Source: a virus
IMG/VR virus record: IMGVR_UViG_3300042304_000071
Span: 1-34,724 of that record
DNA length: 34,724 bases
Direction: 5' to 3' (one strand)
The translations under genes and the position numbers were made by a program. The stretch's first letter is position 1, and every line of letters starts with the position of its first letter. The notes beneath the pieces are model-generated. The model worked only from the letters and a program-made list of their open reading frames with translations. It did not search any database and was not told the origin of the DNA. This document shows, in pieces, positions 1 to 34,724 of this stretch.

Positions 1-690
1 GCAGGTCGCTTGGTTCCTGGTAACCCAGGCCATCCGCGTGATGTCAATGGCTTTTCTTTTATTTGTGGTCTTGATCCCGCTATGGTTGGTGATACAGCCG
101 CCATTTGTTACGCTGTTGATCGCGCTACACATAAACGCTATATCGTTGATGCTATTAAGATTACTAGGCCAACGCCTGCTGCAATCCGTCAGTTAATCTT
201 TGACTGGACTTCCCTGTACTCACCGAGTGAGTGGATAGTAGAGAAGAATGCTTTTCAATCATTCCTTACGCAAGATGAGGGCATCCGCGCAAACCTTGCC
301 TCCAGGGGTGTGCTACTGCGAGAGCACCATACTGGAAACAACAAGTGGGACTCCGGCTTCGGTGTTGCTTCTATGTCCACCCTGTTCGGCACAAAACAAT
401 TTGACGGCAAGCACCACCGCGACAACCTTATTCACCTACCTAGTGACCAGACTGAAAACATCAAGGCGCTCATCGAGCAATTGATTACGTGGTCACCTAC
501 TACTAAAGGTAAGACAGATATGGTGATGGCGTTGTGGTTCTGTGAGATCAGAGCACGCGAGATGCTAAGCCAAGGTATACACGCTACACATCATATGAAG
601 AATCCTTTCCTATCTCGTAGTGAGATGGGCAAACGAACAGTTATCAACATAGATGAACTGCTCGCAGAAAAAGAACGTACATTCATCTAA
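1..690 (+). CDS. terL: Terminase large subunit, C-terminal nuclease part (5' partial)
   Basis: The reading frame is open from the first base, so the gene begins outside the window and only the last 229 codons are present. The visible part matches the RNase H-like nuclease domain of phage large terminases, which cuts concatemeric DNA during packaging. Three acidic residues are spaced as expected: Asp25 in GLDPA, Glu81 in VEKN and Asp173 in KTDMVMAL. The ATPase half with its Walker motifs is not in the window. A TTG at position 10 could be mistaken for a start, but frame and homology continue upstream. Position just before the portal region is the usual one for a terminase. Family call is firm; the exact subfamily is unknown. 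Confidence 0.88.
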   Translation, partial: AGRLVPGNPGHPRDVNGFSFICGLDPAMVGDTAAICYAVDRATHKRYIVDAIKITRPTPAAIRQLIFDWTSLYSPSEWIVEKNAFQSFLTQDEGIRANLASRGVLLREHHTGNNKWDSGFGVASMSTLFGTKQFDGKHHRDNLIHLPSDQTENIKALIEQLITWSPTTKGKTDMVMALWFCEIRAREMLSQGIHATHHMKNPFLSRSEMGKRTVINIDELLAEKERTFI

Positions 691-703
691 CTAGGAGATA
701 ACA

Positions 704-1273
704 ATGGCAATGACCAAGAAAGAAAAAGACGCATTTTTCGCTGAAGTAAAAAAGCGTGGCAACATTACAAAAGGCGAAGTCTTTAGTCCTGGTTCTCTTG
801 TACGTGGTGTTGCTAAGGTTGCTGCAAAGGTTGCTGGTACCAAAGCAGCATCTACAGCAAAGCGTACAAAAATTATGGCTGATGCTACAAAAAAAGCAGA
901 AGCAACTAAGATTGCAAAAACTATTGCTAAGAAGCCAGAGGCATCCGTTAAGGTAGTTCCAGCACGAGGCAAGTCATATAATACTGTTAAGAATCAAAAA
1001 GAAACAGAACGCTTAACACGCAACCCAATGCCTAAGTCAACACCTAAATCTGGAAGAGGATCTTCACGACCAGATAGTGAAGTAGTAAAAATTAAAGTTA
1101 GCGATAATGTAACTGCTAGAGTTCCAGCAAAATCTAATTATGAGTTTGCTAAAGATATGAGCCGCTTTGGTAAAATCCAAAAGCAAAATGCAGCACCATT
1201 AAAGCCAACAAAGGCAGAAGCAAAAGCAAGCGCTAAGGCACTAAAAGCAGTTAACAAGAAAGGCAAAAAGTAA
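704..1273 (+). CDS. Lys/Ala-rich basic protein, unknown function
   Basis: A 189-residue, strongly basic, low-complexity protein preceded by a good ribosome site (AGGAG, 8 bases before the ATG). Residues 25-90 are a chain of Ala, Lys, Val and Thr with short KAA/AKK periods, resembling histone-like tails or linker-type DNA-binding proteins. The rest is Ser/Pro/Lys-rich, ending in a cluster of lysines. No catalytic motif is visible. It lies between terminase and portal, and its stop codon overlaps the start of another small basic protein. A role in binding packaged DNA or as a minor head component is only an inference from composition and position. Confidence 0.75.
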   Translation: MAMTKKEKDAFFAEVKKRGNITKGEVFSPGSLVRGVAKVAAKVAGTKAASTAKRTKIMADATKKAEATKIAKTIAKKPEASVKVVPARGKSYNTVKNQKETERLTRNPMPKSTPKSGRGSSRPDSEVVKIKVSDNVTARVPAKSNYEFAKDMSRFGKIQKQNAAPLKPTKAEAKASAKALKAVNKKGKK

Positions 1274-1419
1274 TGGCACAAATGAAGAAGCCTGTAGTAA
1301 AGCCTAAAGTAACTAAGAAGCCTACTATGCCTACAAAGCCTAAGCCAGCAATTGGTGCAGATAAAACAGCCAAGAAGAAGTACGGACCATCTTCGCATAA
1401 CAACGGCTACACAAACTAA
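1273..1419 (+). CDS. Very small Lys/Pro-rich protein
   Basis: A 48-residue frame starting at the ATG inside the TAATG overlap with the previous stop, a sign of translational coupling. It is composed of repeated Lys-Pro/Lys-Thr steps (KKPVVKPK, KKPTMPTKPK) followed by a polar tail ending YGPSSHNNGYTN. It has no recognisable domain. Together with the preceding protein it forms a basic pair ahead of the portal gene. Too short for certainty, but the overlap, composition and lack of any competing frame support it. Confidence 0.6.
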   Translation: MAQMKKPVVKPKVTKKPTMPTKPKPAIGADKTAKKKYGPSSHNNGYTN

Positions 1420-1434
1420 TTTAAGGACCCCACA

Positions 1435-3195
1435 TTGTTATCAGTCAAAGAAGTTGACGCTAAGCTAGCACGCTTACGTACTCGCTCATCAGCGCGAGAT
1501 CAACGTATGCGCGATGTGCTCTCGGTGCGTCAGGGAGATATCTCTAAGGTATACCCTTCAATGTTTTCAGAGGATTATCCAAAGCCTCTGGTTGCAAACT
1601 TCATTGACGTCGCAGCACGTGACCTAGCAGAAGCAATGGCACCACTGCCATCCTTTAACTGTTCAGCAACTAATATGGTTTCAGATACAGCACGCAAGGC
1701 AGCAGATACTAGAACTCGTATTGCAAACTTTTATGTAACAAACTCTGACCTACAACTGCAGATGTACACAGCAGCAGATTGGTATAACACCTACGGTCTT
1801 GGTATCGGTATGGTTGAGATGGACTTTGAGGACAACAATCCTCGTATCCGTATGCTCAATCCATTCGGTACCTATCCAGAGTTAGATCGTTATGGTCGCG
1901 TTATGTCTGTTACACAGGTTATCGTTACCGATGCAGAGACATTAGCGGCGCAATACCCAGAGTATTACGATTTGATTCTAGGCAAAAACCAGTACGCTCT
2001 TTCTTCTCCTTATATCTCAATGGTCAAGTACCACGATAAAGAACAAGACTTGCTCTACTTACCAGAGCGTAAGAACCTAGTCTTGGCACGCACACCTAAC
2101 ATTCTAGGTAAGGCAATGGCATCTGTCATTATGCGCTCATCTCTAGATGGTGAAGCACGTGGACAGTTTGATGATGTTCTATCAGTTCAGTTAGCACGTG
2201 CTCGCTTTGCAGTATTGCAGATCCAAGCAGCAGAAAAATCTATCCAAGCACCTATTGCTATTCCACAAGATGTGCAAGAGTTGGCACTTGGTCCTGATGC
2301 AATTATGCGTTCTGCTAACCCACAAGGTATCCGTCGTGTTCCACTAGAACTACCACCTGGAATCTTTACAGAATCTGGCGTGCTAGAACGTGAACTACGC
2401 CTAGGATCTCGCTACCCTGAATCTCGTTCAGGTAACATTGAGGCATCAGTAGTTACTGGTCGCGGTGTGCAAGCACTCCAAGCTGGCTTTGATACACAGA
2501 TCAAGTCAGCACAAGCACAGTTTGCTCGTATGTTCCAAGAACTTCTTTCAGTTTGCTTTGAAGCAGATGAAAAAGTATTTGGTGGTATTCCAAAGACCAT
2601 CAAGGGAACAGATGACGGAACACCTTACGTCCTTAAGTACACACCATCTCGTGACATCAAGGGTGAGTACGGCGTAGATGTACGCTACGGAATTATGTCT
2701 GGTATGGATCCAAACCGTGCCATCATTGCTTTACTACAAATGCGTTCAGACAAGCTCGTATCTCGTGACTATGTACGTCGTGAGATTCCAATGGACTTGA
2801 ATGTAACTCAGGAGGAACAACGTGTTGATATTGAAGAGATGCGCGATTCTTTGCGTGTTGCTGTTGCACAGTATGCTCAGGCGATTCCTGCCCTCGCAGC
2901 ACAAGGTCAAGACCCTAGTGAAATTATCACCCGCATTGCATCTGTTATCCAAGGTCGGCAAAAGGGCCAATCGCTAGAAGCGGTTATCGAAAAAGCATTT
3001 ACACCAGAACCACCACCTCCAGCACCAGAGATGCCACCTATGGCACCAGGTATGGAACAACAACTTCCAGCGGCAGGTGCGGCCCCCGCCCCAGCCTCAG
3101 CGCAACCTCCACAAGAACAAGGTGGTCAGGCCCCTGCTGCTGGTCAACGTCCAGATATAGCCCAACTACTAGCTGGTATCACCGGCGCAGCATAA
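1435..3195 (+). CDS. Portal protein
   Basis: A 586-residue protein starting at TTG, with AAGGA about nine bases upstream. The length, position after terminase, and content fit a phage portal, the dodecameric ring at the capsid vertex through which DNA passes. Residues 1-60 are helical and charged; the middle mixes beta segments around ADWYNTYGLGIGMVEMDF and RIRMLNPFGTYPELD, a pattern typical of the portal clip/stem region. Residues about 340-385 contain a Ser/Thr/Gly turn followed by a helix (RGVQALQAGFD), also common in portals. The last 70 residues are Pro/Gln/Ala-rich and probably disordered. No catalytic motif is expected. Confidence 0.8.
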   Translation: MLSVKEVDAKLARLRTRSSARDQRMRDVLSVRQGDISKVYPSMFSEDYPKPLVANFIDVAARDLAEAMAPLPSFNCSATNMVSDTARKAADTRTRIANFYVTNSDLQLQMYTAADWYNTYGLGIGMVEMDFEDNNPRIRMLNPFGTYPELDRYGRVMSVTQVIVTDAETLAAQYPEYYDLILGKNQYALSSPYISMVKYHDKEQDLLYLPERKNLVLARTPNILGKAMASVIMRSSLDGEARGQFDDVLSVQLARARFAVLQIQAAEKSIQAPIAIPQDVQELALGPDAIMRSANPQGIRRVPLELPPGIFTESGVLERELRLGSRYPESRSGNIEASVVTGRGVQALQAGFDTQIKSAQAQFARMFQELLSVCFEADEKVFGGIPKTIKGTDDGTPYVLKYTPSRDIKGEYGVDVRYGIMSGMDPNRAIIALLQMRSDKLVSRDYVRREIPMDLNVTQEEQRVDIEEMRDSLRVAVAQYAQAIPALAAQGQDPSEIITRIASVIQGRQKGQSLEAVIEKAFTPEPPPPAPEMPPMAPGMEQQLPAAGAAPAPASAQPPQEQGGQAPAAGQRPDIAQLLAGITGAA

Positions 3196-3212
3196 TAAGA
3201 GGAGGTGTAAAT

Positions 3213-3356
3213 ATGAACAAAGGATCACGTGCAGCAGCACCAATGTCAAAGGCCGTCGAAGGCAAGAAGGATACCTCCAAGCCAGCAGGACCAGGCAAGG
3301 TAGTACCATCAATGATGCCAGCAGGACGACGCGGAAACGCAGTCAAAAAGGGATAA
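3213..3356 (+). CDS. Very small basic protein, unknown
   Basis: A 47-residue frame with a very strong ribosome site (GAGGAGGTG) seven to nine bases before ATG. It is rich in Lys, Arg, Gly, Ala and Pro, with segments such as KPAGPGKVVPSMM and AGRRGNAVKKG. It resembles the other small basic proteins of this window in composition, not in clear sequence. The good ribosome site and its placement between portal and the next gene argue that it is translated. Function unknown. Confidence 0.6.
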   Translation: MNKGSRAAAPMSKAVEGKKDTSKPAGPGKVVPSMMPAGRRGNAVKKG

Positions 3357-3383
3357 TACTTTTAATGGAGGGTGTACTGGACG

Positions 3384-3599
3384 ATGAAAGATGACAATTA
3401 CATTTCTCGTCCAGTGCGCTTTCTTGACTTTGTAGTTATCTGTGTAGGTTTTCTACACAACATAGCATCATCTGTTGAAACATTAACAGGTGAGCTAATG
3501 GAATTATCTATTTACCAATCAAATCATCTTACTCAAACCAATAAGGCTTGGGAAGATATGTCAGCAGATTTAGAAAAGTTAGAGGAGGACAAACAGTGA
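3384..3599 (+). CDS. Small protein with a hydrophobic segment and acidic coiled tail
   Basis: Seventy-one residues from ATG at 3384; a GTG at 3372 is in frame but overlaps the GGAGGG ribosome site, so ATG is preferred. Residues about 10-28 (FLDFVVICVGFLHNIASS) are hydrophobic enough for a membrane-associated or buried amphipathic helix. The C-terminal 40 residues are helical and acidic (DLEKLEED). Its stop overlaps the GTG start of the next gene. It lies in the head-assembly region; a structural or membrane role cannot be decided from sequence. Confidence 0.6.
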   Translation: MKDDNYISRPVRFLDFVVICVGFLHNIASSVETLTGELMELSIYQSNHLTQTNKAWEDMSADLEKLEEDKQ

Positions 3600-4000
3600 G
3601 TATGATGAATCCACTGGCTGGACCAGCAGGCCCAGGTAAGTACTCCACACGTACCGACAATTTGCAAATGGGTTCCACAGCATACGGTGAAGGCGTTGAG
3701 ACGCAGGCTATTAAGTCAGGTGCTCCGCTTTCTACTACTCCAGATACACGCCCTGCTCGCGCAGGCGATGTACGTGAGGCTGCAGAACAAGCACCCGTAA
3801 CAGAATTATATGCACCAACACAACGCCCTGGTGAACCAGTCACTTCAGGTATAGATATAGGTCCAGGACCAGGTTCTAATGCGTTAATGATGCAGGGAGC
3901 CACTACAAAGACTTCTGACATATTAGCCAAAATGTTGCCGTATGACACAGATGGATCAATCGCCATTTTGTATCAACAGGCATTAGCGCGAGGTGAATAA
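3596..4000 (+). CDS. Hypothetical Gly/Pro/Ala-rich virion-region protein
   Basis: The GTG at 3596 is chosen because AGAGGAGGAC lies just upstream and the GTGA overlap with the previous stop is typical here; a longer in-frame extension starting at 3548 would overlap the previous gene and has no ribosome site. The 134-residue product begins with a Pro/Gly-rich stretch (NPLAGPAGPGKYSTR), is polar through the middle, and ends in a short helical part (TSDILAKMLPYDTDG). No domain is recognised. Position between portal and the giant protein suggests a small virion or assembly component. Confidence 0.65.
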   Translation: MSMMNPLAGPAGPGKYSTRTDNLQMGSTAYGEGVETQAIKSGAPLSTTPDTRPARAGDVREAAEQAPVTELYAPTQRPGEPVTSGIDIGPGPGSNALMMQGATTKTSDILAKMLPYDTDGSIAILYQQALARGE

Positions 4001-7000
4001 TTGGCCGATCTTAACGCCGCTGCCTCTGCTGCAGGTTTAACTGCCGCAGAAAAGAAAGCGATGCAAGATCTATCTAAAACTCTTGCTACACATCGTGAAC
4101 TTTCTAATTTACCAGCCAACATTGCACAGCAGGCTTACGCCTCTAAGACTCCTGCACAACAGGCAGCTCTTCTTAAAGTTGCAGGCAATGAAGATCCAGC
4201 AAAGAAAGCCAACCGTGGTTGGCTAGGAACTGCTTGGCACTACACACTTGGTGGTGCATTTGCTTTAGCACAAGAAGCATCAGACCTTGCTACTCGCGTA
4301 GCACGTACTGGTCTTATTGCAATAGACCAAGGCGTATCACCATTTGGTGCAGGTAATGCTTGGGATATAGCAAGTGACAAAGGTGACAATGTATTTAGTC
4401 CCAACCGCATTGATACTGCAAAGCGTCAATACGGCAATGATCGTATTTCTGTTGCTATGCGTGTTTCTAAGGGAGACAAACTTAGCGACATCCTTGCTAC
4501 CGGTACCGATGCTGAAAAGGCAATCGCTGCTGCAGTTCAGCAGAACAAAGATACTCTTTGGAATGATGCACTAGATACAGTCAGTGCTGCCAAGTATTCT
4601 CCAGGACGATTTGTTGCTAATGCTGTTGACGCACTCACACCTGGTGATTTAGTTAAAAATGGTTTTATGTACAAGACCATCTCTGGCGCAGTAGATGCTG
4701 CTTATAGAGTTTATGCAGATCCATTACTTGGTCTTGGTAAGGCTAAGAAGATGGTTGATATTTCACGCTACTCATTATCTGTAGTAGTAGGTTCATTAGC
4801 AAAAGGAACTGGCAAAGTTGATGAGATCTTTGCACGCCCACAGGTAGTAAACTTCTGGGATACTTACGGAGCGCAACTTACCACTTATCGTGATGCTGTT
4901 AAGTCTGGCAATAAAGCAGCAGCAGTTGCAGCTAAAAAGCAACTAGCAATTACAGCACCAGAGTTTGGTGATGCAGTTATTAAATCTTTTGTTAACATTG
5001 AGACACCTATTAAAGATGCCAATACTGCTAAGGCTTTCTTTATGAACGCAGATCAAGTTAAAGAAATGATGTTAGGTCAAATTGGTCGCAAGCGTGTGAT
5101 GATTCCACGCCTAGATCCACTACGTCAAGCTCGTATCAAAACAGTTACTACCGCTAACAAAACATTTAACATTGACTTTATGGGTTCTAGGTTTGTAGAC
5201 AACCTATTCTTTGGTGGCGCAGCAACAGATGATGGCATCCGAGAGACTATAACAAATAACCGCGAGGCTATTGTTGGCAAGATTAAGCCTAACTATGAGG
5301 CTAAAGGTATGGCTCGTTTTTCAACAGAGCAGATTCAATACCGTATTGATCGCTTCAAGGCTAAGTTTGAACTTGTACCAATCTTTGATAACAACCAACT
5401 AGATGTTACTGCAGCCGATGCTGCTAAAAAAGTTTATCAGTATGCACGATTAGTTCTTCCACGTAATGATGCAAAGTTAATGGCACAAGCATTTGATGAT
5501 GCTGAAGTAGGACTCAAGAAGGAAATCTTTTACGGACTACAATCAACCATTGCAGACATCCGTGGTCTTAATGTAACTAAAGAAGGTCAACCAATTGCCC
5601 GTGCATTGCAGGGCAAGGCAGAACCTAAGTTTGCATTAACTGAAATTAGAAATGGTGTTGAATACAACCCAGCTATGTTGCCAGGAACAAATGAGCAAGT
5701 TGCTCTTATTCTTTCAGACACATCTGATTTCGTAACTACCCTGAGTGTTCGTGATATTGACCGTGCATCTGCACGATCTGGTTTAGTTCAGAACCTACTA
5801 GGCGTAGCACATTCTGGTTGGGTAGATAAGATGACTAGCGCTTGGTCATTTGCTACTCTTGCCGGTCCACGTTATGCAATCCGTAACGCATCTGAAGATT
5901 TAATGGTCCACCTTGCTATTGGTGAGTCACCATTTGGTTTAGTTAAAGGTCGTATGCTTTCCACACGTTTGCGTACAGCGCAACAGATGGAAAAAGGATT
6001 AACTAAGTTTGAACAAAAAGCAGCAAACCCACTAGGTGGAGCATTGCGCTTTATCAATAAAAAAGAAGCAAAAGCATACGGTGCTTTAATTAAAGATGCC
6101 GACGGTAATATTGAAGAAATTCGCAAGATTATGGCTGGCGCTCTTAATGAAGGCAAGATGGCTCGGTTCTATGAAAAGACTGGACTAGGTAAATTTACTA
6201 AAGCAGACCGTGAAGCACTTGCAATGCAGATTAAGCACGGCGATTTAGATAATGCATTGATGGATGTTGTTGAAGGTGGCAAAAACTCCTTTACAGGTAT
6301 TGACGCTTTTACTCGTACGTTAAATTACCAACGCAAAAGCAAGGTACGCACAGAAGAACTTGGATATAACCTTCCAAAGAATATGAGTCGTGCTAAGGGT
6401 TCACGTGGGATGACTCGTATGTCTCCACTTGCTAGTACAGAATCTGAAGTAGCTTGGGCTATGCGTATTGGATACTACTCCAATGATAGATTAGGCGGCA
6501 TTGCAGTTGCCAATCTTGATAATGAAGAAATCGCAGTTGGCAAACTGTTTGACTGGTTAATGGACCCAGACAACAAAAAGTTAGTTAAGTCTTTTCGTTT
6601 AGAAGAACGTGGTGTAAGCGAGCAAGAGCACGCACAGCGCATCTATGATGCAGCAAAGCAACTCTTTGTTAAGAACGATGGAACAACTATCAATCTTAAT
6701 TTACTAGATAAGGTTCGCAAGTACGATCCAGAGACTGGTTCATACAAGATATCAGGTCAGATTTCATTAGATGACTTGCCAACATCTGTAGAAGATGCAC
6801 CTCAATATATTCTTGGACCACAACTAGTAGCTGTATCTGATACAGGTAACTACACAACATCTTTGATGGAGTGGGGTTGGGACTGGTTAGGTAACGCTAA
6901 TGCTCGTTTCTCACGTGAGCCTATGGTTCTACAAGAGATGATTAAGATTCGTAAAGAGTTTAAGAATACTGGCTTTGCAGATGCCTTCATTGCCGCTCAT

Positions 7001-8698
7001 AAGCGTGGCATTACAGATGAAAAGGCACTTATCAAAGCAGAGGCAAGTGCCCAAAAGGAACTAGCAACTCTTATTGAAGAGCGTGCAGCATTGCAAACTC
7101 TTGCATATGTTGATAATCCTTTGGTACAAACCCAACTTGCATTCTCTGGTCGTAACTTTGCACGCTTCTATCGTGCTACTGAAGACTTCTATCGCCGTGT
7201 TTACCGTGTTGTACGCTACAACCCAGAGTCAATTGCTCGTGCTTCTCTTACCTATGAGGGTATTACGCACTCAGGTTGGATTCAACACGACGATCAGGGT
7301 GAGCCATACTTCATTTACCCAGGAACAAAGTATGTTTACAAAGCAATTCAGACTGCAATGGTTGCATTAGGTGTACCAGCAGAGTTTAAGGTACCAATGC
7401 CAGTACAGTTTGGCGCTAATATCAAGATGCTTACACCATCTTTGAACCCAGACTCTGCAATTCCTACACTTGCTGGTCCACTTTCAGGTATATCTATCAA
7501 GGTACTATCTAATCTTGTAGATATCTTCAACCCAGGTGCTGCAGATAAGATCACAACTACATTTTTAGGTAAGTATGCAGAAGACCAACCAATGGTTTCA
7601 GCGTTCTTACCAGCACACGTTAACCGTATCTATGCAGCAATGAACCGAGATGAACGTGATGGTCAATATGCCAGCGCATCTCGCAAGGCTATGACCTATC
7701 TTGAAGCATCTGGTCACGGATTGAAGCAAAAGTTTGCAGAAGATGGAACTCCAATTCCATTTACCTCTAAAGAACTTGAAGATTACCGTATTAAGTTAAA
7801 GAACAGCACACTAGGTATCCTAGGTATGCGTGTTATCTACGGTTTCGTAGCACCTGCATCACCTGCAGTACAACTCAAGTCTGATATGGCTGACTGGGTA
7901 CGCGGTAATGGTGAGGCAAACTTCAAACAAGTCTGGTATGGACTACTTGATAAGACTGGTGACTACGACACAGCAATGGCTGAGTGGGTTAAGTACTTCC
8001 CAGACCAAATGCCGTTTACTGTTTCAGAATCAGATCGTTCAACTGTTGCATACTTCCGTTATGCACAAGAATCTGGTGACTTTGTAGAGAACAACCAAGC
8101 GTTGTTTAAGGAGTTCAAGCAAGGTGCAACCTTCTTAATCCCTCACAAGGCTGGATACTCTTGGGATGCTTACAAGACTATGACCGATATGGGTCTTCGT
8201 AAGAATAAGACAGTCACTGAGTTCCTTCGTGAAGTTCAAACTGCCTCAGATATGCAGGTTTACTACGAGAAGAAGAACCAATACGAAAAAAACCTTGAGT
8301 CTGTTGGTACAGACTTTGAGCGTTCATCACTTCGTAAAGAGTTTACAGACTGGGCAACAATCTATAAGGCTGGTCGCCCATTAGTACAAGAAGAACTATC
8401 ACAGGGCAGCCAAAAGGCTATTGAGCGTATGAACGCTTACAATGATTTGACAGTAATGGTTAAGTCACCAATTGCTCAGAAGGCAAATCCTGGAACTGTT
8501 CAGGCTTTGCGTAAGATGGTTGATCTTTATGAGGCCTACAAGACTTCAAGAAAAGAAATAGATCAATTTGGTGGTAGCCAATTCCTTTCTCAAATGAATA
8601 AGGATGAGACTATTATCAAGATGCGAGAACTTTCACAATACAACGAGAACACCGTGAGTGCTTACAACGTACTCTTTGGTAGATTGCTAGGAGACTAA
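4001..8698 (+). CDS. Giant (1565-residue) virion-associated protein, candidate internal/ejection protein
   Basis: Starts at TTG directly after the previous stop, with GAGGTG upstream. It is the largest gene in the window, and sequence character stays even throughout with no frame break. It is mainly alpha-helical and charged, with hydrophobic patches near residues 77-110, 610-640 (AWSFATLAGPRYAIRN), 1110-1125 and 1270-1290 (RVIYGFVAPASPAVQL). An aromatic-basic helix near residue 1048 (NFARFYRATEDFYRRVYR) and a charged helical region near 1420-1450 follow. I see no T7-type polymerase, transglycosylase or protease motif. Its place between portal and scaffold, and its size, match large internal or DNA-ejection proteins of short-tailed phages. 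A tape measure is less likely because it precedes the capsid genes. Function is inferred. Confidence 0.8.
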   Translation: MADLNAAASAAGLTAAEKKAMQDLSKTLATHRELSNLPANIAQQAYASKTPAQQAALLKVAGNEDPAKKANRGWLGTAWHYTLGGAFALAQEASDLATRVARTGLIAIDQGVSPFGAGNAWDIASDKGDNVFSPNRIDTAKRQYGNDRISVAMRVSKGDKLSDILATGTDAEKAIAAAVQQNKDTLWNDALDTVSAAKYSPGRFVANAVDALTPGDLVKNGFMYKTISGAVDAAYRVYADPLLGLGKAKKMVDISRYSLSVVVGSLAKGTGKVDEIFARPQVVNFWDTYGAQLTTYRDAVKSGNKAAAVAAKKQLAITAPEFGDAVIKSFVNIETPIKDANTAKAFFMNADQVKEMMLGQIGRKRVMIPRLDPLRQARIKTVTTANKTFNIDFMGSRFVDNLFFGGAATDDGIRETITNNREAIVGKIKPNYEAKGMARFSTEQIQYRIDRFKAKFELVPIFDNNQLDVTAADAAKKVYQYARLVLPRNDAKLMAQAFDDAEVGLKKEIFYGLQSTIADIRGLNVTKEGQPIARALQGKAEPKFALTEIRNGVEYNPAMLPGTNEQVALILSDTSDFVTTLSVRDIDRASARSGLVQNLLGVAHSGWVDKMTSAWSFATLAGPRYAIRNASEDLMVHLAIGESPFGLVKGRMLSTRLRTAQQMEKGLTKFEQKAANPLGGALRFINKKEAKAYGALIKDADGNIEEIRKIMAGALNEGKMARFYEKTGLGKFTKADREALAMQIKHGDLDNALMDVVEGGKNSFTGIDAFTRTLNYQRKSKVRTEELGYNLPKNMSRAKGSRGMTRMSPLASTESEVAWAMRIGYYSNDRLGGIAVANLDNEEIAVGKLFDWLMDPDNKKLVKSFRLEERGVSEQEHAQRIYDAAKQLFVKNDGTTINLNLLDKVRKYDPETGSYKISGQISLDDLPTSVEDAPQYILGPQLVAVSDTGNYTTSLMEWGWDWLGNANARFSREPMVLQEMIKIRKEFKNTGFADAFIAAHKRGITDEKALIKAEASAQKELATLIEERAALQTLAYVDNPLVQTQLAFSGRNFARFYRATEDFYRRVYRVVRYNPESIARASLTYEGITHSGWIQHDDQGEPYFIYPGTKYVYKAIQTAMVALGVPAEFKVPMPVQFGANIKMLTPSLNPDSAIPTLAGPLSGISIKVLSNLVDIFNPGAADKITTTFLGKYAEDQPMVSAFLPAHVNRIYAAMNRDERDGQYASASRKAMTYLEASGHGLKQKFAEDGTPIPFTSKELEDYRIKLKNSTLGILGMRVIYGFVAPASPAVQLKSDMADWVRGNGEANFKQVWYGLLDKTGDYDTAMAEWVKYFPDQMPFTVSESDRSTVAYFRYAQESGDFVENNQALFKEFKQGATFLIPHKAGYSWDAYKTMTDMGLRKNKTVTEFLREVQTASDMQVYYEKKNQYEKNLESVGTDFERSSLRKEFTDWATIYKAGRPLVQEELSQGSQKAIERMNAYNDLTVMVKSPIAQKANPGTVQALRKMVDLYEAYKTSRKEIDQFGGSQFLSQMNKDETIIKMRELSQYNENTVSAYNVLFGRLLGD

Positions 8699-8699
8699 A

Positions 8700-9377
8700 G
8701 TGGCAGTGAACTCACCAGATCAAGCTCGCGTTACGGCGCAAGCAAAAGAATCAGCACGCATTGCCACACTCAGCACTGATGGAAGAACTGGGCAAACAAC
8801 AACAGGAGACTTTACAGACTTCTTAAAAATTGTAGCAAAAAGCCCTACCCTTATTACTGCTTATTCAAAGATGCTTAAAGCAGGTAATTACTATAGAGGA
8901 AAGATTACCGATAAGTACACTCCTGCTTTAGTAAAAGCCTTTAACAAAGCTGAAGAAGATAGAGCACTTGTTTCATTAACTAGCCCTATCAGTCGTGATG
9001 ATTTCTTCCAGCAGATTAGCCTTATGGGTGAAGCTACAGGAACAGGTTCTGGTGGTCCATCAACAGTTACTAGTGTTACTAAGTACAAGCCAGAGGCTGC
9101 ACAACAGATAGTTAATTCAATTATCCTAGACACCTTAGGACGCAAGGCTACTGCTGCTGAGATTAAAAAGTATACAGAGATGCTTAAAGGAATTGAAGGC
9201 AAAGCATCAACGATCACTAACTATTCAGGTTCAGGTTCTAGCCAGAAGCAGACAGTCACAACTGGTTTAAGCGAAGAGCAGTATCTAATAGACAAGATTT
9301 CAGGCACAGATGAAGGCAAGGCCAACAAGGTACTTGGTTTCTATGAGACATTTATGAATGCGTTGGGTGGTCGCTAA
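8700..9377 (+). CDS. Helical structural-region protein, unknown
   Basis: 225 residues from GTG, with AGGAG in the end of the preceding gene and a one-base gap. Residues 35-95 are helical (DFLKIVAKSPTLITAYSKM), followed by a Gly/Ser/Thr loop (TGTGSGGPSTVTSVT), then a second helical unit whose LDTLGRKATAAEIKKYTEML segment is of a kind I associate with phage structural proteins carrying an LGR..T..E..KY pattern. A Ser/Gly/Gln linker near residue 178 precedes the final helix. It lies in a run with the giant protein and two further helical proteins, so a shared internal-core or ejection complex is a reasonable inference. Confidence 0.65.
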   Translation: MAVNSPDQARVTAQAKESARIATLSTDGRTGQTTTGDFTDFLKIVAKSPTLITAYSKMLKAGNYYRGKITDKYTPALVKAFNKAEEDRALVSLTSPISRDDFFQQISLMGEATGTGSGGPSTVTSVTKYKPEAAQQIVNSIILDTLGRKATAAEIKKYTEMLKGIEGKASTITNYSGSGSSQKQTVTTGLSEEQYLIDKISGTDEGKANKVLGFYETFMNALGGR

Positions 9378-10954
9378 TGGCAGTTGATGTAAAAAAGTTA
9401 ATTGCAGATGCAAAGACTGCTCAAGAAGCAGCTCGTATTGCTGCAGAAAAAGCCCAAGGTACAGCAGCAAAAGAGAGTATAGATTCTGAAACACGTGCAC
9501 GCTCTAAGAGTCAATTAGACTATGCCAATACTCTAAAGCCCAGACTAATAGATTATGAAGCACAACTTAAATTTTGGGCTACCAAGATTGCTCGTGGAGA
9601 CAAACTATCTGCAGTAGAGCAAAAAGAATTTGATAGATTAGTAAAGGACTACAGTTCTCTTAACAAGACAGTAGATGCTGCAATTAAAAAGTCTAATGAC
9701 ATTCTTGTAGATGCACGTAGAAAAGTTACAGCAAAAACACCTGTTGCACCTAAAACTCAAACAGATGCTGGTGCTCCTACTGGCACTCCTACCGTTACTC
9801 CTTCCCTTCAGCCAAAACCAAATCTTGATAAAAAGCCAAAGACACCAACTACTGGTGGTGGTACAGGTGGAGGTCCAACCGGAACGACAGTTCCATCTGG
9901 ATTTAATGTAGGCACATTCCGCAAGGCAGATGAAGCATCTATGGCTAAGGCTGGTGGTCCTACAGGACCTACTGCTGTAACTGTTGCAGCAACACCACTA
10001 GATACTCTTCTTGCTAAGACAGATTTCTGGTATGACCTACCTGATTACATCTTTAAGTTGGAACCTAAACTTGGTGAAATGCTTGTGCAGGCAGTAAAAG
10101 AAGGTTGGGATAATGACAAGTTCTTAGCCAAGGCTAAGTTAACTCCTTGGTGGCAAAAGAACGCATCAACTGTACGTACTCGTATTGTTGATCGTGCAAA
10201 GTATGACGAACTTAAAGCAGCAGGTGAAGATGTAACCAAGTCTGATTATGGCCTATATCTTGCAAAGCAAACGCGTTCTGTTAAGGCAAAGGCTAAAGAG
10301 ATTGCTGGCGTTACTCTTACTGACGAACAAGCACAATCTGTTGCACAAAAGATTTATGATGGTTTCCTAGACGATGACCCACTAGCAATCAATGCTTTGA
10401 TTACACCATTCATTGGTAGAGTAACAAGTATCGTTGGAACAGGAACTGCTGGAAAGCAGACAGGCTTTAGTGGTCAGGCGCTTCAGAATTACCAAACACT
10501 CCAAGGCATTGCTAAGGCAAATGGATTTAGTCTAAAAGACATCTTGCCAAATATCTCTGCAGTTACTGCAGGCGGAGATCTTGAGACAGCGGTATTACGC
10601 GCTCTTGCTAATGGCGATATTGATATCAACCGTGTATCACAAGATGCTCGTATGCTTGCAGCACAAGGTCAACCACAGTATGTCCGTGACCTGCTTGGTC
10701 AAGGCTATGACCTACAGGCTATCTATTCACCATACCGCCAAACAATGGCATCAGTGCTTGAATTAAACGCAGATGAAATTGATCTTAATGATTCAACACT
10801 TCGTATGGCTATTAGCGATAAGGGTGATATGAACTTGTATGACTTTAAGAAAGCGCTACGCAAAGATTCACGTTGGCAATATACAGAAAATGCTCGTGAT
10901 GAAGTTGCTTCATCAACATTACAAGTCCTTCGTGACTTCGGATTCCAGGGGTAA
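9377..10954 (+). CDS. Helical protein with Pro/Thr/Gly linker, candidate internal virion protein
   Basis: 525 residues, ATG within a TAATG overlap. Residues 1-125 are Ala/Lys/Glu-rich and likely a long coiled coil (KLIADAKTAQEAARIAAEKA). Residues 125-175 form a Pro/Thr/Gly linker with a GGGTGGGPTGT turn. The remaining 350 residues are mixed helical, with YDLPDYIFKLEPKLGEMLVQ, a trio of Asp residues in DGFLDDDP, and a C-terminal helix (ARDEVASSTLQVLRDFGF). No catalytic motif was seen. Rod, linker and globular part suit a protein folded inside the head and released with DNA, but this is positional inference. Confidence 0.65.
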   Translation: MAVDVKKLIADAKTAQEAARIAAEKAQGTAAKESIDSETRARSKSQLDYANTLKPRLIDYEAQLKFWATKIARGDKLSAVEQKEFDRLVKDYSSLNKTVDAAIKKSNDILVDARRKVTAKTPVAPKTQTDAGAPTGTPTVTPSLQPKPNLDKKPKTPTTGGGTGGGPTGTTVPSGFNVGTFRKADEASMAKAGGPTGPTAVTVAATPLDTLLAKTDFWYDLPDYIFKLEPKLGEMLVQAVKEGWDNDKFLAKAKLTPWWQKNASTVRTRIVDRAKYDELKAAGEDVTKSDYGLYLAKQTRSVKAKAKEIAGVTLTDEQAQSVAQKIYDGFLDDDPLAINALITPFIGRVTSIVGTGTAGKQTGFSGQALQNYQTLQGIAKANGFSLKDILPNISAVTAGGDLETAVLRALANGDIDINRVSQDARMLAAQGQPQYVRDLLGQGYDLQAIYSPYRQTMASVLELNADEIDLNDSTLRMAISDKGDMNLYDFKKALRKDSRWQYTENARDEVASSTLQVLRDFGFQG

Positions 10955-10956
10955 CA

Positions 10957-12102
10957 ATGGCTATCAATAGAGACATACTTCAGTTAGGCGAAGATTTTGG
11001 TCCAGATGGATTACCTATTGGGACTACTGAAACTACAGATCCTACTGTAGTTGAACCTACTGTTACTACTGAACCTGGTAAAAAGGCGATAGGTTCATCT
11101 ACTGATCCTAAAACTGGAGATGTCTACATTTTGTATGATGATGGAACCAGTGAACTGCAATTTTCAGGAACATTAGAAGCAGATGCTAAAGCTGCTGCTT
11201 TTGCAGCACAACAAGAAAAGAACTTTGCTACTGCAGAAAAAGCAGCAACAAAGAAGGCAACAGGACAATCTGCCTTTGAACTACTATCTTCAGAGTTTGG
11301 TGCCTTTGGTATGGGTGCTCTAGTAGCGCCACTACAACAATTTATTGAAGAAGGTATCTCAAGAGATGAGTTCGTCTTACGTCTTCGTAATACAGATGCC
11401 TACAAGAAGCGCTTTGCTGCTAACGCTCAGCGTGTAGCAAAAGGACTTCGTGCTTTATCTGAGGCTGAATATATTGGTATGGAAGACCAGTACCAGAACG
11501 TAATGCGTCAATATGGATTACCAGAGTCTTACTATGCACGTGGAGATATGGGCCGTCAAGAAGGATTTGAGAAGTTCTTGGCTGGAGATGTATCTGCAGT
11601 TGAACTAGAAGACCGCATCTCTACCGCACAAAAGCGCGTAATCAATGCTAACCCAGAAGTAACACAAGCGCTGAAAGAATTTTATCCTGAGATTACTAAT
11701 GCAGACATTTTGGCCTACACCCTTGATCCAACCAATGCTATTGAAAACATCAAGCGTAAGGTAACCACTGCTGAAATTGGTGGCGCTGCAATTCAAACAG
11801 GACTACAAACTGGTGTAACCAGAGCAGAAGAATTACGAGCTGCTGGTATTACTAAAGAATCTGCACAGCAAGGATATGGAACTATTGCAGGTGGACTACA
11901 GCGTGGTTCACAGCTTGCATCCATCTATGGAGAATCTCCATACACACAGACAACAGCAGAACAAGAAGTATTTAACATTGCCGGTGCTCAAGAATCACGT
12001 AAGCAACGACAGAAAATTACTGGACTAGAGAAGGCTGCCTTTGGTGGTCAATCTGGTCTATCATCTAGCGCATTAGCACGAGATCGTGCTGGCGCTTACT
12101 AA
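10957..12102 (+). CDS. Helical structural-region protein, candidate internal virion protein
   Basis: 381 residues; ATG two bases after the previous stop with GGGG upstream. The first 40 residues are Thr/Glu/Pro-rich and probably disordered. The stretch around residues 50-75 (TGDVYILYDDGTSELQ) looks like a beta hairpin. From residue 80 on the protein is helical and charged. The C-terminal 45 residues repeat short Ala/Gln/Gly steps and end SSALARDRAGAY. It is the last gene before a 125-base structured gap that separates it from scaffold and capsid. Function unknown; grouped with the preceding helical proteins. Confidence 0.65.
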   Translation: MAINRDILQLGEDFGPDGLPIGTTETTDPTVVEPTVTTEPGKKAIGSSTDPKTGDVYILYDDGTSELQFSGTLEADAKAAAFAAQQEKNFATAEKAATKKATGQSAFELLSSEFGAFGMGALVAPLQQFIEEGISRDEFVLRLRNTDAYKKRFAANAQRVAKGLRALSEAEYIGMEDQYQNVMRQYGLPESYYARGDMGRQEGFEKFLAGDVSAVELEDRISTAQKRVINANPEVTQALKEFYPEITNADILAYTLDPTNAIENIKRKVTTAEIGGAAIQTGLQTGVTRAEELRAAGITKESAQQGYGTIAGGLQRGSQLASIYGESPYTQTTAEQEVFNIAGAQESRKQRQKITGLEKAAFGGQSGLSSSALARDRAGAY

Positions 12103-12114
12103 ATAAAAAGCCTG

Positions 12115-12198
12115 CCACTAGAACGACTGGCCTAGTGGAGCGACATCAATACCAGTAGCTAGAGCCACACCAGTTCCCCAACTGAATGTGAGGCTAGC
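12115..12198 (+). promoter_or_regulatory. Two RNA hairpins in the 125-base gap before the scaffold gene
   Basis: The gap 12103-12227 holds two inverted repeats. The first pairs CCACTAG (12115-12121) with CTAGTGG (12132-12138) around a ten-base loop. The second is a long imperfect hairpin: GCTAG at 12158 pairs with CTAGC at 12194, CC with GG, CAC with GTG, and the top is a perfect CAGTT-CCCC-AACTG (12171-12184). No T-tract follows either one, so neither is a normal intrinsic terminator. A ribosome site (GGGAGAAGGA) and the scaffold ATG follow. Likely roles are RNA processing, protection of the capsid transcript, or translational control; none can be chosen from sequence. Confidence 0.55.
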
Positions 12199-12227
12199 GC
12201 CAACAACTAATAGGGAGAAGGACCACT

Positions 12228-12698
12228 ATGTCCAATTACGACTACGAGGATGATGACGACTTCACAACGGATGACTCATCTAACGACCTAGTAAAGCAAC
12301 TACGCAAAGCATCTAAAACAAAAGATAAAGAACTGCAAGAACTTCGTTCTCAGTTTGAGTCTTTGAATAAGGCGCAGCGCGAAAGAGCAATAAAGGATGC
12401 CCTCGCAGCTCGCGGGGTAAACAGCAAAATTGCTTCATTTATCCCACAGGATATAGACCCAACTGAAGAGTCTGTATCTAAATGGCTTGAAGACTATGCC
12501 GATGTATTCGGTATTGAAACAAGTCAAACCCAGGCAACACCTAACGTAAATCCAGCCGATGCTGCAGCATATAAGCGTATGACAAACTCCGCCGACTCTG
12601 GCGCTTCGCCAGAACATAACGGAGACATTATGCAAAGACTAATGAATGCAAACAGCAAAGAAGAACTGGACGAAGTTATTAGGTTGTCTGGACTCTAA
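12228..12698 (+). CDS. Capsid scaffolding protein
   Basis: 156 residues with a strong ribosome site. The N-terminus is very acidic (DYEDDDDF), followed by a Lys/Glu coiled coil at residues 22-50 (LVKQLRKASKTKDKELQELR), a short central domain, a disordered Pro/Asn/Ala stretch and a small C-terminal helical unit (IMQRLMNANSKEELDEVIRL). Acidic and coiled-coil composition, about 150 residues, and location directly upstream of the major capsid gene are the usual marks of a phage scaffold, which guides procapsid assembly and is then removed. No protease motif is seen here. Confidence 0.8.
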   Translation: MSNYDYEDDDDFTTDDSSNDLVKQLRKASKTKDKELQELRSQFESLNKAQRERAIKDALAARGVNSKIASFIPQDIDPTEESVSKWLEDYADVFGIETSQTQATPNVNPADAAAYKRMTNSADSGASPEHNGDIMQRLMNANSKEELDEVIRLSGL

Positions 12699-12728
12699 TC
12701 CGATCCTATAACAGAAAGGCTAGACCTA

Positions 12729-13910
12729 ATGGCAATTCCAACAGGTACCCCCACAACCACGTCTAGCATCAGCGCACTCGTAACTGCAGCATACGATCAG
12801 TATGTAAGAATGGCACTTCGTTCCATTCCAGTTATGCGTTCACTAGCTGATGTTAAGCCCGTGCAACAGGCTATGCCAGGATCATCAGTTGTTTTCTCAA
12901 TCTATTCAGATTTGGCACAAGCTACTTCTACATTGAGCGAAGCATCAGATGTTTCAAGCATTGCACTAGGTAACCCATCACAGGTTACAGTAACACTGAA
13001 CGAATACGGTTCAGCAGTTACAACAACAAAGAAGTTAAACCTAACTTCATTCAACGATGTTGACTCAGCACTTGCTGACATCATCGCTTACAACGCAGCA
13101 GATTCCATTGACAACGTAGTAGGTCAGGTCCTCTCAGCAGGAACTAACGTACTTTACGCAAATGGCCCATCAGGTACTGCACCAACATCATCAGCTACAG
13201 TTCTACCAGTAGACACAATGACAGTTGCAGAAATCCGCAACGCTGTTGTATCACTACGCACAAACAAGGCATTGCCTCGTATGGGTGAACTATATGCTGC
13301 ATACCTACACCCACGTCAGTCAGCCGATCTTCGCGCTGAAACTGGTACAGGTGGATTCCAGGAACTAACAAAGTACGTTGAGCGTACACCGTTCGTTGCT
13401 GGTGCAGTAGGCGTTATCGAAGGCGCTTTCATCGTTGAGACACCACGTGTCCTAAACGGTCTAAAGTTGTCAACAGGTATCACACCTACAGTGTCAATCA
13501 CTAACAGTGCGTTGACATCAAACGTTGCAACAATTACAACAGCAGTTGCTCACGGTCTTGGCGTAGGCCAGGTCGTAACAGTTGCTGCTGTAACTGCAAC
13601 AACACTTAACGGTACATTTACAATCGCATCTGTACCATCAACAACAACATTTACCTATGCACTGACAGCAACTAACGTTACTTCAGCAGCAGATACAGGT
13701 ACTGTTACATTTACTAACAACTACCGTGCGATCATCGCAGGTCGTGAAGCATTGGCTGAAGCACAGGCTGCAGACATCTCAACCGTTATCGGTCCAGAGA
13801 TTGACGCGCTACGTCGTTTCCGCACAATCGGTTGGTACTACTTCGGAGGCTTCAACCGCCTTCGTGAGTCTGCTCTCTATCGCATTGAGTCAGCAGCAAC
13901 TAACGGATAA
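12729..13910 (+). CDS. Major capsid protein with inserted beta domain
   Basis: 393 residues, ATG preceded by GAAAGG. The pattern of segments, including SIYSDLAQATSTLSE, VTLNEYGSAVTTTKKLNL and a C-terminal AGREALAEAQ...GPEIDALRRF...ALYRIE block, fits an HK97-fold capsid subunit of the N4-gp56-like type. Residues about 251-331 are a separate Thr/Val-rich unit (VATITTAVAHGLGVGQVVTV...NGTFTIASVPSTTTFTYA) of the small beta-sandwich kind often found in phage structural proteins; it interrupts the capsid fold between LNGLKLS and NYRAIIAG. It could form a surface protrusion on the capsid. It follows scaffold and precedes a hairpin. Capsid identity is well supported by context and segment pattern; the fold subtype is less certain. 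Confidence 0.87.
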   Translation: MAIPTGTPTTTSSISALVTAAYDQYVRMALRSIPVMRSLADVKPVQQAMPGSSVVFSIYSDLAQATSTLSEASDVSSIALGNPSQVTVTLNEYGSAVTTTKKLNLTSFNDVDSALADIIAYNAADSIDNVVGQVLSAGTNVLYANGPSGTAPTSSATVLPVDTMTVAEIRNAVVSLRTNKALPRMGELYAAYLHPRQSADLRAETGTGGFQELTKYVERTPFVAGAVGVIEGAFIVETPRVLNGLKLSTGITPTVSITNSALTSNVATITTAVAHGLGVGQVVTVAAVTATTLNGTFTIASVPSTTTFTYALTATNVTSAADTGTVTFTNNYRAIIAGREALAEAQAADISTVIGPEIDALRRFRTIGWYYFGGFNRLRESALYRIESAATNG

Positions 13911-13920
13911 TTTCCGTTCG

Positions 13921-13948
13921 GCAGGGGTGGGGTCAAACCCACCTCTGC
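13921..13948 (+). terminator. Strong hairpin after the capsid gene, probable attenuator
   Basis: An 11-base-pair stem (GCAGGGGTGGG with CCCACCTCTGC, one G-T pair) around the loop GTCAAA begins ten bases after the capsid stop codon. It is followed only by TACTT, so the T-tract is poor. Such a hairpin could partly stop transcription or protect the 3' end of the capsid transcript, allowing more capsid than downstream products. Confidence 0.55.
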
Positions 13949-13967
13949 TACTTATGAAAGGTTGGAT

Positions 13968-14294
13968 ATGGCATACACACTAACAACTCCTTACCAGTGG
14001 CAAACTTGGGGCGGAGGCTATAACGAGTTCACTCCTTATGCTCGCCTTGCAGGGCGTCGCTTTATAGGTGGAACTATTGATGGCCCTATCGCAACTAGCC
14101 TTACAGATGTAGCACGTGGTCAAACAATCATTGTTAATGGAACCACTGTTACTTTGACATTAACTCCAAGCCAAGATGATTTAGCTGCTGCTAGTTACTA
14201 CTTCCTTGGTGGACACGAGTACGAGATCAGCGATGGTCAAGCACAGGTTCTTATTGATGCCGGTCTAGGCGATTATGTGACACCAGTTGTATGA
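13968..14294 (+). CDS. Small beta-rich head-region protein
   Basis: The ATG at 13968, with GAAAGG upstream, is preferred over an in-frame TTG two codons earlier. The 108-residue product has Thr/Val/Ile strands (GQTIIVNGTTVTLTLTPS) and aromatic Tyr/Trp-rich N-terminal residues. It begins immediately after the post-capsid hairpin and its stop overlaps the next start (ATGA). The position suggests a capsid decoration or head-completion protein; no family was recognised. Confidence 0.65.
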   Translation: MAYTLTTPYQWQTWGGGYNEFTPYARLAGRRFIGGTIDGPIATSLTDVARGQTIIVNGTTVTLTLTPSQDDLAAASYYFLGGHEYEISDGQAQVLIDAGLGDYVTPVV

Positions 14295-14563
14295 GTCTGC
14301 ATAGACGAACAACTCATCTTGAATATGTAGAAGGATGCTTTGGTTGCAAGGTCGGAGATCTTGAACTAAGCGTAGGTGCTGCAAACCACAGAGGTATACC
14401 CACTGCTAAGCAGCACGACAAAGAGTTAGGTTCCTATTACGACGCAGTGCGTCAGGGAATCGAACCAAGTTCGACAAAACAAAAAGATATAGATGCAGCA
14501 GTAAGGCTTTCCAACGATGCCGGTAAAGCCTTTGATTCAACTACTATGACATTTAAGGAGTAA
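14291..14563 (+). CDS. Small protein with a CxxC knuckle
   Basis: 90 residues starting in an ATGA overlap. The N-terminal part contains CFGCKVGDLELS, a single CxxC pair that may bind a metal with His residues nearby (HRR, NHRG). The rest is polar, ending in a helical segment. I recognise the CxxC-plus-LEL arrangement as a recurring type of small phage protein but cannot name a function. It lies in the string of small genes after capsid. Confidence 0.65.
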   Translation: MSLHRRTTHLEYVEGCFGCKVGDLELSVGAANHRGIPTAKQHDKELGSYYDAVRQGIEPSSTKQKDIDAAVRLSNDAGKAFDSTTMTFKE

Positions 14564-14565
14564 TA

Positions 14566-14703
14566 ATGGAAAACTACGCAACAATGGAATCAGACGAGTA
14601 CATCACAAAGTACCCAACACCAGATAAGCAATACGAAGGTGCAATGAAGTACTGCACATATGAGTCAATTCAGACAGGTGCTATGGGCAAGGCTGCCAAG
14701 TAA
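14566..14703 (+). CDS. Very small Tyr/Lys-rich protein
   Basis: 45 residues, ATG three bases after the previous stop, with AAGGAG upstream at the end of the preceding gene. Composition is Tyr, Lys, Glu and Thr (YITKYPTPDKQYEGAMKYCTYE). Its stop forms TAATG with the next gene. No domain. The chain of TAATG couplings supports translation. Confidence 0.55.
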   Translation: MENYATMESDEYITKYPTPDKQYEGAMKYCTYESIQTGAMGKAAK

Positions 14704-14876
14704 TGAAGAAGGCAGCACAGAAGAAAAAAGTTTCTAAAGTAATGAAAGAGTTTAAGGCTGGAACTTTGAACTCAGGATCTAGTAAAGGTCCAGTAGTTAC
14801 AAATCGCAAGCAGGCAGTTGCTATTGCCTTATCTCAGGCAAAGATGACCAAGAAGAAGATGGGTAAGAAGAAGTAA
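14703..14876 (+). CDS. DUF6496-like small basic protein
   Basis: 57 residues, ATG in a TAATG overlap. It contains a Lys-rich start, then VMKEFKAGTLNSGS followed by TNRKQAVAIALSQA, and a terminal run of lysines. The order K-EF--G-L-SG, then RKQA-AIALS-A, matches what I know of the DUF6496 family, found in many phages and bacteria with no known biochemical role. High positive charge suggests nucleic-acid contact. Function unknown. Confidence 0.7.
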   Translation: MKKAAQKKKVSKVMKEFKAGTLNSGSSKGPVVTNRKQAVAIALSQAKMTKKKMGKKK

Positions 14877-15154
14877 TGGCTAAGTCTCCAGCGTGGCAGA
14901 GAGCAGAAGGTAAGAACCCAAAGGGTGGCCTGAATGCAAAAGGTCGTGCCTCTGCCAAGGCTGCAGGTATGAACCTCAAGCCTCCAGTTAAGAAGGCTGA
15001 GGCGGCTAAGTCTCCTAAGTCTGCAGGACGGCGCAAGTCTTTCTGTGGTCGTATGTGTGGGATGAAGGCAAAGAACACTTCTAGTAAGACAGCCAAAGAT
15101 CCAAACTCTAGAATAAACAAGTCGCTTCGCGCTTGGGATTGTAGTTGCAAATGA
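14876..15154 (+). CDS. DUF6321-like basic protein with conserved Cys
   Basis: 92 residues, TAATG overlap. The N-terminal AWQRAEGKNPKGGLNAKGR motif, a Pro/Lys linker, and the C-terminal KSFCGRMCGMKAK...SSKTAKDPNSRINKSLRAWDC block match the DUF6321 type I recall from environmental phages. Four cysteines lie in the second half (FCGRMC and DCSC) and may bind a metal. Strong positive charge. It sits among other small basic head-region genes. Role unknown; a virion DNA-binding or assembly function is speculation. Confidence 0.75.
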   Translation: MAKSPAWQRAEGKNPKGGLNAKGRASAKAAGMNLKPPVKKAEAAKSPKSAGRRKSFCGRMCGMKAKNTSSKTAKDPNSRINKSLRAWDCSCK

Positions 15155-15315
15155 AAAAGAAAGTAGCTTTCTGGGATAAGAAGAACCCTAAAGAAAAGTC
15201 AAAGACATTAACGCCAGCACAAAAGGCGGCAGCAAAAGCACGGGCTAAGGCAGCAGGACGACCTTATCCAAATTTAGTAGATAACGCAGCAGCGTCTCGT
15301 AAAAAGAAGAAGTGA
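15151..15315 (+). CDS. Small basic protein, widespread phage type
   Basis: 54 residues from an ATGA overlap. It carries a Lys-rich start with one Phe-Trp pair, TLTPAQKAAAKARAKAAG, a conserved-looking PYPNLVDNAAA and a lysine tail. I recognise this as a recurring small protein in aquatic phage genomes, without a function. Three such basic proteins follow each other here. Confidence 0.65.
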   Translation: MKKKVAFWDKKNPKEKSKTLTPAQKAAAKARAKAAGRPYPNLVDNAAASRKKKK

Positions 15316-15324
15316 GGTAAATAG

Positions 15325-15609
15325 GTGGCACTAGGACAATACGGCACAACGTTATTAGATGAACTTAATCGTTTGGCTAATGGTGGCACCTATCGAGCAC
15401 CAGGCGAAATGGTGGGCGAAGCCCTTGCTGCAAAGCAATGGGCAGCGCAACGTTCAGTATCAACAAACTTAACAGACACAGTGGGAGTTCTAAATGCGAT
15501 TGCGGGTACGACTACTAGTAACCGTCTTGATTACAGCGGTGTATGTAATCTCATCGCTGGTACTTTTCAACTACCTGCAGCGCAGGCTCTCAGAGCGGTG
15601 TCATCTTGA
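15325..15609 (+). CDS. Small protein ahead of the fibre module
   Basis: 94 residues from GTG; the ribosome site is GTGAGG about nine bases upstream. Early residues are helical (TTLLDELNRLAN), then YRAPGEMVGEALAAKQWAA, and the C-terminal half is Thr/Ala-rich. Its stop overlaps the TTG of the next gene (TTGA). It may be a small tail or head-tail protein by position; no family seen. Confidence 0.6.
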   Translation: MALGQYGTTLLDELNRLANGGTYRAPGEMVGEALAAKQWAAQRSVSTNLTDTVGVLNAIAGTTTSNRLDYSGVCNLIAGTFQLPAAQALRAVSS

Positions 15610-15947
15610 GTGCTAAATATAACTTGGTCTGTGACCAAGCAACTACATTTAATTTTCAGTTTCAGATTCTCAACGACAATACTCCTTGGGATCTAACTGG
15701 CTACACAGGCACTATGACTGTGCGCCCATTCGTGGGTGCATCTACTACTACAGTAGTTGCAAGCACAGCCAATGGTCGTATGGTATTTGATGCACTCAAT
15801 GGTCGAATTACCGTAACTATTAACTCAACAATTACTGGTGCTATCTCTGCCAGCCGTTACGCATATGATTTAGTTTTAGATTCAGGTGGAACGGTTACTC
15901 GTATCCTCGAAGGTAAATTTGTGGTGACAGGAGCCGTGACAACTTGA
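15606..15947 (+). CDS. BppU N-terminal-like fibre/baseplate protein
   Basis: 113 residues, TTG start in a TTGA overlap. The order of features ([23 protein letters not shown], then [16 protein letters not shown], then [23 protein letters not shown]) matches a beta domain common in phage proteins upstream of tail fibres, similar to the N-terminal domain of baseplate BppU proteins. It probably anchors or caps a fibre. It is directly upstream of the collagen-like fibre, again with a TTGA overlap. Confidence 0.7.
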
Positions 15948-17224
15948 GCACAATAATTGTTATTGAAAACATTACACCGCAAGTAGCAGTAGAATTTTCG
16001 CAAGACCAAGGACCACAAGGTGGTCAAGGTGTCACTGGACCTACAGGACCCACTGGTCCTGCGGGAGCAACAGGACCAGCAGGAGTTACAGGGGCAACAG
16101 GTGCCGTTGGAGCCACTGGAGTAACAGGAGCAACAGGTGCTACAGGAAGTACTGGACCGATTGGCGCGACGGGTGCCGTTGGTCCTACTGGAATTACAGG
16201 GGCCACAGGCCCTGCAGGCGCAACGGGCGATACGGGAGTCACAGGTCCAACAGGACCTGTTGGCGCTACAGGAATCACGGGAGCTACTGGACCTACGGGA
16301 CCAGCTGGCGCAACTGGAACAACAGGAGTCACAGGTGCGACAGGACCTGCGGGAGCGACTGGCCCACAAGGTGCCACAGGAGTAACAGGTGTTACAGGAG
16401 ATATCGGTCCAACAGGTGCGTTAGGTGCCACAGGGCCAGCAGGTGCAACAGGTCCTACAGGACCAGTTGGCGCAACTGGTGCTACTGGTCCAACTGGTGC
16501 TACAGGTGCCGATGGTGGATCAGCCAACTATTACGATTACAGAACAAATACAAGTGCTACATCTGGTAATCCTGGAAGTGGCGATTTGTTATGGAACAAT
16601 GCTACACAGATTTCTGCTACACAAATTAACATCAATCATCTTAACGATGATGGTGTAGATATTGATATCTTCTTGGCTTTGATTAAGACCAGTGATGTTA
16701 TCTTTGTACAAGATAAGAACAACTCTGGCAATTATCAAAAGTGGACAGTATCTGCCACGCCAACAATACAAGTTGGTTACATTGAAATTCCAGTAACCCT
16801 ATCTACATCTGCAGGAACTGGTACAACAAATTTTTCTAATAACCATCAAATTATTGTGGCTATTATATCAACTGGTATCGTAGGGCCTACAGGTGCCACA
16901 GGACCCATTGGTGCCACAGGTGCCACAGGACCACAAGGAGTTACAGGCGATATAGGTCCTACGGGCGCTACAGGCCCTACAGGGCCTATCGGTGCAGCCT
17001 CAACAGTTGCAGGTCCTACGGGTGCAACAGGCCCAGTAGGTGCAACTGGTACCGCTGGTGCTGCTGGTGCCACTGGTGCTACAGGTCCTTCTGGAATAGA
17101 TGGTGTTACTGGCCCAACAGGACCGACAGGTCCCTCTGGTACAGCAGGAGCAACAGGAGCCACGGGCGTGACTGGTGCCACTGGCCCATCAGATTTTACA
17201 ATGGTATTTATGGGTGCCTATTAA
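15944..17224 (+). CDS. Collagen-like tail fibre protein
   Basis: 426 residues from TTG. Residues 1-22 form a short beta-like anchor. Residues 23-191 and 314-416 are Gly-X-Y repeats, mostly GPT, GAT, GPA and GVT, expected to form collagen-type triple helices. Between them, residues about 192-313 form a non-repeat island ([28 protein letters not shown]) likely to be a trimeric globular domain. The protein ends [11 protein letters not shown]. Thr takes the Y position where animal collagen has hydroxyproline, as is usual in bacterial and phage collagen-like proteins. A trimeric fibre is the likely product. Host receptor unknown. Confidence 0.85.
16010..16516 (+). repeat. Collagen-coding repeat, block 1
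   Basis: Imperfect nine-base steps encoding Gly-X-Y with Gly at every third codon over about 169 codons. Codons vary (GGT, GGA, GGC, GGG), so the repeat is conserved in protein more than in DNA. Opposite-strand reading gives long false Pro/Val/Ala frames. Confidence 0.85.
16883..17191 (+). repeat. Collagen-coding repeat, block 2
   Basis: A second run of about 103 codons of Gly-X-Y, interrupted once around [11 protein letters not shown], following the non-collagen island of the same gene. Composition is slightly more Ala-rich than block 1. Confidence 0.82.
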
Positions 17225-17251
17225 AATGACAAGAAACTGGAGCAATAACTA

Positions 17252-17557
17252 ATGCCACAAACATCAAAGGCACTCTTTCGAGGCGCTGCAACTACAACAA
17301 CAACAACGCTTCTTTACACAGTTCCAGCTTCAACAACAACTGTTGTAACTGACATTGTTGTAACTAATACTGCAGGTTCGGCTGGCACATTTACGATCTC
17401 ACTCAACGATGTAAGTATTGCAACAACAGTTTCTGTTGGAGCCAACGATTCAACCGTGATTCCACTCAAGCAAGTGTTGGCTACAACTCAGACGATCAAG
17501 GGCGGGGCATCTGCCACCACGATTAACCTTCACATTTCAGGAGTGGAAATTTCCTAA
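17252..17557 (+). CDS. Small beta-rich tail-associated protein
   Basis: 101 residues, with GGAGCAATAACTA before the ATG. Almost all Thr/Val/Ser/Ala strands, including LLYTVPASTTTVVTDIVVTN and TFTISLNDVSI. This single beta-sandwich type is common beside phage fibre genes and may be a fibre tip, connector or decoration. It ends directly against the next fibre gene. Confidence 0.65.
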   Translation: MPQTSKALFRGAATTTTTTLLYTVPASTTTVVTDIVVTNTAGSAGTFTISLNDVSIATTVSVGANDSTVIPLKQVLATTQTIKGGASATTINLHISGVEIS

Positions 17558-18181
17558 ATGCCATCAAATAACAACATCTATAAGATGAGTAACGCGGGTG
17601 GCTTCAAGTCACTCAACCGTTACTACGATATGTTGGCTGGCAATGCTGCCTATGTACCTATCTTTGGCGCCTATGACTCTATTGCTACGACCACACTAGG
17701 CAGCGCACAAACAACAATAACATTTAGTAGCATCCCCTCCACATATACACATTTGCAGATTAGAGGAATTGCTAGAGCTACAGGTTCATTTACTAATGCT
17801 GATGGTCTGATCCGTTTTAACTCTGATACTGGCGCTAACTATGCCCACCACGCATTATACGGAGATGGAGCAAATGTAACTACGACTGCTGGCACTTCAA
17901 CCACATCAGGACGATTTGCACGAAATGCACAAATTGCAAACAATAACACCGCATCTTGTTTTTCTGCTTTTGTTGTTGATATTTTAGATTATGCCAATGC
18001 TTCAAAATATAAAACTGTAAGAACTTTGGTTGGTTACGATGCTAATGGTTCAGGCATATCAGAATTAGAATCCTCACTATGGCAAAGCACATCAGCAGTT
18101 ACGCAAATTGATTTGACAACTGATGGTGGCAACTTTGCCCAGTACTCATCTTTCGCGCTCTACGGAATTAAGGGGGCTTAA
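17558..18181 (+). CDS. Tail fibre protein, paralogue 1
   Basis: 207 residues. After a 35-residue start including a Tyr-rich helix (FKSLNRYYDMLAGNAAYVP), the protein follows the plan YDSIATTTLGSA, ITFSSIPSTYTHLQIRG, then RFNSDTGANYAHHALYG and a final SSLWQSTSAVTQIDL...FALYGIKGA. The following two genes share this plan, so these are duplicated versions of one beta-sandwich domain, probably receptor-binding or fibre-shaft units. Its stop lies two bases before the next start. Confidence 0.75.
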   Translation: MPSNNNIYKMSNAGGFKSLNRYYDMLAGNAAYVPIFGAYDSIATTTLGSAQTTITFSSIPSTYTHLQIRGIARATGSFTNADGLIRFNSDTGANYAHHALYGDGANVTTTAGTSTTSGRFARNAQIANNNTASCFSAFVVDILDYANASKYKTVRTLVGYDANGSGISELESSLWQSTSAVTQIDLTTDGGNFAQYSSFALYGIKGA

Positions 18182-18183
18182 CA

Positions 18184-18705
18184 ATGGCTGCAGGAAATAC
18201 ATACGATGCGATTGCTACCCAGACCTTATCTAGTGCTGCTGCATCTGTAACCTTTTCTAGTATTGCAGGTACTTACACTGATTTAGTTTTAGTAACTAGC
18301 ATTCGCAAATCTACTACAGGTGTCTCTGCTTATCTTCGAGCAAATAACGATTCTGGTACTAATTATTCAACTACTTATTTATACGGAAGTGGAACTTCAG
18401 CAATTTCCACTAGAGATACAAACAGAACATTTTTTGATTCACTTGGTGCTGCTGGTTCTTCTATGGCTGCTGGAACATTTGCATTAAGTGTGAACCATAT
18501 TATGAATTATGCTAATTCAACTACTAATAAAACTGTACTAGCAAGAAAACAATACTCAAATACTAGCGGCACTTGGGATTATGTTGAAGCATCTGTTTCA
18601 TTGTGGAGAAGTACTGCTGCAATAACACAACTTGATGTTTTAGCAATATCAGGCAATTTTGATATTGGTTCAACCTTCTCACTCTACGGAATTGCGAGCG
18701 CCTAA
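18184..18705 (+). CDS. Tail fibre protein, paralogue 2
   Basis: 173 residues, made almost wholly of the shared domain: YDAIATQTLSSA, VTFSSIAGTYTDLVLVT, RANNDSGTNYSTTYLYGSG, then SVSLWRSTAAITQLDV and a terminal FSLYGIASA. It lacks the N-terminal leader of paralogue 1 and the C-terminal tip of paralogue 3, so it is the minimal form. Probably a minor fibre component or a part of one mixed fibre. Confidence 0.75.
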   Translation: MAAGNTYDAIATQTLSSAAASVTFSSIAGTYTDLVLVTSIRKSTTGVSAYLRANNDSGTNYSTTYLYGSGTSAISTRDTNRTFFDSLGAAGSSMAAGTFALSVNHIMNYANSTTNKTVLARKQYSNTSGTWDYVEASVSLWRSTAAITQLDVLAISGNFDIGSTFSLYGIASA

Positions 18706-18708
18706 ACT

Positions 18709-20097
18709 ATGCCAGCAAATTATGTTCTACTAGAAAAGATTGTAGTCGGTGCCGCTGGTGCATCTAGCGTTACCTTCTCAAGTATCCCACAGACTGGGTA
18801 CACCGATTTGGTCCTAAAGTTTTCATCTAGGACTACAGAAAACCCTGGGGCTTCTGCATTGGGATTACAGATCAACGGAGCATCTACTTCAATTACAGTA
18901 AGAACCTTGGGCGGTAATGGTGCAACAGCATCCTCAACTACTCAAGCTGCTACTTCAGGTGGTTATGGTCGTATGAACTCAGCAACAGGTCAGGCAAGCG
19001 ATACCACTGCTAATACCTTTTCTAATCAGGAAATGTATTTTCCTAATTATACTGCATCTAATAATAAATCCTTTTCGACAGATGGTGTCACAGAAAATAA
19101 CGGCACTACAGCGTATGCAGAATTAAACGCTGGTCTATGGTCTAGCAGTTCTGCCATTACATCTTTATCAATCAACGTTTATGGTGGCGGTGGATCATTT
19201 GTCCAATACTCAACCTTCTACCTCTATGGCGTAGCAAAACTAGGCACAACCCCTGCCATTGCACCTAAGGCTACAGGTGGCGATACCATTATGACTGATG
19301 GTACTTACTGGTACCACGCTTTTAAGTCATCAGGAACATTTACACCAGCGCAAGGATTGTCTTGTGATGTGTTAGTTGTTGCAGGTGGCGGCGGTGGTGG
19401 TGGAAGTTCTAACACTGGTTATTATGCAGCAGGTGGTGGTGCAGGCGGTGTGCTTGCATTTGCTTCACAAAGTTTAAGTACGGCGCAAACGGTAACAATT
19501 GGTGCAGGTGGTGCAGGTGGATTATCTCCATCAGGCACTCGTGGTTCCAATGGAACTAATACAACTTTTGCTTCACTAACTGCTGCCGTTGGCGGTGGTG
19601 GCGGCGGTGGTGGCGGTGATGCTTATTCAACACAACTTTCAGGTTCTAATGGTGGTTCAGGTGGTGGTGGTAACTCCACTATTGGAACAGGTGGAAGTCC
19701 AACATCAGGTCAAGGAAATGCTGGTGGAACTGGTGGCGGTACCTACCAGGTAACACCACAATCAGGCGGTGGTGGTGGCGGAGCAGGTGGCGCTGGTGCT
19801 GCTGGTGGTTCAGCTGGAGTTGGTGGCGGTGCAGGTGGTGCTGGAACAAACTCAGTAACTAATTGGGGTGCTTTGTCTGCAGCACTTACTGCTACTGGAC
19901 TTGGAGTTTCAGGATTTATTGCAGGCGGTGCTGGTGGTAATAGCAACTCAGCAGGTGGTGCCGCTGGTTCAGGTGGTGGTGGTATTGGAGCCGCTGCTGG
20001 TGGTGCAGGCGGAGTTGGAGTTGCAAATACAGGTTCAGGTGCTGGAGCCACATCTGCAGGCGGTAGCGGTTTAGTATTAGTGAGGTATGCAGTATGA
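18709..20097 (+). CDS. Tail fibre protein, paralogue 3, with polyglycine adhesin tip
   Basis: 462 residues. Residues 1-182 repeat the shared domain (VTFSSIPQTGYTDLVLKF ... GLWSSSSAITSLSIN ... FYLYGVAKL). Residues 190-225 contain a linker with TYWYHAFKSSGTFTPAQG and CDVLVVAGG. The remaining 235 residues are extremely Gly-rich, with runs of five to eight glycines separated by short Ser/Thr/Ala loops, ending SGLVLVRYAV. The pattern resembles the polyglycine-sandwich receptor-binding tips known from T2/S16-type adhesins, and the glycine-rich autotransporter-like domain in other phage fibres. Variable loops between Gly runs would be the host-contacting part. Its stop overlaps the next start. Confidence 0.8.
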   Translation: MPANYVLLEKIVVGAAGASSVTFSSIPQTGYTDLVLKFSSRTTENPGASALGLQINGASTSITVRTLGGNGATASSTTQAATSGGYGRMNSATGQASDTTANTFSNQEMYFPNYTASNNKSFSTDGVTENNGTTAYAELNAGLWSSSSAITSLSINVYGGGGSFVQYSTFYLYGVAKLGTTPAIAPKATGGDTIMTDGTYWYHAFKSSGTFTPAQGLSCDVLVVAGGGGGGGSSNTGYYAAGGGAGGVLAFASQSLSTAQTVTIGAGGAGGLSPSGTRGSNGTNTTFASLTAAVGGGGGGGGGDAYSTQLSGSNGGSGGGGNSTIGTGGSPTSGQGNAGGTGGGTYQVTPQSGGGGGGAGGAGAAGGSAGVGGGAGGAGTNSVTNWGALSAALTATGLGVSGFIAGGAGGNSNSAGGAAGSGGGGIGAAAGGAGGVGVANTGSGAGATSAGGSGLVLVRYAV

Positions 20098-20381
20098 GTC
20101 ATTGGGCGCAGATAGACGAAAACAACATCGTCACACAGGTTCTAGTAGGACCTAACTATGGCGATGAAGGCGAAACCTTTTTTAACACACTTGGCGGTAC
20201 TTGGGTTAAGACAAGTTACAACGGCAACATTCGTAAGAACTATGCTGGTATTGGCTACGCATACGACCCAACACTAGATGGATTTATTCCGCCTAAATGC
20301 CACGATGTAGCAGTACTAGATGAGGCAACCTGCCTTTGGATTTGCACACACGAAGACCATATAATCAAGGAGATAAACTAA
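20094..20381 (+). CDS. Small fibre-associated protein
   Basis: 95 residues from ATGA overlap. It begins with WAQIDENNIVTQVLVGPN, followed by GGTWVKTSYNGNIRKNYAGIGYAYD and GFIPPK. I recognise this as a small family of phage proteins placed beside fibre genes (start like H-AQ-DENN-V-QV, then W--TSYN---RKN-AG-GY-YD), probably a minor structural or fibre component. It is translationally coupled on both sides. Confidence 0.7.
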   Translation: MSHWAQIDENNIVTQVLVGPNYGDEGETFFNTLGGTWVKTSYNGNIRKNYAGIGYAYDPTLDGFIPPKCHDVAVLDEATCLWICTHEDHIIKEIN

Positions 20382-20605
20382 TGTCAGAGACACTAACAAA
20401 GATCATCGTTAACTGTGAGACTGGCGTAGTAGCCGAGGTCCCATTAACTGGTGAAGAACTTGCCCAACGTGAGATTGATGCACAGGCAGCAGCGGCTGTT
20501 AAGGCAGAAGAAGATGCCCAGGCTGCTCAAGACGCAGAAGCAAAAGCAGCATTACTAACAAAACTTGGTATTACAGCAGATGAGGCCAAACTTCTACTTG
20601 CTTAA
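20381..20605 (+). CDS. Short Ala/Glu coiled-coil protein
   Basis: 74 residues from the ATG at 20381, which lies in a TAATG overlap with AAGGAG upstream; an in-frame upstream extension would lie inside the previous gene. A short beta start (IIVNCETGVVAEVPLTG) leads to a long Ala/Glu/Gln helix (QREIDAQAAAAVKAEEDAQ) and a small C-terminal LGITADEAKLLL unit. The form resembles small tail-fibre assembly or coiled-coil connector proteins. Confidence 0.65.
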   Translation: MSETLTKIIVNCETGVVAEVPLTGEELAQREIDAQAAAAVKAEEDAQAAQDAEAKAALLTKLGITADEAKLLLA

Positions 20606-20621
20606 ATGATAAGATCCTGCT

Positions 20622-21683
20622 ATGAGATTCCACGTTATCAGCCTGCCCCACACCCAAACAACTAAAGACTATGTCAACTGTGCCTATACCGAAAAGGTAA
20701 GGCGCTTTTGTATGATGATGAAAGGGTTAGGCCACACGGTCTATCTCTATGCTAGCGAAGACAACGAAGCACCAGTAGATGAACTGATTACCTGTATCAC
20801 TAAAGAGCAGCAGCAAGAAGCCTTAGCTGGTAAGCATTTTACTGAGGCAGAGTTTAATAATGAACTACCTCACTGGCAGATCTTTAATGGTAATGCCATC
20901 AAGGAGTTAGGCAAGCGCCTAGAGCAGAAAGACTTTATCTGTGTTATCGGTGGTGCTTCACAAAAGCCTATCGCAGATGCTTACCCCAACCACATAACAG
21001 TCGAGTTTGGTGTGGGCTATGGTGGAATCTTTAGCAAGTATAAAGTCTTTGAGTCATACGCTTGGATGCACAGCATCTATGCAATGTTTAAGAACCCTAC
21101 GATGGTAGATGGCAACTTCTATGACGCCGTTATTCCTGGTTACTTAGAACCTGAGATGTTCCCATTGCAGGAAAAGAAAGAAGATTACTACCTCTACGTT
21201 GGACGTATGGTAGATCGAAAAGGTTTAGTTGTAGCCCAGCACGTATGCAAGGAACTAGGACTCAAGCTGATTATGGCAGGTCCTGGTAAAGATCCTAAGA
21301 TTGAATACGGTGAATGGGTAGGACCAGTAGGAGCAGAAGAACGAGCAAAGTTAATGGGCGGTGCTATTGCCCTATTTGCTCCAACGCTCTACATAGAACC
21401 TTTTGGTAACGTTGTTATCGAAGCACAAGCCTGTGGAACTCCAACGATTACCACAGACTGGGGCGCATTTACAGAGACTAATCCACAAGGTGTTACTGGA
21501 TACCGTTGCAGAAATGCAATGGAGTTTGCAGTAGCAACAGAGTGGGTGAAGGATCTGGACCCAGTAGCAATACATAAGCGAGCAGTATCTCTCTATTCGT
21601 TAGATGCCATCGCACCACAATACGAGCAATACTTTGCAAGACTGCTAACTCTATGGGGAGATGGCTGGTATGAGAGGAAATAA
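20622..21683 (+). CDS. GT4-type glycosyltransferase
   Basis: 353 residues. The C-terminal half carries YLYVGRMVDRKGL, LIMAGPG and the family's E-x7-E element (Glu259 and Glu267 in YIEPFGNVVIEAQACGTP), which bind the sugar-nucleotide donor in GT-B fold retaining glycosyltransferases. The N-terminal half is more divergent but includes a GHTVYLY turn and GYGGIF. No signal peptide or membrane segment, so it acts in the cytoplasm. It lies inside the tail module, between fibre genes and the adaptor-like gene, and may glycosylate virion proteins or alter host surface sugar. No clear ribosome site is visible at its start. Confidence 0.85.
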   Translation: MRFHVISLPHTQTTKDYVNCAYTEKVRRFCMMMKGLGHTVYLYASEDNEAPVDELITCITKEQQQEALAGKHFTEAEFNNELPHWQIFNGNAIKELGKRLEQKDFICVIGGASQKPIADAYPNHITVEFGVGYGGIFSKYKVFESYAWMHSIYAMFKNPTMVDGNFYDAVIPGYLEPEMFPLQEKKEDYYLYVGRMVDRKGLVVAQHVCKELGLKLIMAGPGKDPKIEYGEWVGPVGAEERAKLMGGAIALFAPTLYIEPFGNVVIEAQACGTPTITTDWGAFTETNPQGVTGYRCRNAMEFAVATEWVKDLDPVAIHKRAVSLYSLDAIAPQYEQYFARLLTLWGDGWYERK

Positions 21684-22585
21684 TGCCAACACTAAACGAA
21701 CTGGTAGACGAAGTAAAGGCTAACCTACAAGGTTACGCACTTCGACAAGACCGTATCACCTATGTTGCTAACCCTGCGGGGTTGACTACAACATCTACTG
21801 AGATCCTTGTAGGTAGCCAGAACAACCTTGCTAAAGGTGTCATTGAAATTGATGACGAACTTATCTGGATTGATTCCTTCGATAAGGCAAACAATACTCT
21901 TAACGTTATCCCAGGCTTTGGTCGTGGTTATCAGGCTACCACTGCTACACCTCACGCACAGTATGCTCAAGTTACTCTGTCTCCTACCTTTCCACGCAAC
22001 AACATCAAGAAGGCTATCAACGATACGATCAACAGCTTCTATCCTAAGCTCTGGATTGCTTCTTCTTACACATTTACTTTTAACGCATCTCAGACTACAT
22101 ACCCATTACCTGATGACTGCGAAGATGTTTTGTTTATCTCTTGGCAGACAACAGGTTCTAGCCAAGAATGGCTACCAGTTAATCGCTGGCGCTTAGATGG
22201 TATGGCAAATGCTGCCACCTTTAATACACAGAATACGATAAACATTTATGAGAACGTACAACCTGGTCGTACAATTCAGGTTTGGTATACCTCCACGCCA
22301 AACACTCTTGACTCCAACACAGATGATTTTGCTGACGTTACTGGCCTACCAGATTCTTGTAAGGATGTTGTCACACTCGGGGCAGCATACAAACTACTCT
22401 CTTATCTTGACGCTGGACGAATCAATCTCTCTAGTGCTGAAGCAGATCTAAACGACTCCAAGATTCCATCATCTGCTGGTGTTGCAGCATCTCGTTATAT
22501 CTTTGCTCTATACCAACAGCGTCTTAATGAAGAGGCTTTGAAGTTAGCAGACAAGTATCCAATTCGTATCCACTACACTCGATAA
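21683..22585 (+). CDS. Tail adaptor / tubular-protein-A-like
   Basis: 300 residues, TAATG overlap. An N-terminal helix (LNELVDEVKANLQGY) and a beta unit with VIEIDDELIWIDSFDKANNTL and PGFGRGYQATTATPH are followed by a helix-beta section (NNIKKAINDTINSFYPKLW), DDCEDVLFISWQ and a C-terminal helical tail. The length, mixed helix/beta plan and position before other tail genes are like T7-type tail tubular protein A or head-tail adaptor proteins. Function inferred; sequence identity to T7 gp11 is not evident by eye. Confidence 0.6.
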   Translation: MPTLNELVDEVKANLQGYALRQDRITYVANPAGLTTTSTEILVGSQNNLAKGVIEIDDELIWIDSFDKANNTLNVIPGFGRGYQATTATPHAQYAQVTLSPTFPRNNIKKAINDTINSFYPKLWIASSYTFTFNASQTTYPLPDDCEDVLFISWQTTGSSQEWLPVNRWRLDGMANAATFNTQNTINIYENVQPGRTIQVWYTSTPNTLDSNTDDFADVTGLPDSCKDVVTLGAAYKLLSYLDAGRINLSSAEADLNDSKIPSSAGVAASRYIFALYQQRLNEEALKLADKYPIRIHYTR

Positions 22586-22594
22586 GGCAGACAA

Positions 22595-23239
22595 ATGACA
22601 CGTAAGTTCTCTAGCATAAGCGTACAGACAACACTTGCTACAGGCATTTCTAATACAGCAACAACTATGACAGTGGCTACTGGTACTGGATCTGCTCTTA
22701 TGGGTGGTGTAACTCTTGCAACTGGCAACATTGACCAGTTCACAGTAGCTCTTGACCCTGATACACAGAGCGAAGAGATTGTATTTGTCACAGCAGTATC
22801 TAGTGACACGCTTACAATCGTTCGTGGTCAGGCTGGTTCAAGTGCTATCTCGCACTCAGGCGGTGCAACAGTCAAGCACGTACTGACATCTAGCGACCTT
22901 ACTGCTTTTGAATCAGGACTCAATGAGACTATCCCACTTAACACACAGACAGGTACTGCATACACTCTAGTAGCAGGCGATGCTGGTGACTTGGTTACCC
23001 TCACTAACTCATCTCCAATTACCTTGACTGTTCCAACTAATGCCTCAGTCCCATTTGCAACAGGCTCACAGATTACAATTATCCAATCTGGTGCAGGCAA
23101 CGTAACAGTTGTAGGCGATACTGGAGTGACTGTCAGTTCAGCAGATGGCGATTTGAAACTAAGAGTTCAATGGTCTGCAGCAACTCTTATTAAAACAAAT
23201 ACTAACAACTGGGTTCTCATTGGGGATATTAAAGCCTAA
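22595..23239 (+). CDS. Beta-rich tail protein
   Basis: 214 residues with AAGG upstream. Residues 1-100 include a Thr/Ala strand series (TLATGISNTATTMTVATGTGS), EEIVFVTAVSSDTLTIVRGQ and a Gly-Ser turn. Residues 112-205 form a second unit (YTLVAGDAGDLVTLTNSS, then ITIIQSGAGNVTVVGDTGV). Such two-domain beta proteins are common near baseplate or fibre genes. The gene is coupled by TAATG to the fibronectin-type protein. Confidence 0.65.
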   Translation: MTRKFSSISVQTTLATGISNTATTMTVATGTGSALMGGVTLATGNIDQFTVALDPDTQSEEIVFVTAVSSDTLTIVRGQAGSSAISHSGGATVKHVLTSSDLTAFESGLNETIPLNTQTGTAYTLVAGDAGDLVTLTNSSPITLTVPTNASVPFATGSQITIIQSGAGNVTVVGDTGVTVSSADGDLKLRVQWSAATLIKTNTNNWVLIGDIKA

Positions 23240-24399
23240 TGAAACTACCTGGTTCAATAGCATCTTCTAAGAGAGATAAACCTAATGCGCCAACTTCTGT
23301 TTCAGCAACTAACGTTGGAACAGGTCGTGCATACAATAACGGTAGAGTAGATGTAACCTTCACTCCACCAGTATACGATGGTGGCGAGGCAATTACTGGC
23401 TACATCGTTACCTCAACTCCTAGCTCAATTACAGCAACTGGAACAGCATCTCCTATTTCAGTAACTGGTTTAGCATCTGGAGTTTCATATACATTTACAG
23501 TATCTGCTATCAACAGCGTTGGAACTGGTACTCCATCTAGTGCAACAAGTGCTGTTACTGCAACTACTATCCCACAGGCTCCAACTATTGGTACTGCAAC
23601 TGGTGCTAATACAACAGCATCAGTTACCTTTACTGCAGGATCATCAGGTGGTGCTGCGGTAAGTACCTTTACTGCTACATCTACACCAAGCAGTATCACT
23701 GGTTCTGCTGCATCATCTCCTATTTCAGTAACTGGTTTAACCAATGGTACTGGCTATACCTTTACAGTTACAGCAACTAATACCAATGGAACTTCTTTGG
23801 CATCTGCTGCTTCTAACTCTACAATTCCAGCAACAGTTCCTGTAGCACCTACTATCGGAACCTTATCTCCTACACCACAAGTTGCCTTTGGATCTACTCC
23901 AACAATGAGTATTACATTTACTGCCAATGGTGATGGTGGAGCAACGATTACTTCATACAAGTATTCAACCAATGGTGGAACAACTTATGCAACTGCATCT
24001 GGAACTACTAGCCCATTAACATTAACAACACAGAGTACTGGCTCGGCCTTTGTTGCTGGAACTTCATACTCCGTTCTTCTCAAGGCTGTTAACGTTAAGG
24101 GTGACTCATCTGCAAGTAGTGCATCTAATTCAACTAATGCCTGCACAGTTCCTCAAGCACCACAATCTGCATCAGTATCGTGGACACCTGGCGGAACTAC
24201 AGCAACAGCAACATTTACTGCTGGTAATTCTGGTGGTAGTGCAATAACAAACTACTCCTTTACTGGATTCCCTATTGGTTTCCAGATAGACGGACCATCA
24301 TCTCCATTAACATTTAATGGTTTGCAGTCTTTCCCAAGTAATCAAACATTTAGCATTTATGCACAAAATGCTTGCGGAACATCAACGAGTGGAGTGTAG
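23239..24399 (+). CDS. Fibronectin type III-like repeat protein
   Basis: 386 residues. About four FN3-type modules follow a short Lys-rich start, each beginning near Pro-x-Ala-Pro (APTSVSATN, PQAPTIGTA, PVAPTIGTL, PQAPQSASV) and containing ITxY and the terminal YTFTVxAxNxxG strand. Modules 1 and 2 share a 26-base identical stretch, so they arose by recent duplication. FN3 modules in phage tails are thought to help virions hold cell-surface polymers. It lies between two beta-rich tail genes. No catalytic domain. Confidence 0.82.
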   Translation: MKLPGSIASSKRDKPNAPTSVSATNVGTGRAYNNGRVDVTFTPPVYDGGEAITGYIVTSTPSSITATGTASPISVTGLASGVSYTFTVSAINSVGTGTPSSATSAVTATTIPQAPTIGTATGANTTASVTFTAGSSGGAAVSTFTATSTPSSITGSAASSPISVTGLTNGTGYTFTVTATNTNGTSLASAASNSTIPATVPVAPTIGTLSPTPQVAFGSTPTMSITFTANGDGGATITSYKYSTNGGTTYATASGTTSPLTLTTQSTGSAFVAGTSYSVLLKAVNVKGDSSASSASNSTNACTVPQAPQSASVSWTPGGTTATATFTAGNSGGSAITNYSFTGFPIGFQIDGPSSPLTFNGLQSFPSNQTFSIYAQNACGTSTSGV

Positions 24400-24402
24400 T
24401 CA

Positions 24403-26316
24403 ATGGCTTATGGCGATGATATTACCGAGGGAATACCCTACGTACTTTCCAATCCAGTAGGTGCTACTAACTACGCAGCAACTGGAGAAGCCTACGATAT
24501 TGCTATCGCTGGTTTACCGTTCTTCCTAGCAGCATCTGATGATAACCCTTACCGTCGTGTAACAGCGCAGTATCGTAAGCAACAGATTGACCAGACCAGA
24601 GAAGCAGGCGAGCAGTCTATTACTGGTTGGTGGCTACGTTCACAGTCTTCATTTCATTACGGAGCAGGAATCAAGTTCTTTGAACCTATCCAAGAAGAGT
24701 CACTTCGTTTCCAGTACACAGAGTCTAAAGGTGTAGATGTTTGGACACGAGGACAAGCAACCCTTCTCAATGACACCAGCTTGTTCTTTACAGGTGCTAA
24801 CGGAGGACAGTTAATTGGTGTCAATGATGGAACCAATGACTGCATCTATGTAACCAATGGCAGTGCATTAAGAAAGATAACTACTGGTGGTACTGGAACT
24901 ACAATCACACAGGCAGGTACGCCTTCTACTATCTACAGCCTTACTACTGATGGAACTAACTATTACTTTATCAATGGAACTAAGATTCATAAAGGCTCAC
25001 TGGGTGCAACTCCAGCAGATAGTGAAATCTATAACACCCCATCAGTAACTAGAGCAACTATGCGCTATGTCAAGCAACGTCTTATCGTTGCAATCAATAA
25101 CAAACTCTATGAACTCGACGCCAACGCTACAGCCTCTGCTGCATTACCTAGTCCTGCTTTCTATACACATCCTAACCCTGACTGGGTATGGTCATCTATT
25201 GCAGAAGGACCACAGGCTATCTATGCATCAGGATATGCACCTAACGGTACATCATCATCTGTATTTAAGATTGGCTTAGATCCAACGACTCCTAATACTT
25301 TAGGTTTCCCAACACTTACCACGCCTACAGTTATTATTGATATGCCAGTAGGTGAACAGATCAATGACTTCGATGTCTACCTAGGCGCCTATGCAATCCT
25401 TGCAACTAGCAAGGGATTCCGTGCTGGTATATCAGATACCAATGGAGATATCCAATATGGTCCATTACTCTTTAGTGGTGCAGCGTGTAATGCTATTGCC
25501 TTTAAGGATAGTTTTGCTTGGCTTGCTACCACCGTTGATGGTGAAGCAGGGCTAGTTCGATGTGACCTATCAACAACAGTCCTAGCAAATAGCCTGTTCT
25601 TTCCTTGGGCTTGGGATCTAGTGGCTACTGGAACTACCGTTGCAGCAAGCCAGGTTGCCTTCTTTGGTAACTCAGATCGCCTAGCATTTGTAACAAGTGA
25701 TACAACCTACGCTGAATCTACTACCCAAGTAGTGGCAGAAGGATACCTACGTACAGGTTTTATCCGTTACAACACACTTGAATCTAAGATCTACAAACTG
25801 TTACAAGCACGAGTAGATACCACCAATGGTGGTCTTGTCGTTGACTCTATTGATAGTAAAGATGTTGAGTACACAATTGCTCAGTTCTCACAGGGTGAAT
25901 TAACACCTGAAGTTAACATCAACTATCCACAACAGGCACAAGAGTACTTGGGCTTTAAGTTCACACTTATTCGATCATCTACAGATGTAAGCAAGGGACC
26001 ACTCTTTACTGGCTATCAGCTCAAAGCACTGCCAGCAATCCCACGTCAGCGTCTTATCCAGTACCCACTTTTCTGCTATGACCACGAGTCAGATCACTTC
26101 GGTGTTGAGGTTGGCTACGAAGGCGCTGCCTATGCTCGTATGTCACAGTTAGAAACTGTTGAAAACAACGGAGACAGTATCCGTGTTGAAGACTTTAGAA
26201 CTGGTGAGTCTTTCATTGGACTCATCGAAGAGATGGATTTCTCTAACCGTACCCCATCCGATAAGCGATTCTCTGGTTTTGGTGGATTGCTCTTAGTGAC
26301 AATTAGGACAATCTAA
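24403..26316 (+). CDS. Large beta-rich tail protein (nozzle / tubular-protein-B-like)
   Basis: 637 residues. The N-terminal part has LPFFLAASDDNPYRRVTAQYRKQQ and GEQSITGWWLRSQSSFHYGAG, the centre is a run of repeated beta units with Asn-Gly and Asp-Gly turns (TNDCIYVTNGSALRKIT, TDGTNYYFINGTK, VKQRLIVAINNKLYEL) consistent with a beta propeller, and the C-terminus has DHESDHFGVEVGYEGAAYARMS. A beta-propeller tail protein of this size near the end of the tail module recalls nozzle or tubular protein B of short-tailed phages, and also minor tail proteins of other actinophages. The exact role is unresolved. Confidence 0.72.
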   Translation: MAYGDDITEGIPYVLSNPVGATNYAATGEAYDIAIAGLPFFLAASDDNPYRRVTAQYRKQQIDQTREAGEQSITGWWLRSQSSFHYGAGIKFFEPIQEESLRFQYTESKGVDVWTRGQATLLNDTSLFFTGANGGQLIGVNDGTNDCIYVTNGSALRKITTGGTGTTITQAGTPSTIYSLTTDGTNYYFINGTKIHKGSLGATPADSEIYNTPSVTRATMRYVKQRLIVAINNKLYELDANATASAALPSPAFYTHPNPDWVWSSIAEGPQAIYASGYAPNGTSSSVFKIGLDPTTPNTLGFPTLTTPTVIIDMPVGEQINDFDVYLGAYAILATSKGFRAGISDTNGDIQYGPLLFSGAACNAIAFKDSFAWLATTVDGEAGLVRCDLSTTVLANSLFFPWAWDLVATGTTVAASQVAFFGNSDRLAFVTSDTTYAESTTQVVAEGYLRTGFIRYNTLESKIYKLLQARVDTTNGGLVVDSIDSKDVEYTIAQFSQGELTPEVNINYPQQAQEYLGFKFTLIRSSTDVSKGPLFTGYQLKALPAIPRQRLIQYPLFCYDHESDHFGVEVGYEGAAYARMSQLETVENNGDSIRVEDFRTGESFIGLIEEMDFSNRTPSDKRFSGFGGLLLVTIRTI

Positions 26317-26522
26317 TGCAGGCACAAGACTACGCAACAGTAGCTGTTGCAGTAATGACAATCGTAGGTGGCTTTGTTGGCGCAGTTCGCTGGCTAGTAA
26401 AACATTACCTCAACGAACTTAAACCCAATGGTGGCTCAAGTGTTAAAGATTCTGTTACTAGATTAGAAACCAAGGTAGAAATCCTCTACCAGATGATGCT
26501 ACAAAAGGGGAACAATGAATGA
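26316..26522 (+). CDS. Small membrane protein, candidate holin or lysis regulator
   Basis: 68 residues, overlapping the previous stop by one base. Residues 6-28 (YATVAVAVMTIVGGFVGAVRWLV) form one transmembrane helix, followed by a polar linker and a coiled coil (SVTRLETKVEILYQMML). This shape, one membrane helix plus a cytoplasmic helix, is found in small lysis-cassette proteins of actinophages. It lies directly before the endolysin gene. It could be a holin, a second holin-like protein or a regulator. Confidence 0.65.
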   Translation: MQAQDYATVAVAVMTIVGGFVGAVRWLVKHYLNELKPNGGSSVKDSVTRLETKVEILYQMMLQKGNNE

Positions 26523-26980
26523 TGAAACTTGTAAAGAAAGCCACGCCTGCCGCTATTGCTGTCCTTCGTCAAGCCACAGCGATATGTCCATCTCGCAAGA
26601 AAGCCTCGGATGGCCTATTGCCATCAGCAGCACACATCAGTCAGAGTCCTAACTCAGACCACAACACAGGTTATGCAGTAGATCTAACCCACGACAGACT
26701 CGGTGGCATTGATTGCGTTAACATATTTGAAGAACTAAAAGCAGACAAGCGCGTTAAGTATCTTATTTTCCAGGGCAAGATCTGGTCAGCAGAGCGTGCA
26801 TCAGAAGGGGACCGTGATTACGACGGTTCAAATAAGCACAACAAACATCTTCACATCTCAATCAAAGAAGGATGTGGAGATGACACTTCCCCTTGGTTCC
26901 CTTGGTTGGGAAAACCCAAGGCCGTCAACAAAGTTAAGGCAGCAGTTAAGCCTTTACCTAAGAAGAAGGAGAACCAATGA
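26519..26980 (+). CDS. Endolysin, M15-type peptidase
   Basis: 153 residues, two adjacent ATG codons (26519, 26522) behind AAAAGGGG. The zinc site of M15 D-Ala-D-Ala/L-Ala-D-Glu type peptidases is visible: His48 and Asp55 in SDHNTGYAVDL, and His112 in HLHISI. A Lys/Pro-rich tail (residues 133-153) could bind the cell wall or DNA. No signal peptide, so release depends on a holin. It cuts peptide crosslinks in the host cell wall at the end of infection. It overlaps both flanking membrane-protein genes. Confidence 0.85.
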   Translation: MMKLVKKATPAAIAVLRQATAICPSRKKASDGLLPSAAHISQSPNSDHNTGYAVDLTHDRLGGIDCVNIFEELKADKRVKYLIFQGKIWSAERASEGDRDYDGSNKHNKHLHISIKEGCGDDTSPWFPWLGKPKAVNKVKAAVKPLPKKKENQ

Positions 26981-27165
26981 ACAAAACAACAAAGGCAGTA
27001 ATCGCATCATACCTCCGTGCAGCAGTAGCATCCGTGCTAGCTCTGTACCTTGCAGGCGTCACAGATCCAAAGGCACTAGCAGCAGCAGCAGTATCAGCTA
27101 TTGCAGGCCCAGTACTTAAGTGGCTTGATCCTAAGTCAGCAGACTTTGGACGCGGATCTAAGTAG
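26977..27165 (+). CDS. Holin-like membrane protein
   Basis: 62 residues from an ATGA overlap, with AAGGAG upstream. Two hydrophobic segments, about residues 8-27 (VIASYLRAAVASVLALYLAG) and 31-47 (KALAAAAVSAIAGPVLKWL), with a charged end (DPKSADFGRGSK). Size, two-helix plan and position after the endolysin fit a class II holin, which opens the inner membrane for the endolysin. It is the last late gene before the terminator. Confidence 0.75.
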   Translation: MNKTTKAVIASYLRAAVASVLALYLAGVTDPKALAAAAVSAIAGPVLKWLDPKSADFGRGSK

Positions 27166-27195
27166 ACGTAGAACCGCAGCGCGAGGCAAACAGGA

Positions 27196-27229
27196 GGTCG
27201 GTCCCTACGGGGGCCGGCCTTCTTTTTTT
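27196..27229 (+). terminator. Intrinsic terminator ending the late operon
   Basis: A ten-base-pair stem (GGTCGGTCCC with GGGGCCGGCC, including two G-T pairs) closed by a stable TACG loop, followed by TTCTTTTTTT. This is an excellent rho-independent terminator, 30 bases after the last lysis gene and just before the converging minus-strand HNH gene. Confidence 0.92.
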
Positions 27230-27233
27230 GTCC

Positions 27234-27584
27234 CTAAAATATGCCAGAGTTTGAATCACCTGATAGGTGAGTCTTTAATCTATGACAGTTGGCACACAAG
27301 GTTTGTAGATTGTGTGGCTCATTATTCCACCGGTCACCGTCTATGTGGTCTACATCTAGCTGAGAGATGTGTACTGGTATGAACCCACATCCTTTACATT
27401 CTGTGCCTTTATGTCTAGCGTATGGATAGACGGTGTTGTTGTAGTTGCGCTTCCATACAGTGCGACAGCGATACCTACTAGAGAGCTGGTTCTTCTTGTC
27501 TCTTAGTTTAATCTTTGTTGGGCCACAAATAGAGCACGTGGCAGTGCGTTCTTCTTCGTTATAGTTACTGAGTTTGTGCTGCAT
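27234..27584 (-). CDS. HNH endonuclease
   Basis: 116 residues on the minus strand. Two CxxC pairs (C17-C20 and C63-C66), the core LDVDHIDGD at 76-84, then Asn88, Leu93 and CANCH at 97-101 make up a zinc-stabilised HNH (beta-beta-alpha metal) nuclease. Such free-standing genes are either homing nucleases or packaging helpers. It converges on the late operon from the other side of the terminator and overlaps the upstream zinc-ribbon gene by 20 bases, so the two are probably cotranscribed. Confidence 0.85.
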   Translation of the reverse strand: MQHKLSNYNEEERTATCSICGPTKIKLRDKKNQLSSRYRCRTVWKRNYNNTVYPYARHKGTECKGCGFIPVHISQLDVDHIDGDRWNNEPHNLQTLCANCHRLKTHLSGDSNSGIF

Positions 27585-27879
27585 CTTTGTCTATTGGACA
27601 AGGCACAACTACTAGATTCCCGCAGTTGACACAGGTTGCATCTAAGAAGTACCAGACTAACTCGTAGTCTTCAAAGGAGGCCATAACACTAAAGACTTGT
27701 GAGCCACACGGACACACGTGAAGTGGTCCTAAGCCCCGCAGATCGGTCCCGAAAGGCTCAGGAAGGGTATTCCTACGCCATCTAAACGATGGCAGGGTTG
27801 GTAGACGGAACCGTATGGTTACTGTACGGTTGGTACCGTTGCGCCCATTAAGGGCGCCCACCCGTTTAATTCGCCTCAC
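27565..27879 (-). CDS. Zinc-ribbon protein, unknown function
   Basis: 104 residues on the minus strand. The C-terminal half has LRGLGPLHVCPCGSQVF then ATCVNCGNLVVVPC, giving two Cys pairs that most likely bind zinc. The only available in-frame start upstream of the ribbon is GTG at 27879 or GTG at 27861; there is no ATG before the first Cys pair. The basic first 34 residues (RRIKRVGALNGRN..., many Arg/Thr/Asn) coincide with a cluster of inverted repeats and look less protein-like than the rest. The gene is real at its 3' part; the start is doubtful. Confidence 0.65.
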   Translation of the reverse strand: MRRIKRVGALNGRNGTNRTVTIRFRLPTLPSFRWRRNTLPEPFGTDLRGLGPLHVCPCGSQVFSVMASFEDYELVWYFLDATCVNCGNLVVVPCPIDKDAAQTQ

Positions 27880-27923
27880 GGCTCATATGGTAGTGCCTAG
27901 TAGGTGTCGCTACGCGACGACAC
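27777..27923. repeat. Cluster of inverted repeats at the divergent operon junction
   Basis: Within 147 bases there are five inverted repeats: GCCATC/GATGGC (27777-27793, loop 5), ACCGTA/TACGGT (27810-27830, loop 9), the palindrome GGTACC (27832-27837), GCGCCC/GGGCGC (27841-27857, loop 5) and GTGTCG/CGACAC (27904-27909 and 27918-27923, loop 8). None is followed by a T-tract. The density is unlike the rest of the window. Part overlaps the 5' end of the minus-strand zinc-ribbon gene. Possible roles: control region, replication origin, or structured noncoding RNA. Confidence 0.55.
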
Positions 27924-27949
27924 GCCGTAAGTGGTGATAGCATTCCAGT
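27880..27949. promoter_or_regulatory. Divergent intergenic region
   Basis: Seventy bases between a minus-strand gene start and the plus-strand start at 27950, the only divergent junction in the window. Promoters for both directions should lie here or in the adjoining coding ends, but I see no convincing -35/-10 pair for a primary sigma factor on either strand. It contains the GTGTCG/CGACAC hairpin and only a weak ribosome site (GGTGAT) for the plus gene. Early phage promoters may be read by altered host polymerase, so lack of consensus is not decisive. Confidence 0.45.
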
Positions 27950-28507
27950 ATGACAACAATCGCAGCGATAGAGGGTATTGATTACGCAGTTCTAGTAGCT
28001 GACTCACAGATCACAGAAGATAATCTCGTGACGTTAGCCACTAGTACGCCCAAGATCGTTGAGGTTGGTAAGTATCTCATCGGGATATCAGGTGATACTA
28101 GGCCAGGTGACATACTTTCGTATAACTGGAAGCCACCGGTGTATCGTGGTGAAGATCCTGCACAGTTTATGGGAAAGAAAGTCATACCTAGTATCAATCA
28201 AACATTTACCGATAACAACTACGACTACAATAAGGCGGATAAAGATGGCGGTTTTGATTATCTCATTGCTTTTAACGGCAATATCTTTCGTATTGCTTGT
28301 GATCTCTCTTTTTTCCAAAGCAATGTCGGAGCATATGGCATCGGTTCTGGTGGTCAGTTTGCTCTTGGCTACCTTTCTTCAGTTATCAAACCTGATATGG
28401 ATGTAGCCTTTGCTAAGCGACACGCCCGTAAAGCAGTAGAGATTGCGTCGGTGCTTGACGCTAACACTGGCAAGCCCATACAGTTAGTAGTCCAAGAACG
28501 GTTCTAG
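27950..28507 (+). CDS. Proteasome beta / HslV-like Ntn peptidase
   Basis: 185 residues, close to the length of HslV. After removal of Met1 the new N-terminus is Thr-Thr-Ile, the hallmark of threonine peptidases of the proteasome/HslV family. Counting from that Thr, Asp17 (VLVADSQ) and Lys34 (PKIVEV) fall where the catalytic Asp17 and Lys33 lie. Then comes YLIGISGDTRPGD, aligned with the HslV GFAGGTAD turn, and AYGIGSGGQFALGYL, aligned with IGSGG-YA in HslV. No propeptide is present, as in HslV. No HslU-type unfoldase, alpha subunit or Mpa/ARC gene lies in the window. It is the first gene of the early operon. Likely a cytoplasmic peptidase or a modifier of the host proteasome; substrate unknown. 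Confidence 0.82.
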   Translation: MTTIAAIEGIDYAVLVADSQITEDNLVTLATSTPKIVEVGKYLIGISGDTRPGDILSYNWKPPVYRGEDPAQFMGKKVIPSINQTFTDNNYDYNKADKDGGFDYLIAFNGNIFRIACDLSFFQSNVGAYGIGSGGQFALGYLSSVIKPDMDVAFAKRHARKAVEIASVLDANTGKPIQLVVQERF

Positions 28508-28515
28508 GAGGAGCT

Positions 28516-28674
28516 ATGGATAGCGAAGGCGTTTATATTAAGCACGAGATGAAAGAGATTATTGCAACAGGTGAATACGCTGCACACTACTGGTTCGACC
28601 AGGGTTGGAAGGCGTGTAGACTTGCGTTCTTGTTGCACAAACAAGCAGAAGAAGCTGGAGCATTTAGAGTATGA
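28516..28674 (+). CDS. Small early protein
   Basis: 52 residues with a strong ribosome site (AGGAGGAGCT) and an ATGA overlap to the next gene. Mixed helical content with aromatic and basic residues (HYWFDQGWKACRLAFLLHKQ). No family recognised. Position between the peptidase and the Cas4-like nuclease suggests an early accessory or takeover protein. Confidence 0.6.
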   Translation: MDSEGVYIKHEMKEIIATGEYAAHYWFDQGWKACRLAFLLHKQAEEAGAFRV

Positions 28675-29612
28675 CAGACCCAAAGGAACTGCTGCTGACT
28701 GCACTACGTGCAGGCGATGCTAAGCGTTCACGATCTACACAGGTACAGATTGGTCCATCAGAGGTAGGTGGCTGTCGCCGTAAGGTGTGGTACCGACTTA
28801 ACGATCAACCTGAAACTAATGACAACGAATTAAAACTCGCTGCGATAATGGGTACTGCTATCCACGCAGAGATTGAGAAAGCATTAGCAGATAATCCAGA
28901 TGTGCTAATTGAAACTGAAGTTGAATACAATGGAATGAAAGCACACATTGACTGTTTCGTACCTGGTACTGGTGATGTGATTGATTGGAAGACAAGCAAG
29001 GTCCGGAACCTTTCTTACTTTCCATCAACACAACAACGGTGGCAGGTGCAGCTATACGGCTACCTCCTAGCTAAGAACGGCTATGCGGTCAACCGAGTGT
29101 CACTGGTAGCAATTGCCAGGGACGGGGACGAAAGAGATGTCAAGGTTCACACCGAAGACTACGATGAGTCCATTGCACTAGAAGCACTCGGTTGGCTAGC
29201 GGCTGTTAAAGAAGCTAAGGAAGCACCAGCACCTGAGAAAGATGCAAGTTACTGTCAGCATTACTGTAAGTTCTACGACTCATCAGGTGAGATGGGATGC
29301 GTTGGTCTAAAAAAAGAACGTACACCAGTCAGTGATGTAATCATTACTGATGCAGATATTGACAAGAATGCACTGTTGTATCTACAGTTAGCAGCGCAGA
29401 TTAAAGAGTTAGAAACACATCAAGATTCTTTGAAGACATCCTTCGAAGGAGTACTGGGTACTACTAATTCAGGTATCGAACTCAGTTGGACAACTGTTAG
29501 AGGGCGTGAGTCAGTTGACAGTGAGCAAGTAGAAAAACTATTAGGGTTTGTCCCTAAGAAGGTAGGAGCTGAAAGCCAGCGACTATCAATCAAGCAAAGT
29601 GGAGGCAAGTAA
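28671..29612 (+). CDS. Cas4/RecB-like PD-(D/E)XK nuclease with Fe-S cysteines
   Basis: 313 residues, ATGA overlap. Motifs in order: a Cys in VGGCRRKVWY (C35), MGTAIHAEIE with His65, HIDCF with Asp94, VIDWKTSK with Asp105 and Lys107, WQVQLYGYLL with Gln125/127 and Tyr129, and the Cys group C195-x3-C199-x10-C210. This is the Cas4/AddB-like plan, where C35 and the three late cysteines hold a 4Fe-4S cluster. Phage members process DNA ends during recombination or replication. The last 90 residues are helical. It precedes a small zinc protein and WhiB. No CRISPR array or other Cas gene is here, so no adaptation role is implied. Confidence 0.85.
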   Translation: MTDPKELLLTALRAGDAKRSRSTQVQIGPSEVGGCRRKVWYRLNDQPETNDNELKLAAIMGTAIHAEIEKALADNPDVLIETEVEYNGMKAHIDCFVPGTGDVIDWKTSKVRNLSYFPSTQQRWQVQLYGYLLAKNGYAVNRVSLVAIARDGDERDVKVHTEDYDESIALEALGWLAAVKEAKEAPAPEKDASYCQHYCKFYDSSGEMGCVGLKKERTPVSDVIITDADIDKNALLYLQLAAQIKELETHQDSLKTSFEGVLGTTNSGIELSWTTVRGRESVDSEQVEKLLGFVPKKVGAESQRLSIKQSGGK

Positions 29613-29990
29613 ATGGCTACAGAAGGAACAAAGTTCCAGATTAACTACAAGTTAAATGATGGAACACTTATCAATCTTTACGCAGCAACAGTTCAGGAAC
29701 TAGAGACAGGTCTTGCAGACATTGCAATGAATGCTGCAAACATCCGTGCTACTGGATCAGAACTATCAGGTGGAGTACAGGCACCAGCACCAACAGTTGC
29801 AGCAGTTGCTCAGGCTTTTAATGCAACACCAGTTGCAGCAGCACCAGTAGCATCAGGTGGTGCTAACTCTTGTAAGCACGGTGCTATGTCACTACGTTCA
29901 GGTGTAGGACAAAAGGGTCCGTGGTCAGGTTATATGTGTGCAGCACCAAAGGGTGCGCCAGATAAGTGCGACACTATCTGGGTTCGATAA
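29613..29990 (+). CDS. Small protein with C-terminal zinc-ribbon-like module
   Basis: 125 residues with GGAGG upstream. Residues 1-50 are a beta-helix start (FQINYKLNDGTLINLYAAT), residues 50-85 an Ala/Pro/Val linker, and 86-125 a module with C87, H89, C109 and C119 (CKHGAMSLRSG, GPWSGYMCAAP, DKCDTIW). The CxH...W-GY-C...C-IW order is a recurring phage type, perhaps binding DNA or guiding the nuclease coded just upstream. Function not established. Confidence 0.68.
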   Translation: MATEGTKFQINYKLNDGTLINLYAATVQELETGLADIAMNAANIRATGSELSGGVQAPAPTVAAVAQAFNATPVAAAPVASGGANSCKHGAMSLRSGVGQKGPWSGYMCAAPKGAPDKCDTIWVR

Positions 29991-29993
29991 CCA

Positions 29994-30263
29994 ATGCGGG
30001 AGCCAAGTCAATACGAAGCTCCTAGTTGTGAAAGTGTTGGTGGGGACTTCTGGTTTCCAGACGCCAAGATTGATATTAAATCAATTGAAGATACTAAGTA
30101 TGCAGTAAGTATCTGTAATAGGTGTCCCCATCGAAGAGAATGTGCAGAGTGGGGAATCAAGAAAGAATACTTTGGTATCTGGGGTGGTCTTACTTTAAGA
30201 CAGCGCCAGAAGATCAGAGATCAACGAGGCATTAGATTGAATCAGGAGAAGGACATTGCTTAA
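29994..30263 (+). CDS. WhiB-family transcription regulator
   Basis: 89 residues. Four cysteines fit the WhiB 4Fe-4S site: C12, C41, C44 and C50 (C-x28-C-x2-C-x5-C), followed by GIWGG at residues 61-65 and a basic tail (LRQRQKIRDQRG), the DNA-contacting part in WhiB proteins. The family is confined to Actinobacteria and their phages. Host WhiB proteins bind the primary sigma factor; phage versions can repress host whiB genes and alter septation (known for mycobacteriophage TM4). Placed in the early operon, it likely redirects host transcription. Its ribosome site is weak. Confidence 0.9.
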   Translation: MREPSQYEAPSCESVGGDFWFPDAKIDIKSIEDTKYAVSICNRCPHRRECAEWGIKKEYFGIWGGLTLRQRQKIRDQRGIRLNQEKDIA

Positions 30264-31104
30264 TCTTTCCCGCGCTTGGAGTGGAGTGCTTACCAAAGCA
30301 ACACCACTACCTGATGTGTGGGAAGGGTTAGCAACAGAAGGTATTAAGTTTCGCAGAGGCCAGGTATGTATGGTCGCTGCAGCACCTAATGCTGGTAAGT
30401 CTATGTTCGCCCTGATCTATGCAATCAAAGCCAAGGTTCCTACGCTTTTCTTCTCCGCAGATACTGATACCGCTACTGTAATGATGAGGTCTGTATCGCA
30501 TCTATCTGGTCACTCACAAGTGACAGTAGAGGCAAACCTTTCTAACGATAGTAAGTACTACAATGCACACTTAGACAAACTTTCACACATCAAGTGGGTC
30601 TTTGATTCATCTCCAAACATTGATGACTTGGAGTTAGAGATCAGGGCTTACGTTGAACTCTTTGGGCAAGCACCAGAGTTGATTGTCATTGATAACTTAA
30701 TGAACATAACCGCTGAGACGGACAACGAATGGGCAGGACTAAGAGCAATTATGATGGAGCTACACGATATGGCACGCAAGACTGAGGCCTGTGTAATGGT
30801 GCTCCACCACGTATCAGAACAGTCAGAGTATGGGTCACCTAGTAACCCACCTCATCGCAGAGCAATTCACGGAAAGGTCAGTCAGTTACCTGCACTGATA
30901 CTTACACTGGGCTATGACCCAACGCAAGGAATACTCAAGGTAGCACCGGTAAAGAATCGTTTCGGCGCACACACTGCAGATGGAAGCAAGTATGCACAGC
31001 TACTGGTAAACTACGCAGCAGTACAAATCTCAGATCAAAATGAGTTTGGTTGGATGCTAAGGAAAGATACGATTGCAGGATACCAAGGAGGGTATAATGT
31101 CTGA
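30256..31104 (+). CDS. RecA/DnaB-type replication ATPase
   Basis: 282 residues from TTG, with AGGAGAAGGA upstream. Walker A is AAPNAGKS (Lys48) with Ala where the first Gly is usual; FFSADTD follows; Walker B is LIVID146; then VLHHVSE with His184/185 in the sensor position and HRRAIHGKVSQLPALILTL and APVKNRFG further on. This is the helicase/recombinase core of the DnaB/RecA/AAA_25 class. There is no primase domain attached, but split primase genes follow within 1 kb. The likely role is a replicative helicase or recombination ATPase. Confidence 0.82.
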   Translation: MLNLSRAWSGVLTKATPLPDVWEGLATEGIKFRRGQVCMVAAAPNAGKSMFALIYAIKAKVPTLFFSADTDTATVMMRSVSHLSGHSQVTVEANLSNDSKYYNAHLDKLSHIKWVFDSSPNIDDLELEIRAYVELFGQAPELIVIDNLMNITAETDNEWAGLRAIMMELHDMARKTEACVMVLHHVSEQSEYGSPSNPPHRRAIHGKVSQLPALILTLGYDPTQGILKVAPVKNRFGAHTADGSKYAQLLVNYAAVQISDQNEFGWMLRKDTIAGYQGGYNV

Positions 31105-31309
31105 ACCAGAATTAACAAACAAGTACCGAGATAATCTAAAGATAGATGCACTACGTGCAGATGTGGACTCCATCAAGGTAGACCTCACCAACTTCGTTGG
31201 TGCGCTGCTGCAATCTGGTGTTGTCGAATTAGTTAAAGATGAAGAAGGCAATGTCATCTATAAAATCAACAAGGTTGTATTGGTAGATGAGTCAGTACAA
31301 CAAGACTAA
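31097..31309 (+). CDS. Small acidic early protein
   Basis: 70 residues from the ATG at 31097, preceded by AAGGAGGG; an in-frame upstream extension to 31073 would lie in the previous gene. It has an N-terminal helix (KYRDNLKIDALRADVDSIKVD) and a C-terminal beta hairpin (VVELVKDEEGNVIYKINKVVLV). No family. It overlaps both neighbours. Perhaps a partner of the ATPase. Confidence 0.6.
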   Translation: MSEPELTNKYRDNLKIDALRADVDSIKVDLTNFVGALLQSGVVELVKDEEGNVIYKINKVVLVDESVQQD

Positions 31310-31637
31310 AGGTTCTCAGTTTGAGACAGATGTAATGAAGTGGCTCCGCAAGGCGGGGGTTCTTGCAGAGCGTCTGACTAAAGCTGGGGCAAAGGATGAG
31401 GGCGACATCGTTACTGTTATCGCGGGAGAAACCTATATCCTTGAACTCAAGAACAGGGCTACCCTTTCGTTGCCTGAGTTCTGGAGAGAAGCACAAGTTG
31501 AGGCGCTTAACTATTCAAAGGCTCGTGGTCTTGGGGAAGTGCCACTGTCATATGTAATAGTTAAGCGTCGCAACGCTTCAATAGATCAGGCTTGGGTAAT
31601 CCAAGACTTAGCACAGTGGTTAAAGGAGAAGCAATGA
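31287..31637 (+). CDS. Holliday-junction-resolvase-like PD-(D/E)XK nuclease
   Basis: 116 residues. Motifs: KGSQFETDVMKWL (Glu13), GAKDEGDIV (Asp40), YILELKNR (Glu53, Lys55) and then a helix SLPEFWREAQVEA. The E...D...ExK order and short length fit Hjc/VRR-type resolvases, which cut four-way DNA junctions before packaging. It is coupled by an ATGA overlap to the next small gene. Confidence 0.8.
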   Translation: MSQYNKTKGSQFETDVMKWLRKAGVLAERLTKAGAKDEGDIVTVIAGETYILELKNRATLSLPEFWREAQVEALNYSKARGLGEVPLSYVIVKRRNASIDQAWVIQDLAQWLKEKQ

Positions 31638-31846
31638 TTGATACTCCACCAGGTTACGGGATAACTTGTAATTGTGGTATGAGAATTAGTGGGACCAATG
31701 AAAATGGTGTCATCAGCTTGATGAAAAGACATCTTGAATCAGGCAAATATCACACAGCATATCTATTACATAATGGATTTGAACCAGGTGATACTGAATT
31801 AGAAAAAATAATAATCAATGCAACATCTATGAAGAAGGGGCTATAA
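31634..31846 (+). CDS. Small zinc-finger-like protein
   Basis: 70 residues from ATG 31634, with AAAGGAGAA upstream. ITCNCGMRISG has Cys-x-Cys and is followed by KRHLESGKYH, giving a possible Cys2His2 metal site. The rest is helical, ending SMKKGL. It may be a DNA-binding accessory of the resolvase or primase. No family recognised. Confidence 0.6.
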   Translation: MIDTPPGYGITCNCGMRISGTNENGVISLMKRHLESGKYHTAYLLHNGFEPGDTELEKIIINATSMKKGL

Positions 31847-31847
31847 A

Positions 31848-31949
31848 ATGCCAGTACCAGGTGGAGAAATTACAACATCAGAGATACTTGTACCAGAAGT
31901 TGTACCAGTAGTAGAAGAAGCAGAAGATGATTTGCCAGAACTGCAGTAA
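31848..31949 (+). CDS. Very small acidic protein
   Basis: 33 residues, ATG with GAAGGGG upstream. Almost entirely Val, Pro and Glu (EILVPEVVPVVEEAEDDLPEL). No domain. Its 3' end overlaps by 23 bases a better supported zinc protein in another frame. Translation is plausible from the ribosome site but unproven. Confidence 0.45.
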   Translation: MPVPGGEITTSEILVPEVVPVVEEAEDDLPELQ

Positions 31950-32106
31950 AGCAGGAGAAGAGAATACTCTTACCCACTACAAGCGTTCAGCTCATTGGCA
32001 CGATAAGTGTGATGATAAGGGGTGTGTATGCCAGCACAAGACTGGTCCAGGGTACGTAAAGCGAGCCGATACAAAGGTGCCGTTGATGCAAACGCAATCC
32101 CCATAG
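31927..32106 (+). CDS. Small Cys/His-rich zinc protein, overlapped by both neighbours
   Basis: 59 residues in a third frame. It reads MICQNCSKAG, then HYKRSAHWH, then DKCDDKGCVCQHK. The Cys and His groups (CQNC, HWH, KCDDKGCVCQH) form one or two likely zinc sites. I recognise a recurring C--C...H...H--C-D-GC-CQH pattern of small phage proteins. It ends 79 bases inside the primase zinc-domain gene, in a different frame. The ribosome site is only an AGAAGAAG-rich stretch. The protein-like pattern is the main support. Confidence 0.6.
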   Translation: MICQNCSKAGEENTLTHYKRSAHWHDKCDDKGCVCQHKTGPGYVKRADTKVPLMQTQSP

Positions 32107-32405
32107 GTCCGATTGTTTCGCACTTTGGTGGTGAAGTAAGAGAAGGTAAGAGCGCATCAGTTAGATGCTGCCTACATAGCGACAGTCGCAGGTCTGCTGT
32201 TATGAATACCTACGACAACCTGTACTTCTGTCACACCTGCGGTAAGGGTGGCAATGCAGCTAACTTAGTGTGCATACTAGAGAACTTGGAGTTTAACGAT
32301 GGCCTCAAACGTGCAGTCGAAATTGCTACTGGAAGCGGCGCAGCAATACGCTCAGGCAATAAGTCAAGAAGCACTGGCCGTACTAAACGCACGTGGGATC
32401 TCTGA
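32028..32405 (+). CDS. Primase zinc-binding (CHC2-type) protein
   Basis: 125 residues from ATG 32028 (AAGGGG five bases upstream). VRCCLHSDSRRSAVMN with Cys47 and His50, then LYFCHTCGKGGNAANLV with Cys68 and Cys71, form the CHC2 zinc finger that recognises the primer start site on the template. The C-terminus is basic (RSGNKSRSTGRTKRTW). There is no catalytic TOPRIM domain in this frame; that is in the next gene, which starts 107 bases before this one ends. So the primase is split in two proteins. Confidence 0.82.
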   Translation: MPAQDWSRVRKASRYKGAVDANAIPIGPIVSHFGGEVREGKSASVRCCLHSDSRRSAVMNTYDNLYFCHTCGKGGNAANLVCILENLEFNDGLKRAVEIATGSGAAIRSGNKSRSTGRTKRTWDL

Positions 32406-32949
32406 AGAGACAGCAGGACTGTTTCAATTAGGAACTATTACTAACCCAATCAATGGTCACGAGATGTATGAAGGGTGGCTATCCATCCCATACATCACAG
32501 CATCCGGTGGTTGTGTTGGCTTTAAGTTTAGACGATTAGATGATGCTAAGCCTAAGTATGGTTCACCTACTGGGCAGAAGGCACACCTATATAATGTTTG
32601 TGACATCACTGTTGACTCACCACACATCGTAGTATGTGAAGGTGAATTAGATGCGATAGTCACAAGTGGAGAACTTGGGATACCAGCAGTGGGAGTACCA
32701 GGTGTTGCAGCCTGGAAGCCACACTTTCCTAAGCTCTTTGCAGGGTATGAAACTATCTTTGTTGTTGGAGACAATGACATCAAAGAGGATGGGTCTAACC
32801 CTGGAGCTGAGTTTGCTAAGCGCGTGGCGAATGAGGTAATGAACTCACAGATTGTTACACTACCCCCAGGTATGGACATCAATGATTATTACTTAGCCAA
32901 TGGCATTGATGCCACGCGGAAGTTACTGATAGGGGAGTCGAATGTATGA
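32299..32949 (+). CDS. Primase TOPRIM-domain protein
   Basis: 216 residues, ATG within the preceding gene, with GGAG seven bases upstream. An N-terminal helical stretch (YAQAISQEALAVLNARGISEETAGLFQL) is typical of the helix before the primase core. The TOPRIM site is seen as VVCEGELDAI (Glu114, Asp118) and VVGDNDIKEDGSNPG (Asp158, Asp160). It makes RNA primers with the zinc-domain protein. The DnaB-like ATPase upstream could be the partner. The overlap is dual coding: both frames look protein-like over at least 60 bases. Confidence 0.82.
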   Translation: MASNVQSKLLLEAAQQYAQAISQEALAVLNARGISEETAGLFQLGTITNPINGHEMYEGWLSIPYITASGGCVGFKFRRLDDAKPKYGSPTGQKAHLYNVCDITVDSPHIVVCEGELDAIVTSGELGIPAVGVPGVAAWKPHFPKLFAGYETIFVVGDNDIKEDGSNPGAEFAKRVANEVMNSQIVTLPPGMDINDYYLANGIDATRKLLIGESNV

Positions 32950-33355
32950 CAATGACAGAGAACGAATGGGTCATAATGCTACAGACTTTGCAGCATATGG
33001 GCTTTCACATCTTGCAGCAGGACAGAGCAACACAACTGATACTCATACGCCCACAACCAACCCGCTAGTAGATCACGCTGCTGTTACTGGCTACCGTGGG
33101 CAAGGTGTTACAACTGAGGACTTAACATCCTTCATTGAATCCTTTGCATCTCTTCGTGCTCATCGTGTTAAAGGTGTAGGCCACGACCAATACTCACACG
33201 CAAAGGGTCAGAAGTTTGAGTCCTTTACTGCATCAGATACCGTCAGAGAATTGATTGAAGAGTTAGCAGATGCTAGCAATTACATAGACTTCCTTGCCAT
33301 CAAGTTGCTGAACATTCAGCACACTATAGATAGGGTGTTACCAGACTGTGACTGA
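32942..33355 (+). CDS. MazG-like nucleotide pyrophosphohydrolase, divergent
   Basis: 137 residues with AGGGGAG upstream. The C-terminal half has YSHAKGQKFESFTASDTVRELIEELADASNYIDFLAIKLL, a helix with the EExxD element (Glu106, Glu107, Asp110) of MazG-type all-alpha NTP pyrophosphohydrolases. The N-terminal 60 residues are polar with many Thr and Asn, without recognisable motif. Such proteins remove unwanted nucleotides or lower ppGpp in infected cells. The match is partial, so the activity is uncertain. Confidence 0.6.
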   Translation: MYDNDRERMGHNATDFAAYGLSHLAAGQSNTTDTHTPTTNPLVDHAAVTGYRGQGVTTEDLTSFIESFASLRAHRVKGVGHDQYSHAKGQKFESFTASDTVRELIEELADASNYIDFLAIKLLNIQHTIDRVLPDCD

Positions 33356-33980
33356 ACTGCATCCAGTAATCTATGACCTAGTACCTAGCGTGGCTAACAC
33401 TATCCATCGCAGGTATGTCAAGCACGTTGAGAAGGATGACATCAAGCAAGAGCTGATGGCTTGGGCTATGACTAGAGTTGAAGATCACACAGTTGATCTA
33501 ATGGAACCTATCGAAGAGCGACGCAGACATAACGAACAGCGCATCGCTTGGCAGATGAAGCGTGCAGGCGAACGCTATGCACGCAAGGAGAAGGCTGCTA
33601 AGTCTGGCTATCAAACTAATGATGAGGTTTACTATCAGACAGCTACCCTTGGTCAGTTGCTACCCTTTGTTATTGCATCAGTTATAGATGGCACAGTACT
33701 AGAACAAGCACAAGAGATGATTAAAGATGGGCAACCTAAAGGTTCATCATCTCCAGCAGAAGGTGGCAACCTGCTTGCCAACCTCATAGATATTAAGAAT
33801 GGTTTCCTTAAACTAGACCAAGAAGATCAGACGCTTCTTAGGCTACGCCACCACGAGAACTTTACCTTGCAACAGATAGCACAATTCCTAGAGTGTGCTG
33901 TCTCTACCGCAGATCGCAGGTGTGATAAGTCTTTGCGTAGGTTGCAGGATAATCTCGGTGGGATCTCGCCTTGGCAATGA
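33348..33980 (+). CDS. Sigma-factor-like transcription regulator
   Basis: 210 residues from GTG, overlapping the previous stop. Residues about 20-45 (IHRRYVKHVEKDDIKQELMAWAM) resemble sigma region 2, with the D-KQE acid-rich turn. Residues 155-205 (LDQEDQTLLRLRHHENFTLQQIAQFLECAVSTADRRCDKSLRRLQD) are a sigma region 4 helix-turn-helix: L-----LL-LR, then TLQQIAQFL, then STADRRCDKSLRRL. Between them is a Gly/Ser/Pro linker. It could steer host RNA polymerase to phage late promoters, or be a sigma-like replication regulator. Confidence 0.65.
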   Translation: MTELHPVIYDLVPSVANTIHRRYVKHVEKDDIKQELMAWAMTRVEDHTVDLMEPIEERRRHNEQRIAWQMKRAGERYARKEKAAKSGYQTNDEVYYQTATLGQLLPFVIASVIDGTVLEQAQEMIKDGQPKGSSSPAEGGNLLANLIDIKNGFLKLDQEDQTLLRLRHHENFTLQQIAQFLECAVSTADRRCDKSLRRLQDNLGGISPWQ

Positions 33981-34360
33981 ACGAAGAGTTGTTGTTTACC
34001 TTCTTGCGTGAGAGTTTATATCCTGATCTAGTAAAGAGTGAGGGTATCTTCGATGCCTATGACTGTATCTCTTTGCAAGCAGGCCACTACATAGAGTTAA
34101 AGTGCAGGGCTACCCACTACAACACCTTGCTGATTGAAGAGATGAAGTATCGCAAGCTGATAACACAAGCAGCAGAGCGCGATCTTGTCCCCTACTACAT
34201 CAACTCTACCCCTGCCGGTATCTTCTCCTTTGATCTGATGGATTTACCGGAGCCAATATGGTACGTGCAGTATCTACCAGCCACCACTGAGTTTGATAGG
34301 ATTGAAAAGGTTGACAAGTTAGTAGGTTATCTACCCATAGAGGAGGCGGTGCAGCTCTGA
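33977..34360 (+). CDS. PD-(D/E)XK-like small nuclease, putative
   Basis: 127 residues from ATG 33977 (ATGA overlap; an in-frame TTG at 33971 is possible). FDAYDCISLQAGHYIELKCRATHYNTLLIEEMKY contains a D...ExK core (Asp, Glu-Leu-Lys) followed by a helix, then VPYYINSTPAGIFSFDL. This order matches small phage PD-(D/E)XK-fold proteins. No DNA-binding domain is seen. If active it may help degrade host DNA or process replication intermediates. Confidence 0.58.
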   Translation: MNEELLFTFLRESLYPDLVKSEGIFDAYDCISLQAGHYIELKCRATHYNTLLIEEMKYRKLITQAAERDLVPYYINSTPAGIFSFDLMDLPEPIWYVQYLPATTEFDRIEKVDKLVGYLPIEEAVQL

Positions 34361-34533
34361 TGCAGTACGACTATCGTTGCCCTGATTGCAACACAGTATT
34401 AACTATTGAACGCAGTATCCACGAGGAACCTCGTGAGCCGTCCTGCTTTGACTGTCACATACCAATGGTACGTAAGTGGGACTCACCTGGTGTAACCTTC
34501 AAAGGTAAAGGGTTTTACTCCAACGGAGGATAG
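34360..34533 (+). CDS. FmdB-like small zinc-ribbon protein
   Basis: 57 residues, TGATG overlap with the previous stop and GAGGAGG upstream. YDYRCPDCNTVLTIERSI and PSCFDCHIPMVRKW form two Cys pairs of an FmdB-type zinc ribbon. The end GVTFKGKGFYSNGG is also typical of the family. Its role is unknown; such proteins often regulate transcription. It is the last gene of the early operon before a terminator. Confidence 0.8.
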   Translation: MQYDYRCPDCNTVLTIERSIHEEPREPSCFDCHIPMVRKWDSPGVTFKGKGFYSNGG

Positions 34534-34580
34534 TGTTATTATTTATTCCTCGGCAGCAACCGCTGTAGAGTGCTAGCAAG

Positions 34581-34617
34581 AAGCCCCCGCCAGTTACGGC
34601 GAGGGCTTTTTGTTTTG
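34581..34617 (+). terminator. Intrinsic terminator ending the early operon
   Basis: AAGCCCCCGCC pairs with GGCGAGGGCTT around the loop AGTTAC with one mismatch, and is followed by TTTTTGTTTT. The mirror strand carries A-rich bases before the stem and TTCTTG after it, so it may also slow the converging minus-strand transcript. No gene is seen between 34534 and the terminator. Confidence 0.85.
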
Positions 34618-34628
34618 CTAGGAAAGGG

Positions 34629-34724
34629 TTAGAAACCCAGCAGATCTATTAGTTGTTTACCTATGGTGCGAGTGTACACAGGTGGGATTGCTTCTACTAA
34701 TTCTCCCCAGATCATCCAGTCAAT
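34629..34724 (-). CDS. 3' end of a minus-strand gene, possible DNA cytosine methyltransferase
   Basis: On the minus strand an open frame enters from the window edge and stops at 34629, giving 31 C-terminal residues: WMIWGELVEAIPPVYTRTIG and then KQLIDLLGF. The EAIPPVYTRTIGKQL stretch resembles motif X of C5 DNA methyltransferases (usually NAVPP...IG..L). The stop lies 12 bases beyond the terminator T-tract. The start is outside the window. The match is short, so family is tentative, but that a gene lies here is well supported. Confidence 0.5.
   Translation of the reverse strand: MDWMIWGELVEAIPPVYTRTIGKQLIDLLGF

Follow-up and report, generated by a model that had tools for sequence, protein, structure and literature searches.

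Proteasome homologues have been catalogued in phages without a known function, and the contig considered here raises the question of what such an enzyme could do for a virus that appears to carry none of the usual partners. The contig, IMGVR_UViG_3300042304_000071 in IMG/VR, belongs to a virus of freshwater actinobacteria; it is 34,724 bases long, is opened inside its terminase gene, and is referred to below, over its whole length, as the window. An earlier note, made from the sequence alone, had proposed that the plus-strand gene at 27950-28507 encodes a proteasome- or HslV-like threonine peptidase leading an early operon.

A proteasome-fold threonine peptidase without a propeptide

The gene encodes 185 amino acids, beginning M-TTIAAIEG, that match PF00227 in Pfam (3.7e-12; 46.7 bits, the cut-off being 22.4) and PHROG_1040 (1.9e-28), the title of which, 'peptidase HslV family', is a family label only. 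After removal of the Met, the protein has Thr1, Asp17, Lys34, G44-x-x-G47 and GSGG at 131-134, bearing out the earlier reading of an exposed TTI, of Asp and Lys at catalytic spacing and of both Gly-rich turns, with the refinement that the Lys lies one residue later than Lys33 of the proteasome. Across 340 homologous sequences, Thr1 and the Lys are kept in all 340, and Asp17 and Gly47 in 339 each, the exceptions being confined to a single phage, J2-1, at a shifted alignment; the equivalents of Thr1/Asp17/Lys33, on whose presence in homologues the earlier note had made its assignment depend, are thus kept in at least 339/340. There is no propeptide, start-TTI opening 233 of the 234 first homologues. 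In the clade to which the window protein belongs (the window clade), the start codon is ATG in 82 of 85 distinct loci and the gene is, judged by a median dN/dS of ~0.10, under purifying selection.

An AlphaFold2 monomer model, built from a 38-sequence alignment (mean pLDDT 87.9, pTM 0.84), recovers the alpha-beta-beta-alpha Ntn fold that the earlier note had expected of a true member. Helices are predicted at 50-59 and 70-88, with helix H2 present and helix 1 spanning only ~10 residues. Against the PDB, the model aligns best with 20S beta subunits and BPH (Z ~19-20, rmsd ~3 Å over ~170 residues), and BPH is the top match in Foldseek; because the Z scores of 20S beta and BPH lie within 1 of each other, structural-library comparison does not distinguish them, and the subfamily is not assignable by fold alone. 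Domain match, residues and model together identify a predicted proteasome-fold threonine peptidase of the PF00227 superfamily, apparently a small and active relative of the proteasome with no need of a known helper. None of the PADLOC anti-phage defence models matched it.

The HslV half of the original description fared less well. HslV (ClpQ) shares Thr1/Asp17/Lys33, the fold and the GSGG turn with the window peptidase, but the latter has a short H1 and a long acidic pore loop, and no HslU was found in the records searched. The NCBIfam HslV model scores 20.2 bits against a cut-off of 157.75, and the NCBIfam archaeal-beta model 33 bits against 224. Since both curated models fall far below their cut-offs, 'HslV-like' can serve as a generic label only, and HslV proper is ruled out as the identity by its score together with the absence of an HslU gene from the 17 related records searched. 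What stands is the kinship with the proteasome superfamily given by PF00227.

An actinophage lineage of group I proteasome homologues

The window protein falls within group I of the proteasome homologues. With the AAH, PPH and CPH of bacteria and phages it shares a compact form, the lack of a propeptide, an occurrence in Caudovirales and the lack of an identified AAA+ partner (PMC8665760). Because PPH and AAH were already described in phages, without a function, by Fuchs, Alva and Lupas in 2021 (PMC8665760), a phage-encoded proteasome relative is not in itself new, and with at least 584 IMG/VR stretches carrying the gene, the earlier description of the arrangement as uncommon is not supported as it stands. 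What is new relative to that survey, which contained no Actinobacteria-specific phage with an AAH (PMC8665760), is an actinophage lineage of group I homologues, found both in WhiB-bearing actinophages and in cultured actinobacterial phages. A search of the open-access literature in full text found no paper on function.

Comparison with the described types sets the protein apart from several of them. PPH is ~140 aa long and lacks H2 (PMC8665760), whereas the window peptidase has 185 aa and retains H2; unlike Connectase, it has no two-helix S3-S4 insertion, the model strands at 36-39 and 42-47 following one another without it. By sequence profile, the solved structures closest to it are those of BPH (5ovu, 2.3e-10) and HslV (3ty6, 2.6e-10). 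BPH assembles without a propeptide into a tetradecamer, has an acidic pore loop and is not known to have an unfoldase; the residues that contact HslU have been lost from it (PMC5777263). BPH (5ovs, 5ovu) is the best match by sequence profile as well as in Foldseek, and the absence of propeptide and unfoldase and the acidity of the pore loop are common to both. However, the phage protein is only ~22-24% identical to BPH, and is known from its sequence and a monomer model, whereas the rings of BPH are known; the likeness appears to be one of design, and is not proof of membership of BPH.

Cellular homologues of the peptidase lie on rhizobial and Streptomyces plasmids. In a tree that includes both, the phage peptidases and the cellular Rhizobium and Streptomyces sequences form separate clades split at 100/100, and the cellular clade, judged by its distribution, is probably AAH. 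The orphan homologues of rhizobial plasmids (L404, L406 and L407) start MTCIVGL, one of them lying between nif-related genes. A genome scan revealed no close cellular copies of the phage peptidase. One candidate, a contig (L150) binned in a 'Gammaproteobacteria' MAG, was rejected, being probably a mis-binned actinophage because a WhiB gene adjoins its peptidase.

Two genomic settings and a candidate leaderless promoter

In the window, the portal, scaffold, capsid and tail genes are followed by a terminator, a pair of genes on the minus strand and, on the plus strand, a replication block encoding Cas4-like exonuclease, WhiB, DnaB-like, RusA, primase and sigma proteins. The tail region includes, at 15944-17224, a collagen-like protein of Gly-X-Y (GPTG/GATG) repeats. 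The terminator, an intrinsic-terminator-like stem of 14 pairs with a T run (27192-27223, plus strand), would close the late transcription unit ahead of the peptidase gene. A divergent, conserved, Cys-rich gene of ~104 aa (27565-27879, minus strand), for which family searches gave no match, adjoins the peptidase gene in 138 loci, and a 52-aa ORF with an AGGAGG Shine-Dalgarno sequence (28516-28674, plus strand), directly 3' of the peptidase gene, is matched in 87. The Cas4-like PD-(D/E)XK exonuclease follows (28671-29612, plus strand), and is preceded by the peptidase gene in all 63 testable window-clade loci (63/63). A WhiB-like regulator in the same gene block (29994-30263, plus strand) is a marker of an actinobacterial host.

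Actinobacterial leaderless promoters usually appear as TANNNT just before the ATG, without a Shine-Dalgarno sequence. This is the layout at the peptidase gene, where the candidate -10 element TAGCAT (27938-27943, plus strand) lies 6 nt before the ATG, and at the divergent gene, where the candidate is TACCAT (27887-27892, minus strand). TANNNT at the 6-nt distance recurs in 82 of the 85 distinct window-clade upstream regions, against a background rate of 6.5%, although this fraction is not a probability, the pattern having been picked out post hoc from the sequence, and in loci that share descent; an SD-like sequence occurs in 0/85. Of the window's 39 plus-strand starts, the leaderless layout is confined to those of the peptidase and a glycosyltransferase. 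The interval between the two divergent leaderless-type promoters (27880-27949) holds a conserved stretch, TTCGCCTCACGGCTCATAT, and an inverted repeat, GTCGC-TAC-GCGAC (27906-27918), recognised in an alignment read by eye, whose GTTGC/GCAAC variants in some relatives retain the symmetry. Stretch and repeat together are a possible shared operator.

Hence the predicted status of the peptidase gene as the first of its own rightward unit is well supported, by the conserved leaderless-type promoter, the terminator and the divergent promoters, and this much of the proposal that it leads an early operon survives. Gene order and content suggest that expression in the window clade is early, but an early position is not general, as a sister group carries the gene in the head operon.

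In that sister group, the gene lies 13-17 nt behind the portal gene, on the same strand and with a Shine-Dalgarno sequence, in 58 of 68 loci, a position in the late head operon that suits a virion role. The group includes the cultured Ca. Planktophila phages LanE43AprE7/F5 (OX376640/OX376641, filed under the name 'Caudovirales sp. ct2KA10'), which encode a homologue of the peptidase and the isolation of which has been published (PMC10202952). They are of the same phage family as the window phage, with portals ~50% identical, peptidases ~30-34% identical and a host in culture, but their peptidase gene follows the portal gene with a Shine-Dalgarno sequence, in contrast to the leaderless promoter of the window clade. 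The window protein groups with an allele located at the portal, the L333 type, to which it is 41% identical (support 93/89 and 95/89 in two trees), and the gene likely left the portal site for the early one; this is not proven, because the window protein and the L333 type are both long branches. In the unrelated phages Pumpernickel, Tunturi_5, J2-1 and Hum25, its neighbours are non-structural genes.

Exchange and loss of alleles behind the portal gene

Among phages with portals that are 80-96% identical, the portal site holds at least five types of allele, delimited by single linkage at 60%. Two sister-group loci, L354 and L335, are 86% identical in DNA through the end of the portal gene, have no nucleotide match across the peptidase gene, and then are 79% identical for 4.4 kb, while their peptidases are 30% identical. 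By such sequence comparisons, peptidase alleles are exchanged gene-for-gene between portal-matched phages of the sister group, a swapping that may be ordinary phage mosaicism. The gene is lacking from 10 of the 68 portal loci, with at least three changes between presence and absence on the portal tree, only one of which is required by well-supported branches. No copy of the peptidase lies anywhere in two records (39.9 and 37.5 kb) in which all main modules are present, nor do these have any ClpP or S78 protease. In the peptidase-less L317 and L345 (G001, G002), a charged ORF of 73-79 aa directly follows the portal gene.

A proposed unfoldase-independent peptidase, probably directed at the host

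The earlier note had found neither HslU nor alpha-subunit genes in the 34,724-nt window, and this absence is confirmed there and extends to related near-complete genomes. The PF07724 domain (AAA_2; HslU/ClpX) is absent from 17 related records, in a search to which 14/14 control genomes were positive. Matches to PF00004 were considered as possible unfoldases and discarded for the small phage genomes that were mapped, where they fall on the DnaB-like gene; a further two PF00004 matches lie in the phage DSL-LC01. The loop that joins H2 to the next strand comprises 14-19 residues and is net acidic (-1 to -5) in 21/21 diverse sequences. An autonomous ring peptidase is favoured because there is no PF07724 unfoldase in the records searched and the pore loop is acidic like that of BPH, and by that precedent a ring of its own, working without an unfoldase, would fit best.

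We give roughly an even chance to the reading that this is a self-assembling, unfoldase-independent group I peptidase of BPH-like design, which in the window clade is an early gene product acting on host proteins in the infected cell. A host aminopeptidase would remove the Met to expose Thr1, and the subunits would assemble into rings with their active sites facing inward, access being gated by the acidic pore loop rather than by an ATPase. In the window clade, the peptidase would be made from its own leaderless promoter, as the first gene of the replication operon. Inside the infected cell it would degrade or clip proteins, the likeliest being host proteins in an unfolded or flexible state, in the service of takeover or counter-defence. 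It would not be a required capsid-maturation enzyme. Ring assembly, activity, early timing and host-directed substrates are what we infer, and gene context makes the host-directed role probable.

The portal neighbourhood in the sister group keeps alive the alternative that the peptidase matures the head or virion, processing the scaffold, the portal or the protein of 1,500-1,900 aa whose gene separates theirs, in place of the usual prohead protease. The close, same-strand position behind the portal gene would agree with this role, as would the lack of S78 or ClpP proteases in genomes of 35-42 kb, but the near-complete relatives without the peptidase also lack S78 and ClpP, the scaffold has a short gene to itself, and a long N-terminal delta domain does not seem evident in the capsid protein. 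Action on the host is preferred to maturation, which we consider distinctly unlikely, because the gene can be absent and is swapped alone between conserved virion-gene flanks, because in the window clade it is not part of the head module and in unrelated phages it has non-structural neighbours, and because the peptidase of DSL-LC01 coexists with a separate S78 match.

Actinobacteria often possess a 20S proteasome and Clp unfoldases, and in combination with the lack of a phage unfoldase in the records searched this would allow the peptidase to work with a host unfoldase (ClpX, ClpC or Mpa/ARC), or to insert into the host 20S proteasome and retarget it. Such a partnership is very improbable: helix 1 is short in the model, the similar BPH has lost its HslU contacts, and there is no special sequence affinity to actinobacterial PrcB. 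The earlier suggestion that the host proteasome is poisoned or joined in mixed rings is not supported. A role in general proteostasis or recycling, in which an uncapped peptidase would clear unfolded phage or host proteins and thereby provide amino acids or relieve folding stress while slow-growing, genome-streamlined hosts are infected, accords with the missing unfoldase, the BPH-like gate and the ATP-independent clearance discussed for such homologues by Fuchs et al. (PMC8665760). It is nevertheless unlikely, because a generic role would not account for the swapping, at a single site, of alleles that are only 30% identical.

A more specific form of the host-directed reading can be offered tentatively. 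In freshwater actinophages, interchangeable, unfoldase-free peptidase alleles at a fixed site behind the portal gene may each have a pore loop and S1 pocket tuned to different host proteins, with one lineage having moved to an early leaderless promoter. If true, these phages would possess a proteolytic system for counter-defence or takeover that is based on a proteasome fold, and gene-for-gene exchange at a fixed site makes substrate or host specificity a concrete prediction.

The homologue in LanE43AprE7/F5, the post-portal site, the exchange of alleles, the existence of near-complete relatives without the gene or a known protease in its place, and the lack of a ClpX/HslU-type unfoldase in 17 related records are new. 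They describe a lineage that is abundant in lakes and apparently active without need of a phage ClpX/HslU-type unfoldase, and the role of which is testable because two phages with the homologue are in culture together with their host, Ca. Planktophila LanE-43. In Planktophila phage F5 (L085, 5035-5812), the exonuclease-like gene after the holin is present as two overlapping ORFs (61 and 202 aa), which may reflect a frameshift or a genuine split.
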